Origin: Tuberibacillus calidus DSM 17572
Lineage (GTDB): Bacteria > Bacillota > Bacilli > Bacillales > Sporolactobacillaceae
Length of the DNA: 64,000 nt
Assembly: GCF_000430685.1 (NCBI RefSeq)
Contig: NZ_KE387193.1
Span: 1 to 64,000, forward strand
Reading direction: 5' to 3'
Shown: one piece after another, positions 1-64,000 of the stretch
Layout: each line of letters begins with the position of its first letter
Numbering within the stretch: the first letter of the stretch is position 1
Position numbers and translations under genes: made by a program
Notes under the pieces: model-generated
The model's database searches: none
Seen by the model: only the letters and a program-made list of their open reading frames with translations
Told to the model about the DNA's origin: nothing

Positions 1-337
1 TGACTTCTGATAGTTCAGCGGGCATTCGCATGCCCGGTTACGCAATGTGTTGCGCGTGTCTATCAGATCTCCCAGGGTAAGCGCACATTCTTCCTCTCCA
101 TGTCCCCACTCCATTTACTCTGTATGCCCTTCGGCAGTACGGGCTTTGACTTGTATGGCAGCCTCACCCAAGCACACCTAGCCTTATATGGAGTTCGTGT
201 TCCTTGGGGCGGAGATTTGCCGCCGACTTCCTTCAGATTCCAGGTCACCCTGGACACCCTTGTCTTAAGCTAACGACTACTACTGCCTTCGTCGTTCGGG
301 ACTTGAACCCTATAGAACGTGCGCATGCCTGGCGCAC
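1..337 (-). mobile_element. Group IIC intron, 5' portion (domains I-III, start of IV); continues outside the window
   Basis: The minus strand from 337 begins GTGCGCC, the GUGYG 5' end of group II introns, and continues with blocks that closely resemble the Oceanobacillus iheyensis group IIC ribozyme as I remember it: TCTATAGGG, GTCCCGAAC, GAAGGCAG, AAGGGTGTCC, GGAATCTGAAGGAAG, GGAACACGAACT, ATATAAGGCTAGGT, ACAGAGTAAATG and a CTTACCC-GGGAG segment near 80-66. Subclass C introns insert just 3' of intrinsic terminators, and here the 5' splice site lies 3 bases after the T-run of the ricA terminator. The intron-encoded reverse transcriptase would start in domain IV, beyond position 1, so it is not visible. 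A 64-codon frame at 63-257 is ribozyme sequence and not a gene. Subclass assignment is from remembered sequence similarity plus the target site. Confidence 0.88.
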
Positions 338-340
338 CAC

Positions 341-368
341 AAAAAAACGCCGGCAACATGCCGACGTT
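341..368 (-). terminator. Intrinsic terminator of miaB-ricA; insertion target of the intron
   Basis: On the minus strand, AACGTCGGCA-TGT-TGCCGGCGTT forms a 10 bp stem with one G-T pair, followed by seven T. The stem overlaps the last bases of the ricA stop codon. The intron 5' end follows at 337. Confidence 0.92.
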
Positions 369-751
369 TATTTTTCCTCAAGGACGCGTTGGTCTTTCGT
401 GATGGCTTCCGTGACCCGTTCTGAGATCGTCTTTGAAATATATTGCAGCAAATCGTTGACCTCTTTTTGGGATTGTTTAAACTCTTTGACTAACGGGATG
501 GCATCCAATTCATCCATCAGTTGGTCAATTTTGTTTTCGTTTTCCCGCAAAGCCTCAAATTTTTGATAATGTTGTAGGTTGACGGATTCTTTTTGCAAGC
601 GTTTAATATCCTGGATCAACTTTTGCACTTTTTCATTTTTATTGATTTGCGCTTCTGCTTTTTTAAAAAAGGCGACTTCTTCGGTTTCGGCGAGCATTTT
701 GGCAAGCTCATTGGCTTTCGCTAAAATTTCGTCATGCGTATACACGGTCAT
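368..751 (-). CDS. ricA: RicA (YmcA), YlbF/YmcA family RNA-processing and development factor
   Basis: A 127-residue, all-helical protein of the Com_YlbF family (residues about 5-120, with [10 protein letters not shown] and [14 protein letters not shown] typical of YmcA). In B. subtilis RicA joins RicF and RicT in the Y-complex, which binds Fe-S clusters, works with RNase Y on mRNA maturation and supports sporulation, competence and biofilm formation. The ATG overlaps the miaB stop (ATGA), so the two are translationally coupled. Oddity: the protein contains no cysteine and ends about 16 residues earlier than the B. subtilis protein, whose C-terminal cysteine is reported as a cluster ligand. 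The stop lies before the intron, so the intron did not cut the gene. Family call is firm. Confidence 0.9.
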
Positions 752-2316
752 TGAGTGACAGCCTCCGCTTCTTCAACGAGCTCCCCATCCAGCGTCCATG
801 TTTTTGCGCGTGTGATGCGGACATTAACGAGTTGGCCAATCAATGATTGCGGACCGCGGAAATTGACCACTTTATTCGTGCGAGTATGTCCCGATAAAAC
901 CGCATCGTTTTTCTTGCTGACACCTTCTACGAGCACTTCGACGATTTGGTCTTGATATTTCTCGTTGCTTTTTCTAGCTAATTCATCAACGAGCTTATTC
1001 AAGCGCAGGAGGCGTTCTTTTTTCACTTCCATGGAAACATTGTCTTCCATCCGTGCTGCCGGTGTTCCCGGGCGCGGGGAATAGATAAATGTATAAGCAC
1101 CGTCAAATTGGCATTCTTCAACGAGTGATAATGTATCTTGGAATTGTTCTTCGGTTTCGTTCGGGTACCCGACAATAATATCCGTTGTAAAAGATGCATG
1201 AGGAATAGCCTTTTTCAACTTATGAAAAAGTTCGAGATACAATTCTCTCGTGTAATTTCTACCCATAATTTTGAGAATGGCATTATTGCCGGATTGCACC
1301 GGTAAGTGAATATGTTCGACAAGATTGCCGCCTTTCGCCAAAACCTCAATTAAATCATCAGTAAAGTCCCAAGGATGGCTCGTCGTAAACCGCACGCGGG
1401 GAATGTCAATTTTGCGGATTTCATCCATGAGATGGCTTAACCGATACGAGCCGTCACCGAGATCCTTGCCGTAAGCATTGACGTTTTGACCGAGAAGCGT
1501 GATTTCCTTATAACCTTGGCGGGCAAGGTCGCGCACTTCTTGTATGATGTCTTTTGGCAAGCGACTCCGCTCTTTTCCCCTTGTATAAGGCACAATGCAG
1601 TAAGTGCAGAATTTGTCGCAGCCATACATGATGTTCACCCATGCGCGAACGCGGCCTTTTCGGGCTTTCGGCAAGTTTTCAATGATGTCGCCCTCTTTAG
1701 ACCAGACTTCCATCACCATTTCCTTGCTGAACATGGCCTCGTTCAAAAGTTGTGGCAAGCGGTGAATATTGTGCGTGCCAAAGATCAAATCCACATGTTG
1801 GTGTTTTTGTAAGATGCGGTTGACGACGGCCTCCTCTTGCGCCATGCAGCCGCAAACACCCAAAATAAGGTCAGGCTTTTCCAATTTCAGCGCCTTTAAG
1901 TTACCGATTTCACCAAACACTTTATTTTCGGCGTTTTCACGGACGGCACATGTGTTTAACAGAATAATATCCGCCTCTTCTTCCCGTTCCGTGGCCGTAT
2001 AACCGAGTTCTTCAAGAATCCCCGCCATGACTTCCGTGTCATGTTCATTCATTTGGCAGCCGTATGTGCGGATCAAAAACCGTTTTCCCTTACCAATGCC
2101 AATGAGGTTTTCGGGGATCGAAAAATCATTTAAATATTGCGTGGTATTGCGCCGTCTTCTGCGCGCTTCTTTTAAATTTGGCGCTTGGTAGGTGTGTTGG
2201 AAATATTTCGCGAAATCTTCAGGTTTCTTATTTAAAATCCGCTCTAAATTTTTATCTTTCGTTATATTTTTAGGCTCAACAGCCTGATCATGCATTTTTC
2301 TGTGCTTTTCGTCCAT
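748..2316 (-). CDS. miaB: tRNA-2-methylthio-N6-dimethylallyladenosine synthase MiaB
   Basis: Radical-SAM methylthiotransferase that converts i6A37 to ms2i6A37 in tRNA. Order: an N-terminal extension of about 70 residues as in Bacillus MiaB, UPF0004 domain with three cluster cysteines ([23 protein letters not shown]), radical-SAM core with the CxxxCxxC motif in [10 protein letters not shown], and a C-terminal TRAM domain (VLVEGVSKK onward). A longer frame opens at 2343, but AAAGGGG sits 8 bases before the ATG at 2316, giving 522 residues with an MDEKH start like Bacillus MiaB. The stop overlaps the ricA start. A promoter lies upstream at 2368-2396. Confidence 0.96.
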
Positions 2317-2367
2317 GACTGTACCCCTTTCGATCAAGGTCACTTGGTTAAATCTATACCTTATAAC

Positions 2368-2396
2368 AGTATAAAGGCTTTTGAGAAATTAAACAA
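2368..2396 (-). promoter_or_regulatory. Sigma-A promoter for miaB-ricA
   Basis: Minus-strand TTGTTT (2396-2391), 17 bp spacer, TATACT (2373-2368), about 50 bases before the miaB ATG and downstream of the kbl terminator. Confidence 0.65.
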
Positions 2397-2499
2397 TCTA
2401 GAAGCCCACCAAGAAACGCATGGTTTTCAATCATTTAAAAGTATTATTGACATATCAATCAAAAATCAATTATCGGATTCCTGGTCCGTGTGAAAACAG

Positions 2500-2541
2500 A
2501 AAAGCTGACCCTCGGAAAACATCCGGAGAGTCAGCTTTTTT
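2500..2541 (-). terminator. kbl terminator (may work on both strands)
   Basis: A stem of about 17 bp, AAAAGCTGAC(C/T)CTC(G/C)G with its complement, around a 5-base loop. T-rich tracts flank both sides, so the hairpin could stop transcription in either direction. It lies just after the kbl stop. Confidence 0.88.
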
Positions 2542-2545
2542 AGAG

Positions 2546-3724
2546 TTATATGATGCCGATTTCTTTTCCGGCTTTTTCAAAAGCGTTGAGCGCTTCTTGC
2601 AGCTCATCTTGGGTATGCTGAGCGGTCACAATGGTGCGGACTCTTGCCGTTCCCTTCGGCACGGTTGGATAAACGATACCTTGAGCGAAAACACCGTATT
2701 CAAAAAGCTTATCGGAAAAGGCGAGCGCTTTAGCTTCATCGCCAATGATAACCGGTGTGATCGGCGTTTCACTCTTTCCGGTGTTAAAGCCGAGCGCTTT
2801 CAAGCCATTTTTGAAGAACGCGGTGTTATCCCAAAGCTTCACGATGAGTTCCGGCTCCTCAAGAAGAACATCGATGGCTGCTGAACAAGCCGCTGTAACG
2901 GCCGGCGGATGTGAAGTGCTGAACAAGAACGGACGTCCCTTATGTATGAGATAATCGCGCAATGTATTGGTGCTTGCGACATACCCGCCGAGCACGCCGA
3001 TCGCTTTACTCAATGTGCCGACTTGAATGTGGACGCGACCATCCAATCCAAAATGATTGACCGTACCGCGGCCGTTCTTCCCTAACACCCCACTTGCATG
3101 GGCATCATCCACCATGACCATCGCGTTGTATTTTTCTGCCAGCTCAACGATTTCAGGGAGTTTCGCGATGTCGCCGTCCATCGAAAACACACCATCTGTC
3201 ACGATGAGGCGAGCGCGATAGCCATCAGACTCTTTTAATGCCGCTTCCAAGGAATCCATGTCTGAATGCTTATAAATTTTGCGATCCGCCTTCGTTAAAC
3301 GAATCCCATCGATGATAGAAGCGTGATTGAGTTCGTCGGAGATCACGACATCTTGTTCCGCTAGAATCGCTGATAATACCCCTTGGTTGGTCGTGAAGCC
3401 GGATTGGAAGACAAGTGCTGCCTCAGTATGCTTAAAATCGGCCAACTTCTCCTCCAGAGCGTTATGCATGTCCATCGTCCCAGCGATGGTCCGGACAGAT
3501 CCCGTTCCAGCACCAAATTTTTCAATCGCTTCAATGGCGGCTTGTTTCAAGCGGGGATGGTCGGTTAAACCGAGATAGTTGTTCGATGACAATTGGATGA
3601 CATCTTTCCCTTTAATCTTTACGCGTGAGCCTTGTTTTGAAGCAAGCGGAATTAAAGGGCGAAAGGTTTGATTCTCCTTCATTTGATCTAATTCTTCTTG
3701 TAAATATTGAAAGGCTTCTTTCAT
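2546..3724 (-). CDS. kbl: Glycine C-acetyltransferase (2-amino-3-ketobutyrate CoA ligase)
   Basis: PLP-dependent alpha-oxoamine synthase that cleaves 2-amino-3-oxobutyrate with CoA to glycine and acetyl-CoA in threonine breakdown. The 392 residues match the family length. Visible: [11 protein letters not shown], the PLP-binding [11 protein letters not shown], and the Schiff-base lysine in GTLSKAIG. The start at 3724 is chosen over the longer frame because AAAGGAGG lies 6 bases upstream. The usual partner tdh (threonine dehydrogenase), next to kbl in B. subtilis, is absent; the gene is flanked by dipeptidase and miaB. Other alpha-oxoamine synthases (BioF-like) are possible, but SKAIG and the overall pattern favour Kbl. 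It has its own promoter and a leader hairpin. Confidence 0.9.
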
Positions 3725-3746
3725 TTTTTGGCCTCCTTTGTCATGC

Positions 3747-3775
3747 AAAAGGGTCCCGCACAGTGGAACCCTTTT
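3747..3775 (-). promoter_or_regulatory. Leader hairpin upstream of kbl
   Basis: Between the kbl promoter and its Shine-Dalgarno site, minus-strand AAAAGGGTTCC and GGGACCCTTTT pair around a 7-base loop. The hairpin ends in TTTT and then GCATGAC, so it could be a weak terminator/attenuator, or simply the terminator of the upstream dipeptidase gene if the promoter call is wrong. Function unknown. Confidence 0.5.
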
Positions 3776-3789
3776 CATTCATTAGTCTT

Positions 3790-3819
3790 ATTGTAACACC
3801 TTATTTTAAAGGAAGACAA
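3790..3819 (-). promoter_or_regulatory. Sigma-A promoter for kbl
   Basis: Minus-strand TTGTCT (3819-3814), 18 bp spacer, TACAAT (3795-3790). It lies just after the dipeptidase coding region. Confidence 0.6.
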
Positions 3820-3830
3820 TACTAGGGCAT

Positions 3831-4754
3831 TTATAATGGCATCGCGCGGTAAAAGTTTTCGAATAAGAGGCCTTTCACCATATCTTCCGAATAATGTTTC
3901 AACAATTCATTGATTAAAACGGGATAGTCTCCGTAATTGGTTAGTTCCCTCGGGGTTGTTTCAATCCCGTCGAAATCGGAACCAAAGCCGAGATGGTTGG
4001 CACCGCCGAGGCTTGCGGCATAATCAATGTGCTTTAAAATGTCTGCGATTTGCGCCTTGCCGCTTTCGTTTAAAAAGGAAGGCACAAAGGTGATGCCCAT
4101 GACACCCCCTTTATCAAAGAGAGCTTTCATTTGCTCATCCGTTAAATTACGCGGATGGTTGCAGAGCGCTTTGACATTGGAATGAGAAGCAATGGGAAAC
4201 TCGGCCTCCTCGAGGACATCCCAAAAGCCTTTCTCCGAGATATGCGACACATCCGTCCAAACCTTAAATCGGTTGTTTTCGCGAACGATGCGTCGCCCGA
4301 AGTCTGACAAGCCGGCTTTCCGGGATTCCAGCGCACCGTCGCACGCTGCATTCGCGTTGTTCCACGTCATGCCCACCGAACGCACGCCAAGTCGAAACAG
4401 CGTTCGCAGCTTGACAAGATCGATATCGATGGCATCAACGCCCTCTAATGTAAGCATAATGCCCACTTCATCCTCGCCAAGCGCATCAATGTCCTGTCGT
4501 GTTCGTATGAGGTGAATATCGCTATGACGGTCCAGAATCTCTTGATGTAAAAGGTCGATCATGTCCAGGGCAGTTTTAAATTTGATTTCCTGGGGCAATG
4601 TGTCTGGTACAAAAAGGGCAAAGCATTGGACTTTCGCTTTCGCTTGCTTTAAGTATTCATAAGTAATATGTAAACCGTTCGCTTGGTCAAAACGCAATTG
4701 GTTATCATGGTGCATCCGATATAAAACATCACAGTGCGCATCAAAGATCGCCAT
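3831..4754 (-). CDS. Membrane-dipeptidase-like zinc peptidase (M19 family)
   Basis: A 307-residue amidohydrolase-fold peptidase of the renal dipeptidase family, expected to hydrolyse dipeptides with two zinc ions. Metal-site motifs visible: DAHCDVLYR near the N-terminus (His and Asp ligands), the bridging glutamate in LTLEGVDAI, histidine in WTDVSHIS and IASHSNVKALCNHPRN, and GFGSDFDGI near the C-terminus. No signal peptide, so a cytoplasmic location is likely. The ATG at 4754 follows GGAAGGG by 6 bases. It sits downstream of the 58-codon gene and probably shares its transcript. Substrate cannot be read from sequence; a role with peptidoglycan-derived dipeptides is only a guess. Confidence 0.88.
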   Translation of the reverse strand: MAIFDAHCDVLYRMHHDNQLRFDQANGLHITYEYLKQAKAKVQCFALFVPDTLPQEIKFKTALDMIDLLHQEILDRHSDIHLIRTRQDIDALGEDEVGIMLTLEGVDAIDIDLVKLRTLFRLGVRSVGMTWNNANAACDGALESRKAGLSDFGRRIVRENNRFKVWTDVSHISEKGFWDVLEEAEFPIASHSNVKALCNHPRNLTDEQMKALFDKGGVMGITFVPSFLNESGKAQIADILKHIDYAASLGGANHLGFGSDFDGIETTPRELTNYGDYPVLINELLKHYSEDMVKGLLFENFYRAMPL

Positions 4755-4777
4755 TTGTATCCCTTCCGTTTCTGTAT

Positions 4778-4954
4778 TTAGTCAAATATGGTGGTCAACC
4801 CCCACATAATGATCGCAACGACAGGAACGAGTACCCATACCGCCGACCCCAAGGACGGGCGCTTTTGAACGAGCCGTTCCAAATTCTCTACTTTTTCCTT
4901 AAGCGCCTTGATTTCGTTTTCTAACTGCTCCCATGGCGCATGATTTGGATCCAT
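4778..4954 (-). CDS. Small 58-residue coiled-coil plus single-pass membrane protein, function unknown
   Basis: A 58-codon frame with a near-perfect AAAGGAGG Shine-Dalgarno site 7 bases before the ATG. Translation starts MDPNHAPWEQLENE, continues with a charged heptad-like helix (LENEIKALKEKVENLERLV, residues about 11-29), then a hydrophobic span SAVWVLVPVVAIIMWGL (residues about 37-52) and a short TTIFD tail. This is the layout of a small membrane-anchored coiled-coil protein with the N-terminus probably inside the cell. It lies between the spoVS terminator and the dipeptidase gene, 23 bases before the latter. I do not recognise a named family. Location next to spoVS might suggest a sporulation link, but that is inference only. 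Confidence 0.8.
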   Translation of the reverse strand: MDPNHAPWEQLENEIKALKEKVENLERLVQKRPSLGSAVWVLVPVVAIIMWGLTTIFD

Positions 4955-5035
4955 CCGTTAACCTCCTTTCTTTTTTTCTTCTTTCGCCATAAAAGCCGTC
5001 ATTCCTTCTCACATTTTCGAATTTCTCTAAAAATG

Positions 5036-5064
5036 AAAAACCTGTTTGCGAGTTGGCAAACAGG
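5036..5064 (-). terminator. spoVS terminator
   Basis: CCTGTTTGC-6 bases-GCAAACAGG forms a perfect 9 bp stem, followed on the minus strand by TTTTTCATTTTT. Confidence 0.93.
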
Positions 5065-5075
5065 CATAGAAGGCG

Positions 5076-5336
5076 TCAGCGCGGCTCCACAATTAACTTT
5101 ATGGCTGTTCGTTCTTCCCCATCGATCAAAATATCCGTAAAAGCGGGAATACATATGAGGTCGACGCCACTCGGTGCAACAAACCCTCTTGCAATCGCTA
5201 CCGCCTTCACCGCTTGATTTAAGGCACCGGCACCTATCGCTTGAATTTCAGCGGTTCCGCGTTCCCGAAGAACACCCGCTAACGCACCGGCTACGGAGTT
5301 AGGGTTCGATTTTGCTGAAACTTTTAATACGTCCAC
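5076..5336 (-). CDS. spoVS: Stage V sporulation protein S
   Basis: An 86-residue protein, the exact family length, with the conserved MDVLKVSAKSNPNSVAGA start and GAGALNQAVKA core. SpoVS is a small nucleic-acid-binding (Alba-like fold) protein needed for spore coat assembly and dehydration in B. subtilis; its loss also affects septation. It stands as a single-gene unit between ymdB and a strong terminator. A SigH-like promoter lies upstream at 5377-5405, which agrees with SigH control known for B. subtilis spoVS. Confidence 0.97.
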   Translation of the reverse strand: MDVLKVSAKSNPNSVAGALAGVLRERGTAEIQAIGAGALNQAVKAVAIARGFVAPSGVDLICIPAFTDILIDGEERTAIKLIVEPR

Positions 5337-5376
5337 TCCTGTCCCTCCTCTTGAATGGTCATCCCATTAAATCTAT

Positions 5377-5405
5377 ATTCCCCATTGAGAAGCGGTATTC
5401 CTGCT
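5377..5405 (-). promoter_or_regulatory. SigH-type promoter for spoVS
   Basis: On the minus strand GCAGGAATA is followed, after 14 bases, by GGAAT (5381-5377). This fits the SigH pattern RWAGGAxxT-N14-HGAAT with three mismatches, all outside the AGGA and GAAT cores. No good sigma-A pair is seen in this gap. Confidence 0.6.
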
Positions 5406-5455
5406 CGTGAAAAGTAATTTTCCAATTTTTCTAAAAAGCCTTGGCGTTAAACATG

Positions 5456-6250
5456 TTATACATTAAAAGGATGATCGTCATTAATCAGCCGTCGGGAAAT
5501 GGCCGTTGCCCTCCCGGTTGCCTCATCGATATCAATGACGACGGCCGAAAGCTGACCGCGTCCGGTAGCACTCTCGAAACGAACAGGAAGTGCTGTTAAG
5601 AATTTGCGAATGACGGCTTCCCGCTCAACGCCAATGACCCCGTCATAAGGACCCGTCATCCCTGCATCCGTTAAGTAGGCCGTGCCTTGAGGCAAAATGC
5701 GCTCATCGGCCGTTTGCACATGCGTGTGCGTACCGATCACAGCAGAAACTTTGCCGTCCAAATACCAGCCCATCGCGACCTTTTCACTCGTCGTTTCCGC
5801 ATGAAAATCGACAAAAATGATAGGCGTTCGCAAACGGGCTTCGGCGATCAACGCATCGGCCGTGCGGAAAGGGTCATCAATAGCGGGTAAAAAGGTGCGC
5901 CCTTGCAAATTGATGATGGCGACCTCCACACCATTGCGATTCAAAAAGAGCATGCCCACTCCGGGCGTTCCGTCAGGGTAATTAGCCGGTCGAATCAATT
6001 TCGGTGCACGGTCAATGAACTCGAAGATTTCTTTGTTATCAAATGTGTGATTGCCCATTGTCACCGCATCGGCGCCGCATTCCATCAGCATCCGATAAAT
6101 TTTTTCGGTGAGACCTTTCCCGCCAGCGCTGTTTTCGCCATTGACAATCGTAAAAGTCGGTTTATAATAATTTTTTAATTTTTGAAGGTAATCCTCTACC
6201 ATCTTTCGTCCAACTTTGCCATAGATGTCGCCAATAAAAAGCAATCGCAT
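5456..6250 (-). CDS. ymdB: YmdB metallophosphoesterase (cyclic-nucleotide phosphodiesterase)
   Basis: A 264-residue metallophosphoesterase of the YmdB family. Metal-binding motifs: GDIYGKVGR at residues 7-15, NGENSAGGKG, MGNHTFDNKE, VDFHAETTSEK and GTHTHVQTADE. In B. subtilis YmdB hydrolyses 2',3'-cyclic nucleotides and influences biofilm versus motility gene expression, and it is encoded next to RNase Y as here. AGAAGGAG lies 7 bases before the ATG. It sits just downstream of the rny terminator; some read-through from rny is likely because no clear separate promoter is seen in the 50-base gap. Confidence 0.95.
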   Translation of the reverse strand: MRLLFIGDIYGKVGRKMVEDYLQKLKNYYKPTFTIVNGENSAGGKGLTEKIYRMLMECGADAVTMGNHTFDNKEIFEFIDRAPKLIRPANYPDGTPGVGMLFLNRNGVEVAIINLQGRTFLPAIDDPFRTADALIAEARLRTPIIFVDFHAETTSEKVAMGWYLDGKVSAVIGTHTHVQTADERILPQGTAYLTDAGMTGPYDGVIGVEREAVIRKFLTALPVRFESATGRGQLSAVVIDIDEATGRATAISRRLINDDHPFNV

Positions 6251-6304
6251 GTTTTTTCTCCTTCTCTTGATGAACGATTTAAAGCGTATAACCTTATTTT
6301 AACA

Positions 6305-6332
6305 GAAAAAGCGACCGTTCGGCCGCTTTTTC
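6305..6332 (-). terminator. rny terminator
   Basis: AAAAAGCGGCC-GAAC-GGTCGCTTTTT on the minus strand forms an 11 bp stem ending in T's. It overlaps the last base of the rny stop codon. Confidence 0.9.
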
Positions 6333-7897
6333 TATTTGGCGTATTCAATGGCGCGCGTTTCCCGGATGACCGTGATTTTAATGTGTCCCGGGTAATCCAG
6401 TTCGTTTTCGATTTTCTTCGTGATTTCCTTCGCCAGTTGATAGGACTTCGCATCATCAACAATATCGGGTTGAACGATGATGCGAACTTCCCTCCCTGCT
6501 TGAATCGCATACGATTTTTCCACGCCTTCAAAGGACTCGGAAATCTCTTCTAGCTTCTCCAGGCGGCGGATATACGTCTCAAGCGTCTCTCTTCTGGCAC
6601 CAGGCCTTGCTGCTGATAAAGCATCGGCCGCGGCAACCAAGACGGCAATGACCGATGTCGCTTCGGTATCACCATGGTGTGAGGCGATGCTGTTGACGAC
6701 CACTGGATGTTCTCCGTATTTCGTCGCCAGCTCAACCCCAATTTCAACATGGCTGCCTTCCACTTCATGGTCAATCGCTTTCCCAATATCGTGCAATAGA
6801 CCAGCTCTTCGGGCAAGCATGACATCTTCTCCGAGTTCAGCTGCCATCAATCCCGTCAGGAAAGCAACTTCCATAGAGTGTTTGAGCACGTTTTGCCCAT
6901 AACTGGTACGGAAACGCAAGCGCCCGAGAATTTTGATCAAATCTGGATGCAATCCGTGAATACCGACCTCAAACGTCGTTTGTTCGCCGTATTCGCGAAT
7001 CATTTCATCCACTTCTCGCCGTGATTTTTCCACCATTTCCTCAATGCGCGCCGGATGAATGCGCCCATCTTGAACGAGTTTTTCCAAAGCGATTCTCGCA
7101 ATTTCACGGCGTATGGGATCAAACCCGGATAAAATGACGGCTTCGGGCGTATCATCGATGATGAGGTCAATGCCTGTTAGCGTCTCTAGCGTGCGAATAT
7201 TACGGCCCTCACGGCCAATGATCCGACCTTTCATCTCATCATTTGGCAGAGACACAACGGAGACAGTCGTTTCGGCAACATGGTCGGCGGCACATCGTTG
7301 GATGGCAAGAGAAAGAATGTTTTTCGCCTTTTTGTCGGCTTCTTCTTTCGCCCGGTTCTCGATGTCCTTCGCCATCTGCGCAGCTTCATGAATGGCTTCC
7401 TGCTTGACTTGGTTCAAAATAAAATCACGCGCTTCTTCCCTTGTCAAACCGGAAATCCGTTCAAGCTCCGTTTGTTGCTCTTGGAGTAATACCTCCACTT
7501 TGCTTTCCATCTCTTTAATTTGTCGTTGTTGTTTCTCGAGAGAATCCTCCCTTTTCTCAAGTGATTCCTCTTTTTTATCAAGCATTTCACTTTTCCGATC
7601 TAGGAGATCTTCCTTTTGGACAAGTCGATTTTCTTGTCTTTGGAGTTCACTGCGTCTTTCGCGAATCTCGCTTTCGGCCGCTGTTCGTAAGGCGTGGATT
7701 TCATCTTTTGCCTCAAGAAGCGCCTCTTTTTTTGTGGCTTCGGCATCCCGCTTGGCTTCTTCGATAATTTGCCTTGCTTGATTTTCAGCGGATTGAATCC
7801 TCGCCTCAGCGATCGATTTACGCACAAAATAACCGACAAATAACCCAACGACTACAGAGATAAGCGCAATGGAGATGATGATGAGTGTCGTTCCCAT
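6332..7897 (-). CDS. rny: Ribonuclease Y
   Basis: A membrane-bound endoribonuclease that starts much of mRNA decay in Firmicutes. Order: N-terminal transmembrane helix (residues about 3-23), long charged coiled coil (about 25-200), KH domain with [12 protein letters not shown], and HD hydrolase domain with [12 protein letters not shown] and SHHGD. The 521 residues match the 520 of B. subtilis YmdA. A longer frame reaches 7969, but GAGGAGGTG lies 6 bases before the ATG at 7897 and the protein then begins directly with the membrane helix. A strong promoter lies upstream at 8022-8050. RicA, its helper, is encoded 6 kb away in the same window. Confidence 0.97.
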
Positions 7898-8021
7898 ACG
7901 TTTCACCTCCTCGCTATCAACAGTCGTTATGCATCGACGTGCTGAAGCCATACTGCTCTCGGCACACAATTTTCTTAAATTTTCAGCCTATCAATATAAA
8001 AAAATATAAAGAGACAATTTC

Positions 8022-8050
8022 ATTGTATAATTGGAAAAATTAGTTGTCAA
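8022..8050 (-). promoter_or_regulatory. Strong sigma-A promoter for rny
   Basis: Minus-strand TTGACA (8050-8045), exactly 17 bp, TACAAT (8027-8022), with a T-rich spacer. It gives a leader of about 115 bases before the rny ATG. Confidence 0.88.
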
Positions 8051-8090
8051 CCTAGGCGGGTGAAATTCAAGTCAGAGGGCATAAAAGAAA

Positions 8091-8118
8091 GGACACCCGC
8101 TTTAGCGTCGCGGGTGCC
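8091..8118 (-). terminator. recA terminator
   Basis: GGCACCCGC and GCGGGTGTCC pair around a loop of about 9 bases, followed by TTTCTTTTATG on the minus strand, 8 bases after the recA stop. Confidence 0.9.
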
Positions 8119-8125
8119 TTAATGA

Positions 8126-9154
8126 CTATAATAATTCACTTTGTTCGAGTGTTTCGTTGTTTGTCTCCACATTGAGGCCAAAATGGCTGCGGATTGCCTT
8201 TTCGATTTCATTGCGGATGGCTTCATTTTCTTGTAAAAAGAGTTTGGCATTCTCACGGCCTTGACCCAGTCGCTCATCATTAAAGGAATACCATGCACCG
8301 CTCTTTTGAACGATATCCAATTCCGACCCGATGTCGAGAATTTCCCCCTCTTTAGAAATGCCTTTGCCGTACATAATGTCCACTTCCGCCTGTTTGAATG
8401 GCGGGGCTACTTTATTTTTGACAACTTTAATCTTCGTACGGCTCCCAACCATATCGTTTCCTTGCTTCAGCGTTTCTGCCCGGCGAATCTCAAGTCGGAT
8501 GGAGGAATAAAACTTTAAAGCGCGCCCACCGGGAGTCGTTTCGGGGTTTCCGAACATGACGCCAACTTTTTCACGAATCTGGTTGATGAAGATCGCAATC
8601 GTTTTGGATTTGTTAATGGCTCCTGATAATTTGCGCAAGGCTTGTGACATTAAACGCGCCTGCAAGCCAACGTGAGAATCGCCCATTTCGCCTTCGATTT
8701 CGGCCTTGGGAACCAGTGCGGCGACAGAGTCGATGACGATAATGTCAATCGCCCCGCTTCGGACAAGTGCCTCGGCTATTTCCAAAGCCTGTTCACCGGT
8801 ATCCGGCTGCGACAACAGCAATTCATCAATATTGACGCCAAGATTCTCGGCATATACAGGATCAAGGGCATGCTCAGCATCGATGAAAGCCGCTTGTCCA
8901 CCCGCTCTTTGGGCTTCGGCGATGGCATGCAACGCAACGGTCGTTTTCCCGCCTGATTCCGGGCCGTAAACTTCGATAATCCGTCCGCGCGGATAGCCAC
9001 CGACACCCATAGCTATATCCAGCGCCAAGGATCCGCTGGAGATGGTGGACACACGGGTTTCTGCTTGTTCCCCGAGCCTCATGATGGAGCCTTTACCAAA
9101 TTGCTTTTCTATTTGTTTCAACGCCATATCTAAAGCCGCTTTGCGTTCATTCAA
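8126..9154 (-). CDS. recA: Recombinase RecA
   Basis: DNA-dependent ATPase that pairs homologous strands and triggers LexA self-cleavage in the SOS response. RecA core throughout, including IMRLGEQ, Walker [20 protein letters not shown], Walker [13 protein letters not shown], the L1 loop [19 protein letters not shown] and the L2 loop region [19 protein letters not shown]. Start: the reading frame is open to 9235, but AAGGAGAG lies 6 bases before a TTG at 9154, giving [11 protein letters not shown], as in B. subtilis RecA (342 residues). Walker A has Gly where most RecA proteins have Ser (GPESSGKTT); Deinococcus shares the Gly. Its own promoter and a LexA box lie within and beside the 3' end of cinA. 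Confidence 0.98.
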
Positions 9155-9190
9155 AGTTAATCTCTCCTTATTTTCACCTAGTATATCTTT

Positions 9191-9219
9191 ATCATAGCCG
9201 TTTCCAAACGATTTGCCAA
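9191..9219 (-). promoter_or_regulatory. Sigma-A promoter for recA
   Basis: Minus-strand TTGGCA (9219-9214), 17 bp, TATGAT (9196-9191), 37 bases before the recA TTG start and just after the cinA stop codon. Confidence 0.85.
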
Positions 9220-9228
9220 CCATTTTCT

Positions 9229-9242
9229 CGAACATTTATTCG
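9229..9242 (-). promoter_or_regulatory. LexA (DinR) SOS box of recA
   Basis: Minus-strand CGAATAAATGTTCG fits the Gram-positive SOS consensus CGAACRNRYGTTYG at all but one position. The B. subtilis recA box carries the same C-to-T change. It lies 9 bp upstream of the -35 element and overlaps the cinA stop codon. Confidence 0.88.
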
Positions 9243-10495
9243 TTTTTTTGCCCAAACGGCTCTGCGTTTAAAAGGAAGCGTCGAATGAGATCAAAACCCG
9301 TTAAAACCGTGCGATGACGGATTTGCTCGCGCGTTCCGTTAAATCGATAGGAAAAGGATCGGGTTTCTCGACCGTCGGCGAAACCGATAAAAACCGTTCC
9401 GGGTGTTTTTCCTTCACTTGAGTTGGGACCTGCGACCCCCGTAAAACTAATGCCGAGATCACTTCCCGTCATCACCCGCACCGCGCAAGCCATCTTTTCC
9501 GCACAAATTGCGCTCACGGCGCCTTCGGTTTGCAGGACATCGACCGGTACGTTCAAAACTTGTTCTTTCACCGCGTTGACATAAGAAACGACACCGCCGA
9601 CAAAGACATCGGAAGCGCCTGGGACATCCGTGATTTGTTTGGCGAATAATCCCCCTGTCAGGCTTTCCGCTGACGAAACGGTCAGATGATGCTCCCTTAA
9701 TAGATGGGAGGCGACTTCCGCCAACGTCGTCTGGTCCCCATAACCATAGAGGGTATCGCCGGTTCGTTCGCGGATGCGCTGTTCAGTTTCATCAAGTAAT
9801 TTTTTGGCGGCGAGGGGATCAGAGTGAGCGGCCGTTAACCGAATGGTGACTTCCCCGTCTTTGGCTAACGGAGCAATCGTGGGATTAGTTTGATTTTCAA
9901 TTAAATCCAAGATCTTCGTTTCCAAAGCCGATTCGCCTATACCGAAAAACCGAAGCACTCTTGAGACGAGTCGTTTTCCACTTGCGGAGGCTAAGGCGGG
10001 AAGCACTTGGTCAAGGAACATGCCTTTCATTTCTGAGGGGACGCCGGGCATGAGGACATAAGTCGTTGACCCTTCCGTCAATATCATTCCTGGAGCTAAA
10101 CCGTTATGGTTTTCTAAAACGCGAGACCCTTCAATGACCAAGGCTTGTTTGCGATTGTTATCCGTCATCTTCCGCCCTGTTTTGGCAAAATGATCTTCAA
10201 TCTTCTTCAACGCCTGTTGATCGGTAACGAGCCGCTTACCAAGGCAGGAAGCGATCACTTCTTTCGTTAAATCGTCTTTGGTCGGACCAAGTCCCCCAGT
10301 CACGATGACAAGGTCAGATCGGTCGCGCGCGGTTTCAAACACATGTTTTAACCGATCGGGATTGTCGCCGACAACGCTATGAAAGTAAACGTTGACACCC
10401 ACATCTGCCAAACGCTCGGAGATCCATTGCGCATTCGTATTTGCGATTTGGCCGAGCAAAAGCTCCGTACCGACAGCAACAATTTCTGCGTTCAT
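9236..10495 (-). CDS. cinA: CinA, competence/damage-inducible protein (putative NMN amidohydrolase)
   Basis: A 419-residue two-domain protein. The N-terminal MoCF-like domain (residues 1-about 250: VAVGTELLLGQI, VVGDN, TGGLGPTKDDLT, LMPGVPSEM) is linked to ADP-ribose or NMN metabolism. The C-terminal CinA domain (about 255-410: SAESLTGGL, GGVVSYVNAVK, GVAGPNSSEGKTPGTV) has nicotinamide-nucleotide amidase activity in several bacteria. The cinA-recA order is conserved in Firmicutes. AAGGGTG lies 7 bases before the ATG. The 3' end carries the recA LexA box, so the two genes are packed tightly but recA can be induced separately. Confidence 0.95.
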   Translation of the reverse strand: MNAEIVAVGTELLLGQIANTNAQWISERLADVGVNVYFHSVVGDNPDRLKHVFETARDRSDLVIVTGGLGPTKDDLTKEVIASCLGKRLVTDQQALKKIEDHFAKTGRKMTDNNRKQALVIEGSRVLENHNGLAPGMILTEGSTTYVLMPGVPSEMKGMFLDQVLPALASASGKRLVSRVLRFFGIGESALETKILDLIENQTNPTIAPLAKDGEVTIRLTAAHSDPLAAKKLLDETEQRIRERTGDTLYGYGDQTTLAEVASHLLREHHLTVSSAESLTGGLFAKQITDVPGASDVFVGGVVSYVNAVKEQVLNVPVDVLQTEGAVSAICAEKMACAVRVMTGSDLGISFTGVAGPNSSEGKTPGTVFIGFADGRETRSFSYRFNGTREQIRHRTVLTGFDLIRRFLLNAEPFGQKNE

Positions 10496-10614
10496 TTTTC
10501 AACACCCTTTAGACCATGCGAAATTCTCCAGCATTTCACCGTATTACCCCACTTTATTAATTAGCCAAATGCTGCGAAATTCCTTCTAAATTAAGGAAAA
10601 AACCGCAATTTTCT

Positions 10615-11193
10615 TCATTTCGATTTGAGAATGATCGCGCGATTTTTATAAAAATATTCCCAACCACTGACGATCGTCATAACTACAGCTACCCACATGA
10701 AGATCATGGCGAGAGGAAATCCGTCGCGTCCAAAAGGAATATTATCAAAAAGAAATAAAATGGTAGCGACCATTTGCGACGTCGTTTTCCATTTGGCCAT
10801 CGTGCTTGCCGCAAGAACAACCCCTTCATCGGCAGCAATCGTCCGCAACCCAGTGACTGCAAATTCACGCGCTAAAATGATGATGACCATCCAGGCCGGA
10901 ATGAGCTCTACCCCAACAAATGCCACAAGGGCACTCATGACGAGCAATTTATCGGCTAGTGGATCGAAAAATTTTCCAAAATTCGTGACCAAATGGTACT
11001 TTCTCGCTAACCGACCATCAATAAAATCAGTCATTGATGCGACAATAAATACGATGGCCGCGATGAACCGACTGATAGGAATAACCGATTGACCAATGGT
11101 CAGTTCTCCCATCTCCATCGGCACAAGATAAAAGACAAGAAAAATCGGGATCATTATGACCCGTGATACAGTAAATTTATTGGCAATATTCAT
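10615..11193 (-). CDS. pgsA: CDP-diacylglycerol-glycerol-3-phosphate 3-phosphatidyltransferase
   Basis: Integral membrane enzyme that makes phosphatidylglycerol phosphate from CDP-diacylglycerol and glycerol-3-phosphate. 192 residues (B. subtilis 193). The CDP-alcohol phosphatidyltransferase motif DG-AR-G-D-D is present as TDFIDGRLARKYHLVTNFGKF followed by DPLADK (residues about 55-85), with four or more hydrophobic helices. A longer frame opens at 11316, but CGGAGGTC sits 4 bases before the ATG at 11193 and the protein then starts MNIANKFTVSRV as in relatives. It has its own promoter after the rodZ terminator. Its CDP-diacylglycerol substrate comes from cdsA, also in this window. Confidence 0.97.
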   Translation of the reverse strand: MNIANKFTVSRVIMIPIFLVFYLVPMEMGELTIGQSVIPISRFIAAIVFIVASMTDFIDGRLARKYHLVTNFGKFFDPLADKLLVMSALVAFVGVELIPAWMVIIILAREFAVTGLRTIAADEGVVLAASTMAKWKTTSQMVATILFLFDNIPFGRDGFPLAMIFMWVAVVMTIVSGWEYFYKNRAIILKSK

Positions 11194-11233
11194 CGTTGAC
11201 CTCCGTTCAAAAACCCTCTTATGTACTGTGTTC

Positions 11234-11262
11234 ATTATAATCCTATAGAAAAAACGTGTCAT
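11234..11262 (-). promoter_or_regulatory. Sigma-A promoter for pgsA
   Basis: Minus-strand ATGACA (11262-11257), 17 bp, TATAAT (11239-11234), about 40 bases before the pgsA ATG. Confidence 0.8.
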
Positions 11263-11383
11263 CCATTTCCCATTGAACATCAACATTCCGAATGTCGCTT
11301 CACTCTTATTGAACAACCTGTAAATATTAATGCCACCGTCATCGCTCGCCCATTGCCACTATTGGACAGCATGCATAAAAAGA

Positions 11384-11403
11384 GAGTCATCCTTCGATGA
11401 CTC
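11384..11403 (-). terminator. rodZ terminator
   Basis: GAGTCATC-GAAG-GATGACTC forms a perfect 8 bp stem with a GAAG loop, followed by TCTTTTT on the minus strand. Confidence 0.92.
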
Positions 11404-11409
11404 CGCTAG

Positions 11410-12324
11410 TCAAGAGGCTTTGTTAAAAGTGATGTACAGTTCCTGGACCGTATTGTCGTTTGGAAATGTGAAATCTTGACCGTTAATTTGAATGCGCGTA
11501 TTGGGGGCACTGCCAATTTTAATATAAATGGTCTTAACATCTGAAACATCTTGATGGAATTTCGCATCCTTCGTACCGTTTACCCCGTTTGACACCATGC
11601 TGTAGAAAAGCCGTTCACCTTTCGGACTATCTTTGGAAACTTGGATCCATGAATTTCCACCTTGTTTAGCCGTGATTTCCAAATCAAAATGCGTGGTTCC
11701 CGTTAAGGTGTAATGGGAGACGTGACCGCTTGTTTCCTCCAATTTCAATTGTTGGGCGGCTTCGGCATCGGACTTGTTAGAAGTTTGTCCGGCTAACTCA
11801 TCTTCTTTTGATTGTTTTTGGTCGCTTGTCTCTTTTGCCGAAGATTTTGAAGCCTTTCCGTTACCAAGATCTGCACCTTTTTTAATCGCGACATGATTCG
11901 CACTGTCAGCTCCCGTTTGACTATCCTCATTCGATGTAATTTTTTGCATGAATACCCAAATGCCGACTAATATGAGCACAATGACGAAAACGGCAAGAAT
12001 TTTGGGCATGGCGTTGACCCATTTGGACGACTTTGCCGAGACCTCATGGGTTTCCGTGCGAGAGGGGACGGTATCCACACCATTTTCCAACCGCGGCAAA
12101 TCCTTGGCATATTCGGAGAATAACTGTTTCGGATCCATTCCAACAGCCTCGGCATAGCTTTTCATAAAAGCTCTTGTATAAAAATTGCCGGGAAGTTTAT
12201 CGTATTCACCGTTTTCAATGGCCAAAAGATACCGTTTCTGTATTTTCGTGAGATCTTGGATATCGTCAAGCGTCATGCCACGCGCCATTCGTGCTTCTTT
12301 CAAAGCTTGACCCAACTCACTCAA
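11410..12324 (-). CDS. rodZ: RodZ-like protein (YmfM): HTH, membrane helix and extracellular domain
   Basis: A 304-residue protein in RodZ order: N-terminal helix-turn-helix (about 5-70, LKEARMARGMTLDDIQDLT), linker, one transmembrane helix (IL-AVFVIVLILVGIWVFM, about 107-127), a Ser/Lys/Glu-rich linker and a C-terminal DUF4115 domain (about 215-304). RodZ links MreB to cell-wall elongation. Start: a Shine-Dalgarno site GGGAAGGTG lies 6 bases before a TTG at 12324, giving SELGQALKEAR, matching the B. subtilis start. An upstream TTG at 12345 has no site and overlaps the ymfK stop. It ends the ymf cluster before a terminator. Confidence 0.93.
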   Translation of the reverse strand: MSELGQALKEARMARGMTLDDIQDLTKIQKRYLLAIENGEYDKLPGNFYTRAFMKSYAEAVGMDPKQLFSEYAKDLPRLENGVDTVPSRTETHEVSAKSSKWVNAMPKILAVFVIVLILVGIWVFMQKITSNEDSQTGADSANHVAIKKGADLGNGKASKSSAKETSDQKQSKEDELAGQTSNKSDAEAAQQLKLEETSGHVSHYTLTGTTHFDLEITAKQGGNSWIQVSKDSPKGERLFYSMVSNGVNGTKDAKFHQDVSDVKTIYIKIGSAPNTRIQINGQDFTFPNDNTVQELYITFNKAS

Positions 12325-12341
12325 TCCAAACACCTTCCCGT

Positions 12342-13118
12342 TCAATTAATATCATCAAAAGGGGTGATATCCTGATCGACCGCATCATAGGTAATTTCTT
12401 CATTCTGATGGTTGCGCAGCTCGATAATATAATCAAAGTCATCCATACGATACTCTGTGTTTCTCACAAAAATATCCGGATGTTCGATGATTTTTGTGAC
12501 CGGCATGCGCATCACTGTTCGTAATAATTCCATATGCCTTTCAGAGGAGCGCCGCGTTGAGACGATCCCATCAATTATAAAAATATGGTCATCGGAAAAC
12601 TCATCATCGGCAAGCTGATTGCGAATCGTTTGCTTTAATAAAGTGGAAGAGAGGAATACCCATCTTTTATTGGCGCAAACACTGGCGGCGACGACGGATT
12701 CTGTTTTGCCAACGCGGGGCATCCCGCGAATCCCAATCAGCCGATGACCTTCTTTTTTAAATAATTCCGCCATAAAGTCGACCAATAACCCAATCTCATC
12801 GCGGACAAAGTGGAAAGTTTTTTTGTCATCTGCATCCCTTTGGATATATCGGCCATGCCGTACGGCTAAGCGATCACTAAGTTTCGGTTCACGAAATTTT
12901 GTAATTTTAATACTGTTCATGGATTCGGCCATTGTCATCAGTTGACGGATTTGGGTTTCGTCCTCTGTGACTAAAAGCATGCCACGGCGGCTATCGTCTA
13001 CGCCATTGATTGTTAAGATATTGATGCCAAGCATCCCAAGTAGAGAGGCGACATCCCCAAGTAAACCAGGGCGATTTCTATGTATTTCATATTCGAGATA
13101 CCATTCTTTCCGACCCAT
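12342..13118 (-). CDS. ymfK: YmfK, DUF3388 protein with ACT-like and P-loop regions
   Basis: A conserved Bacillales protein of unknown function, 258 residues. The N-terminal part (KEWYLEYEIHRNRPGLLGDVASLLGMLGINI, residues 3-33) looks like an ACT-type ligand-binding domain. Around residue 130 the sequence GIRGMPRVGKTES contains a GxxxxGKT P-loop, so ATP or GTP binding is possible. The ATG at 13118 follows GGAGAGG; the longer frame to 13172 has no Shine-Dalgarno site. It lies between ymfJ and rodZ as in B. subtilis and overlaps the region just before rodZ. Confidence 0.92.
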   Translation of the reverse strand: MGRKEWYLEYEIHRNRPGLLGDVASLLGMLGINILTINGVDDSRRGMLLVTEDETQIRQLMTMAESMNSIKITKFREPKLSDRLAVRHGRYIQRDADDKKTFHFVRDEIGLLVDFMAELFKKEGHRLIGIRGMPRVGKTESVVAASVCANKRWVFLSSTLLKQTIRNQLADDEFSDDHIFIIDGIVSTRRSSERHMELLRTVMRMPVTKIIEHPDIFVRNTEYRMDDFDYIIELRNHQNEEITYDAVDQDITPFDDIN

Positions 13119-13242
13119 TTTCCTCTCCACCCCTTGGTCTGATCCATGAAAATAGTCATACACATTTATCATAAATCAAAAATCATATGAAGAAAAGAGG
13201 AAAGGGAAAATTCAAGCCGATTTGCTGCCTTTCATCCATGCC

Positions 13243-13275
13243 AAAAAGGGATGCCCCCGGGGACACCCCTTTTTT
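13243..13275 (-). terminator. ymfJ terminator
   Basis: AAAAAGGGGTGTCCCC pairs with GGGGGCATCCCTTTTT on the minus strand (two mismatched or wobble positions), ending in T's. It separates ymfF-ymfJ from ymfK-rodZ. Confidence 0.85.
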
Positions 13276-13277
13276 AT

Positions 13278-13544
13278 TTATTGCGTTTTACCTGTACCAT
13301 TATTTTGTACGAGCTTAATCATCATATTGGCGATCGCCCGTTGCTCATCTTTGTTTGCGACGCTCCAAAGGTCGGATAGCACGCGTTGTTGCTCATTTTT
13401 TGGATCAACTTTATCGGCAAGGTAATCGCCAATCTCAGTGGCAAAATTCGCAATGGTTTCATCACTGATGCCTTTGGCTTGTGCTTGATGAAGGCGATCG
13501 GCTAAAAAGTTTTTCCAATCATCCCAGCTTTCTAATACTGACAT
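13278..13544 (-). CDS. ymfJ: YmfJ, DUF3243 protein
   Basis: An 88-residue cytoplasmic protein of the DUF3243 family, close in length to B. subtilis YmfJ, with the conserved WDDWKNFLADRLHQA, ATEIGDYLA and DLWSVANKDEQRAIANMM segments. It is predicted to be all-helical with no membrane span. AAGGAGG lies 8 bases before the ATG at 13544. It follows ymfI by about 67 bases and precedes a terminator. Function unknown. Confidence 0.93.
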   Translation of the reverse strand: MSVLESWDDWKNFLADRLHQAQAKGISDETIANFATEIGDYLADKVDPKNEQQRVLSDLWSVANKDEQRAIANMMIKLVQNNGTGKTQ

Positions 13545-13611
13545 CCCTTTATCCTCCTTCAATTGTTCTACAAGGGTTAGGATGCCAATACCTTCCGTAA
13601 ATTATGCGCCA

Positions 13612-14349
13612 TTAACCATACCAAGCGCCGTTTACGGAAATAATTTGACCATTAATGTAAGAGGCGGCTTCGGACGATAAAAATCGGACAAGAGCAGCCA
13701 CCTCTTCAGGCTGCCCCAATCTGCCGGCAGGAATGTCATCTTCCAGAAGACGCAAATCTTCCTCCGAAAAGACATCCAGCATGGCGGTGCGAATGGCACC
13801 CGGTGCGACACCGTTTACCGTAATTCCGCTTGGAGCCAGTTCCTTGGCCAATGCTTTAACGAGGCTGTTTTGACCGCCTTTAACCATCGAATATAAAACT
13901 TCGGTCGCAGCTCCCGTTTTTCCCCAGACCGAGGTTACAAAAATCATTTTTCCACGCTTTTTACGAACCATTGACGGCGTGAGCGCCTGCACGAGACGAA
14001 ACGGCGAGATCAATTGCATTTGAATCAGCGCATCCACCACGTCGGGGGGTGTATCCTGAACCAAACCGATGTAACTCTTTCCGCTGTTTTGAACAAAACA
14101 ATCGATCGGGTGGACAACCCCTTGAAGTAGTGTTTCCACCCCATTCTGGTCGCTTAAATCCGCTTGGACGATCTCAAAAGTTTGGTGAGGAAATTTTACG
14201 CCAAGCTCTTCCAGCAGAATAGCGAGGGGCTGTCGGTTCTGATTATAATGAGCATAAATGGAATACCCTTCTTCCGCCAATGCTTGAACGATGGCGCGCC
14301 CTATTCCGCCGCTGGCTCCGGTCACTAAAGCCCATTTTTCCCCATGCAC
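13612..14349 (-). CDS. ymfI: YmfI, short-chain dehydrogenase/reductase (FabG-like)
   Basis: A 245-residue SDR with Rossmann motif TGASGGIG (residues about 10-17), NSGKS in place of NAG, catalytic Ser in FVTSVWG, the YxxxK pair in YSMVKGGQNS, and the C-terminal SxEAxYINGQ element. It probably uses NADP(H); the substrate is unknown, and annotation as 3-oxoacyl-ACP reductase is by similarity only. The GTG start lies immediately after the ymfH stop with only a weak GTGGTG Shine-Dalgarno site, so translation is likely coupled to ymfH. Confidence 0.9.
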   Translation of the reverse strand: MHGEKWALVTGASGGIGRAIVQALAEEGYSIYAHYNQNRQPLAILLEELGVKFPHQTFEIVQADLSDQNGVETLLQGVVHPIDCFVQNSGKSYIGLVQDTPPDVVDALIQMQLISPFRLVQALTPSMVRKKRGKMIFVTSVWGKTGAATEVLYSMVKGGQNSLVKALAKELAPSGITVNGVAPGAIRTAMLDVFSEEDLRLLEDDIPAGRLGQPEEVAALVRFLSSEAASYINGQIISVNGAWYG

Positions 14350-15636
14350 TTATTTTTTCACCACTTTACACTGACTAAAGGCTTCTTCTTTGAAATGGTC
14401 ATTTAAAACCGTCACAAGGTCATCTGCCGTTAATTTTTCCAAGGCACTGACGGTATCAAAGAGATTCATCTTATTAAAAAAGTAGCGCGTATATTGGTTG
14501 GCGATAAACTCAGGCGAATTCAGCGCTTTTAAAAAGGAGCCAATTTTTTTCTTGCGCACGCGATGAAGGCTCTCTTCATCCAGTGCCCCGCTTTTAGCCG
14601 CGCGAACGATTTCTAGCAACCGTTCGGATAGCCGATCGGGGTCTTCGGTATTTCCGCCGACTGCAGAAAACCCGAACTCATGCTCCTCGGTATATTCAAA
14701 GGAAAAACTATCATCAATCAACCCTTCATCAACAAGCGCTTGATAATTTTCCGAGCTCTTTCCAAACATGACTTCCAATAGAATTTGAACCGCTAATTCA
14801 TGGCGAAGAAGATCGCCACCTTCCCGATGTACCCGGCCTTCTTTAAATCCGATCATGCATTTTGGCGTTTGCACAGCCATTTTGAGGACAGATTCTTTCT
14901 GGTACGCTGTCTTGGGTTCATCGGGATAACGGCGCTCGATGGGCGGTGCATCATCGTAGTTTTTCGCTTGCTGGTTAGCTTCCACAAGGGCGATGATTTT
15001 TTCAGGATCGACAGGGCCGACAACAAAAAGCACCATGTTACTCGGATGATAAAAAGTTCGGTAACAATCTAAAAGCAAATCTTTCGTAATATGTGAAATG
15101 GACGATACCGTTCCGGCAATATCCACTCGAACAGGATGGGTGTGATAAAGATTTTCAATCAGGCCGAAGTACACCCGCCAATCCGGATTATCATTATACA
15201 TGCGGATTTCTTGGCCAATAATCCCTTTTTCTTTTTCGACACTTTGCTCCGTAAACCCGGGCTCCTGTACAAAATTTAACAGCGTCTCGATATTCTTTTC
15301 CACGTGTGATGTGCTGGAAAATAGGTACGAGGTTCGGGTAAATGTGGTAAACGCATTCGACTCTGCACCTTGTCTGCTGAATACCTGAAAAACATCGGTC
15401 CCATCGGGCTGTTCAAACATTTTATGCTCCAAAAAATGGGCGATGCCATCCGGCACTTGTAGCCAATGTTCGCTGTAAAACGGTTTAAAGTGATTATCAA
15501 TCGATCCATATTGGGTGGTAAAGGTCGCATAGGTCTTATGAAACCCTTTTTTCGGCAACACACAGACCGTTAAGCCATTGTCGAGCACATGTCGATAAAC
15601 GGTTTCTTGAAGCCTCTCAAAATATTCGGTTTTCAT
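14350..15636 (-). CDS. ymfH: YmfH, M16-family zinc metallopeptidase (catalytic partner)
   Basis: A 428-residue insulinase-family peptidase with the inverted zinc motif HxxEH seen as HFLEHKMFE at about residue 73 and the downstream glutamate in a KGIIGQEIRM segment. Two M16 domains as in B. subtilis YmfH. Together with YmfF, encoded just upstream and lacking the zinc motif, it likely forms a two-subunit protease of the mitochondrial-processing-peptidase type. GGAGGT lies 6 bases before the ATG at 15636; the ATG at 15642 directly abuts that site and is too close to use. Confidence 0.93.
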   Translation of the reverse strand: MKTEYFERLQETVYRHVLDNGLTVCVLPKKGFHKTYATFTTQYGSIDNHFKPFYSEHWLQVPDGIAHFLEHKMFEQPDGTDVFQVFSRQGAESNAFTTFTRTSYLFSSTSHVEKNIETLLNFVQEPGFTEQSVEKEKGIIGQEIRMYNDNPDWRVYFGLIENLYHTHPVRVDIAGTVSSISHITKDLLLDCYRTFYHPSNMVLFVVGPVDPEKIIALVEANQQAKNYDDAPPIERRYPDEPKTAYQKESVLKMAVQTPKCMIGFKEGRVHREGGDLLRHELAVQILLEVMFGKSSENYQALVDEGLIDDSFSFEYTEEHEFGFSAVGGNTEDPDRLSERLLEIVRAAKSGALDEESLHRVRKKKIGSFLKALNSPEFIANQYTRYFFNKMNLFDTVSALEKLTADDLVTVLNDHFKEEAFSQCKVVKK

Positions 15637-15658
15637 GCTCATACCTCCGAAAAAGAAT

Positions 15659-16936
15659 TCAATCCTCTTGTCCTTGTAAAAAATAAATGGTATCCAATGC
15701 CGTCATCCCAGCCACTTGTTTGACCTCATCAGGTGTCACCTTTTCAATGCCGTTCAGCCAAGCAGTGAGATCCCCACTGTCTTTAATAAGGACTTTTCTG
15801 TACAACTGTTCGATGAGACTGAAGGGGTTGTCTAATGCTTCCAAAACCGCATTTTTCAAAAGGGCCTTCGTTTGATCAAGCTCTGTGACCGTAAACGCAC
15901 CATCCTGTAAGCTTTGAAATTGCTCTTTAATAATGGCAACGGCTTTCTCGTAATTGGCACATTCAATGCCGCTCATCACGATGATGATGCCTTTATAGCT
16001 ATCGTAACGCGAGGCAGCATAATAAGCGAGCGACGCTTTTTCGCGGACATTCATAAATAGTTTTGAATGGGGGAATCCGCCGAAAAGGCCATTGAAAACC
16101 TGTGCCGCATAAAAGAGCGGGTCATTGGCAACGATATTCGTTCGATAACCAAGGTTTAATTTGCCTTGTTCCACATCTTGACGCTCTTTAACCACTTTCG
16201 GTGCCGTGACGTGAACAGGCTCAAAGAGAAAATCATGGACGAGACGGCTTCGTCCTTGAAATGAGAAGACCCTTTCAATGATGGAGAGGATGTGATCACG
16301 GTCGATATCGCCAACAATGTAAAGGTCAATCTCGTCTTCTTTTAAAGCTTGCTGAAAATAATCATAAAGCGCCTTAGGTGTGAGACTGTCAATGTCTTCG
16401 GTATAGCCATAGGCATGTAAGGCATACGGTTCATCTTTACACATTTCATCGATGAGTCGTTCATTTGCATAGAGCATTTTATCATCAAACGTTGCCTCAA
16501 TGCGTTTTCTTAATGCGCGTTTCTCTTTATTTACTGTCTTTTCATCGAATGCACCATCTGTAGCATGGGGTTGAAATAGCGTTTCGGCTAAAAGCCGGAT
16601 GCTTTCTTCGGTTAATGACGAAGTTCCAGACAGGAAGCGGTCATTTGCCGTATGTACAAATAAGGAAATAAGGTGGTCATTGCCGCGCTTTTGCACCTGT
16701 GATGATAAAGTCGTCCCGTATAAATCATCCAACCGGTTTTGCAACGCTTTGGTGGACGGGGATTTTGCCGTTGCGCTTTTTAAAACATACGCTAAAAGCG
16801 CTCGTTTCGTAACGGTATCTCGCTTGAGAGGCGCTCGCATTTGCAAGACGAGCGTTAACGTCTTAAATTGATCGGTTTTGACGGTATGAACGGTAATGCC
16901 ATTAATTGGATGAATCTTTTCATCAATATAATCCAA
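15659..16936 (-). CDS. ymfF: YmfF, M16-family protein lacking the zinc motif
   Basis: A 425-residue M16-fold protein. At the place of HxxEH it has RALLAYVL, so no zinc-binding catalytic site is visible and the protein is probably the structural partner of YmfH. The alpha-subunit-like regions (YGTTLSSQVQKRG, VFNGLFGGFPHSKLFMNVREKASLAYYA) are intact. It starts with TTG at 16936 behind AAGGAAGGCGGG. In B. subtilis the YmfF/YmfH pair has been linked to peptide and signal processing; that assignment is by homology. Confidence 0.92.
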   Translation of the reverse strand: MDYIDEKIHPINGITVHTVKTDQFKTLTLVLQMRAPLKRDTVTKRALLAYVLKSATAKSPSTKALQNRLDDLYGTTLSSQVQKRGNDHLISLFVHTANDRFLSGTSSLTEESIRLLAETLFQPHATDGAFDEKTVNKEKRALRKRIEATFDDKMLYANERLIDEMCKDEPYALHAYGYTEDIDSLTPKALYDYFQQALKEDEIDLYIVGDIDRDHILSIIERVFSFQGRSRLVHDFLFEPVHVTAPKVVKERQDVEQGKLNLGYRTNIVANDPLFYAAQVFNGLFGGFPHSKLFMNVREKASLAYYAASRYDSYKGIIIVMSGIECANYEKAVAIIKEQFQSLQDGAFTVTELDQTKALLKNAVLEALDNPFSLIEQLYRKVLIKDSGDLTAWLNGIEKVTPDEVKQVAGMTALDTIYFLQGQED

Positions 16937-17093
16937 ATTCTATCCCGCCTTCCTTATATTTCATCTCCCATTTTAACTTAAAGCAAGCTCATTGAATATC
17001 ATTTTTGACCTAAATTCATTCATCCTATTCCAAAAAGGCTGTGAAAATCCCAAGGGCATTTTGTCCATCCTCACAAGCCATAAAAAATAAAAA

Positions 17094-17129
17094 GCCGCCT
17101 CGAGCGTCCCAAAAGGACATCGAGGCGAC
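17094..17129 (-). terminator. Terminator after the ABC permease genes
   Basis: GTCGCCTCGA-GTCC and GGAC-TCGAGGCGGC pair around a TTTT loop with small bulges, followed by TTTTTATTTTTT on the minus strand. Confidence 0.9.
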
Positions 17130-17137
17130 GACGGACT

Positions 17138-18103
17138 TTATCGCCTTCCTTTAATATACGGAATACCGATGGCTTTCGGAGCTTCCGCACGTCCGACAAA
17201 GCCAGCCAAAGCTAAAATGGTGAGGACGTACGGAGCGATGAGCAAATACACACTCGGTACCTCTTTTAGAAGCGGGATGGATTCCCCGGTGATACTTAGG
17301 GATTGGGCAAAACCAAAAAACAATGCGGCACCCAAAGCCCCAATCGGATTCCATTTACCAAAAATCATCGCCGCGAGCGCCAAAAACCCTTGACCAGAAA
17401 TGGTCGTTGGGCCAAAGTTGGTGGCAATGGTGACGACGTAAACAGCACCGCCAATGCCACCAAACGCCCCGCTGAGGACAACGCCAATATAGCGCATCCG
17501 TGAAACGTTAATCCCAAGCGTGTCAGCAGCCATTGGATGCTCACCAACCGAACGGAGACGCAAGCCAAATGGCGTTTTATAAATGACATACCAAACTAAA
17601 AAGCTAAAGATGATCGCCACATAAGACGTATACGCAATATGCGAGAAGAACAGCGGCCCGATAATCGGGATATCATGTAAAAGCGGTACGTTGGCCTTAT
17701 CGATGCGGTAATCAATAAACGGTGTTTGACCGCTTCCTTGAAACAGTTTCTTAACAAGAAACACCGTTAAGCCAAGTGCTAAAAAGTTAATCGCAACGCC
17801 GCTAACCGTTTGGTCGGCGCGAAACGTCACACAAGCGAGCGCATGAAGCAAGGAAAAGAGGCCTCCGCAAATCGCAGCAACGACAAGCGATAACCAGGGC
17901 GATGCGGCACCTAGGCCGAGATGCTCAAACCAAATCGTAAATACCGCTCCGACAAATGCGCCGATGATCATCAACCCTTCAAGACCAATATTGACGACAC
18001 CGGATCGCTCACTGAAGACACCGCCCAAGGCTGTAAAAATAAGAGGTGTTGCCGAAAGAATGGCACTCGGAATGATGATTTCAAGGATTTGCATCAGACT
18101 CAC
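17138..18103 (-). CDS. BMP/nucleoside-family ABC transporter permease (NupQ-like)
   Basis: A 321-residue integral membrane permease of the BPD_transp_2 (branched-chain/ribose/nucleoside) family with about 8-10 hydrophobic helices. Signature: TALGGVFSERSGVVNIGLEGLM (residues about 20-40), shared with NupQ/YufQ of B. subtilis. The start is the GTG at 18103, because GGGGGAG lies 7 bases upstream and the GTGA overlap with the upstream permease stop suggests coupling. It would pair with the upstream permease to form the channel for a nucleoside-type importer, but the ATPase in this operon is truncated. Confidence 0.92.
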   Translation of the reverse strand: MSLMQILEIIIPSAILSATPLIFTALGGVFSERSGVVNIGLEGLMIIGAFVGAVFTIWFEHLGLGAASPWLSLVVAAICGGLFSLLHALACVTFRADQTVSGVAINFLALGLTVFLVKKLFQGSGQTPFIDYRIDKANVPLLHDIPIIGPLFFSHIAYTSYVAIIFSFLVWYVIYKTPFGLRLRSVGEHPMAADTLGINVSRMRYIGVVLSGAFGGIGGAVYVVTIATNFGPTTISGQGFLALAAMIFGKWNPIGALGAALFFGFAQSLSITGESIPLLKEVPSVYLLIAPYVLTILALAGFVGRAEAPKAIGIPYIKGRR

Positions 18104-19164
18104 GATACCTCTCCCCCTTTCTTCAAGCGAGCCATCGCCCATTTAATAATATAACTAGATGCGACAAAGAAAATAATTAACGCGATAATAACTTGAACGA
18201 GATCATTCGGTATGCCGAGCGATTGCATGCTGATGCCACCCGTCTCAAGCGCGGCAAATAAATACGCCGCGAGAACGACGCCAAAGGATGTGTTTAATCC
18301 GAGCAGAGCAACGGCAATGCCATCAAAACCGATTCCGGTAAAATCACCGTTAATTGTCATAAAATGATAAGTGCCAAGCCCTAATGTTGAGCCAGCAGCA
18401 CCGGCAAAAGCACCGGCGATGACGAGTGAGATAATAATATTTCGATTGACGTTCATGCCTGCATACCTGGACGCATCGGGATTATAGCCGACTGCCCGCA
18501 GTTCAAATCCTTTTGTTGTCCGCCAAAGCAAAAACCACATGACAAAAGCTCCAATCAAGGACACAATAATACCCCAATGCAGCCTCGAACCTGTCGTCAA
18601 ATCCGTCAAAAACTGTGAGGATAGTGACGCATTATCAGGAATGACCGGTGTATGTTCCCCTTTTGCAAAAAGAAAATTTCGGATAATAGCATTCGTCATA
18701 TGAAGGGCAATATAGTTCATCATGATGGTGGTAATGACTTCGTGAACATGAAAGCGCGCTTTTAACAAGCCGGGAATAAATCCCCAAAGTCCGCCAGCTA
18801 CTGCAGCCACTAGAATACAAAAAGGAATCGCCAAAATCTTCGGCAAATCCGGAACAGCTAGGGCTGCTGCAACCGAGGCGAGCCAACCTACCAAGAGCTG
18901 ACCTTCGACACCGATGTTAAACAACCCCGTGCGGAAAGCAAAGGCGACGGATAACCCGGACAAGATCAGCGGAATCATTGTCACAAACGTCTCACCAGCA
19001 TAGTATGGATCCATAAAGACCATTTGAAAAATCGACAAATAGGCAGAAGCCGGGTTATAGCCACTGATCACCATGATGACAGCGCCGGCGATGAGCCCAA
19101 GCAAAACGGAGATAACAGGGATGAGCGCATTGGATAATTTATTGCTTTTCATGAGATTCCGCAT
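18100..19164 (-). CDS. BMP/nucleoside-family ABC transporter permease (NupP-like)
   Basis: A 354-residue permease with about 9 hydrophobic helices and the family signature LSGLSVAFAFRTGLFNIGVEGQLLVG (residues about 69-94) plus NPDASRYAGMNV, typical of the EAA-like cytoplasmic loop. Closest named match is NupP/YufP. The ATG at 19164 follows a GGGGGGG run by 7 bases and overlaps the end of the broken ATPase gene. The reading frame is intact, so the loss upstream is either recent or the permeases work with an ATPase from elsewhere. Confidence 0.92.
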   Translation of the reverse strand: MRNLMKSNKLSNALIPVISVLLGLIAGAVIMVISGYNPASAYLSIFQMVFMDPYYAGETFVTMIPLILSGLSVAFAFRTGLFNIGVEGQLLVGWLASVAAALAVPDLPKILAIPFCILVAAVAGGLWGFIPGLLKARFHVHEVITTIMMNYIALHMTNAIIRNFLFAKGEHTPVIPDNASLSSQFLTDLTTGSRLHWGIIVSLIGAFVMWFLLWRTTKGFELRAVGYNPDASRYAGMNVNRNIIISLVIAGAFAGAAGSTLGLGTYHFMTINGDFTGIGFDGIAVALLGLNTSFGVVLAAYLFAALETGGISMQSLGIPNDLVQVIIALIIFFVASSYIIKWAMARLKKGGEVS

Positions 19165-19675
19165 GATGAGTCCCCCCCGTCAGTTTGTGGCCGGCCATCA
19201 GCAACCCGATTTCTTCTTCATTTGTTTCGCGCGGATTTAAGATATCAATGATCTTACCATCATAAATCACGGCGATGCGGTCGCTGATATTCATGATTTC
19301 ATCCAACTCCAACGATACGAGAAGCACGGCCTTTCCCTTTTTACGCTGTTCAATTAAGCGCTTATGAATAAATTCAATCGCACCGACGTCCAAGCCCCGC
19401 GTCGGCTGACTCGCGATCAACAAATCTGGGTCCCTGTCCACTTCGCGGGCAATAATCGCTTTCTGCTGGTTACCGCCGGATAAAGCCCGCGCTGGCGTAT
19501 CAACGCTCGGTGTGCGCACATCAAATTCCTTAATCAGCCGTTGTGCATGCTTTTTGATTTCATCGAAACGCATCAGTCCGCCGCGAGCAAAAGGCTTTTG
19601 ATAATAGGTTTCGAGTACCATATTATCCCCAATGGAAAAATCCAAAACGAGGCCATGCTTATGGCGGTCTCCAAC
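19139..19675 (-). pseudogene. Truncated ABC transporter ATPase (NupO-like), only the C-terminal third remains
   Basis: About 178 codons homologous to the end of sugar/nucleoside ABC ATPases that carry two nucleotide-binding domains (about 510 residues). Present: DRHKHGL, ABC signature LSGGNQQKAI, Walker B LLIASQPTRGLD and LLVSLELDE. Missing: the whole first domain and the Walker A half of the second. The homologous frame begins at about 19669 and is preceded in frame by a TAA at 19678-19676. Only 40 bases separate that stop from the spoIIIE stop. An internal ATG at 19645 (GGGGATAATATGG context not convincing) could express a fragment, but without Walker A it could not bind ATP normally. The substrate-binding lipoprotein gene expected upstream is also absent. 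Confidence 0.88.
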
Positions 19676-19717
19676 TTATGCAGATTTTCGTTAAAAAATT
19701 TGTCTAAATTTGTCGAG

Positions 19718-22012
19718 TTATGATGTTTTTTCTTCATCACTCTTACTAATTAACACTTCCCGCGGCCGCGAACCTTCATATGGCCCGACAATTTGCCGCG
19801 CCTCCATGGCATCGATCAGGCGTGCCGCACGGGCGTAACCGATTCGAAAACGCCGTTGAAGCATGGATACCGATGCAGTCTGCATATCGACGACGAGTTT
19901 GACCGCTTCATCAAACAGTTCATCATCAACCTCATCCGGTCCGCCTTCCGGTTCATCATCGGGAATCATATTTTCTTGATATTGCGCTTTTTGTTGAGAT
20001 ATAACGAAATCAACGACTCGCTCAACTTCCTCGTCGGTCAAAAATGCCCCTTGAATCCGCGTGGGCTTGGAAGCTCCGATGGGTAAAAAGAGCATGTCCC
20101 CTTTGCCCAGCAATTTCTCAGCGCCAGCGCTGTCAAGAATCGTCCTTGAGTCCGTTTGCGAGGAGACGCTAAAGGCGATCCGCGATGGGATATTGGCTTT
20201 AATTACACCAGTGATGACATCGACGGACGGGCGCTGGGTCGCAATAATGAGGTGAATGCCCGCCGCCCGGGCCATCTGAGCGAGACGTGTAATGCCATCT
20301 TCCACATCTTTGGAAGCGACCATCATCAGATCAGCCAACTCATCGATAATCACAACAATATACGGCATGAGCGGTTGTTGCTCACCGGTTTCTTCATTGC
20401 GTTTTCGAATAATGTTATTATAGCTTTCAAGATTGCGGGTTCCGGTTTCGGAAAACCGTTCATAACGCCGCTCCATCTCTTCTACGACTTTTTTTAATGC
20501 AAGAGAAGCTTTTTTCGGGTCTGTGACGACCGGTGTCAATAAATGCGGCACCCCGTTGTAACCGTTTAGCTCAACCATTTTCGGGTCGACCATCAAAAGT
20601 TTGACTTCATGCGGTTTTGTTCGCATTAAAATGCTCGTAATGATGCAATTAATGCAGACGCTTTTCCCGCTACCAGTTGCACCGGCAATGAGTAGGTGCG
20701 GCATCTTCGCTAGATCAGCCATGATCGGTACGCCGGATATATCCCGTCCGAGCCCGATGGCCAGTTTCGAGCTTTCCCGTTTTGCCTCATCCGAATCCAA
20801 TACTTCGCGAAGACTGACCATTGCGATTTCTTGATTCGGAACTTCAATGCCGACGGCGGATTTGCCGGGGATCGGCGCTTCAATGCGCACCCCTTTCGCC
20901 GCAAGCGCCAAGGCAATATCGTCGCTAAGGCTGACGATGCGGCTGACCTTCACACCGACATCGGGATAAACCTCATATTTCGTCACGGATGGACCGAGAT
21001 GCACTTTTTTTATCTTCGCCTTGACGCCGAAGCTTTCAAAAGTTCTTTCCAGCTTTTTCACATTTGTCGCGATATGTTTTTTTTCACCGGCCTGAGTTTG
21101 TACAGGCGGACGGTTCAATAGATCGATCGGTGGCAAAACATAGGTTTCATTTTCAGGTTCCGAGTGAATTTGAAAGGAGTCGGGAGTCGCTTCTTTTTCC
21201 CTTTCCGATTTTACAGAGGTCTGTCCGTTTTGCTCCGTTGGGACTTCACGAATGTTTTCATTAAAGTCATGAATGACTGGCGGCTCCTCTGGCAATGTCG
21301 TAAGCTCTGGGTTGTCCATTTCGGTCGGTTCCATTGTAGAAGGCGAGGACGATGCCCTTTTCGCTTGCTGTTGAGCTTTTCGTTTCTCCCAATTCATTTT
21401 TTGCCTTTCCCATATCGCCTTATTCGCGGACTTCGTTTTATTCAATAGACGTTCCATACCATCGCGGAGCGAACGGCCGCTGAGTAAAATGATGCCGACG
21501 AGGATTAAAATGATCGACATGAACAGCGCACCTTGAGTGCCAAACATGAGAAAGAAAAAAGCAAAACCAACCGCACCGATCATCCCACCGCCTAAGTATT
21601 TGGAGGGAATGTCACCGATGATTTGCCCTTTGTAAAGTTCCCAAGTGTTGCGGATGACTGAAGCATCTTGCCACTGGCCGTTTCCGGTTAAGGCTTCAAA
21701 TAATTTGACATGGGTAAATAAAAGTATCGCAAAAACGAGGAGATATGCCCCTGTCAGCCTTCTTGAAAAAAACGACGGTTGCTTGCGGTGCCATATGTAA
21801 TAAATCGAGAGTGAAAAAGTGCCTAATAAGATGAGACTCCACCAGTTCCCGGCAAAAAAGCGAGCCAGTTGATAAATGACCCGGCCGACCACACCCATTT
21901 TTGCCAGTCCAATACATGTGATGGCAAATAACAAAATGCCCGAGATCTCATAAATGATGGATTGCTTCCACCCCTTATGAGCATGGCGTTTCCGTCTTTT
22001 CCTTTTGGCCAT
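19718..22012 (-). CDS. spoIIIE: DNA translocase SpoIIIE/FtsK
   Basis: A 764-residue membrane-anchored dsDNA pump that moves the chromosome into the forespore. Order: basic N-terminus (AKRKRRKRH), four hydrophobic helices (about 20-170), Pro/Glu-rich linker (about 190-300), alpha and beta motor domains with Walker [10 protein letters not shown] and Walker [13 protein letters not shown], and the C-terminal gamma winged helix ([19 protein letters not shown]) that reads orientation sequences. The ATG at 22012 follows AGGGTGG by 5 bases; the frame open to 22021 is not needed. It follows ylzJ-tepA as in B. subtilis and is directly followed by the deletion scar. Confidence 0.97.
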
Positions 22013-22124
22013 AAGGACCACCCTAATCTCATAAAATTAAAGAAGGTTAGCGGGCTAAACGCGGCGCCCGCTTGCTCGTCTACTTATACTCTACATGATG
22101 TCTTGCGTTTCTTCAAAGGTAACC

Positions 22125-22358
22125 TTAGTGCCAAAAAGGTTTTAGCCCGATTTTTTTTCCTGGTTGAAAACGGGCATCGAGAAAGTGGGAGGGATTTGAG
22201 CTGATCAAGCGAACAATTTCATACTCTTCCTCATTGACTTGTGCCACTTCAAGAAATGCCCCGCCGATATCTATGGTGCGTCGCTTTTTTTTCTTTTCAT
22301 CCTCCACCTCCTCCTCACCAAAAATCTGTTCCATCGGTATCAGTGTGTACAATACCAT
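22125..22358 (-). CDS. ylzJ: YlzJ-like protein
   Basis: A 77-residue protein. The N-terminal [16 protein letters not shown] matches the start of YlzJ, encoded between tepA and spoIIIE in B. subtilis; an acidic then basic stretch (EEVEDEKKKKRR) follows. The start overlaps the tepA stop (TAATG), so it is coupled. About 100 bases separate it from spoIIIE. Function unknown; the call rests on N-terminal sequence and position. Confidence 0.85.
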   Translation of the reverse strand: MVLYTLIPMEQIFGEEEVEDEKKKKRRTIDIGGAFLEVAQVNEEEYEIVRLISSNPSHFLDARFQPGKKIGLKPFWH

Positions 22359-23098
22359 TACTGCATCACCCGATTCACACGTTGTTTTCCGCGCCGTTCC
22401 TCAATTAATTGATGGAGTTTACCAAGGGCTTGGGCGACGCCGCCGACTTCATCAATCAGCCCGTATTCTACCGCTTGCCTGCCGACGACATTTGTCCCCA
22501 CATCGGTCGTGAGACTTGCCTTGCTGTACATCAGCTCCTTAAATTTCTCTTCTGAAATATGGGAATGCTCGACAACAAAACGGGTGATGCGCTCTTGAAT
22601 TTTTTCAATGTAATCAAAACTTTGCGGGACACCGATGACAAGACCGCTCATCCTCACCGGATGAATCAACATCGTTGCACTTTCGGCGATAAATGAATAG
22701 TCGGCAGAAACGGCGATCGGCACCCCTATGGAATGCCCTCCGCCGATGACAAGGGCAACCGTCGGTTTTGAAAGCGTTGAAATCATTTCCGCGATGGCTA
22801 GCCCTGCTTCCACATCGCCACCAACGGTGTTTAACATCACCAATAAACCCTCGATTTTTTCATTTTGTTCGATGGCAATAATTTGTGGGATCAAATGTTC
22901 ATATTTGGTCGTTTTGTTTTTTGGCGGGAGGGCGAGATGCCCTTCGATTTGACCGATAATCGTCAAACAGTGAATATTGCTTTCGGCTGCGGCAACATTC
23001 GTTTGACCCAATTTTTGTATTTGCTCCATAAGCGTATTTTGTTGTTGATTTTCTTGAGTTTCTTGTTGTTCTTGTTGTTCTTCCATTTCGTTGGACAT
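22358..23098 (-). CDS. tepA: TepA/YlfB, ClpP-fold protease-like protein
   Basis: A 246-residue ClpP/SppA-fold protein. The Gln/Glu-rich N-terminus (residues about 3-22) precedes the ClpP-type core with [17 protein letters not shown], the nucleophile-elbow-like [17 protein letters not shown] and [10 protein letters not shown]. TepA was first described as improving preprotein translocation in B. subtilis, and related proteins degrade small spore proteins during outgrowth. The start at 23098 is chosen because AAAGGATGG lies 5 bases before it; the ATG four codons upstream abuts the site. It leads the tepA-ylzJ-spoIIIE unit. Confidence 0.92.
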
Positions 23099-23286
23099 AT
23101 ATGCCATCCTTTCCTGCATCTATGGTTAAGACTTGTTTTAGTATTTGAATGACAACGGTTTTTGATGCAGGTGCGATGCAAAAGAACGACTCGTCAACGT
23201 TAAATGATTTTTCAAAAGCCGCCGCAAAGCCTATATGGCACTTAAGCTGACTTGACAAGATGTTCTCTTTCCTTACTTATATAAAA

Positions 23287-23312
23287 AAGACGATGCCCGT
23301 AGACATCGTCTT
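23287..23312 (-). terminator. rnjB terminator
   Basis: AAGACGATG and CATCGTCTT pair around an 8-base loop, followed by a T run on the minus strand, 6 bases after the rnjB stop. Confidence 0.93.
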
Positions 23313-23317
23313 CCATG

Positions 23318-24979
23318 TTATATTTCCATAATGATTGGCAAAATCATTGGGCGGCGTTTCGTTTTTTCATAAAGATAGCGGTTTAAGCTGTCGCGGATGC
23401 CGTTTTTCAACGAAGACCATTCGGAAACATTCTGTGTCAGAGATTTCGACAACACTTCCCTTACAATACGGATGGCATCTTCAATCAAGGCTTCGGATTC
23501 TCTGACATAGACGAAACCGCGGGTGATGATCTCCGGTCCCGACAAAATTTTCTTGCTTTGTTTTCCAATTGTGACGACAACGATTAACGTTCCGTCTTCG
23601 GCAAGAAGCCGGCGATCGCGTAAAACAATGTTGCCGACATCGCCAACACCGAGTCCATCCACGAGTACCTGTCCAGCCGGAACTTTTTCCGTCTCACGCG
23701 CCACACCATCCGAAAACTCAACAACATCACCTTTATCCAGCAGAAAAATATGATGTAATGGCATGCCAGTTGAGGCCGCAATATCCATATGCGCTTTTAA
23801 CAGACGAAATTCCCCATGAATCGGAATTAAATATTTCGGCCTTACCAGTTCTATCATCAATTTCAAATCTTCTTGGGATGCGTGCCCGGAAACGTGAACA
23901 TCGTCTCCATAAACGACTGTAACGCCAAGGCGCATCAGCGCATCAATCGCTTTGGTCACATCCTTCTCATCTGCCGGTGTTGCTGATGATGCATAGATAA
24001 ATAAATCATTAGCTTTGGCACTAATCCGTTTGTGCGTATGAGCAGAAATCCGCATTAACGGTGACATCGGATCACCGGTTTGACCGGCAGAAATGATGCA
24101 GATTTCACGATCTGGTCGCTTATCGATCTTATCTAAATTGATAAACGCGTTTTTGGGGATGTGTAAATACCCTAATTTTGACGCCAGTCCGATAATTCGT
24201 TCCAAATATCTGCCGTCCAAAGCTATTTTTCGGTTTGTCTGAACGGCTGCGTTTATCACTTGTTGAATGCGATGGATATTGGAAGCGTAAAGGGCCGTGA
24301 TGACTCTACCTTCCGCAAAATAAAAATAGTCTTCCAGTCGCGGGCCGATCACGGATTCAGACGGAGTATTCCCCGGACGATCGGCATTTTTGCTGTCGCT
24401 TAATAAGCAGAGCACACCTTCATCGCCGATCCGAGCTAATTTACTTAAATCAAATTTCACGCCATCAACGGGCGTATAATCAAATTTAAAATCGCCGGTA
24501 TGAACGACAGCCCCTTGGGATGTATGAAAGGCAATGCCGATGGAATCAGGCACGCTATGGTTGGTTTTAAAAAATGAGATGCGGTGCCCACCAATCGTCA
24601 CATCTTTATTTGGATCGATCGTCACCATCATCGGCTTTTTCGTCATTTGCGCCTCTTTAAAAATCAGCTCAAGAAGCTGTAGCGTAAACAACGTTCCGTA
24701 CACCGGTGCTTTTATTTTCCTGATCAAATAAGGCAGGCCCCCGATATGTGCCTGGTGGGCATGAGTCAGAAAAATCGCTTTAATGCGGTCCTTATTTTGC
24801 TCAAGGTAAGTCGTATCCGGAATAACGCTATCCACGCCGAGCATTTCATCTTTTGGGTGCATTAACCCCGCATCCACAATGAAAATATCACCGTTCAACT
24901 CAATAACGGTCATATTACTGCCAATTTCGCCAACGCCGCCCATCGCATAAACCCTGATTTTTTCATCAGTCGTCTGCAA
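23318..24979 (-). CDS. rnjB: Ribonuclease J, J2 type
   Basis: A 553-residue metallo-beta-lactamase/beta-CASP RNase: N-terminal lactamase domain (GGVGEIG, VDAGLMHP), beta-CASP insert (about 205-370) and C-terminal domain. In RNase J the zinc motif is HxHxDH; here it is HAHQAHIGG (about residue 73), with Ala replacing Asp, and HSGD-like residues elsewhere are partly kept (HTGDFKFD, HVSGHAS, IPIHGEFR). That weak active site and its place beside tepA match the low-activity partner RNase J2, which forms a complex with J1. The start is a TTG at 24979, 8 bases after GGGAGG. A sigma-A promoter lies upstream. Confidence 0.93.
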   Translation of the reverse strand: MQTTDEKIRVYAMGGVGEIGSNMTVIELNGDIFIVDAGLMHPKDEMLGVDSVIPDTTYLEQNKDRIKAIFLTHAHQAHIGGLPYLIRKIKAPVYGTLFTLQLLELIFKEAQMTKKPMMVTIDPNKDVTIGGHRISFFKTNHSVPDSIGIAFHTSQGAVVHTGDFKFDYTPVDGVKFDLSKLARIGDEGVLCLLSDSKNADRPGNTPSESVIGPRLEDYFYFAEGRVITALYASNIHRIQQVINAAVQTNRKIALDGRYLERIIGLASKLGYLHIPKNAFINLDKIDKRPDREICIISAGQTGDPMSPLMRISAHTHKRISAKANDLFIYASSATPADEKDVTKAIDALMRLGVTVVYGDDVHVSGHASQEDLKLMIELVRPKYLIPIHGEFRLLKAHMDIAASTGMPLHHIFLLDKGDVVEFSDGVARETEKVPAGQVLVDGLGVGDVGNIVLRDRRLLAEDGTLIVVVTIGKQSKKILSGPEIITRGFVYVRESEALIEDAIRIVREVLSKSLTQNVSEWSSLKNGIRDSLNRYLYEKTKRRPMILPIIMEI

Positions 24980-25045
24980 TGAGCATTCCTCCCAGTATTC
25001 AATTTTTATAGAACGATCGATTCACCCGTACCAATCATTGGTCTT

Positions 25046-25075
25046 ATTATAACCGAATCAGCGCTCCTTTCACAA
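25046..25075 (-). promoter_or_regulatory. Sigma-A promoter for rnjB
   Basis: Minus-strand TTGTGA (25075-25070), 18 bp, TATAAT (25051-25046), about 65 bases before the rnjB start. Confidence 0.72.
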
Positions 25076-25142
25076 GACCAAACGGGATAATTAGCTTAAA
25101 AGACGATCCCATCCATAGATTCTCCCAAAAAACAAAAAATAA

Positions 25143-25168
25143 AAAGAGGGTGACAACGTCCCCTCTTT
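25143..25168 (-). terminator. dapA terminator
   Basis: AAAGAGGGGAC and GTCACCCTCTTT pair with one bulged base, followed by TTATTTTTTGTTTTTT on the minus strand. Confidence 0.85.
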
Positions 25169-26049
25169 TAACTGTTTTCTTGGTAGCGCGAAAAAACGCG
25201 CTCTAATTCGCTTTTTTCCCCAGCAGTCAGCGGAACCAGCGGCAGCCGGACATCGCCAACTTCCACGCCGATTTTGTTTAACAGCGCCTTGGTGGGCGCA
25301 GGGCTCGGCTGGGCAAACAATTGGCGCATGATCGGCAGTAATTGGCGGTGAAGGTCTGCGGCTTGTTTAATATTACCCGTTAAATACGCCTCAATCATCT
25401 GCGCCATTTCTCGCCCGACGACGTGAGAGGCGACCGATATCACCCCATAACCGCCAATCGCCAAAATCGGTAAGGTAATCCCGTCATCACCGCTGTATAC
25501 GACAAAATCATCGGGTGTCCGTTCGATAATTTCAGCCACTTGATCCAAGTTGCCGCTCGCTTCTTTGACACAAACGATGTTGTCGATCTCTGAGAGTTTG
25601 ACAATGGTGTCTGCCGTCACATTGACATTTGAACGGGATGGGATATTGTAAATCATAACGGGCAAATGCACGGATTCGCTAACGGCTTTGAAATGCTGGT
25701 ACAGCCCTTCTTGATTTGGTTTGTTGTAATAGGGGGCGACGAGCATGACGCCATCGACGCCGATTTTTTCCGCCTCTTTCGTTAGTTCAATCGTGGTTTT
25801 CGTATTGTTCGAACCCGTTCCAGCAATAACCGGCACTCTTCCAGCTGAAGCTTCGATCACTTCCGCAAATAAGGTCAATTTTTCCTCATGGCTGAGTGTC
25901 GGCGATTCCCCGGTCGTTCCCGCAACGACCAAACCTTCTGTACCATGGTCTATTAAATGATCGACTAATTTTTTTATTCGATTCGCATCTAACGCGCCAT
26001 GATCATCAAAGGGGGTCACCATTGCCGTTAATAATCGACCAAAAACCAT
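25168..26049 (-). CDS. dapA: 4-hydroxy-tetrahydrodipicolinate synthase
   Basis: Condenses aspartate semialdehyde with pyruvate, the first committed step to diaminopimelate, lysine and dipicolinate. 293 residues as in the family. Key elements: GTTGESPTL, the YNIPSRSNV segment with the catalytic Tyr, and the Schiff-base Lys in CVKEASGN. AAGGAGG is 8 bases before the ATG at 26049, so the extra 7 residues upstream are dropped. Last gene of asd-dapG-dapA; its product feeds DpaA/DpaB in spore formation. Confidence 0.97.
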   Translation of the reverse strand: MVFGRLLTAMVTPFDDHGALDANRIKKLVDHLIDHGTEGLVVAGTTGESPTLSHEEKLTLFAEVIEASAGRVPVIAGTGSNNTKTTIELTKEAEKIGVDGVMLVAPYYNKPNQEGLYQHFKAVSESVHLPVMIYNIPSRSNVNVTADTIVKLSEIDNIVCVKEASGNLDQVAEIIERTPDDFVVYSGDDGITLPILAIGGYGVISVASHVVGREMAQMIEAYLTGNIKQAADLHRQLLPIMRQLFAQPSPAPTKALLNKIGVEVGDVRLPLVPLTAGEKSELERVFSRYQENS

Positions 26050-26122
26050 AAAGAGTTCCTCCTTAGTCACCGTAAAAAGTGACAGTGAGATTAACGCTCT
26101 GAAATCGACCTTTTACACTAAA

Positions 26123-27358
26123 TTAATAGTTGTAGGTTTTCTCGACTTCTTCCTTTTCAAGTTCAAACGTTTTGTGCAAGGCATTGACCGCAGCCTTTAA
26201 ATGCTTTTGATGAATTAATACCCAAATGGTCGTATGCGAATCGGCCGATTGTAAAATTTGAATGCCCAAATCGGTTAAGGCGCTGACGATTTTCGCCATG
26301 ACCCCCGGCACTCCAGCGATCCCAGCACCGACCGCGGAAACCTTTGCACAACCGCGATGACATTCAGGTTGATAACCGAGTTGTTTCAGTGCGTCAAGTG
26401 CCCGATCCGTGACATGGTCGCTGACCGTATAGACGATTTCTTGCGGGCTGATATTGAAAAAGTCCACACTGATATGTTCTTGAGCCATTGCTTTAAAAAC
26501 CTTCGCCTGGAAATCAAACTCTCCTTCTCCGGCCTTCACTTTTATCTGTGTCACATTATCCATGTATGTGATCCCGGTGATCAACCGCTCTTGAACATCG
26601 CGACCGCGGTTGATTTTTTTAATGGACGTCACAAGCGTCCCAGGATGGTCCGTATAGGTAGAGCGAATGCGCAGCGGTACTTTGGCGTTCATCGCAATTT
26701 CCACCGCTCTTGGGTGGATGACCTTTGCCCCTTGATACGCCATATTGCACACTTCAGTATACGTCATTACTTGCAGTTTGCGCGCATTGGCCACAATGCG
26801 GGGGTCCGCTGTCATGACGCCATCCACATCGGTAAAAATATCAATCCATTCCGCATTGAGGGCCGCCCCTAAAGCGGCAGCCGAAGTATCACTACCGCCG
26901 CGGCCGATGGTTGTGATTTCACCGGTTTTGGTTTGCCCCTGAAAACCAGCGACAACGACGCAATCAAGGGTTTTCAGCGCCTGGCGGAGGCGTTCCGTTT
27001 TCATTTCAATAATTTTGGCGTTGGTATGATTTTCACTCGTTCGAAAACCGGCCTGACCACCCGTATAGGCTTCGGTTTTGAGGTGGTAAGAACGGAGCAA
27101 ATTGGAAAAAACGACAGCGGAAATGGTTTCGCCGCAGGATAAAAGCAAATCCACTTCCCGCTTGCTCGCTCTTTCCGTTTGGATTAAGTCGAGTAGTGTA
27201 TCAGTGGCGTAGGGATCGCCTTTTCTTCCCATCGCCGATACAACTACGACGACTTTATAGCCTTCTTTGACGGCTTTTCGGACGTGCTCCGCTGCGCGCT
27301 TTCGTCCCTCTTCATTTTGTACAGATGTGCCGCCAAATTTCTGGACAATAATTTTCAT
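26123..27358 (-). CDS. dapG: Aspartate kinase (DapG, diaminopimelate-sensitive type)
   Basis: Phosphorylates aspartate to start the aspartate-family pathway. 411 residues: N-terminal kinase domain with KIIVQKFGGTSV, VVVSAMGRKGDPYATD and GRGGSDTSAAALG, then two C-terminal ACT domains (about 265-400) for allosteric control. In B. subtilis DapG, inhibited by meso-diaminopimelate, is encoded between asd and dapA, and the same order here supports the isozyme call. AGGTAGGA lies 5 bases before the ATG at 27358. Confidence 0.96.
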   Translation of the reverse strand: MKIIVQKFGGTSVQNEEGRKRAAEHVRKAVKEGYKVVVVVSAMGRKGDPYATDTLLDLIQTERASKREVDLLLSCGETISAVVFSNLLRSYHLKTEAYTGGQAGFRTSENHTNAKIIEMKTERLRQALKTLDCVVVAGFQGQTKTGEITTIGRGGSDTSAAALGAALNAEWIDIFTDVDGVMTADPRIVANARKLQVMTYTEVCNMAYQGAKVIHPRAVEIAMNAKVPLRIRSTYTDHPGTLVTSIKKINRGRDVQERLITGITYMDNVTQIKVKAGEGEFDFQAKVFKAMAQEHISVDFFNISPQEIVYTVSDHVTDRALDALKQLGYQPECHRGCAKVSAVGAGIAGVPGVMAKIVSALTDLGIQILQSADSHTTIWVLIHQKHLKAAVNALHKTFELEKEEVEKTYNY

Positions 27359-27372
27359 GATCATCCTACCTT

Positions 27373-28425
27373 TTAAACACGAATCAATCCTAATTCAACT
27401 AAACTTTCAGCTATTTGTACCGAATTCCATGCCGCACCTTTTAACAAGTTATCTGAGACAATCCATAGGTGCAAACCGTTTTCTACGTCAGGATCTTTTC
27501 GAATGCGCCCGACAAAAACATCCTTTTTGCCAACCGCATCGATGGGCATCGGGTATAATTGACGGGAAGGATCGTCTGCGACAGTCACTCCTGGTGCAGA
27601 AGCCAAAATCTCCCTAACCGTTGCGACATCCGGGATGATGTCATTTGTTTCAATATATACAGATTCAGCATGGCCGGTGATAATGGGCAGCCGGACGCAC
27701 GTTGCGGCAACCGCGATCTCATCGTCTCCCATAATTTTTTTCGTTTCATTAATCATTTTTATTTCCTCAAATGTAAACAAATTATCTTGAAAGACATCGA
27801 TTTGCGGAATCGCATTGAAAGCAATCGAGTAATGCTTCTCGGCGCCTTTTACCGGCAGGATTTCAGGTTTTGGCGGCTCTTGATTTAACGCGCGTAGCGT
27901 TTCCTTCTTCAATTCCTCAATAGCTGATTGCCCGGCCCCGCTGACGGCTTGATAAGTCGATACGATGATGCGCTTTAGACCGTATGCTTGACGGAGCGGC
28001 TCTAATGCCGTCACCATTTGGATCGTCGAACAATTTGGATTGGCAATAATACCATGATGTTGCTTTAGCGAATCCTCATTGACCTCAGGCACAACAAGCG
28101 GCGTGTTGGGATCCATGCGAAAAGCGCTTGTATTATCTATGACAACAGCCCCTCTCTTTACAGCTTCTGGGGCGAGTTGTTTTGAAACAGACCCTCCGGC
28201 ACTGAATAAGGCAATATCAATCCCTTCGAAAGATTCAGGAAGTGCTTCTTCGACCGTAATAGGTTGACCTTTATAGGTCAAGGTCACTCCAGCCGAGCGC
28301 TTCGATGCGAGCAACTTTACTTGTTTTATAGGAAGGCTCGTTTCTTCAACTAAGCGCAACATCTGGCTACCAACAGCACCCGTCGCGCCTACTATGGCTA
28401 CAGCTAATCCGTTTTCGATTGTCAA
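27373..28425 (-). CDS. asd: Aspartate-semialdehyde dehydrogenase
   Basis: Reduces aspartyl phosphate to aspartate semialdehyde with NADPH. 350 residues. Visible: nucleotide-binding [29 protein letters not shown], the catalytic cysteine in [10 protein letters not shown], and the substrate-binding [13 protein letters not shown] with catalytic His. Starts with TTG at 28425, 7 bases after GGAGG. First gene of asd-dapG-dapA. It has its own promoter, with a palindrome over the -35 box and a leader hairpin, which separates it from the sporulation-specific dpaAB genes just upstream. Confidence 0.97.
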
Positions 28426-28455
28426 CGGGATTCCTCCTCAACTCATCAGAATGGA

Positions 28456-28479
28456 GGGAGAAACGATGCCGTTTCTCCC
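28456..28479 (-). promoter_or_regulatory. Leader hairpin of asd
   Basis: GGGAGAAACG-GCAT-CGTTTCTCCC forms a perfect 10 bp stem between the asd promoter and its Shine-Dalgarno site. No T-run follows, so it is not an intrinsic terminator; mRNA stability or a regulatory role is possible. Confidence 0.6.
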
Positions 28480-28492
28480 CGTACCTGTACCT

Positions 28493-28525
28493 ATTTTATC
28501 ATATACACGCAACGATGACATCGTT
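28493..28525 (-). promoter_or_regulatory. asd promoter with overlapping palindrome
   Basis: Minus-strand ATGTCA (28521-28516), 17 bp, TAAAAT (28498-28493). The -35 box lies inside a perfect 7+7 bp palindrome, AACGATG-T-CATCGTT (28511-28525), which resembles an operator. Confidence 0.58.
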
Positions 28526-28529
28526 ATTG

Positions 28530-29123
28530 TCAATCACGGAATTTTTCAACCAAAAGCGGTTGGAGTTGCTCACCGTTGATCGCAGAAACAACGGTATCAC
28601 ACATCGCTTCCATTCTTGCGACAAGCGAGGTCGGCTTTTTGATCGGATCATCTTGGCCGAAGGGAATAAAGTAGACGTGTTTGGCCACTAATAATTTGGC
28701 AATATTTACGGCATTCAAGCCTAAAGCATCATTTGTTGAAATACCGAGGACGACCGGTCTGCGATTGCGGAGCGTCGCTTTGGCGGCCATAAGAGGGGGT
28801 GAGTCCGTCATTGCATTAGCGAATTTACTTAAAGAGTTGCCGGTCAGCGGCGCGATGACCATGCAATCAAGAGGTGTCTTTGGTCCAAACGGTTCAGCCT
28901 TGACAATGGAATCAATGACCTCATGGCCAGTGATTTCCTCGACTTTTTTAACCCAATCTCTCCCATCACCGAACTTCGTGACTGTATTTTTGACCGTATA
29001 CGTGACAAACGCCGTCACTTTGGCCCCTTCATCGATTAAGGTTTGGATTTGCGGTACCACTTGGTCATAGGTGCAATGCGACCCTGTTAACCCAAAACCA
29101 ATATGTTTTCCTTTCAATCGCAT
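28530..29123 (-). CDS. spoVFB: Dipicolinate synthase subunit B
   Basis: A 197-residue flavoprotein-fold protein (LKGKHIGFGLTGSHCTYDQV at the start; MVIAPLTGNSLSKFANAMTD as in the flavin-dependent decarboxylase-like fold). With DpaA it oxidises the DapA product to dipicolinic acid in the mother cell late in sporulation. It follows spoVFA by 3 bases, so the two are translated together. GGAGGGAG precedes the ATG. Confidence 0.95.
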   Translation of the reverse strand: MRLKGKHIGFGLTGSHCTYDQVVPQIQTLIDEGAKVTAFVTYTVKNTVTKFGDGRDWVKKVEEITGHEVIDSIVKAEPFGPKTPLDCMVIAPLTGNSLSKFANAMTDSPPLMAAKATLRNRRPVVLGISTNDALGLNAVNIAKLLVAKHVYFIPFGQDDPIKKPTSLVARMEAMCDTVVSAINGEQLQPLLVEKFRD

Positions 29124-29126
29124 CCT

Positions 29127-30020
29127 TTAATCTCCCTCCACAACAAATTCTTCAAGAAGCAGTTCGCTTAAGACATTCGCAATAATGCGACCGGCCGTTT
29201 TCGGAGCGACAATCCCGGGAAGGCTTGGTGCTAAAATCGCCTTAATGCCGCGCTTTTCGGCATATCTAAAGTCTGTTCCTCCCGGTTTAGAAGCAATGTC
29301 GACAATTAACGCTTGCGGCGGCATATGGGCGAGCACGCGGCCGGTTAAGATTTTGGCGGGAACGGTGTTGATACACACGTCAATGTCAGAGACATGATGT
29401 TCCAAATCTTTAATATAAAAGGGTGTCATGCCCATTTCCGTGATTCTGGCGATGTGCTCACGTTTCCTCGCACCTACTTTTACATGAGCCCCGAGAGCAT
29501 GGAATGTCCGCGCCAGTGTCATCCCCGTACGCCCAAGGCCGAGGATGGCGACACGTGATTGATGGATGGTAATATCCGTATTTTGAATGACGAGCATTAA
29601 CGTCCCCTCAACGGTCGGAACGGAGTTATAAATCGCCAAATCATCTCTTTCAAACAATTTGACAAGCTCGCGGTTTACATGGCGGGAAACACGTTCAAGA
29701 TACGGTGTGCTGATGCCTGTGTATACAATGCAATGTTCGGGCGTTTTTTCGAGCCACTCTTCTGTTAAACGCACGACGTGATCGCTGAAGATGGCCTCGA
29801 CGACCCCCTCTTCGTTCGCTCCGCTAACCGGCAATACAATGGCATCAACGGTTGCCGGGTTGATGTCTTCCAAATCAACCTTGGCGGCACCTGTAAAATA
29901 TTGATCCAATTGATCAAAGCCAACGAGGGATATTTTGGCATCGAGTTCATTTAACTTGCGTATGACTTCAAGATATCTGGCATCGCCACCCATGATGACA
30001 ATGTGTACATCCGTCAGCAT
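29127..30020 (-). CDS. spoVFA: Dipicolinate synthase subunit A
   Basis: A 297-residue NAD(P)-binding dehydrogenase. N-terminal Rossmann-like part (VHIVIMGGDARYLEVIRKL), second dinucleotide motif VAILGLGRTGMTLARTFHALGAHV (about residues 152-175), and the conserved C-terminal ASKPGGTDFRYAEKRGIKAILAPSLPG. It makes dipicolinate from the dihydrodipicolinate pathway. AAGGGGAG sits 7 bases before the ATG. A SigK-like promoter upstream fits mother-cell expression, as known in B. subtilis. Confidence 0.96.
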   Translation of the reverse strand: MLTDVHIVIMGGDARYLEVIRKLNELDAKISLVGFDQLDQYFTGAAKVDLEDINPATVDAIVLPVSGANEEGVVEAIFSDHVVRLTEEWLEKTPEHCIVYTGISTPYLERVSRHVNRELVKLFERDDLAIYNSVPTVEGTLMLVIQNTDITIHQSRVAILGLGRTGMTLARTFHALGAHVKVGARKREHIARITEMGMTPFYIKDLEHHVSDIDVCINTVPAKILTGRVLAHMPPQALIVDIASKPGGTDFRYAEKRGIKAILAPSLPGIVAPKTAGRIIANVLSELLLEEFVVEGD

Positions 30021-30084
30021 TTGACTTCTCCCCTTTTTCGTACAAATCGGCTGATCGAAAGAATGATGGGTAAATGCCTAGGTT

Positions 30085-30113
30085 TATAGTATGTATGGGG
30101 ATGGTATATGGTG
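30085..30113 (-). promoter_or_regulatory. SigK-type promoter for spoVFA-spoVFB
   Basis: Minus-strand CACC (30113-30110), 16 bases, CATACTATA (30093-30085). This matches the mother-cell SigK pattern mACm-N16-17-CATAnnnTA and lies 65 bases before the spoVFA ATG. Confidence 0.7.
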
Positions 30114-30129
30114 AAAAAATCCATGAGGC

Positions 30130-30171
30130 AAAAAACTTGGCTCTCCAAGCCATTGGGTGTTTGGCAGAGCC
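30130..30171 (-). terminator. Second terminator-like hairpin between mlpA and spoVFA
   Basis: GGCTCT and AGAGCC with inner CCAA/TTGG pairing form an imperfect stem, followed by AAGTTTTTT on the minus strand. It lies between the spoVFA promoter and the mlpA terminator, upstream of the promoter. The whole gap 30021-30337 holds this hairpin, the mlpA terminator and the SigK promoter, and no gene; ymxH, found here in B. subtilis, is absent. Confidence 0.6.
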
Positions 30172-30214
30172 TTTCGTTGCCCTTTAGTTAACCTGTAAAT
30201 ACATACGAATAAAA

Positions 30215-30260
30215 AAAGCTGTCTTCCAGTTCCGTGGCGGGAACTTGTGAAGACAGCTTT
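30215..30260 (-). terminator. mlpA terminator
   Basis: AAAGCTGTCTTC...GTTCC and GGAAC...GAAGACAGCTTT form a long stem, followed by TTTTATTCG on the minus strand. Confidence 0.9.
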
Positions 30261-30337
30261 GTTATAAACGGTTTATCCTGTAATGAAAACGGTTTTCGAG
30301 GCTGCACAAGTCATTCAAGACCAGCGCTTATCTATAA

Positions 30338-31579
30338 TCAAGCGGACAATGACTTCGGCAATTCTCCATAAGGACTAATGACGGAACACGAAAATTCATC
30401 GGTAAAAATATCCCGAGCGACACGATGAACATCATCCAATGTTACCGCATCAATCGCTTTTACAATCTCGTCAAGTGAACGATGCCGCTCAAGCAACAAT
30501 TCGTTTTTGGCATTGCGACTCATGCGACTTGAGGTGCTCTCAAGACTTAACATCATATTGCCTTTTAGCTGTTCCTTACTGTTATGCAACTCTTTCTCTG
30601 TAATGCCAGATTCTAAGGTGCCCCGAATCGTATGGAAAATCGTCTCGTAAAGGGCATCGACTTGGTCGGCAGCGGTTCCGCCATAGATTGTTAACAGACC
30701 ACTATCACGATAAGCGGTATGATAGGAATAAATGGAATAAGCTAAGCCCCGTTCTTCCCTGACTTCCTGGAATAAGCGACTGCTCATGCTTCCACCGAGA
30801 ATGTTATTCATGACAATCAACGGGTAAATGTTTTCATCGCCGATTGGGAACCCTTTAAATCCAAGACATAGATGGGCTTGCTCGGTTTCCTTTTTCTTGG
30901 CGATTTTTCCAGGATGAAATTCAGGTTTGACATAAGGTTGTTCAGAACGAACGGCACGATAGTCAGAAAATACAGCGCCAGCTTTTTCAATAAATCTTTC
31001 ATCGACATTACCAGCAACAGAAACAACAATATTTTCAGGCAAATAATGACCGGCCATATGATTCCGCAGCACATCAGGCGCAAACGTTTCTAAGGAAGTT
31101 TGTGTACCGAGGATGGGAAAACCGAGCGGATGATGACCAAAACTCGCTTGACTTAACAAATCATGCACTCGGTCATCCGGTGTATCCTCATACATCTTGA
31201 TTTCTTCATATACCACTTGCTTTTCCTTTTGCAGTTCCGTTTCATCAAAAGTGGAATGAAACAGCATGTCGGCTAAAATCTCAATCGCGTAGTCGGCATG
31301 TTCATCCAATACGCGAGCGTACAAACATGTATATTCCTTAGAGGTAAAGGCGTTCACTTGGCCGCCAATTCGGTCAAAGCTTTCGGCAATTTCCCTAGCA
31401 TTGCGCGTTTCTGTCCCTTTAAATAACATATGTTCAATAAAGTGGGAGATGCCGTTGTTTTTTTCGTTTTCATCACGGGAACCGGTGCCAATCCATAAAC
31501 CGATCGTTACAGAGCGCACCGTTGGAATTTTTTCCAATACAAGGCGAATGCCGTTAGGGTACGTATGGTTAATTATCAA
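30338..31579 (-). CDS. mlpA: MlpA (YmxG), M16-family zinc protease
   Basis: A 413-residue processing-peptidase-like protease. Inverted zinc motif HxxEH is present as HFIEHMLFKGT at about residue 47, with downstream glutamate in QVVYEEIKMYED. The second domain keeps ILGGSMSSRLFQEVREERGLAYSIYS. In B. subtilis MlpA (YmxG) is encoded between ylxY and ymxH and has been linked to repression of extracellular protease genes. The TTG start at 31579 has AGGAGG 8 bases upstream. It is the third M16 protein in the window besides ymfF/ymfH. Confidence 0.93.
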   Translation of the reverse strand: MIINHTYPNGIRLVLEKIPTVRSVTIGLWIGTGSRDENEKNNGISHFIEHMLFKGTETRNAREIAESFDRIGGQVNAFTSKEYTCLYARVLDEHADYAIEILADMLFHSTFDETELQKEKQVVYEEIKMYEDTPDDRVHDLLSQASFGHHPLGFPILGTQTSLETFAPDVLRNHMAGHYLPENIVVSVAGNVDERFIEKAGAVFSDYRAVRSEQPYVKPEFHPGKIAKKKETEQAHLCLGFKGFPIGDENIYPLIVMNNILGGSMSSRLFQEVREERGLAYSIYSYHTAYRDSGLLTIYGGTAADQVDALYETIFHTIRGTLESGITEKELHNSKEQLKGNMMLSLESTSSRMSRNAKNELLLERHRSLDEIVKAIDAVTLDDVHRVARDIFTDEFSCSVISPYGELPKSLSA

Positions 31580-31640
31580 ATTCCTTTCCTCCTAGTTGCC
31601 GGACCATGCTTTCCGCTAAAAGGTGACCCTTTTACGAAAG

Positions 31641-31697
31641 GCACGAGATGACTTTTTCCTAAAAAATACTATAGCATGATTCCCTTCTCGTGCACAA
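31641..31697 (-). promoter_or_regulatory. mlpA promoter flanked by an 8 bp inverted repeat
   Basis: Minus-strand TTGTGC (31697-31692), 18 bp, TATAGT (31673-31668). GCACGAGA (31641-31648) and its complement TCTCGTGC (31686-31693) enclose the -10 box and partly overlap the -35 box, as a repressor-loop or hairpin element might. Confidence 0.5.
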
Positions 31698-31789
31698 CGA
31701 ATTGTCAGACCCTAGGCATCAAGTTTTTGTCGAATCAATCGCTTTTGTCGATGGACAATCGCCCTCATTCTCACTACAACAGCACGGCA

Positions 31790-32764
31790 TTAAAAATCGT
31801 TTCCGAAAACGCGCTTTTCACTTAAGAGCTCTGAGACGGTCCCAAGCTGATACCCACGGTTTTTAATATCTAAAATAAGTCGGCTGAGCCCTTCTGCGGC
31901 CGAATCCGTTGGATGCATGAGAATCATCGAACCAGGTCCGATTTGACTGACGACGCGACGCACCATCTCATAGGGTTCCGGATGTTTCCAATCGATGGTA
32001 TCGACCGTCCACAAGATCGTCGACATGTTCAGCGAATCGGCGACCTCAACAGTGGTCTGTGTGTAACTCCCGGACGGCGGTGCAAACCATTTTGGCACGA
32101 CGCCGAGCGTTGCCTTGATGACTTGATTTGTTTTATAAAGTTGGTCACGGGTTTCTTTGGCCGACTTTCTTGCCAAATCAGGATGATTGTAGGCATGATT
32201 GCCGATTTCATGCCCTTCTTCGATAATCATCATGGCTAGGTCCGGATGTTTCTTTGTCCAACTGCCATCGAGAAAAAACGTCGCTTTAACTTGATACTTA
32301 TCCAATGTTTTAAGCATTTGCGGCAAATATTCATCACCCCAGGCAACGTTGATGAGGAGAGCGACCATGTTTTTCTTCGGATTGCCCCGATAGATCGGGG
32401 CGGGCGGCAAATCTTTGAGATGCACCTTAGGGGCCACTTCCTCATAAACGACTAGGTCTGGGCGAAACACGCCTTTTGAGCGCATCTTTTTATATGACGC
32501 ATCGACATTGACGCGAAGACCATTATAGCCGGGAATGGCCTTCCAAACCCGGTCAATGCGCGCGTTTTCAGGAGCCACGTCGTGTTCCTTCGCATACGCC
32601 TCGATTTTTTTATATAAAGGATCTTTTTTCGCGGTAGCCAATGTGATGGTCGAAGATTCCGGTACAAACTGTGATAAATAAAAATCTTCGTAATCTTTCA
32701 GTGATGTAAAGACAAACACGCTAATCCCAACAAATAAAAGCGTTGTGAGAACACCTTTAAACAC
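31790..32764 (-). CDS. ylxY: YlxY, polysaccharide deacetylase-like protein
   Basis: A 324-residue NodB-domain protein, close to B. subtilis YlxY. An N-terminal hydrophobic helix (VLTTLLFVGISVFVF, residues about 5-19) suggests export or membrane anchoring. The NodB domain (about 135-310) has ATFFLDGSW, GHEIGNHAYNHPD, FAPPSGSYT and ILMHPTDSAAEGL. The metal-binding HxxxH is seen as HAYNH, while the usual first Asp-Asp pair appears as LINVAWG, so the catalytic site is degenerate. It may bind rather than deacetylate cell-wall glycans. Lies between pnp and mlpA. Confidence 0.88.
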   Translation of the reverse strand: MFKGVLTTLLFVGISVFVFTSLKDYEDFYLSQFVPESSTITLATAKKDPLYKKIEAYAKEHDVAPENARIDRVWKAIPGYNGLRVNVDASYKKMRSKGVFRPDLVVYEEVAPKVHLKDLPPAPIYRGNPKKNMVALLINVAWGDEYLPQMLKTLDKYQVKATFFLDGSWTKKHPDLAMMIIEEGHEIGNHAYNHPDLARKSAKETRDQLYKTNQVIKATLGVVPKWFAPPSGSYTQTTVEVADSLNMSTILWTVDTIDWKHPEPYEMVRRVVSQIGPGSMILMHPTDSAAEGLSRLILDIKNRGYQLGTVSELLSEKRVFGNDF

Positions 32765-32891
32765 ATAAAATCCCCCCGTGCCGGATGGACGAACTGTTTA
32801 TATACATAAATCTATGCACTGAGGGGAAGGGCTTAGAACAAGCTGTCTGGAACTACAGAGCGGTCGCAAACATAAAAGACGCAAAAATATA

Positions 32892-32933
32892 AAAGGGTCA
32901 TGCCGTGCGGGGTGCCCCGCCGAAATGACCTTT
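32892..32933 (-). terminator. pnp terminator
   Basis: AAAGGTCAT and ATGACCCTTT pair as the outer stem with GCGGGGC/ACCCCGC inside, followed by TATATTTTTG on the minus strand. Confidence 0.85.
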
Positions 32934-32955
32934 CCTTCGTCAGTAGTGTTTTAAA

Positions 32956-35070
32956 TTAAGCTTTGACTTCCTTTTCTTGTTGATTGGCCATCGCTTGCTT
33001 GCGCGAGAGTTTCACACGTCCTTGTTTGTCAATGTCAATGACTTTTACGAGGATCTCATCGCCAATTTGCACGACGTCCTCCACTTTGGCTACGCGTTTA
33101 TTATCAAGTTCCGATATGTGAACAAGGCCGTCTTTACCGTTGAAAATTTCAACAAACGCGCCGAATTTTTCAATCCGTTTGACTTTACCAACGTAAATAT
33201 CACCGATTTTAACGACCCGAACGATATCTTCAATAATGCTTTTCGCTTTTTCATTCATTTCCGTATTAGAGGAAGCAATATAGATCGTGCCATCCTGCTC
33301 AATATCGATTTTGACACCGGTCTCATCGATGATCCGATTGATCACTTTTCCACTAGGCCCAATGACTTCACGAATCTTTTCAGGGTCAATGGTCATCGTT
33401 AAAATTTTTGGCGCATAAGGCGACAATTCACGGCGCGGCTCAGAGATTGTTTCCATCATATGTTTCAAAATGGTCATACGCCCTTCACGGGCTTGTTTGA
33501 GCGCTGTTTCTAAAATGTCGCGGTTAATACCCGAAATTTTTATATCCATCTGTAAAGCCGTGACGCCTTTTTCGGTTCCAGCTACTTTAAAATCCATGTC
33601 GCCAAGAGCATCTTCCATGCCCTGGATGTCGGTCAAAACGACCACTTCATCCCCGTATTTCACCAAACCCATGGCGATGCCTGCAACCGGAGCTTTAATC
33701 GGTACCCCAGCATCCATCATGGCTAAAGTGCTAGCGCAGATGCTCGCCTGTGATGTAGACCCATTGGACTCGAGCACTTCCGAGACTAGGCGAATCGTAT
33801 AAGGGAATGCATTTTCATCCGGTATGACCGGCTCAAGGGCGCGTTCCCCAAGTGCACCATGACCGATTTCACGACGGCCCGGGCCCCGCATCGGACGGGC
33901 TTCCCCGACACTAAAAGGTGGGAAGTTATAATGATGCATGAAGCGTTTGGATTCTTCAGTATCCAATCCATCCAGGATTTGCACATCGCCGAGTGCGCCA
34001 AGTGTGCAAACGCTTAAAGCTTGAGTTTGTCCCCTTGTAAACAATCCTGAACCATGTGTTCTTGGCAAGATGCCGACCGATGAAGACAACGGGCGGATTT
34101 CGTTAATGCGGCGGCCATCTGGGCGTATGCCATCAACGACAATGGAGCGCCGAACTTCCTCTTTAACGATTTGATGAAGCACATCATTAATTTGGTCAAG
34201 TTGTTCGGAATAAGCCTCGTCTTCTTCATAACGGGCCAATATTTCCGATTTCACGCGGTCAATGGCCTCTTCTCGCTCCTGTTTATCCTTCGTGAGAATC
34301 GCTTCTTTTAATTTATCGGTCGCTTCTTCACGGATTTTGGCGGCAAGCGTTTCGTCAGGAACAAATAACTCCACTTCCATCTTTTCCTTGCCAACCTCAG
34401 CGACAATTTGTTCTTGAAAGGCAATTAATTTTTTGATTTCTTCATGGCCAAAGAGGATGGCATCAAGCATGACCTCTTCCGGAACTTCTTTGGCACCAGC
34501 TTCAACCATATTAATGGCCTCTTTTGTGCCGGCGACAGTAAGGTGGATATCGCTTTTTTCCGCTTGTTCAACGGTCGGATTGATGACAAACTCGCCATCC
34601 ACACGGCCGACAACCACCCCGGCAATAGGTCCATCAAAAGGAATATCTGAAATACAAAGCGCTAGTGATGAGCCGATCATCGCCGCCATTTCGGATGAAC
34701 AATCTTGATCGACACTCATGACCATGCTGACGATTTGCACTTCATTGCGGAACCCTTCTTCAAAAAGAGGGCGAATCGGCCGGTCGATCAAGCGGCTGGC
34801 AAGAATCGCTTTTTCACTTGGCCTTCCTTCCCTTTTTATAAAACCGCCCGGAATTTTCCCGACCGCATATAACCGTTCTTCGTAATTAACGGTCAGCGGG
34901 AAAAATGGTAAATCCTTCGCATCTTTTGAAGCGGTTGCCGTCGACAACACGACAGTATCTCCATATCGGACTAAGACGGCGCCGTTTGCCTGTTTGGCCA
35001 GTTCTCCGATCTCAAACGTCAACGGCCGGCCAGCCCAGTCCATGGTGTAGACTTTTTTCTGTTGATCCAT
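32956..35070 (-). CDS. pnp: Polyribonucleotide nucleotidyltransferase (PNPase)
   Basis: Phosphorolytic 3'-5' exoribonuclease, 704 residues (B. subtilis 705). Two RNase PH domains (about 10-230 and 315-540; [24 protein letters not shown] is the second), KH domain with [16 protein letters not shown] (about 560-615) and S1 domain with [24 protein letters not shown] (about 622-690). The frame is open to 35184, but homology begins at [14 protein letters not shown] (35070). Oddity: the nearest Shine-Dalgarno site AAGGAG is 13 bases away, longer than usual. It follows rpsO as in most bacteria. Confidence 0.97.
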
Positions 35071-35201
35071 GTGTTTTCGGAAACTCCTTCCATAAAACTG
35101 ATCACAAATCCTAGCTTGGATAAGACGTAACCAATGTAGCTTCCTTAACGGATAGCAAAATCCCAAGGAATATATGATATGCAAAAGATCTCGTGGTATC
35201 C

Positions 35202-35230
35202 ATAGTATGTAATAAACTTGGCGGTTTTAA
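35202..35230 (-). promoter_or_regulatory. Candidate sigma-A promoter for pnp
   Basis: Minus-strand TTAAAA (35230-35225), 17 bp, TACTAT (35207-35202). The gap 35071-35373 (303 bases) holds this candidate, the rpsO terminator and otherwise nothing recognisable. Confidence 0.4.
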
Positions 35231-35340
35231 AAGATTGTGATGCATAAAGAAACTCAGCTCAGCCAAGCACTTCAAAGCAAAGGCATGGTTGTCATTGACA
35301 TTTTGCCAGCCTTTTAAACGTTTTATTTTCTTACCAGTAC

Positions 35341-35364
35341 AAAAAAGCGGGAAAAAAATCCCGC
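35341..35364 (-). terminator. rpsO terminator
   Basis: GCGGGA-TTTTTT-TCCCGC followed by TTTTTTG on the minus strand. Confidence 0.92.
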
Positions 35365-35373
35365 TCTTTTTGC

Positions 35374-35643
35374 CTATCGGCGCAAACCGAGTTTATGAAT
35401 CAAATTGCGATAACGCGTAACATCGTTTTCGCGCAGATACGTCAGCAGATTTCTCCGCTTACCGACCATTTTTAAAAGGCCGCGGCGCGAAGCGTGATCC
35501 TTCTTATGAATGCGCAAATGCTCGTTCAATTGATTGATTTGTTCCGTCAGGATCGCCACTTGTACTTCCGGAGAACCGGTATCGCCTTCATGAATGGCAA
35601 ATTCTTTAACGATTTCATTTTTGCGTTCTTTCGTTAAAGCCAT
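35374..35643 (-). CDS. rpsO: 30S ribosomal protein S15
   Basis: An 89-residue S15 with the usual [14 protein letters not shown] start, [17 protein letters not shown] and [19 protein letters not shown] motifs that contact 16S rRNA helix 22. AGGAGGTG lies 6 bases before the ATG at 35643. A strong promoter and a structured leader precede it, and a terminator follows, so it is largely a single-gene unit upstream of pnp. Confidence 0.98.
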
Positions 35644-35652
35644 CCTTTTCAC

Positions 35653-35726
35653 CTCCTAATTGAATCCCCGTCAGCCCAGCAAGCGTCGGTGAATCGGCAT
35701 GCCGCGCTGCGGTTAATACATACAAT
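35653..35726 (-). promoter_or_regulatory. Structured rpsO leader, possible S15 autoregulatory element
   Basis: The leader of about 75 bases between the promoter and ATG can fold: CAGCG pairs with CGC...TGCTG, enclosing CGGCATGCCG, which is self-complementary. S15 leaders that bind S15 are known in several Firmicutes, but I cannot confirm a match to that fold. Confidence 0.4.
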
Positions 35727-35755
35727 AGCATACAACTTTTTTCGGCAAAAAACAA
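35727..35755 (-). promoter_or_regulatory. Sigma-A promoter for rpsO
   Basis: Minus-strand TTGTTT (35755-35750), 17 bp, TATGCT (35732-35727). Confidence 0.68.
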
Positions 35756-35796
35756 GACAATGGATGAAATGATCGATAAAGACTGTCAGATTTCGG

Positions 35797-36729
35797 CTAA
35801 GCCTCTTGAAAATAACGCTTAGCCGCTTCAATATCGCGGTGCATTTGTTGGACGAGATCCTCGCTCCGATCAAATTTCTTATCGTCGCGGAGCCGTTTCA
35901 GCCATTCAACTGTCACCATTTCCCCATAAATCGTCCGATGAAAATCAAAAAGGAAGACTTCCACGACTGGTTGTTCGTTGTCATAGTATGTCGGCCGCGT
36001 ACCAATATACCCGGCACCTTGGTAAACCTCATCATCTAACATCAAGCGGACGGCATAAATGCCTCTTTCTGGGAACACATAGGGATCAAGCGTCTTAATA
36101 TTCGCTGTTGGAAAGCCGAGCGTATTGCCGCGCTTATCGCCGTGCACGACCATGCCTTTAATGCGGTAAGGGCGGCCAAGAAGCGGTCTTGCGCTTTCTA
36201 CATCTCCAGATTGGATGAGCTCTCTGATTTTTGTCGTACTAACTTTCTCATTAAAAAGAGTCACTTTTGGAATGACCGTGACCGTGAACATATTCCGGGA
36301 ATGTTCTTTCATGGTTTCCATATTGCCTTGAGCCATTCGGCCATATGTGTAGTCAAAGCCGGCGACAACATGTTTCACATTTAATCCGATGACATAACGA
36401 TCAATAAAGTCCTGCGGCGACATCCGGCTCAAGTCATGGTCAAATTTAACAAAATAAACGATATCAACACCAAGCTGCTTCATCAATATGGCTTTTTCTT
36501 CTGGCGGGGTTAAGTAGTCATCCCTTTTACTCATATGTTTTAATACGACGGAGGGATGCGGATGAAAGGTCATCACCGCCGCTTTCATACCATGATCTCG
36601 AGCGATTTTCAAAGCAGTTTGAATCACTTTCTGATGGCCGATGTGAACACCGTCAAAATAGCCTAAGGCCAAAACCAGTTGGTCGGGACGATTTTTTTTG
36701 GGCGGTTGCGTCAAGTGGATGACTTCCAT
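35797..36729 (-). CDS. ribC: Bifunctional riboflavin kinase/FAD synthetase
   Basis: A 310-residue RibF-family enzyme that makes FMN and FAD. N-terminal nucleotidyltransferase domain (ALGYFDGVHIGHQKVI with the GxFDGxHxGH motif, FDYTYGRMAQG, STTKIRELI) and C-terminal riboflavin kinase domain (GDKRGNTLGFPTANI, then VEVFLFDF). The ATG at 36729 is preceded by GAGGTGG with 8 bases spacing; the frame open to 36741 adds four residues with no site. It follows truB by about 50 bases, as in B. subtilis. No FMN riboswitch is visible. Confidence 0.96.
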   Translation of the reverse strand: MEVIHLTQPPKKNRPDQLVLALGYFDGVHIGHQKVIQTALKIARDHGMKAAVMTFHPHPSVVLKHMSKRDDYLTPPEEKAILMKQLGVDIVYFVKFDHDLSRMSPQDFIDRYVIGLNVKHVVAGFDYTYGRMAQGNMETMKEHSRNMFTVTVIPKVTLFNEKVSTTKIRELIQSGDVESARPLLGRPYRIKGMVVHGDKRGNTLGFPTANIKTLDPYVFPERGIYAVRLMLDDEVYQGAGYIGTRPTYYDNEQPVVEVFLFDFHRTIYGEMVTVEWLKRLRDDKKFDRSEDLVQQMHRDIEAAKRYFQEA

Positions 36730-36776
36730 GGCGAAACCCACCTCACTTTCTCTCAGGTCTCGTAAGCGAATTGGTT

Positions 36777-37685
36777 CTAGTTTACGACGAATACCTTTTC
36801 AGGTTTGATCACATCCGGTCTTTCGGGATGTACTTGATAAATGGCAAGGCAAACACCCTTTTTATTATAAACCGCCATGCGTTTGTTTTGAAAGTTTTTC
36901 GGTAATGGTAGCACTTTTCCATGCTTGATATCCGCTTCCGTTTTTTCATCGACGATCCAAGATGGAAAAGTCGTTAGCGCCTCCCCAATCGAAACCATCA
37001 AGGCACTGACCGTACCACTTGCCACCGCTTCTTCAATCTCTTTGAAAGTTAAGCAGTCGGCAAGCTGAAAAGCACCCGAACGCGTGCGCGTTAAAGATTC
37101 CATATGTGCTGGAACCCCTAAGGCTTGACCGATATCGACGGTTAATGTCCGTATGTAAGTACCTTTGCTACACTCCACGACAAAAGGGATGCGTTCCTGA
37201 AATTGCTCATCATCGGAAGCGAGCTCCAAGCGATGAATGGTCACTTTTCGTCGCGGTCGCTCTACCGTTATCCCTTCGCGAGCATATTCATAAAGCCTTT
37301 TGCCACGCACCTTCACGGCAGAATAAAGCGGGGGGATTTGTTCGATCTCACCGATAAAACGCTGGAACACTTGTTCAATTTCCGAACGATGCCACCCTTT
37401 TTGTATCGGGACTTCTTCAACGATGTCGCCCGAGGCATCTTCTGTGGTCGTCGATTGGCCGAGTTTTATGACACCCCGATATGTCTTGCCATCTTCCGAT
37501 AAATATTCGGCGATTTTCGTGGCTTTCCCGATGCACATCGGTAGCACCCCGTCGACATCCGGATCCAATGTTCCGGTATGGCCGATCTTTTTCGTCTTTA
37601 AAATCTTTCTGAGCTTGTTGACACAGTCATGAGAAGTCATGCCTTTAGGTTTATAAAGCGGGATGACACCGGTTAAATCGTCCAT
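36777..37685 (-). CDS. truB: tRNA pseudouridine(55) synthase
   Basis: Makes pseudouridine 55 in the T-loop of tRNAs. 302 residues. The N-terminal YKPKGMTSHDCV and catalytic motif GHTGTLDPDVDGVLP with the nucleophilic Asp, KATKIAEYL, and the SKGTYIRTL segment are all present. AAGGAGGG precedes the ATG. It lies after the rbfA terminator and before ribC; its own promoter is not clear in the short gap. Confidence 0.97.
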   Translation of the reverse strand: MDDLTGVIPLYKPKGMTSHDCVNKLRKILKTKKIGHTGTLDPDVDGVLPMCIGKATKIAEYLSEDGKTYRGVIKLGQSTTTEDASGDIVEEVPIQKGWHRSEIEQVFQRFIGEIEQIPPLYSAVKVRGKRLYEYAREGITVERPRRKVTIHRLELASDDEQFQERIPFVVECSKGTYIRTLTVDIGQALGVPAHMESLTRTRSGAFQLADCLTFKEIEEAVASGTVSALMVSIGEALTTFPSWIVDEKTEADIKHGKVLPLPKNFQNKRMAVYNKKGVCLAIYQVHPERPDVIKPEKVFVVN

Positions 37686-37733
37686 CTGATCCCTCCTTCC
37701 GGCTCTGCTTTTAGTCTCTTAGACGCAAAGAAG

Positions 37734-37794
37734 CTCGGCTCTCCGCGGCATCAAAAAAACCTTCATGTTTTTTAATACCCGGAATAGAGCCGAG
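37734..37794 (-). terminator. rbfA terminator, end of the nusA-infB operon
   Basis: CTCGGCTCT and AGAGCCGAG form the outer stem. The inner arm GGTATTAAAAAAC and GTTTTTTTGATGCC pairs with wobbles, giving a long composite hairpin followed by CTTCTTT. Confidence 0.78.
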
Positions 37795-37802
37795 AGTCTT
37801 GA

Positions 37803-38153
37803 TTAATCCTCATTTCGCTTTAAGTCATGAAGAATTTTGTTAATCCGATTGCCATATTCAACGGATTCATCGATTTTAAAATCGAGTTCTGGCGTCTTTC
37901 TGAGTCGGATGCGTTTGCCGATTTCGGAGCGAATAAAACCTTTTGCTTGGCTAAGCCCTTCCAACGTTTCGGCGATCTTTTCTTCTCCACCGAGCACCGT
38001 AATATAGGCTGTTGCCTGTTGAAGGTCTCCGGTCACATCCACCCCTGTGACCGTGACAAAGCCGATGCGCGGGTCCTTAATGCGATTGCTGATAATATCG
38101 CTTAGTTCTTTTTTCATCTGTTCGGCCACCCGGCCGATGCGATAATTGGCCAT
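37803..38153 (-). CDS. rbfA: Ribosome-binding factor A
   Basis: A 116-residue KH-like ribosome maturation factor that binds 30S helix 1 and aids cold growth and late 30S assembly. Conserved [32 protein letters not shown] and [14 protein letters not shown] are visible. GAGGTGG lies 8 bases before the ATG at 38153; the GTG four codons earlier is part of that Shine-Dalgarno site, so it is not used. Last gene of the rimP-rbfA operon. Confidence 0.96.
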
Positions 38154-38171
38154 TTCTTGATCCACCTCGAT

Positions 38172-38453
38172 TCAAAGCCATTCCCAAGTGCTCTTAGCAC
38201 AGTCCAATTCTTCGTTTTGATCAATCAACGTGAGCACTTGGCGCAGTTCGTTTTCAGCTACGGTCTTAGATGAGGCGACCGTGACAAAAGCGAGCTCGGC
38301 GCGTTGCCAAACATCTTGAAAGCCGATTTCGGATGCGGCAACGTTAAACCGATTTTTGGCACGCGCTAAGACGCTTTGTATCACCGAGCGTTTATTTTTT
38401 AAAGATTGGGCATTATAAAGGATGCATTCACACCGCAAAAGGCCGATGATCAT
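38172..38453 (-). CDS. ylxP: YlxP, DUF503 protein
   Basis: A 93-residue protein of the DUF503 family (ferredoxin-like fold) with [28 protein letters not shown] and [13 protein letters not shown]. It is always found next to infB/rbfA and probably helps ribosome assembly or translation, though its exact job is unknown. The ATG overlaps the infB stop as ATGA, so it is coupled to infB. Confidence 0.95.
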
Positions 38454-40834
38454 CGCTTCACTTCTTCCATCACGAACGCTTCCATCACATCACCCTCTTT
38501 AATATCATTGAAATTTTCAAGGGTAATGCCGCACTCATAACCCGCAGCAACTTCTTTCACATCATCTTTGAAGCGTTTTAAGGTGTCCACTTTGCCTTCG
38601 TAAATGACTATGCCGTCGCGAATGAGACGGATGCCAGCATCGCGGCTGACTTTACCGTCTGTCACGTAACAACCTGCAATGGTACCGATTTTAGAAACTT
38701 TAAAGGTCGTGCGCACTTCGATTTGACCGATGACTTTCTCAACATATTCAGGATCAAGCATTCCTTTCATCGCGGCTTCCATTTCATCGATCGCATCATA
38801 AATGACGCGGTACAAGCGAATCTCAACCCGCTCTGTTTCTGCGGTCTTTTTGGCATTGGCATCTGGACGCACGTTGAAACCAATTATGATGGCATTGGAT
38901 GCCGAAGCCAAAATGATATCGGATTCCGTGATCGCTCCGACACCGGTATGAATGATGTTGACGCGCACGCCTTCCACATCGATTTTTTGCAAGGCGCCGC
39001 TAACGGCCTCAACCGATCCTTGAACATCGGCCTTCACAATGACGTTAATTTCTTTGATATGACCTTCTTGGATTTTTTGGAAGAGATCATCTAAGCTGAC
39101 CTTCGATGACTCATGGCGTTCGGCAATGCGCTGTTTTTCGGCACGCGCTTCACCGATTTGTCGAGCCTTTTTCTCATCTTCGAACACCATAAACGGGTCA
39201 CCAGCATTTGGCACATCATTTAAGCCGGTAATTTCCACTGGTGTCGATGGCGGCGCAGATTTTACCCGGCGCCCAAGGTCGTTGACCATGGCCCGTACAC
39301 GGCCATACGTATTGCCGACAACAATCGGATCGCCGACATTTAATGTCCCGTTTTGCACGAGCAAGGTCGCCACAGGTCCGCGGCCTTTATCTAATTCGGC
39401 TTCAATGACCGATCCTGTCGCTCTGCAATCGACATTTGCTTTATAGTCTTCGACTTCAGCAACAAGCAAGATCATTTCCAGCAGTTCATCGATGCCTTCG
39501 CCTTTTAATGCCGAGAGTTTAACAAAAATCGTGTCGCCACCCCATTCTTCCGGTATCAATCCATGCTCTGTCAGTTCTTGCATGACGCGGTCGGGATTGG
39601 CATTTTCTTTATCGATTTTGTTCACGGCGACGATGATTGGGACATTGGCCGCCTTGGCGTGGTTGATCGCTTCGACGGTTTGCGGCATGACGCCATCATC
39701 TGCTGCAACAACTAAAACAGTAATATCCGTGATTTGTGCTCCACGGGCGCGCATCGTCGTAAACGCGGCATGTCCCGGGGTATCGAGGAAAGTGATTTTT
39801 TTCCCTTCATGAGTCACTTGGTAAGCGCCGATATGCTGTGTAATGCCGCCAGCCTCACCTTCAGTGACGCGTGTATGGCGAATGGAATCAAGCAAGGTCG
39901 TTTTGCCGTGGTCGACGTGCCCCATAATCGTGACGACCGGTGGCCGCGGAACAGCTGTCGCTTCATCGATTTCCATGCCATATTCTTCAAAGGCGGATTC
40001 ATCGAACTGTTCTTCTTCTTCGGCTTTCACACCGTAATCGTCACAGATCAATTCAATGGTATCTTTATCTAAAACTTGGTTTTTTGTCGCCATAATGCCG
40101 AGAACCATTAGTTTTTTGATGATTTCGGTCGCTTGACGACCCAGTTTCTCAGCCAATTCACTGACGGTCAATGAATCGACAAACGTAATTTTTTCCGGTA
40201 ATTTGATTTCAAGGTCTTGCCGCGGCGTTTTTGCACGGTCATTGCGGCCGCGCTTCCCTTTATGTTTTTTGTTCGTATTTTGGAATTTTTCTTCCTCTTT
40301 AATCGAACGACGCTCTTTTTTCACTTTTTCCGTCCGTCTCCGGTCGTCATGGCGTGAAGCTTTATCCCCTACCGCTTGAGACCGGCTTTGTACTGCTTGC
40401 GCTTTAGGACTTCCGCTTGGCCGTGAGGCGTTCGGCTTCCGACCATCCGAGTGGTGATTTTTCGCTACTGGCTGATGCTGGCCGCTCCCATTTTGTCGAT
40501 CATTGCTTGCGGCGGCATGATTAGGCCGCGGACGGCGGTTATTGTTCCGAGAATCTGATCCAGAGCCGTGATGATTGGTATGGCGAGCGGTTGCCCGGCC
40601 TCGCCCATTGGACGATCGGTTGTTTTTTGCTTCGCTTGAAGAGGTTGACTGAGCATGCGTGTTTTTCTCCGCTTGCTGCGGCTTGAACTTTTGCTCCAAT
40701 GCCTGGATTTCCTCCTCACCAATCACCGCCATATGGCTAGAGACAGGTTTTCCCATCTCTCGAAGCAGTTCCATGATCCTTTTACTCGATGTATTATTCT
40801 CTTTGGCAAATTCATAAACGCGTTTTTTATTCAT
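38450..40834 (-). CDS. infB: Translation initiation factor IF-2
   Basis: A 794-residue GTPase that brings initiator tRNA to the 30S subunit. Order: IF2-N domain ([23 protein letters not shown]), a long low-complexity Asn/Ser/Arg/His linker (about 55-190), a second IF2-N-like domain ([22 protein letters not shown]), G-domain with [20 protein letters not shown] and NKIDK, and domains II-IV ending [14 protein letters not shown]. Alternative internal starts used in some bacteria were not identified. GGGGGTG lies a few bases before the ATG. Confidence 0.97.
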
Positions 40835-40838
40835 ACGT

Positions 40839-41162
40839 TCACCCCCGATGATTTGATTCGATCAATGATTGCAATTTGTCACCGAAACCTCTGTCCGTTA
40901 TTGCAATGACGACTCTTTCCGCTTTACCAATCGCCTGACCAAGTGTTTTTCTGTCGGAGCAGACGATGTACGGAACGCCGTAATATTGGCATTTATCGGT
41001 GACGGTTTTCATCGTACGATTCGAAGCGTCATCCGAAAGTAAAACCAACTTCGCCTGACCTCTCCGAATCGCTTGAATGACGGTTTCCTCTCCTGTAACC
41101 ACTTTTCGCGCGCGATAGGCTAAACCCAATAAAGCTGTCCAGCTTTTATTGTTGTTCACCAT
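40839..41162 (-). CDS. ylxQ: YlxQ, ribosomal L7Ae-family RNA-binding protein
   Basis: A 107-residue K-turn RNA-binding protein of the L7Ae family, with [37 protein letters not shown] and [17 protein letters not shown]. In B. subtilis YlxQ (RplGA) binds K-turns. The chosen ATG at 41162 overlaps the end of ylxR and follows GGAG at 9 bases; a TTG at 41177 is an alternative. Part of the nusA-infB operon. Confidence 0.92.
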
Positions 41163-41430
41163 TGGTTTCTTCTCCAATTAACGATAACATTTCTATAAAA
41201 ATGCGCTCATCGACATCGACGTTTAGATGTTTTGCCAACAAGTTTTTTTTACGGGCTTTTTCAATGCACGCTTTATCTTTTGATAGATAAGCCCCCCGGC
41301 CGTTTTTCTTCCCAGTTGGGTCAAGTGACACCTCACCCTCAGGCGAACGGACGATTCGAAAAAGCTCCCTTTTGTCTTGGGTGTTTCCGCAAGCAATACA
41401 TTTGCGTATCGGTACTTTCCTTTGTTTCAT
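41146..41430 (-). CDS. ylxR: YlxR, DUF448 protein (RnpM-like)
   Basis: A 94-residue DUF448 protein with the characteristic PIRKCIACGNTQDKRELFRIVR, GKKNGRGAYLSKD and KARKKNLLAKHL. The two cysteines of RKCIACG are present. Members bind RNA, and the B. subtilis protein has been reported to modulate RNase P. The ATG at 41430 is chosen because GGGGGTGG lies 8 bases before it. Lies between nusA and ylxQ, overlapping ylxQ. Confidence 0.95.
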   Translation of the reverse strand: MKQRKVPIRKCIACGNTQDKRELFRIVRSPEGEVSLDPTGKKNGRGAYLSKDKACIEKARKKNLLAKHLNVDVDERIFIEMLSLIGEETNGEQQ

Positions 41431-41451
41431 GAGACCAACCACCCCCCACCG

Positions 41452-42711
41452 TTATTGGACATCTTTATCGACATCGGCGGCTAAGCGTTCGGTTTCGTCC
41501 ATATCCTCCTCAAAAGCATCAGCATCGCCTCCGGTGTCAGACCATTCTTCATGATCGACTTCATCTCGGTTCACTTCGTCTTGGCCGGCTTCAACATCAT
41601 TTTCATCATGAAAGTCTTCGTCGTAATCCGTTTCATCTCTTGATGGCACATTGGCTATTTGGTCAAACAATCCGAGTTCTTCCGCTTCGGACTCACTTTT
41701 TATGTCGATTTTCCAACCGGTCAGTTTTGCGGCTAACCGAGCGTTTTGCCCGCGTTTTCCTATGGCAAGCGACAATTGATAATCGGGAACGATCACTGTT
41801 GTCGCTTTTTCTTCTTCGTTAACGATGACGCCAAGAACTTTAGCCGGGCTTAAGGCATTGGCGACATATTCAACGGGATCTTTCGACCAATTGACGATGT
41901 CGATTTTCTCGCCTTTCAGCTCTGTGACGATGGCCTGTACGCGAGCACCGCGTGGGCCGACACAGGATCCAACGGGGTCGACTTCCGGATCTTCCGCGTA
42001 AACCGCAACTTTGGAACGGTCCCCCGCTTCTCGGGCAATGGACTTAATCTCCACTGTCCCATCAAAAATTTCCGGCACCTCTAACTCGAAGAGCCGTTTT
42101 AAAAGGCCAGGATGGGTCCGCGAGACTAAAACCGTCGGTCCTTTCGAAGTATTTTCAACCTTCGTGATGTATACTTTAATGCGATCATGCGGTCGATACG
42201 TTTCATTCGGCATTTGTTCGGATGCTGGAAGGAGCGCCTCAATTTTCCCTAAATCCACATAAATAAAGCGCGAATCTTGCCGTTGCACAATGCCCGTCAT
42301 AATATCTTCTTCACGATCAATATATTCTGAGTAAATCACACCGCGTTCAGCTTCCCGCACGCGCTGGGTCACAACTTGTTTCGCCGCTTGGGCTGCAATT
42401 CGCCCAAAATTGCGGGGAGTCACTTCCTCTTCAACGATGTCACCGACCTCATAATGCGGATTGATGGCTTTCGCTTCTTCTAAAGAGATCTGTAAACGCG
42501 GGTCTTCGACTTCCTCGGTAACTTCTTTTTGCGCGAAGACTTTAAAGGTTCCTGTTGTCTCATTGATATCAACACGGACGTTTTGAGCCTGATTAAAATT
42601 ACGTTTGTACGCTGAAATTAATGCGGCTTCTAAAGCCTCAATTAAAACCTCTTTTTTGATCCCTTTTTCTTTTTCAAGGGCTAAGAGCGCTTCAATCAAG
42701 TCACTGCTCAT
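41452..42711 (-). CDS. nusA: Transcription termination/antitermination factor NusA, with acidic tail
   Basis: A 419-residue NusA (B. subtilis 371). N-terminal RNA-polymerase-binding domain (about 1-125), S1 domain (about 130-205, GIVQRQDSRFIYVDLGKIEALLP) and KH1/KH2 (about 225-345, VGSCVGPRGARVQAIV and LSLAIGKRGQNARLAAKLTGWKI). After SESEAEELG comes a tail of about 70 residues that is mostly Asp/Glu (DETDYDEDFHDENDVE...), longer than in B. subtilis. NusA strengthens pausing and intrinsic termination. GGGGAGG precedes the ATG. Second gene of the operon after rimP. Confidence 0.96.
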   Translation of the reverse strand: MSSDLIEALLALEKEKGIKKEVLIEALEAALISAYKRNFNQAQNVRVDINETTGTFKVFAQKEVTEEVEDPRLQISLEEAKAINPHYEVGDIVEEEVTPRNFGRIAAQAAKQVVTQRVREAERGVIYSEYIDREEDIMTGIVQRQDSRFIYVDLGKIEALLPASEQMPNETYRPHDRIKVYITKVENTSKGPTVLVSRTHPGLLKRLFELEVPEIFDGTVEIKSIAREAGDRSKVAVYAEDPEVDPVGSCVGPRGARVQAIVTELKGEKIDIVNWSKDPVEYVANALSPAKVLGVIVNEEEKATTVIVPDYQLSLAIGKRGQNARLAAKLTGWKIDIKSESEAEELGLFDQIANVPSRDETDYDEDFHDENDVEAGQDEVNRDEVDHEEWSDTGGDADAFEEDMDETERLAADVDKDVQ

Positions 42712-42754
42712 TTCATGATCCTCCCCTTATAAAGGCATCTTTTTCATTTGCGAT

Positions 42755-43228
42755 TTAATAAAAAATGATGGCCAAACGGGCACTGGCAATTAATTTTACA
42801 GGAATATCATACGTCTTCGTTTTTGTTTTTTCCTGCACCGTGACGGTGACTTGATCGTCATCGGCAGCTTGTAAGACGCCTTCAAAAACGCTTTGACCGT
42901 TGACCGCTTCATAGGTAGTGATTCGGACATTTTTGCCGACGGCTTTTTTATAATCCTCTGGACCTTTCAACGGGCGTTCCGCACCGGGGGATGAGACTTC
43001 TAAAAAGTAGGCATCTTGGATGGGATCTTCCTCATCCAATATCTGCCCGACTTTTTCACTGACCATCGTGCACATATCTAAATCGACCCCTTGCGGCGAA
43101 TCAATGAAAATTTTTAAAACCCAGTTCTTTCCTTCTTTCACATATTTAAGGTCGACTAACTCAATATGAAGGTCGTTAAGCGTCGGCTCAATCAGTTGTT
43201 TCACCGTTTCGGCAATTTTCCCTGCCAA
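42755..43228 (-). CDS. rimP: Ribosome maturation factor RimP
   Basis: A 157-residue 30S maturation factor (YlxS/YhbC family): VDLKYVKEGKNWVLKIFID, GVDLDMCTMVSEKVGQILDEEDP and FLEVSSPGAERPLKGPEDYKKAVGK are all conserved. It starts with TTG at 43228, 6 bases after GGAGGGCGG. First gene of the rimP-nusA-ylxR-ylxQ-infB-ylxP-rbfA operon, with its own promoter and a terminator-like leader hairpin upstream. Confidence 0.95.
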   Translation of the reverse strand: MAGKIAETVKQLIEPTLNDLHIELVDLKYVKEGKNWVLKIFIDSPQGVDLDMCTMVSEKVGQILDEEDPIQDAYFLEVSSPGAERPLKGPEDYKKAVGKNVRITTYEAVNGQSVFEGVLQAADDDQVTVTVQEKTKTKTYDIPVKLIASARLAIIFY

Positions 43229-43269
43229 CTAGAACCGCCCTCCTTCAAAACGAATTTTTGCGGAAAATG

Positions 43270-43294
43270 AAAGAGTGGGAAATTCCCACTCTTT
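43270..43294 (-). terminator. Leader terminator hairpin upstream of rimP
   Basis: AAAGAGTGGGAA-ATTCCCACTCTTT gives a tight stem followed by CATTTTCC on the minus strand. Because the rimP promoter is upstream of it (43326-43354), it lies in the leader and could act as an attenuator; it could also stop read-through from polC. NusA-dependent termination in the nusA-operon leader is reported for B. subtilis. Confidence 0.7.
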
Positions 43295-43325
43295 GGCACG
43301 AGCTATTCTCAGTATTTCCAATAAT

Positions 43326-43354
43326 ACTATAACATAGCCATTTATTATAGGCAA
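43326..43354 (-). promoter_or_regulatory. Sigma-A promoter of the rimP-nusA-infB operon
   Basis: Minus-strand TTGCCT (43354-43349), 17 bp, TATAGT (43331-43326), about 30 bases after the polC stop and 98 bases before the rimP start. Confidence 0.75.
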
Positions 43355-43377
43355 ATAGAAATATCCGAAAAATGGTT

Positions 43378-46300
43378 TTAAAACAATGATAATTGGTTAG
43401 CTTCAGGAAGGCCTTTAAGGCAACCGTGTTGGTCCAACAAATCGACAACGGTCTTTGAAAGCTTCGCGCGTTTTTGCAGATCTTCTTTCGATAAAAATTC
43501 GCCTTCTTCTCGTGCCTTAACGATATTGATGGCCGCATTTGTGCCAACACCGGGCAAAGCGTTAAACGGGGCAAGGAGAGCGTTTCCGTCCACGATAAAG
43601 TTCCGGGCATCGGAACGGTATAAATCGATTGGCTTAAACGAAAAGCCGCGTTCACACATTTCCAAAGCGATTTCTAAAACCGTATGAAGGCTTTTTTCTT
43701 TCGGTGAAGCATCGAGCCCTTTGGCTTCAATTTCCTCAATTTTCGCCCGTATCGCTTTAGAGCCGCGACGCATGACATCAATGTCGACATCATCGGCGCG
43801 CACAGAAAAATATGTCGCATAAAAGAGAATCGGATAATGCACTTTAAAATAGGCAATCCGCACGGCCATCAACACATAAGCTGTTGCGTGTGCTTTTGGG
43901 AACATGTATTTAATCTTTAAACAGGAATCAATATACCAATCTGGCACATTATGTTTCTTCATTTCTTCAATCCACTCATCCGTCAGACCTTTGCCTTTCC
44001 GCACGGATTCCATGATTTTAAATGCGAGTGACGGTTCCAACCCTTTGTGCATCAAATAGACCATGATGTCATCCCGACAGCCGATAACATCTTTCAGCTC
44101 ACAAATGCCATTGTTAATCAATTCCTGAGCATTACCTAACCAGACATCTGTACCGTGGGAGAGGCCAGAAATCTGGACTAACTCCGCAAAGGTCGTCGGT
44201 TTAGTGCTTTCAAGCATTTGCCGGACGAAGCGCGTGCCATATTCGGGTATGCCAAGCGTGCCAGTCTTACAGCGAATCTGTTCCTCGGTGACGCCGAGGC
44301 TTTCCGTTGAACTGAATAATTTCAGAACATCGGGATCATCCGTCGGAATCGTTTTTGGATCGATGCCGCTTAAGTCTTGTAACATACGGATAACCGTCGG
44401 ATCATCGTGGCCGAGAATATCGAGTTTCAAAATATTATCATGGATCGAATGGAAATCAAAATGCGTCGTTTTCCATTCCGACGTTTTATCATCAGCGGGA
44501 TATTGAATCGGCGTAAAATCGTAAATATCCATATAATCTGGTACAACGATGATGCCGCCAGGATGTTGACCTGTCGTTCGTTTGACACCGGTACAGCCTT
44601 TTGCCAACCGGTCGATTTCCGCACTTCGGAAATGGAGATGATAGTCGCTGGCATAGCCTTTCACATATCCGTAAGCGGTTTTGTCGGCAATAGTTCCGAT
44701 CGTTCCGGCGCGATACACATAATCTTCACCGAAAAGCACTTTCGTGTAATTATGGGCGATCGGCTGATATTCCCCAGAGAAGTTCAAATCGATATCAGGT
44801 ACCTTGTCCCCTTTGAAGCCAAGGAATGTTTCAAATGGAATATCGTGACCATCTTTTATATATTTAGCATCACATGCGGGGCAATTTTTTTCCGGCAAGT
44901 CAAACCCGCAGGCGACACTCCCATCCGTAAAAAACTCCGAATGCTTACACGACGGGCAAACATAGTGTGGGGGAAGCGGATTGACTTCGGTAATTTCCAT
45001 CATCGTCGCCACGAAGCTCGAACCTACAGAACCTCGCGAACCGACCAAATACCCATCGGACAACGATTTTTTCACCAATTTATGAGCAATTAAATAAATG
45101 ACCGCAAAACCGTGTCCGATGATGCTATTCAATTCTTTTTCCAAACGTTTTTCAACAATCTCCGGCAATGGGTCTCCATAACGACGTTTTGCTTCTTCAT
45201 AACTCATATTCCGAACATCGTCATCAGCGCCTTCAATCTTAGGCGTATAGAGCTCATCTTTGACCGGTTTGACATCCTCAATAAGGTCAGCGATCTTTCT
45301 TGTATTTTCTACGACAACCTCCATCGCTGTCTCCTCACCGAGGAAGCGGAAAGCATCCAGCATCTCCTCTGTCGTTCGGAAATGAACCGGTGGTAAAGTT
45401 TGCCGGTTTAACGGGTTTCCGGATTGTGAGGCGATCAAAATTTTTCGGTAAATGTGGTCATGCGGGTCGAGATAATGCACATTGCCCGTCGCCACAACAG
45501 GTTTGCCCATTTTCTTCCCGAGTTTTACAATATTAGAAATAATCTCGCGCAAACCCAATTCATCATTGACTAACTCTTTTTCTATGAGATGCGGATAAAT
45601 TTCTGGTGGTTGAATTTCCAAAAAGTCGTAAAACTCCGCAAGTTTTTCCGCTTCTTCAGCAGATTTTTGCATCATCGCCTCGAATACTTCCCCTTTATCG
45701 CAGCCCGAACCGATCAATAAACCTTCGCGATACTTATTAAGTACAGAGCGGGGAATGCGGGGAACGCGGTAAAAATAATCCACATGGGCAAACGAGATCA
45801 GTTTATACAAATTCTTAAGACCCGCCTGCGTTTTAGTCAGGATCGTGCAATGCGTTGGCCGAGCCCGTTCATAGCCCCCTTGGTTGTTTTGCGCATTCAA
45901 TTCGTCATGGCGGTTGATGCCTTTTTCAAGCGCATCCGTAATCATTTTCCACAACAAATAACCTGTCGCTTCCGCATCATAAATCGCCCGGTGATGTTGG
46001 GTCAACTCAATCTGGAACGCCTTACAAAGCGTGTTCAAACGGTGGTTTTTCATGTGCGGATATAAAAACCGCCCTAATTCCAACGTATCGATCACGGGGT
46101 TCTTGGCTTTACCCATTCCCATGTTCTCAAAGCCAGCATTTAAAAAGCCCATATCAAAGGAAGCGTTATGGGCAACGAGTATGGCATCACCCATGAAATC
46201 ATAAAAATCCCTTAAGACATCCTCGATTTCCGGGGCATCCTTCACCATGTCATCGGTGATGTGGGTTAACTCAATCGTCGTCTGCGACAATGGCTCATGA

Positions 46301-47664
46301 GGATTGGCAAAAGCTTCAAAACGATCAATGATTTTACCATCTTTTACTTTAACGGCAGCAAGTTCAATAATTTTATTATAAATGGCGGATAATCCTGTGG
46401 TTTCCACGTCAAAAACGACGTAAGTCGCTGTTTTTAAATCAATCGGTTGTTCGTTATAGGCGATCGGAACCCCGTCATCAACAAGATTAGCCTCAACCCC
46501 ATAGATAACTTTTATCCCATGTTTTTTTCCGGCTGCATACGCCTCTGGAAAGGCTTGGGCAACGGCATGATCGGTGATGGCAATGGCCGGATGTCCAAAT
46601 GCTTTGGCTCGCGCAACCAAGTCACTGGCGGAGACGACGGCATCCATTTGGCTCATCATCGTATGGGCATGCAGTTCCACCCGTTTTTTGCCTTCCGGTG
46701 CGTGATCTTCTCTTTTCGGAACTGAAACTTCTTGGATGTCTCTCGCCATGAGCACTAAATCACGCATGAATGTGTCGGTTTGCACACCGCCGCGCACCTT
46801 CACCCAAATGCCTTTTTTCAAACCGCTTAGTTTATTTAATTCTTCTTTGTCTTTAACGAAAATTTTCGCGGCAATTGAATCGGTATAGTCGGTGATTTTA
46901 AACGTAATCAATGTTCGGCCGCTTTTTAGTTCGCGGGCTTCGGTATCAAAAACATAGCCTTGCACCGTTACGCGCCGCTCTTCTTCTTGAATCTGTCGGA
47001 TTTCCATTGGCTCGTCATCAATTGCATAGCCAAAAGCCAATGGACCTTGGGCCGGTTCGGGTTTTTCCCGGTCTTTCTTTTGATGCTCTATCACAGCGAC
47101 TCTTGCCAAGTTTTCCGTCTCTTCATCGCGTTTTTTGAGAAAATCCTCAAGCTCTTCCAAAGAAGCATTCACCCGTATTTCAATGGGTGGAATCGCAAGA
47201 CCAAATGCGCTGAACTTCTCCGTTAACAGAGCGGGCAATTTTCTTCTGAGAGCGGCCTCTTCTGCTTCATTATTGGCGGAAAACACGAGTTTTCCATTTT
47301 CATAGGCCGGCGGTTTGCTGAACACCGCTTTAAAAGCTGGCAGCTTGTCCATCAATTCACCTGAAACGTGCGGCCAATAACTAATAAATAATGTTTGATC
47401 AAAATCGGTGTGGCGAAATGTCATTTTCATGCCAACATCGGCCAAATGCTGAAACGCCTCTTTTAATTGATGATCCAACCAATGATAGACGTGGGCGGGA
47501 AGTGCTTTGTCTAAGGTGAAATGAAACTCCCAATGTTTCTTTTCTCGAGAAACGACTAATTTCTCAATGCAGCCATCCTTAAAATGTTTCTCAATCAGTT
47601 CTTCCGGGGTATGAAGTTGTTGAAGCAAAATAAGAAAGCGCTCCGACTTGGATTTCCCTTCCAT
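43378..47664 (-). CDS. polC: DNA polymerase III alpha subunit, PolC type
   Basis: The main replicative polymerase of low-GC Gram-positives, 1428 residues (B. subtilis 1437). Order: N-terminal domain (1-about 220), OB domain (about 230-320), PHP domain beginning [16 protein letters not shown], inserted DnaQ-like 3'-5' exonuclease ([38 protein letters not shown]), PHP remainder, and C-terminal polymerase with zinc cysteines ([17 protein letters not shown]) and catalytic [20 protein letters not shown] precedes the ATG. It follows proS behind a terminator; the 90-base gap shows no clear promoter. Confidence 0.98.
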
Positions 47665-47697
47665 GTTTCTCCCCCCTTATATTTATTAAGAAAAATG

Positions 47698-47736
47698 AGG
47701 TTGGATAAAATGGTGTGTGCCATTTCCCTCCAACCT
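47698..47736 (-). terminator. proS terminator (possibly bidirectional)
   Basis: AGGTTGGA...AAATGG and CCATTT...TCCAACCT form a bulged stem, followed by CATTTTTC on the minus strand and by TTTTT on the plus strand. Confidence 0.75.
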
Positions 47737-47752
47737 TTTTACACTCATCACC

Positions 47753-49378
47753 TTATTTGTTCAAAAACTCCCGAATAGCTTCTTCTACTTCGCTGACCGC
47801 GCATTCCCTTTGCTCGCCGGTGCGCCGGTCTTTCAGTTCAATGAGGCCTTCTTGCGCTTTTTTGCCAACGGTTATGCGTATCGGGCAACCAATTAAATCG
47901 GCTTCGGCAAACTTCACGCCGGCACGCTCGTCACGGTCATCGAGCAAGACGTCATAATCACGGCTAAGGTGTTCATACAATTGTTCAGAAAGCAATTTTT
48001 GTGCTTCGTTTTTCGCATTGACGGGAACAATATGTACCGTAAAAGGTGCTACGGATTTCGGCCAAACGAGTCCGAATTCATCATGATGTTGTTCGGCAAT
48101 GGCAGAAAGCGTTCGTGAAATGCCAATCCCATAACAGCCCATGATGATGGGTTGGCTTTTTCCGTTTTCATCTAAAAAGTTAGCCCCCATGGCATCGGCG
48201 TATTTTGTGCCAATTTTAAAGATTTGTCCCACTTCAATACCGCGGGCAAAACGGATGGTGCCGACTCCATCCGGTGACGGATCACCTTCTTTAATCATGC
48301 ATAAATCAGCGATGCGAGCATGAGGCAAATCCCTTTCCACATTGACGTTATAGTGCAAAACCTCTCCGTTTTTATTATCAAGCCGGCCGTTAACTACATT
48401 TTTTAAGGCCTGATCCGCAAGCAAAACAACGCTGTCTTTCATTTCAAATGGATCGCCGTCATGCGCCCATTCTTCTATCATAGCCGCATCCAACACATTT
48501 TTCACTTTGACTTCGTTGATTTCATTGCCTGCCCGATACAAAACGCAGACGTTCGTGTCATCGGCTCGGTACCAACCTATTTTAATACTGTTTTCCTCTC
48601 CGGCCTTAACGTCACCGGTATCGAGCGGAAGAAGCGCTTCATCCGATTTCTCTTCTTTAAATAGAACGGCAGCCATTTCGATATTCGCGGCATAGTCTGA
48701 CGAATCGGAATAGGCGATCGTATCTTCGCCAACTTCAGCAAGCGCCATAAATTCATGGGTATCCTTACCGCCGATCGCACCGGAATCGGCAATGACGGGA
48801 CGAAAATCCAACCCGCAGCGGCTGAAGATGTTCTTATAGGCTTCATACATGATTTGGTAACGTTCATCAAGCGATTCCGGGTTGCTATGGAACGAATACG
48901 CATCTTTCATAATAAACTCGCGGCCGCGCAACAGTCCAAAGCGTGGGCGGCGTTCATCGCGATATTTTGTTTGGATTTGATAAAGTGTCATCGGTAATTT
49001 CTTATAAGAATTCAGCTCATCACGCACGAGGCTTGTGATGAGTTCCTCATGTGTCGCGCCAAGCGCAAAATCCCGGCCGTGACGGTCTTTTAAACGCATA
49101 AGCTCTGGGCCGTAAACATGCCAACGCCCTGTTTCATGCCAGAGTTCCGCCGGTTGCATCGCCGGCATTAAAAGCTCGACACACCCTGCTTTTTCCATCT
49201 CATCCCGGACTATGGCCTCAATTTTGCGAATCACGCGATATCCAAGAGGCAAGTAGGAATAAATCCCCGCTGCCGTTTGTCTAATAAAGCCCGCGCGGAC
49301 GAGATAGCGGTGACTCGCGCATTCGGCATCAGCTGGATTTTCTTTTAAAGTCGGCACTAACATTTGACTCTGCCGCAT
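47753..49378 (-). CDS. proS: Prolyl-tRNA synthetase, bacterial type, with eroded editing domain
   Basis: A 541-residue class II synthetase, against about 565 for B. subtilis. Catalytic domain motifs are intact: motif 1 ([10 protein letters not shown]), motif 2 (FRD-like [22 protein letters not shown]) and motif 3 ([17 protein letters not shown]), plus the anticodon-binding domain ([24 protein letters not shown]). The YbaK-type editing insert (about 235-385) is shortened and lacks two conserved blocks, a TIEE...IKSxLFK segment with the key lysine and the GxxGPVG loop. So it can charge tRNA-Pro but may not clear Ala-tRNA-Pro. Start: GAGGGG is 6 bases before the ATG at 49378. Confidence 0.95.
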
Positions 49379-49389
49379 AGACATCCCCT

Positions 49390-50637
49390 CTACATCAGAA
49401 ATTTTTGAATATCATTCCACGTGACTAAAATCATAACGAGCATTAAAAACGCAAAACCAATAAAGTGGACGAGCGTTTCCCGCTTCGGGTCAACGGGTTT
49501 TCCTCTCAGTCCTTCCAAGAAAAGGAACATCAGTCGGCCGCCATCAAGAGCAGGTAGCGGCAATAAGTTAACAATGCCGAGGTTGATGCTTAAAATGGCG
49601 GTCCAGCGCATCACCCAATAAATACCGCCCTTAACGACTTCACCCGTCATGCTGTAGATGCCGACAGGGCCTGATAGCTGATCTAAACCGATTTTTCCGG
49701 TAATTAACTGTTTAAAAGCCATGAGTTCTAGCTTAATGGTTTGATATGTTTCAGTAAAACCGTGCTGAATGGAACCGATCACTGACTTATCTGTCGGACC
49801 GTAGACGCCGATGATGCCTTCACCACTTTCGGTTTTAGCCGTCGTTAATGTTTTTTCAAAAATTTTACCATTTCTTTCAATCGTAAATGTCAACTTGGTG
49901 TTCGGGTTTTCTTGAATGATTTTCGTCAGTTCCGTGAATGACGAAATCGCTTGCCCGTTGATTTTTAATACTTTATCCCCTTTTTGCAAGTGGACTTGGT
50001 CTGCGGGTTTTCCTTTCATGATCTCTCCGAGAATTGGTTGATTGCTCGGATAGCCGGCCACGGCGAAATAAATGACAAAAATAACAAGTGCCAAAACGAA
50101 ATTCATGAACGGCCCGGCAAAGATGGTTAAAATCCGGTCAATAAGTGGCTTTGATGCGAATTGACGGTCAAGCGGGGCGATTTGGTAGGATTGGCCATCC
50201 ATGACATATTCCGCTTGTCGATCAATGGAAAGTGTCATGAGACTGCCTTCATCCTCTTCATAGCCTTGAATCACTAAATCTTTTTCCAAATCGGCATGCT
50301 CCGCTGTGATCACTTTTGCATCCGGGTACCGATCCAAACGGTTAACAATAATTTTTGAGACGGAATGATCGGGGTTAAAAAAGAGACCGATGCGGTGACC
50401 GGGTTTGATACACACAATCTCGGGATCCTCACCGGCCATGCGGACATAACCGCCAATCGGCAATAGCCTTAACGTATAGACGGTTTCCCCTTTTTTTACA
50501 GAAAACAGCTTGGGTCCGAAACCGATCGCGTATTCCCGGCATAAGATCCCGGCGCGTTTTGCGAGCATCAAATGGCCTAACTCGTGAATGGAGATGAGTA
50601 ACCCCAGGATAATGACGACCGCAATAAATGTTTCCAT
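49390..50637 (-). CDS. rseP: Site-2 zinc protease RasP (RseP)
   Basis: A 415-residue intramembrane metalloprotease that cleaves anti-sigma factors and leftover signal peptides. First membrane helix carries the HExxH site in [10 protein letters not shown] (about residue 18-27). A PDZ domain (about 200-290, [28 protein letters not shown]) and the LDG-type third zinc ligand [13 protein letters not shown] follow, then a C-terminal helix. GAGAGGTGG lies 9 bases before the ATG at 50637; the frame opened at 50673 is longer. Between dxr and proS as in B. subtilis. Confidence 0.96.
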
Positions 50638-50679
50638 AGACTTCAACCACCTCTCAAACCGCCTTATGTTCAAATGAAC

Positions 50680-51834
50680 TTATTGGCGCGCAATTAATTG
50701 GCGGACAAACGCCCGCGTTTGTTGATCGACGTTTTGAATCGTATCTAAATCAGGGTCTGCTATTGCCTCATGTGCTTCTAGTGCCTGATAAACCAATGAT
50801 TCTATTGATAAAAAGGGAATCTCCTTATTTAAAAAGGCAAAAACAGCCGCTTCATTGGCAGCATTCAGAACCGTTAATGCCGTCCCTCCAACTTCTGCTG
50901 CTTGATACGCCCATTTGAGCAAGCGATAACGATCCATATCGACTTTGGCAAAGTGAAGCACACCTGTTTCCCATAAGTTTAACCTTTTTGCCCCCGGACT
51001 TTCAACCCTGTCCGGGTAACTTAGGGCATATTGGATCGGCACGCGCATATCAGGTTCCCCAAGTTGTGCGATCACGCTTGTATCATCATATTCCACAAGC
51101 GAATGGACAATGCTTTCTTTATGAATCAATACTTCAATTTGCTCATACGGCATATCGAACAGCCAATGGGCTTCAATGACTTCCAAGCCTTTATTCATCA
51201 TGGTTGCCGAATCGATTGTCAATTTAGCGCCCATCGACCAATTCGGGTGCTTCAAGGCTTCTTCGACCGTGACGTCTTTTAACTGATCGCGGGTGAGATC
51301 ACGAAAACTGCCGCCCGAAGCGGTGAGTATCAATCGTTTCACTTGCGACCGTTTTTCATTTTTCAGCGCTTGGAAGATGGCGGAATGTTCACTATCAACA
51401 GGAAGAATCGTCACACCTTTGTCAACGGCCTTCTTCATAACAAGATGTCCCGCTGTCACCAACGTTTCTTTATTAGCAATCGCTAATGTTTTCCCTGCCT
51501 CAATGGCCGCTAATGTCGGCGGCAAACCGACGGCACCTAAAAGCGCATTTAACACGATGTCTGCATCTGGATAAGCGGCGACTTCTAATAAACCCTCAGG
51601 TCCTGTGACAATTCTCACCGGAGTGGATAATCGCAAGCTTAGACGCTTCTTAATGTCTTGATTTTTTACACTGACAAGCTCAGGCTTAAGCCGTTCAACA
51701 AGTTCCGCGCCTTTTTCCACATTTTCACCAAATGAAAGGGCTCGCACCCTAAAAAGATCGGGGTGTTTGAGGACAACATCGGCGGTTTGCGTGCCAATTG
51801 ACCCAGTAGCCCCCAACAGACTGATATTTTTCAT
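50680..51834 (-). CDS. dxr: 1-deoxy-D-xylulose-5-phosphate reductoisomerase
   Basis: Second enzyme of the MEP isoprenoid pathway, converting DXP to MEP with NADPH. 384 residues. NADPH-binding [37 protein letters not shown] and [11 protein letters not shown], and substrate-binding [21 protein letters not shown] are visible. AAAGGA precedes the ATG. It provides precursors for UppS, encoded nearby. It sits between cdsA and rseP. Confidence 0.97.
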
Positions 51835-51869
51835 AATGACGAATCCTTTCTATAACCTTCGCGCGGTTC

Positions 51870-52664
51870 TTAAAAATTAAAGACATTTAGCAAATGAAGG
51901 ATGGGCAAAATAAAGATTAAACTGTCGAAGCGATCCAGGAGCCCACCGTGACCAGGTAAAATTTTCCCAGAATCTTTGACGCCAAAGTGTCTTTTCAACC
52001 CAGATTCGGCAAGGTCGCCTAATTGCCCGAAAACCGAAACTATTAAAGCTGATGCCACCAATTTAACCGGTGAATGGAGGATAGCGAGATCAGCCACCGC
52101 TTGGAAAAGACATGCCGCAAGGACCGCAAGGGTAACGCCTCCCAAAAAGCCTTCGACAGTTTTATTGGGACTAATCACCGGGGCGAGTTTGTGCTTTCCA
52201 AATTTCCGTCCGACAAAATACGCCCCTGAATCCGTCGTCCATATTAAAATGAGGATAAAAAGGATGATGCCCAATCCGCTTTCTCTTGCAGCCGAGAAAT
52301 AATGAAAGGATAAACCGATATAAAAAGCAGAAAAAGAAACAAAGGCACAATGAGCAAAATGAAACTGGTTATGCGTGAAAATGGACAATAGTAAAAGCAA
52401 AATCGTCAATGCCAACCAGAGATCGGTGAAGGATAAGCCGAAAAGATAAGGGGAAAGCACATCATAAAGCACCAAGATGGCTACGGTGATGGCGCCGAGC
52501 ACTTCTGCCACTAGCACCTTTTCATGCTTTGCCATCGCCATTAATTCATGAAAAGTAATGACGCTGATCAGTGCAATGAAAAGCGTAAACCAAATGCCGC
52601 CCGCAAATAATAAGGCCAGAAAAAAAGCGCCTGCAATGACACCTGTCACGATTCTTTGTTTCAT
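51870..52664 (-). CDS. cdsA: Phosphatidate cytidylyltransferase (CDP-diglyceride synthase)
   Basis: A 264-residue integral membrane enzyme with about 7-8 helices that makes CDP-diacylglycerol from phosphatidate and CTP. The C-terminal signature SVFGQLGDLAESGLKRHFGVKDSGKILPGHGGLLDRFDS is intact and carries the acidic residues for Mg2+. AGGAGG precedes the ATG. It overlaps no gene and follows uppS by 9 bases, so they are one operon. The product feeds pgsA. Confidence 0.97.
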   Translation of the reverse strand: MKQRIVTGVIAGAFFLALLFAGGIWFTLFIALISVITFHELMAMAKHEKVLVAEVLGAITVAILVLYDVLSPYLFGLSFTDLWLALTILLLLLSIFTHNQFHFAHCAFVSFSAFYIGLSFHYFSAARESGLGIILFILILIWTTDSGAYFVGRKFGKHKLAPVISPNKTVEGFLGGVTLAVLAACLFQAVADLAILHSPVKLVASALIVSVFGQLGDLAESGLKRHFGVKDSGKILPGHGGLLDRFDSLIFILPILHLLNVFNF

Positions 52665-52673
52665 AACGTCCTC

Positions 52674-53438
52674 CTAGCTTTCAACAACGCCGCCAAAACG
52701 TCGCGTCCGGCCGCAGTATTGTTGTATCGCTTCATGCAAATGGCTTTCATTAAAATCCGGCCAATAAACATCTGTAAACCAAAATTCCGTATAGGCGAGT
52801 TGCCAAAGCATAAAATTGCTGAGGCGAAGTTCCCCGCTTGTACGAATCAATAAATCCGGATCCGGCAAATGACAGCTTAAGAGGTGGTTTTCTATAATAT
52901 CTTCCGTAATTTCATCTGGTACGAGACTGCCGTTTTTCACTTTTTCGGCGATCCCTTTCACCGCATCGGTGATTTCCTTTCGGCTGCCATAATTAAGTGC
53001 AAAATTTAAGATCATGCCGTCATTGTTTGCGGTTTTTTCTTTAGCCGTATTCACAGCCTTTTGCGTGGCTTCGGGCAAGCGGCTTTCATCGCCCATCACC
53101 ATCACGCGCACGTTTTTTTCTATGAGTTCAGGCAAATAGCTTTTCAAAAATTGTTCTGGAAGCCGCATCAGATAGTCTACTTCATCTTTCGGCCGCTTCC
53201 AATTTTCCGTGGAAAATGCATAAAGAGTTAAAATCTTGACGCCTAGTCTGTCCGCCTCACGGACAATTTTCTTAACTGTATTCATGCCTTCCCGATGTCC
53301 GGCGACACGTGGCAGACCGCGTTTTTTTGCCCAGCGCCCATTACCATCCATGATAATAGCAATGTGACGCGGAACTTGTACAAAGGTCAGGCCACCCTTC
53401 TCGGATCGTTTTTTTCTCTGAAACCATTTATCGAACAT
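52674..53438 (-). CDS. uppS: Undecaprenyl diphosphate synthase
   Basis: Makes the C55 lipid carrier for peptidoglycan and wall teichoic acids. 254 residues. Conserved HIAIIMDGNGRWAKKRGLPRVAGHREGM (substrate binding, catalytic Asp), LTLYAFSTENWKRP and LRLSNFMLWQLAYTEFWFTDVYWPDF. GGAGG lies 8 bases before the ATG at 53438. First gene of uppS-cdsA-dxr-rseP-proS after the frr terminator. Confidence 0.97.
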   Translation of the reverse strand: MFDKWFQRKKRSEKGGLTFVQVPRHIAIIMDGNGRWAKKRGLPRVAGHREGMNTVKKIVREADRLGVKILTLYAFSTENWKRPKDEVDYLMRLPEQFLKSYLPELIEKNVRVMVMGDESRLPEATQKAVNTAKEKTANNDGMILNFALNYGSRKEITDAVKGIAEKVKNGSLVPDEITEDIIENHLLSCHLPDPDLLIRTSGELRLSNFMLWQLAYTEFWFTDVYWPDFNESHLHEAIQQYCGRTRRFGGVVES

Positions 53439-53505
53439 CAGGATTTCCTCCAAAAAGAAGATACGTTGCCAAGTGAAGCTAACAAATTATTATTATAAAA
53501 AACAA

Positions 53506-53545
53506 GGCACCCGCGGAATCGGACAACCATTCCCAGCGGAAGCCC
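53506..53545 (-). terminator. frr terminator
   Basis: GGGC-CCGC...GGAATGG and CC-ATTCC-GCGG-GCC pair with small bulges around a TTGT loop, followed by TTGTTTTTTATAATAATAA on the minus strand. Confidence 0.75.
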
Positions 53546-53556
53546 ACCATATTCGA

Positions 53557-54114
53557 TTAAACCTCCATAATTTCTTTTTCTTTATTATCAGCCACTTTAT
53601 CAATGGATTGAATATGTTCGTCGGTTAGCTTTTGAACCTCATCGGTTAATCGTCTGAGTTCGTCTTCTGTAATTTCCCCTGCTTTTTCTGCCTTTTTCAA
53701 ATTATCATTGGCATCGCGACGGACGTTGCGAACGGCAACTTTTGCTTCTTCTGCGGCCTTTTTAACTTGTTTGACAAGGTCTTTTCGACGCTCTTCCGTC
53801 AGCGGCGGAATAGCAATGCGGATGACGTTGCCATCATTTGCGGGGGTTAATCCAAGATCCGCTTTCAGGATGGCCCGTTCGATTTCGCCCATTGCAGTTT
53901 TATCATATGGTTGAATGACGAGCATGCGCGCTTCGGGAGCCGTAATGTTGGCTAATTGATTGAGCGGTGTCGGCACACCGTAATATTCCACTTGTACGCG
54001 ATCCAAAATGGACGGATTCGCTCGGCCAGCACGGATTGTGGTCAATTCATTGCGCAATGCTTCAATGGCCTTTGACATGCGGTTTTTTGCGTCTTGAATG
54101 ATTTCATGAGCCAT
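53557..54114 (-). CDS. frr: Ribosome recycling factor
   Basis: A 185-residue tRNA-mimic protein that, with EF-G, splits post-termination ribosomes. Conserved [43 protein letters not shown] and [25 protein letters not shown] lies before the ATG. Only one base separates it from the pyrH stop, so the two are coupled. Confidence 0.98.
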
Positions 54115-54115
54115 A

Positions 54116-54841
54116 TTATTTCCCCCTTACTATCGTACCGATGTTCTCACCAAGTACGGCTTTTTTAATATTTCCTGGTTCTGTGATTGAAAAGACAAGA
54201 AGCGGGATCTGATTATCCATGCAAAGGGAAGATGCTGTCGAGTCCATGACGCCAAGTCCTTCGTTTAAAATATCGAGGTAGGACAACTCCGTATATTTCT
54301 TGGCATCCTTAACGACTCTCGGGTCGGCGTTATACACACCGTCAACGTTGTTTTTCGCCATAAGTATGACTTCGGCTTCGATTTCTGCCGCTCTGAGTGC
54401 AGCGGTCGTATCTGTTGAGAAATAAGGGTTCCCCGTACCAGCTGCAAAAATGACAACCCGCTTTTTCTCGAGATGTCGGATGGCTCTTCTTCTTATGTAT
54501 GGTTCGGCCACTTGGCGCATTTCGATTGATGATTGCACGCGTGTTTCCACGTCCAGCTTCTCTAACCCATCTTGCAATGCTAAGGCATTCATGACGGTTG
54601 CGAGCATCCCCATGTAATCGGCGGTTGCCCGATCCATGCCCATCTCACTGCCGGTTTTTCCGCGCCAAATGTTACCAGCGCCGACGACGACGGCGACTTC
54701 TACTCCTAATTCTACTATTTCTTTGATTTGGTGTGCAATGGATTCAATGATTTTTGGATCAATGCCGTACCCCACGTCTCCTGCTAATGCTTCACCGCTT
54801 AATTTCAAAACCACTCTGTTGTATTTTGCTGATTGCCTCAT
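54116..54841 (-). CDS. pyrH: Uridylate kinase
   Basis: A hexameric bacterial UMP kinase of the amino-acid kinase fold, 241 residues. [66 protein letters not shown] and [12 protein letters not shown] are conserved. GGAGGTG lies 5 bases before the ATG at 54841; the frame opened at 54919 runs back over the tsf terminator and is not real. Immediately precedes frr. Confidence 0.98.
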
Positions 54842-54882
54842 GCCGACACCTCCAAAACCCATTATGCTTTCCATTTGAAAAC

Positions 54883-54904
54883 AGGGAACACATCGGTGTT
54901 CCCT
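54883..54904 (-). terminator. tsf terminator
   Basis: AGGGAACAC and GTGTTCCCT pair around a CGAT loop, followed by GTTTTC on the minus strand, between tsf and pyrH. The short T-run suggests partial read-through into pyrH. Confidence 0.8.
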
Positions 54905-54927
54905 TATAAGCCTTCTCACATTTGATT

Positions 54928-55806
54928 TTACTTTTTCAGCTGTGCTTGAACTTCTTCTGCGAAGTTTTCTTGGCGTTTTTCCATGCCTTCGCCAACTTCG
55001 TAACGGACAAAGGCTTTCACAGTTGCGCCTTTATCAGCAAGATATTTTTTCACTTTAAGATCTGGGTCTTTAACATAAGCCTGATCGACTAAGCAAATTT
55101 CTTCAAAGAATTTGTTCAAACGACCTTGCACCATTTTTTCCACGATGTTTTCCGGTTTGCCTTCATTTAAGGCTTGTTGTTTCAAAACTTCTTTTTCCCG
55201 GTCGATTTCATCTTGTGGAACATTTTCGCGATCAATATAACGCGGGTTCATCGCTGCCACATGCATGGCAATGTCTTTCGCTGCTTCTTCGTTTTGCCCG
55301 GTGACTTGCGTTAAAACAGCGATGCGGCCGCCCATGTGTACGTAGGAACCGAATGTTTCGTCATCAGCTTTTTCCAATACGGTAAAACGGCGTAAGGAAA
55401 GCTTTTCACCGATTTTGGCAATCGCTTCATTGATGCGCTCACCTAAAGTCGTGCCATTGTCAAGTTTGACTTCAAGGGCCGCTTCGACGTTTTCAGGTTT
55501 ATTTTTCAAAAGTACCCCGGCAATTTCATCGACTAATTGGATGAACAAATCATTTTTTGCGACAAAGTCGGTTTCTGAGTTGACTTCCACGATGACCGCG
55601 GTATTGCCATCAATTTTAACAGCGCTTAAACCCTCTGCCGCGATGCGGTCAGCTTTCTTCGCGGCTTTGGCGATTCCACGCTCTCTTAAGACATCAATGG
55701 CTTTTTCAATATCACCGTTCGTTTCTGTTAAAGCTTTTTTGCAATCCATCATGCCAGCTCCTGTTTTTTCGCGGAGCTCTTTAACCATTTGCGCAGTAAT
55801 AGCCAC
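54928..55806 (-). CDS. tsf: Translation elongation factor Ts
   Basis: Nucleotide exchange factor for EF-Tu, 292 residues. N-terminal UBA domain ([25 protein letters not shown]) and the conserved [10 protein letters not shown] and HVAAMNPRY segments. The start is GTG at 55806 with AAGGAGG upstream. Follows rpsB behind a terminator-like hairpin, so expression is probably from rpsB read-through. Confidence 0.98.
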
Positions 55807-55950
55807 TGGATTTCCTCCTTATGTAAATGTTTTTTGCTATTTTCATCAGCTTACTTTTAGGATAAGCCGAAGGTGGCTTCTTTCATCCATCGGATGAGAA
55901 AAAAGCATTTTAGCAGTTATCGTTTCATAAAATATTTTAAGACATCTTAA

Positions 55951-55986
55951 AAGGGTGACAAGGGTTTTTCGCCCTTAATCACCCTT
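55951..55986 (-). terminator. rpsB terminator/attenuator before tsf
   Basis: AAGGGTGA-TTAAGGG and CCCTTG-TCACCCTT pair around a CGAAAAA loop, followed by TTAAG. The T-run is short, consistent with partial termination between rpsB and tsf. Confidence 0.75.
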
Positions 55987-55999
55987 CGACCGTTCCGTA

Positions 56000-56761
56000 T
56001 TATTCAGCTGTAATTTCTTCCGGTTCGGTTTCCTTAACTTCTTCGGCTTCCTCAACAGGTGCCTCTTCGGAAACCGTTTCACCTTGATTGGCTTCGACAA
56101 CGGCATCGGCAATTTTGGCTGTCAATAATTTAACCGCGCGAATAGCGTCATCGTTACCCGGAATAACAACGTCGACTTCATCCGGGTCACAGTTCGTATC
56201 AACGATCGCAATGACCGGAATTTTCAATTTGCGGGCCTCCGCAATCGCAATGCGTTCTTTGCGCGGGTCAACGACAAAAAGCGCGTCGGGAAGACGTTCC
56301 ATGTCTTTAATCCCGCCAAGGAATTTCTCAAGACGTTCGAGTTCTTTATTTAAACCGACGACTTCTTTTTTGGGCAAAACATCAAACGTGCCGTCTTCAC
56401 GCATTCTTTCAATTTCTTTCAAACGATTAATGCGTTGACGGATGGTTTGGAAGTTCGTCAGCGTACCGCCTAACCAGCGTTGGTTGACATAGTACATACC
56501 GCAACGTTCAGCTTCCGATTTAACGGAATCTTGTGCTTGTTTCTTCGTTCCGACGAAAAGCACGGTTCCGCCGTCAGCGACCAAATCTCTTACGAAATGA
56601 TACGCTTCTTCCACTTTCTTAACGGTTTTTTGCAAATCAATAATGTAGATGCCGTTTCTTTCAGTAAAGATGTACGGCTTCATTTTCGGATTCCAGCGGC
56701 GGGTTTGGTGACCAAAATGCACGCCGGATTCCAACAGTTGCTTCATTGAAATAACTGCCAT
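56000..56761 (-). CDS. rpsB: 30S ribosomal protein S2
   Basis: A 253-residue S2 with [31 protein letters not shown] at the start, [13 protein letters not shown] and [25 protein letters not shown]. The C-terminal tail is acidic (residues about 223-253). AGGAGG lies 9 bases before the ATG. It has its own promoter and a leader that includes a two-codon open frame overlapping its Shine-Dalgarno site. Confidence 0.98.
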
Positions 56762-56775
56762 GACGTGGTTTCCTC

Positions 56776-56784
56776 CTAGTACAT
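56776..56784 (-). other. Two-codon mini-ORF (Met-Tyr-stop) in the rpsB leader
   Basis: The minus strand reads GGAGGAAAAACCAATGTACTAG and then GGAGGAAACCACGTC before the rpsB ATG. The mini-ORF ATG TAC TAG has its own Shine-Dalgarno site, and its stop runs into the rpsB site. It could be a chance repeat. Confidence 0.35.
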
Positions 56785-56878
56785 TGGTTTTTCCTCCGCT
56801 TAAGTCATATTCCCACAGAGACCGCTAAGCGGCACCATTTGTGAAAATCGTTAAGCGTGTGTATTCACACCATCCGTT

Positions 56879-56907
56879 AATATACCATAATAACGTCCAA
56901 AAGGCAA
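56879..56907 (-). promoter_or_regulatory. Sigma-A promoter for rpsB
   Basis: Minus-strand TTGCCT (56907-56902), 17 bp, TATATT (56884-56879), followed by a leader of about 110 bases with small hairpins (GTGTGAATACACAC and CCGCTTAGCGG). Confidence 0.72.
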
Positions 56908-56927
56908 TCGGGAAAATCACCAAGTTT

Positions 56928-57389
56928 TCATTTGCGGTTACTTTTATTGTATAAGTTGATGATGAGTTCAACCTCGCCATTGCCAAGGCCGAGGTGTTTC
57001 GCAATTTCTGGCATGGACCAACCTTTTTGATATAGATGGATGATTTCACTTGTTTGCGATTGCTCGACTTGGTCTTCAATCCCCTCCACTGAAGGCGGTG
57101 GGATTTCATGGTCCAAAGGCTGTGCTTTCTTCTCTATAGCGGGTTTTTCTCCATCTTTCGGCTCAGAATCCGAGATATTGTGATGATCAAGAGGGGTTAG
57201 TTGCGCAATAAGGCGTTGATTTTCGGCTCGAACAGCCTCCAGATGGGATTCTAAAATTTCCGCTAATTCACGGTTTTCAATTCCACCGGTTTGATTCTTT
57301 ATTTGATGGATGCGTTGCGCTAAAATCATAATTATGTAAAAAGTAACAAGGTGCAGCAATAAGCTGAACACCAATAAAACATTTGTCAC
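56928..57389 (-). CDS. swrB: SwrB-like (YlxL) flagellar activation protein
   Basis: A 153-residue protein with an N-terminal membrane helix (VLLVFSLLLHLVTFYIIMILA, residues 4-24), a coiled-coil and Pro/Glu-rich linker, and a C-terminal HTH-like region (IIHLYQKGWSMPEIAKHLGLGNGEVELIINL). This matches B. subtilis SwrB (YlxL), encoded right after sigD, which promotes flagellar type III export activation. The start is GTG at 57389 overlapping the sigD stop (GTGA), with GGAGGG 6 bases upstream. Sequence outside the two ends is poorly conserved in the family. Confidence 0.85.
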   Translation of the reverse strand: MTNVLLVFSLLLHLVTFYIIMILAQRIHQIKNQTGGIENRELAEILESHLEAVRAENQRLIAQLTPLDHHNISDSEPKDGEKPAIEKKAQPLDHEIPPPSVEGIEDQVEQSQTSEIIHLYQKGWSMPEIAKHLGLGNGEVELIINLYNKSNRK

Positions 57390-58177
57390 AGCCTTCCCTC
57401 CGATACGGCATCCTTTTCTAACCGCGCTTTTAATTTCCCTAATGCCTTGGAATGGATTTGGGATACCCGAGATGTTGATAACCCCAGTATGCGGCCGATT
57501 TCCGATAAGGTCAATTCTTCATGATAAAACAAACTGATCACCAATTGTTCTTTTTCTGTTAGTTTTGCAATCTCTTGTGCCAATTGATCGATCGTCTCAA
57601 CTTTTAAAAGGAAATCCATTGGATTGACCGACTTCTTATCTTCAATGAAAGAACCGACCGATTCCGGGCCGTTTTCTGCATCAATGGCTTCGTCAAGAGA
57701 TAAAACCGTTCCTGAATAACCGTTCGATAAAATTTTTTCGACTTCATCAATGGACATCCCCAAGGCGAAGGCGACTTCTTCGGTTGTCACTTCCCGTCCC
57801 CATTTTTGTTCTAAATCTTCAATCGCTTTTTCAATTTTTTTGGTTTTGGCCCTTAATGACCTGGGGAGCGGGTCATCACGGCGCAAGCCATCGATGATGG
57901 CACCTTTTACGCGTATGGAGGCGTAAGTGTCAAATTTTAGATGGCGGCTGACATCAAATTTTAATAAAGCATCATAAAGGCCCGCATAGGCATAGCTCAT
58001 CAATTCGTCAGTCGTCACGGTTTTTGGAACGCTTCCGCGAATGCGCTTCACCTGAAAGCGAATAATCGATTCATATCGTTTAATGAGATGATTTGCGGCA
58101 TCGGGATCTCTGTGATTTAACCATAAATCCCAATAATCATTTTCATTTTTTTCATTGGTTTGAGGTATGACGGTCAT
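57386..58177 (-). CDS. sigD: RNA polymerase sigma factor SigD (flagellar/motility)
   Basis: A 263-residue FliA/SigD-type sigma-70 factor. Region 2 (ELMSYAYAGLYDALLKFDVSRHLKFDTYASIRVKGAIIDGLRR), region 3 (VTTEEVAFALGMSIDEVEKIL) and region 4 (LTEKEQLVISLFYHEELTLSEIGRILGLSTSRVSQIHSKAL) are complete. It drives late flagellar, chemotaxis and autolysin genes. GAGGG lies before the ATG. It follows cheD near the end of the fla/che operon, as in B. subtilis. Confidence 0.97.
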   Translation of the reverse strand: MTVIPQTNEKNENDYWDLWLNHRDPDAANHLIKRYESIIRFQVKRIRGSVPKTVTTDELMSYAYAGLYDALLKFDVSRHLKFDTYASIRVKGAIIDGLRRDDPLPRSLRAKTKKIEKAIEDLEQKWGREVTTEEVAFALGMSIDEVEKILSNGYSGTVLSLDEAIDAENGPESVGSFIEDKKSVNPMDFLLKVETIDQLAQEIAKLTEKEQLVISLFYHEELTLSEIGRILGLSTSRVSQIHSKALGKLKARLEKDAVSEGRL

Positions 58178-58210
58178 GATCCCATCCCTCGCTTTTTTAA
58201 TTTACCGGCG

Positions 58211-58693
58211 TTAAATCACTTTTTCACCACTTCGTGCCGTTTTAATCAAGAGCTCCGCCGTTTCAGTAAAAAATTCGATCGTCCGTCCTGCATGGCCCCC
58301 TGTATCTTCGGCCACAATCGGGATTTTGTAACGGTTAAGCAAATCTCTAATGGTCGTAATATTTCTTTTTCCAATGGAGGGAAAATGGTTTCGGGCATTT
58401 GGAAACATTTCAGCCCCTCCAGCCATTTTGGCTTCGAGTTCCAAAAGTGATGCCCCGTGCTGCATGAGCATATCTACTAATCCGGGTATAGCGGTATCGG
58501 CGAATTTGGCCGGATGAAAAGAGGATTTGGCTAAATGATGATCCGGAAGCATCACATGCGCCATGGCCGCAAGACCGATTCGCCTGCAGTATAGAACAAT
58601 GCCGACGCAAGAACCTAGCCCAAGAGACCGCAATCGGTCGGGTGAGTGCGCGAGCCGCCAATCGCTGATCCCAACGATCATCACTTCAGCCAT
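58211..58693 (-). CDS. cheD: Chemoreceptor glutamine deamidase CheD
   Basis: A 160-residue protein that deamidates receptor glutamines and stimulates CheC. Catalytic Cys29 is in LGSCVGIVLY and His46 in AHVMLP, both in the expected positions; GHAGRTIEFF is the conserved C-terminal motif. The ATG at 58693 overlaps the cheC stop by 8 bases, so the pair is coupled. Confidence 0.96.
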   Translation of the reverse strand: MAEVMIVGISDWRLAHSPDRLRSLGLGSCVGIVLYCRRIGLAAMAHVMLPDHHLAKSSFHPAKFADTAIPGLVDMLMQHGASLLELEAKMAGGAEMFPNARNHFPSIGKRNITTIRDLLNRYKIPIVAEDTGGHAGRTIEFFTETAELLIKTARSGEKVI

Positions 58694-59315
58694 CTTGCAC
58701 CCCTAAAAGGGCTAGCAATTTCGCCAAATCCTCAGCGAGCGGTAAAAACGTAAATGTGGAACGAATCGGGCCGGATTCTGCGAGATTCGTTAATTCGCAA
58801 TCAATGACTAACACTTCTTCTCCATATAGGGATAAATCCAATAGTCCTTCCCCCAGAATAGCCCCGGCCATATCAACAAGAACCGTCGGCGGAGATGTTT
58901 GAATGTTAAGATGCGTAAAGTCGGACAGGCTGGCTAGATACGATCCAGCTAAGATATTCCCCACTTCACCAAATGCGGATGTTTCGAGGGAAGGAAAGCC
59001 TAGCGCTTCCATGTTCACATCCCTCGAAGCGAGCATTGCTTTTAACAGCTGACGGGTTTCTTCTAATGGAAATGACAAGTAAAAATGCCCATTTAAATCG
59101 CCGCTCATATGGATGTAAGCACAGGCGACGGTCATTTCCGCTTCATGGTCGCTAAGCCAATCCGAAAATCGGCTAACTTTGACCGAAGGCACCTTCATTT
59201 CGACCACCTGGCCAATTAACTGAGACAGTGCTGAGGCCGCATGGCCTGCACCGATGTTGGCGATCTCTTTCAAAAGATCCAATTCACCTTCATTCAGTAA
59301 AAAAAGGGAATCCAT
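58686..59315 (-). CDS. cheC: CheY-P phosphatase CheC
   Basis: A 209-residue chemotaxis phosphatase. Both active-site helices with the E-x2-N pattern are present: LKEIANIGAGHAASALS (Glu17/Asn20) and FGEVGNILAGSYLASLSD. It dephosphorylates CheY-P and binds CheD for receptor adaptation. The ATG overlaps the cheW stop (TAATG). Confidence 0.96.
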   Translation of the reverse strand: MDSLFLLNEGELDLLKEIANIGAGHAASALSQLIGQVVEMKVPSVKVSRFSDWLSDHEAEMTVACAYIHMSGDLNGHFYLSFPLEETRQLLKAMLASRDVNMEALGFPSLETSAFGEVGNILAGSYLASLSDFTHLNIQTSPPTVLVDMAGAILGEGLLDLSLYGEEVLVIDCELTNLAESGPIRSTFTFLPLAEDLAKLLALLGVQDG

Positions 59316-59773
59316 TACGCACCCTCGATTTGTTTAATTTTTTCAATATGGTCGTCTCGAAGAACGCGTTCAAGATTTAATAAAATCAAGATGCCAGTTT
59401 CTAATTTAGCAATCCCATTGATGTATTCTGCGTGGACACCACCGACAAGATGCGGAGCCTGTTCGATTTTTTCCATATCAATCGTTGCCACATCTTCAGC
59501 GCCATCGACAATGAAAGCCACTTTCATCTCGTCCAATTGCACAAGACAAAGTCGGGTTTCTTCATTGATAATCGACGTGCCAATCTGAAACCGTTCCAGA
59601 AGATCAATGACTGGATAGATGACCCCTCGTATATTGATAATGCCTTTAATAAAATTTTCCGTATTAGGAATGCGGGTGAGGGTCGTCATTTTTTCAATCG
59701 AAAGGACTTGTTCCACATCGACTCCGTATTTTTCCCCGCCAAGCGTAAAAATGATCACTTTTTTCTCTGCCAC
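59315..59773 (-). CDS. cheW: Chemotaxis adaptor CheW
   Basis: A 152-residue single-domain CheW (SH3-like fold) that links receptors to CheA: KVIIFTLGGEKYGVDVEQVLSIEKM, IKGIINIRGVIYPVIDL and LNLERVL. It starts with GTG at 59773, preceded by GGGAGG. It lies between cheA and cheC. Confidence 0.97.
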   Translation of the reverse strand: MAEKKVIIFTLGGEKYGVDVEQVLSIEKMTTLTRIPNTENFIKGIINIRGVIYPVIDLLERFQIGTSIINEETRLCLVQLDEMKVAFIVDGAEDVATIDMEKIEQAPHLVGGVHAEYINGIAKLETGILILLNLERVLRDDHIEKIKQIEGA

Positions 59774-59790
59774 GTTACCGTACCTCCCTT

Positions 59791-61755
59791 TTAATGAATA
59801 AATGCTTGTGCATCAATGATCAGTGCCACACGGCCATCGCCTAAAATGGTGGCGCCGCTAAATCCTTCGACATCACCGAGATAACGCCCGAGAGGTTTGA
59901 TGACGATTTCCGACTGGCCGATGAGGCGATCGACGGCTAAGGCGGCATGTTTTGAACCATGGCGAATGATAACGGTCGGAATAAATTTCCCGGACGGACG
60001 TTCTCCCGGTACTGCAAAAGCATCCGCTAGTCTTATAAAAGGGATGACGCTGTCGCGGAAAGCTAACACTTCCTTTTCATGGACATTCATGATGTCATCC
60101 TCTTTAACCATTGCGGTTTCGAGAATATTTGCAAGCGGAATGGCGTAATGTTCATCCCCCATTTGAACGAATAGCGCCGTAATGATAGATAGCGTTAAAG
60201 GCAAGCGAATCGTAAAGGTCGTCCCTTTGTTTTCCTCCGATTCAACGAACACCTCACCGCTGAGCGATTCGATTTTACTTTTCACAACATCAAGCCCGAC
60301 ACCGCGCCCGGAAATGTCTGAGATGACATCGGCTGTACTAAAACCGGTGCGAAAGAGCAGTTGATAGACCTCTTGGTCGCTTAAATGCTCGCGGTCAGAT
60401 TCATTAATGAGACCATTTTTAATGGCCTTATTAAGTACCTTTTCACGATTAATCCCCGCGCCGTCGTCTTTGATTTCAATGTAGACATGATTGCCAGAGT
60501 GATAGGCTTTGAGGTCAATGGTTCCTTCTTCCGGTTTTCCTAGTTTCTTTCTCTTTTCTGGCGTTTCGATGCCGTGGTCCATCGAGTTGCGCAAGAGGTG
60601 GACGAGCGGATCACCGATTTCATCGATGACGGTGCGATCGAGTTCTGTTTCTTTTCCTTCCATATTTAAGCGGATTCTCTTATTTAATTCCTTGCTGACG
60701 TTGCGGACCATCGTCGGGAAGCGGTTAAACACTTGCTCAATGGGCACCATGCGTAAATTCAGGATGACATCTTGCAAAGCTTGTGTGGTCCGAGCGATGT
60801 CTTCGGTAATATCTGTCAGTTCAGCGTCTTTGAACTGTTTAGCCAAGCCTTCTAAACGGCCTTTTTCAATAACAAGCTCTTCGAACAGATTCATCAAGGT
60901 ATCAATACGCTTCAAGTTGACGCGAATGGATTGACCGCTTGAATGGGCGTTAGCTTTTCGTATTGGTGCTTTTCCTGATTTTTCATCCTCGGGTTTGCTG
61001 TCCTTTTTAACTGTCACCGGTTCGATGTCCACACGGTCGATTTCGGATACCTTTAGAATCTTCTCCTTAATGTCATCGAGCGGTTCTTTTGTAATTAGAG
61101 TGAAAACAAATTGGGTATCAAATGCCCCTTCTTCCAGTTTTTCAATGGAAGGTTCGGATTTTATAATGTCACCGCTTTGTTCGGCGATTTGGTAGACCAT
61201 ATAAGCCCTTGCCGCTTTTAAAAGGCAGCTTTCACTTAAGGTGACGGCGATTTTAAAGACGCTGTATCCTTGTGACAAAGACTCGCCGATGACATTCATT
61301 TCGTATGTATTATAGTCACTCATATCGTTTTGCTCTTCTGGATTTGGCCCCGATTGCGCCTCAGAACGTTGAACAGATGACTCGGACACTTTTAACAAAA
61401 GTTCAATGAGATCTTCCGCGGGTTTTGTGTCACCAGCACCATTGGCGATCGCTTCTGTCATCGATTCCAAACGTTCGACGGAAGCAAAGAGCGCATCCAT
61501 GATCGCTTCATTAACCGCCCGTTCCCCATGTCGGATCGCATCCAACACGTTTTCAAGCTTATGGGTAAGATCGGCCATGCTCTCATACCCCATTGTGGCG
61601 CTCATCCCTTTTAAAGTATGGGCGGAACGGAAAATTTCATTGACAATGGCAGTATCCCCTGGGTTATTCTCCAATTCGAGGAGCTTGGCATTCATGTTTT
61701 GTAAGTGCTCGCGGCTTTCATCAAGAAAAAGATCCAAATATTGATTCGTATCCAT
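59791..61755 (-). CDS. cheA: Chemotaxis histidine kinase CheA
   Basis: A 654-residue class II histidine kinase. Order: P1/Hpt domain with phosphorylated His46 in FRSAHTLKGMSATMG, P2 (about 150-250) for response regulator binding, P3 dimerisation (about 285-345), P4 ATPase (HLLRNSMDHGIE, IKDDGAGINREKVL, ISGRGVGLDVV) and P5 CheW-like domain (about 510-654). It phosphorylates CheB and CheY. GGGGGA lies before the ATG. Confidence 0.98.
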   Translation of the reverse strand: MDTNQYLDLFLDESREHLQNMNAKLLELENNPGDTAIVNEIFRSAHTLKGMSATMGYESMADLTHKLENVLDAIRHGERAVNEAIMDALFASVERLESMTEAIANGAGDTKPAEDLIELLLKVSESSVQRSEAQSGPNPEEQNDMSDYNTYEMNVIGESLSQGYSVFKIAVTLSESCLLKAARAYMVYQIAEQSGDIIKSEPSIEKLEEGAFDTQFVFTLITKEPLDDIKEKILKVSEIDRVDIEPVTVKKDSKPEDEKSGKAPIRKANAHSSGQSIRVNLKRIDTLMNLFEELVIEKGRLEGLAKQFKDAELTDITEDIARTTQALQDVILNLRMVPIEQVFNRFPTMVRNVSKELNKRIRLNMEGKETELDRTVIDEIGDPLVHLLRNSMDHGIETPEKRKKLGKPEEGTIDLKAYHSGNHVYIEIKDDGAGINREKVLNKAIKNGLINESDREHLSDQEVYQLLFRTGFSTADVISDISGRGVGLDVVKSKIESLSGEVFVESEENKGTTFTIRLPLTLSIITALFVQMGDEHYAIPLANILETAMVKEDDIMNVHEKEVLAFRDSVIPFIRLADAFAVPGERPSGKFIPTVIIRHGSKHAALAVDRLIGQSEIVIKPLGRYLGDVEGFSGATILGDGRVALIIDAQAFIH

Positions 61756-61767
61756 TCCTTTTTCCCC

Positions 61768-62817
61768 CTATATATGGAAATGGTTTGCAATCGCTTGGGC
61801 GATATCGGGTAATGGCAACACCGCATGGATGCGGCCCGTTCCGATGGCCGCCTTGGGCATACCGAACACGACAGCCGTTTCGGCGGATTCGGCAATCGCA
61901 TAAGGCGGGTACTCAGAGTTAAAACGCGATAGGCCTCTCGCCCCGTCATTTCCCATACCCGTTAAAACGGCCAGAACGAGCGATAAGCCTTCCATCCCTG
62001 CCAGAGACTCTAAAAGGGAGTCAAAAGCGGGTTTCAATCCATGCACGGGGGCGGAATCTTCTAGTACAACCGTGAGCATCCGGTCATTGTTTTTTAGTTT
62101 CATATGATACCCGCCCGGCGCAATATAGACCGTCCCATTTTGCAAAATTTCTCCGTGTTCTGCTTCTTTAACGGTTAATGGGGTCAAACCGTTTAGTCGC
62201 TCCGCTAATGTCGTCGTAAATAATGGTGGAAGATGCTGAACGACGACCACTGGTGCTGGTAGGTTATCCGGCAATCCGCCGATTACGGTTTGAAGCGCCC
62301 GCGGTCCTCCGGTAGAGGCGCCGATCGCGATAAGACGCATGCCATCTTTTGCCCGAAGAACAGGATTCGAAGTGGTCTTCCCTGAAGCTTGAATCGTAGC
62401 CACCTGTCCTTTGATATTGGCCGAAGCCGCTGTTTTCACCTTTACAAGCAATTCCTCTTTCACAAGATGAAGATCCGGTGAAATCACCCCTGATGGCTTG
62501 GCCACGACATCCACAGCCCCGATCGCCATCGCATCCAAGGTCGTCTTTGCCCCTCTTTGAGTAAAGTTACTAACCATCACGACGGGCAAGGGCTCCTCTT
62601 TCATAATTGAGCGCAGAACGTCAATGCCGTTAATATCGGGTAATTCCACATCCAAAGTAACGACATCGGGGGCAAGCATTTTTACTTTCCTGAGCGCATC
62701 CCGCCCATTGCGGGCGCTGCCGACGACGCGAATGGCTGGATCTTCCGAGAGAAATTCCGATAACAGTTTTCTCATAAAGGCTGAATCATCGACGATTAAA
62801 ACGTTGATCGGGTCCAT
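61768..62817 (-). CDS. cheB: Receptor methylesterase/deamidase response regulator CheB
   Basis: A 349-residue protein: N-terminal receiver (VLIVDDSAFMRKLL, phospho-Asp in VVTLDVELP, K in VAKPSG) and C-terminal CheB esterase with the Ser-His-Asp triad (GASTGGPRALQ; VVVQHLPPLFT; LTGMGNDGARGL). AAAGG lies 9 bases before the ATG at 62817; ATGs at 62826 and 62823 are too close to it. It overlaps the flhG stop. Confidence 0.97.
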   Translation of the reverse strand: MDPINVLIVDDSAFMRKLLSEFLSEDPAIRVVGSARNGRDALRKVKMLAPDVVTLDVELPDINGIDVLRSIMKEEPLPVVMVSNFTQRGAKTTLDAMAIGAVDVVAKPSGVISPDLHLVKEELLVKVKTAASANIKGQVATIQASGKTTSNPVLRAKDGMRLIAIGASTGGPRALQTVIGGLPDNLPAPVVVVQHLPPLFTTTLAERLNGLTPLTVKEAEHGEILQNGTVYIAPGGYHMKLKNNDRMLTVVLEDSAPVHGLKPAFDSLLESLAGMEGLSLVLAVLTGMGNDGARGLSRFNSEYPPYAIAESAETAVVFGMPKAAIGTGRIHAVLPLPDIAQAIANHFHI

Positions 62818-62822
62818 GTACA

Positions 62823-63686
62823 TCATCCTTTAGATCTAAAAAGGGACTTCAAACGATGAATAAAACTATCGAAAGACGGCGGTGCTTGATAAGCTTCCTG
62901 CTGTAAGTACTTTTTTGTCAATGCCTCTAGTCCGATACTCACCTTGGCTTTTGGGTCACCGGTGAGAAACGGCTTTTGATTTTTAACGGCTTGAACGACT
63001 GCTCGATCTCTTGGCAAAGTGCCAAGCAAAGTTAACGTTTTTCCAAGAAATCGAGCTGTTGTCTGTTCAAGGTTGAACCAAATCCTTTTGGCTTCCTGGA
63101 GACTATCGTAGCGATTAATAACACAGAAAATGGGTACATCAATATGATTTTTTGTCATGAGTTTAATAGCGGCATAACCATCAGCGAGCGAAGTCGGTTC
63201 AGTTGTGGTGACGAGGATCACTTCATGAACCGCGCTTAAAAAACGATGGGTGTCCGCATTAAACCCTGCTGGTAGGTCAAAGATGACGTATTCATACATT
63301 CTTTTTAAATGAGCAAATTGCTCGAGAAAGAAGCGGAAACTTTCTTCATCCAGATTAAAGAGATGACTCAATCCACTCCCGCCGGAAATGATAGACAAAC
63401 CGCTCGGATGTTGAGCAATGACGGATTCGATGGGTAGCCTTTTGTCTATCATATCGACAAAATGGTAAGCCGTATAAAGGTTTAATAGAATATCGACATT
63501 CGCCATCCCAATATCTAAATCAATCAACAATGTTTTTTTTCCATGCCGATGAAGCGCTAAAGCAAAGTTAACGGCAAAAACCGATTTCCCAACGCCTCCT
63601 TTTCCGCTTAAGATGCCAATGACCCGTGTGCTACTTTCTTGCAGCTTGCGGACTTTATTTCTAAGCGCTTCTGCCTGGTCAACCAT
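62823..63686 (-). CDS. flhG: Flagellar number/placement ATPase FlhG (YlxH)
   Basis: A 287-residue MinD/ParA-type ATPase with deviant Walker A SGKGGVGKSVFAVNFA (about residues 27-42), switch I-like DIGMANVDILL, and Walker B YVIFDLPAGF. It partners with FlhF to set the number and placement of flagella. The start overlaps the flhF stop by several bases. Continues the fla/che operon into cheB. Confidence 0.96.
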   Translation of the reverse strand: MVDQAEALRNKVRKLQESSTRVIGILSGKGGVGKSVFAVNFALALHRHGKKTLLIDLDIGMANVDILLNLYTAYHFVDMIDKRLPIESVIAQHPSGLSIISGGSGLSHLFNLDEESFRFFLEQFAHLKRMYEYVIFDLPAGFNADTHRFLSAVHEVILVTTTEPTSLADGYAAIKLMTKNHIDVPIFCVINRYDSLQEAKRIWFNLEQTTARFLGKTLTLLGTLPRDRAVVQAVKNQKPFLTGDPKAKVSIGLEALTKKYLQQEAYQAPPSFDSFIHRLKSLFRSKG

Positions 63687-64000
63687 TCGTCACACCTTCG
63701 ATCACTCGGCGGATAAAGGCGTCTTTTTCTGCTTCCATTAAATCGTCAGGAACGTTTTGGCCATTCGTAAAATAGGAGACACCGATCCCATGTTCAAGCA
63801 GCACATGAAGAAGAGAGCCGACCTCGGCTGTTTCATCGACCTTCGTAAATAGACATTTATCGATCGGAATATCCTGAAACTGGCGAATGATTCTGGAAAG
63901 GTCAGACGGTTTAGCAGTAGCCGATAATACCAAATGTGTTTCCATCCCGTTATCAAAAGGAATCAACGTTTTGAGTTCCATTACAAATCGGGATTGTTGA
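63679..64000 (-). CDS. flhF: Flagellar SRP-like GTPase FlhF (partial, C-terminal end only)
   Basis: The last 106 or so codons of FlhF; the frame stays open to the window edge, so the G-domain start lies outside. Visible: HLVLSATAKPSDLSRIIRQF, CLFTKVDETAEVGSLLHVL (the TKxDE G4 motif) and GIGVSYFTNGQNVPDDL, matching the end of B. subtilis FlhF. It recruits flagellar components to the membrane and is activated by FlhG, which follows directly. Confidence 0.93.
   Translation of the reverse strand, partial: QQSRFVMELKTLIPFDNGMETHLVLSATAKPSDLSRIIRQFQDIPIDKCLFTKVDETAEVGSLLHVLLEHGIGVSYFTNGQNVPDDLMEAEKDAFIRRVIEGVTNG

Follow-up and report, generated by a model that had tools for sequence, protein, structure and literature searches.

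Class C (group IIC) introns are the closest described relatives of the element considered here. Their traits, as set out in the accessible parts of two papers, are insertion at terminators, short IBS1 and IBS3 sequences, and a hairpin that replaces IBS2 (PMC4424553, PMC3898094); B.h.I1 is cited as an example of the IIC type in the accessible part of the first (PMC4424553). A survey places class C introns immediately behind terminators and, in its accessible text, infers that they are rarely transcribed (PMC8919778). Short structured interspersed repeats offer a second point of comparison. According to the accessible part of PMC3049150, these include BOX, RUP and SPRITE of Streptococcus pneumoniae, of which BOX is modular and SPRITE is terminator-like and found near gene 3′ ends.

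We analyzed positions 1 to 64,000 of contig NZ_KE387193.1 (forward strand) from the Tuberibacillus calidus DSM 17572 assembly GCF_000430685.1, a 64,000-nucleotide stretch to which we refer as the window. Window base 1 is base 1 of the contig, here designated C1, in a draft genome of 3.24 Mb and 81 contigs. The original prediction, made from the sequence alone, placed a group IIC intron exactly behind the ricA terminator at the window edge. It was right in both observation and class, and the intron taken alone is ordinary, known class C behavior. The site that the intron occupies turned out to be shared with a dispersed repeat, and it is this shared site that we consider at greatest length.

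A group IIC intron at the edge of the window

The first 337 nt of the intron, its 5′ part, lie on the minus strand at positions 1–337. They begin with GTGCGCC at 337 and are cut off where the contig stops, at window base 1; read from 337, the minus strand runs GTGCGCCAGGCATG. The covariance-model search proposed as a check on the assignment bore it out, with cmscan matching the group-II-D1D4-3 core (RF02001) at 82–254 on the minus strand at 136.7 bits (E = 1.9e-29; cut-off 32). At 40–1 on the same strand, the start of RF01998, truncated by the end of the sequence, reached 26 bits, below its cut-off of 35. Along with RF02001, the group II ribozyme core is represented by domain V/VI matches (RF00029) of 46.5–47.6 bits, over a cut-off of 40, on partner contigs. 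Another proposed check, an extension of the sequence to the left, is ruled out by the end of the draft contig, but the domain V/VI and reverse transcriptase (RT) C terminus expected there are present on contig C9.

The intron 5′ piece recurs at three further sites in the genome, with 100% identity on C20 and C4 (over 326 and 323 nt) and 94% on C10. The contig break at the window edge likely arose because the intron, present in several near-identical copies, disrupted assembly. The C10 copy (C10:41292-41628, L030) is a truncated 5′ fragment in which intron sequence ceases after ~327 nt, and a separate 3′ fragment lies near 26893-27234 on C17 (L035).

Domain V/VI matches fall on five contigs, C9, C11, C53, C56 and C17. 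On C9, C56, C17 and C53 they are preceded by the last 85–88 residues of an RT, 82–85% identical to the intact 421-aa RT of the relative G001. The middle of the intron, including most of the RT, was not found anywhere in the draft assembly of this genome, and the RT of the copy at ricA could be broken. The G001 RT passes the group II RT/maturase model TIGR04416 (439.6 bits, cut-off 300), and RVT_1 and GIIM are its sole Pfam matches at E 0.001. Its best PDB match is the GsI-IIC RT (6ar1) over residues 3–419 at 559 bits; of the present genome's own RTs, the assembly contains the last 85–88 residues only.

An RT search yielded 575 confirmed intron loci, the best 80 of which are the named loci compared here; blast matched 78 of these 80 to the 337 nt. 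Over that length the closest among the best 80 of 575 come from Ornithinibacillus (86%), Paucisalibacillus and Gracilibacillus (85%), and Halalkalibacterium halodurans (83%). The intron had been described as Oceanobacillus-type. The IIC type holds; among the 80 named loci, the closest sequences are those of Ornithinibacillus and the other Bacillaceae at 83–86%. The H. halodurans locus (L100), which we take to be B.h.I1 itself, is 83% identical over all 337 nt and has in common with our intron a GTGYGCC start, a terminator target and a short EBS1-IBS1 pairing. It differs in its EBS1, which is CTAA where the ricA copy has CATA and the C10 copy AAGA, and the insertion site at ricA is new.

The intron directly follows the miaB-ricA terminator

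As first proposed, the intron has an intrinsic terminator's T-run for its 5′ exon, which is where introns of this subclass are known to insert. The miaB-ricA terminator hairpin (345–369, minus strand) has an 11-pair stem followed by TTTTGTG, with a run of seven T at 341–347. Its stem is the longest among six terminator-like sites in positions 1–2600 (shuffled sequences average 3.1 such sites), and the last 40 nt before the intron fold at −16.6 kcal/mol.

The same arrangement recurs at the junctions of related introns. Our intron 5′ pattern matched 86 times, and removal of two duplicates, three short flanks, four flanks containing N and one match by eye left 76 distinct 5′ junctions: 4 from this genome, 1 from G001 and 71 from the named loci (best 80 of 575), six of which had no pattern match. 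In 73 of the 76 junctions, with named loci drawn from the best 80 of 575, the final 60 nt of the exon scored above the shuffle 99th percentile for hairpins; the count is 73 of 77 if the match removed by eye is included (L106:6265, which has no T-run and is coding-like). Of the remaining three, inspected by eye, two show mismatches that interrupt the stem, and in L112 the stem is weak.

Scanning intron columns for pairing, followed by a permutation test, placed EBS1 at 154–157 on the minus strand (CATA, intron positions 181–184). It pairs, with one G-U, with IBS1 TGTG, the last four bases of the 5′ exon (338–341, minus strand). The EBS1 loop is unreadable in 3 of the 76 sites; in the 73 readable ones (named loci, best 80 of 575), EBS1 and IBS1 pair at all four positions in 53 and at three or more in 71. 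When EBS1 types were permuted among lineages, none of 5000 trials reached 53 (maximum 34, mean 5.9), the EBS1 position having been chosen by scanning the very sites later permuted. There are 23 different EBS1 tetramers among the 73 sites (named loci again from the best 80 of 575), and the truncated C10 copy combines EBS1 AAGA with a matching IBS1, TCTT, so that both sides have changed within one genome. These data indicate that class C introns freely change their four-base target while the hairpin is kept. The 3′ exon opens with T, the usual IBS3, in 59 of 65 junctions (named loci, best 80 of 575).

We propose that the intron reverse-spliced into the DNA of the ricA intrinsic terminator, where the hairpin would stand in for IBS2, IBS1 TGTG would pair with EBS1 CATA, and the T of the 3′ exon would act as IBS3. 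The terminator would remain upstream, such that ricA transcripts would stop before the intron and the intron would be transcribed by read-through only. The intron is probably competent to splice, and the predicted terminator probably active.

A two-hairpin repeat lies at the same point behind terminators

At two of the five intron 3′ junctions in this genome (C9 and C56; a count only), the intron is directly abutted by a dispersed repeat of ~93 nt with two hairpins, which we name the post-terminator element (PTE). A typical copy follows a terminator T-run ending in TATA or similar and reads CTGGTAAGAAAG...CCAGCATAAGGGCAACTAAGGCTCTGCC...GGCAGAGCCAAGTTTTCTTTA; some copies carry additional middle modules. 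The C9 and C56 3′ exons belong to unrelated loci; aligned from the intron end, they share 31 of the first 40 bases, and the next best non-identical pair of 3′ exons among 2080 agrees at 21 of 40. On C56 the PTE model match runs from base 341 of the locus (L034), the intron ending at 340 (36.8 bits, E = 1.6e-4); a first local alignment of this exon had scored 26, compared with 26 for the best of 300 shuffles. On C9 the best model match begins 40 nt inside the 3′ exon (L031 4355; junction 4395), and the outer left end of this PTE is placed by its similarity to C56 alone. The intron 3′ flanks on C11, C53 and C17 (L032, L033, L035) gave no PTE alignment score above shuffles and no PTE model match at the intron junction.

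A search model built from 19 copies, used at a threshold of E 0.001 or better, found at least 73 PTEs in this genome. One copy in the window, at 35245–35337 on the minus strand (42.5 bits, E = 1.1e-5), lies by eye directly behind a hairpin and T-run after a gene that is presumably rpsO-like. A more decayed copy at 30128–30218, also on the minus strand (35.3 bits, E = 2.4e-4), lies by eye behind a long hairpin and T-run, downstream of a gene that we take to be M16 peptidase-like.

Forty PTE loci of this genome were fetched (L143–L182), and nine without a clear left end were dropped. Of the 31 left ends retained, 22 are preceded by 60 nt that end T-rich and fold at −12 kcal/mol or lower, compared with 13 of the 494 windows taken from these loci as controls, by a fold-energy criterion that was chosen after both scores had been seen. 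Seven of the 31 were set by eye (L156, L161, L164, L165, L167, L176 and L181), and when these are left out the count is 16 of 24. A stricter score (stem score of at least 18, six T in the last ten) counts 13 of 31 left ends and 4 of 591 controls, and 16 of 31 left ends exceed the control 95% level for the stricter stem score. We report the fold-energy version because many stems have loops or mismatches that the strict score disallows.

The distance between terminator and element is nearly the same for introns and PTEs. Counted from the first T of the run, the boundary lies at a median of 8 nt for IIC introns (measured at 73 of 76 junctions; named loci from the best 80 of 575) and 9 nt for PTEs, whether in this genome (20 of 21), in other genomes (45 of 46) or behind PTE tails (13 of 13). 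The intron comes to lie at the border of terminator and PTE because both occupy the same point, mostly 7–10 nt past the start of the T-run.

PTEs were found in 22 of the 58 genomes searched, this one included, with 60 copies in G018, 42 in G007, 32 in G056 and 26 in G039. We took 60 PTE loci from other genomes (L204–L263), chosen from the best matches listed and not at random; some represent one site shared by two species, and one has no left end. Among the 59 left ends so chosen, which come from 11 other genomes, 27 lie behind a hairpin and T-run by the criterion used above (controls, 13 of 525), 14 behind the tail of another PTE, 14 behind a T-run without a strong fold in the stretch scored, and 4 behind neither. 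Across the 80 named intron loci (best 80 of 575), the sole PTE match was a weak one (L051, E 0.021).

The sequences of the PTE hairpins vary by lineage, and both hairpins are kept by compensating changes across lineages. Hairpin 1 has four Watson-Crick closing pairs in 49 of 76 copies, compared with a mean of 11 and a maximum of 21 when arms were swapped between genomes; in hairpin 2 at least seven of eight positions are paired in 53 of 74 copies (swapped: mean 27, maximum 36).

No Rfam 15 family fits the PTE in a scan of 17 PTE loci at E up to 1. The only match at cut-off level was a tRNA beside the L250 element, and RF02901 in L224, which overlaps a PTE, reached 23.4 of 97 bits, far below its cut-off. 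REP/BIME sequences and IS200/IS605-derived elements have hairpins, tandem copies and extragenic positions, as PTEs do, but the ends of the sole Y1 locus here look different by eye. That locus (L183, G000:C11) is an IS605-type element with tnpA (Y1_Tnp) and what is presumably a tnpB-like gene. BOX, RUP and SPRITE, as described in the accessible part of PMC3049150, resemble PTEs in being short structured interspersed repeats; compared by description, with the sequences unaligned, PTEs differ in abutting a separate upstream terminator and in occurring in Bacillales. We found no description of the PTE in the open-licence literature, including the accessible parts of PMC3049150 and PMC10969869, although publication elsewhere is possible.

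PTEs as candidate mobile elements

Whatever its mover, the PTE stands at slightly better than even odds, in our estimate, of being a new terminator-targeting mobile repeat. Its most likely identity is that of a DNA-transposed, MITE-like element, a non-autonomous transposon of the BOX/REP/MITE kind moved by some transposase. Such an element and IIC introns would have arrived at a common terminator site by converging on a hairpin and T-rich single-stranded DNA, and we give this account an even chance. It is consistent with the dispersal and the two hairpins of PTEs, with a right-end tail that resembles the left flank by eye, and with the left ends that lie behind another PTE's tail (14 of 59 in other genomes, chosen from the best matches listed); BOX, RUP and SPRITE provide precedent (PMC3049150, accessible part). 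No autonomous relative was seen, the place examined being the single Y1 locus of this genome, with its different ends by eye. Y1 transposases are uninformative for the PTE: 51 of the 58 genomes have them, and two genomes with PTEs, G008 and G011, gave no Y1 match.

If PTEs were instead immobile, they would belong to extended terminators or to structured 3′ RNAs, homogenized by recombination. We regard this as unlikely: PTEs come after the T-run, by which point transcription should have ended, the upstream hairpins differ between sites by eye, and compensating change among copies within this genome was found in 0 of 6 pairs. The terminator on the same strand just before the PTE in the sites read, and the hairpins preserved by compensating changes between lineages, are nonetheless what an immobile element would lead one to expect.

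The bold option, which we consider improbable, is that the PTE family is a SINE-like parasite of the IIC intron ribonucleoprotein, with the same terminator geometry, in part of the Bacillales. G018, G007 and G056, with 60, 42 and 32 PTEs, have no RT match at E 1e-60, as is also the case for the present genome, and G001, G033 and G047 have RTs and no PTEs. This mismatch argues against the parasite idea, tempered by the fact that drafts lose intron middles.

The intron copy at ricA and its partner contig

Contig C1 ends with miaB, ricA and the intron 5′ end, and contig C9 ends with the intron 3′ end, an M42 peptidase gene, CotE and a gene that we take to be MutS. Among the ricA loci of 15 relatives, the M42 peptidase gene comes next in 2 (G002 and G010) and cotE is nearby in 11, of which 7 also have mutS; 2 have neither M42 nor cotE, one owing to a contig end. 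Given the adjacency of ricA and the M42 peptidase gene in G002 and G010, C9 is the expected partner of C1. A single intron between ricA and the M42 peptidase gene would be the simplest reading of the two contig ends, by synteny with other genera. Another draft (L014, G003:C14:1-265) also has a contig break right behind ricA, where the end resembles an insertion sequence by eye, not an intron.

The best explanation is a class C intron copy reverse-spliced at the ricA terminator, to which we assign a probability of about 0.92. The copy on C1 is 100% identical to those on C20 and C4 and is cut solely by the contig end. This identity, together with the G002 and G010 gene order that predicts C9 as the partner, makes it very unlikely that a dead 5′ fragment like that on C10 lies alone behind ricA and that the C9 3′ half is another insertion, even though intron fragments do occur in this genome (C10, ~327 nt and then non-intron sequence; C17, 3′ part only) and the assembly has no contig spanning the intron at ricA. 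With the reverse-spliced intron as the preferred reading, we infer that the PTE at the ricA site predates the intron. Neither G002 nor G010 (L012, L015) has a PTE at the ricA-M42 site.

ricA and the miaB-ricA transcript

The ricA gene (ymcA; 368–751, minus strand) encodes a 127-aa Com_YlbF protein and is preceded by miaB (748–2343, minus strand; TIGR01574, 628.8 bits). We found no paper joining group II introns with ymcA in the open-licence literature. The claim that the insertion leaves ricA intact holds for the reading frame, which the intron does not cut, with the rider that this RicA is without the C-terminal STGGD...C tail and its cysteine. In Bacillus subtilis RicA, C141 in this tail is an Fe-S cluster ligand, according to the accessible part of PMC6751060. 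The C-terminal cysteine is absent from RicA in 7 of 14 usable relatives (G004 was excluded as frameshifted); in G002 and G008 the cysteine is missing and the remaining tail is kept. The RicF- and RicT-like proteins of the genome, assigned by resemblance, retain cysteine-rich motifs. We considered and rejected the intron as the cause of the tail loss, which is not likely because 7 of 14 relatives share the absence of the cysteine. By eye, the codon for the last cysteine and the ricA stop lie inside the terminator stem in G001, G010 and G009 (L039, L015, L017).

An altered 3′ end of the miaB-ricA transcript, also part of the original prediction, went unsupported: both the hairpin and the seven-T run precede the intron in full, and the transcript should therefore end before it. 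Though the intron lies directly behind the miaB-ricA operon and RicA is itself an RNA-processing factor (PMC6751060, accessible part), we find it scarcely credible that the intron alters ricA expression, for example through the 3′ end or stability of the mRNA, as the terminator is complete before the intron and introns of the terminator class are inferred to be rarely transcribed (PMC8919778, accessible part); a promoter-like site of the downstream gene's own (one, where shuffles average 1.3) carries little weight.

Discussion

Taken by itself, the intron adds one more case to an already documented habit, and the site that it shares with the PTE matters more. The PTE is a widespread, apparently undescribed two-hairpin repeat at a site shared with IIC introns. 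Should PTEs prove mobile, no fewer than two unrelated types of element would be using the terminator hairpin and T-run as a safe landing site, at a near-equal distance, with one type able to insert at the edge of the other. Were this true, terminators would be a general target for small bacterial elements and not a peculiarity of class C introns, and a single genome would offer more than 70 natural insertions for asking what is recognized.
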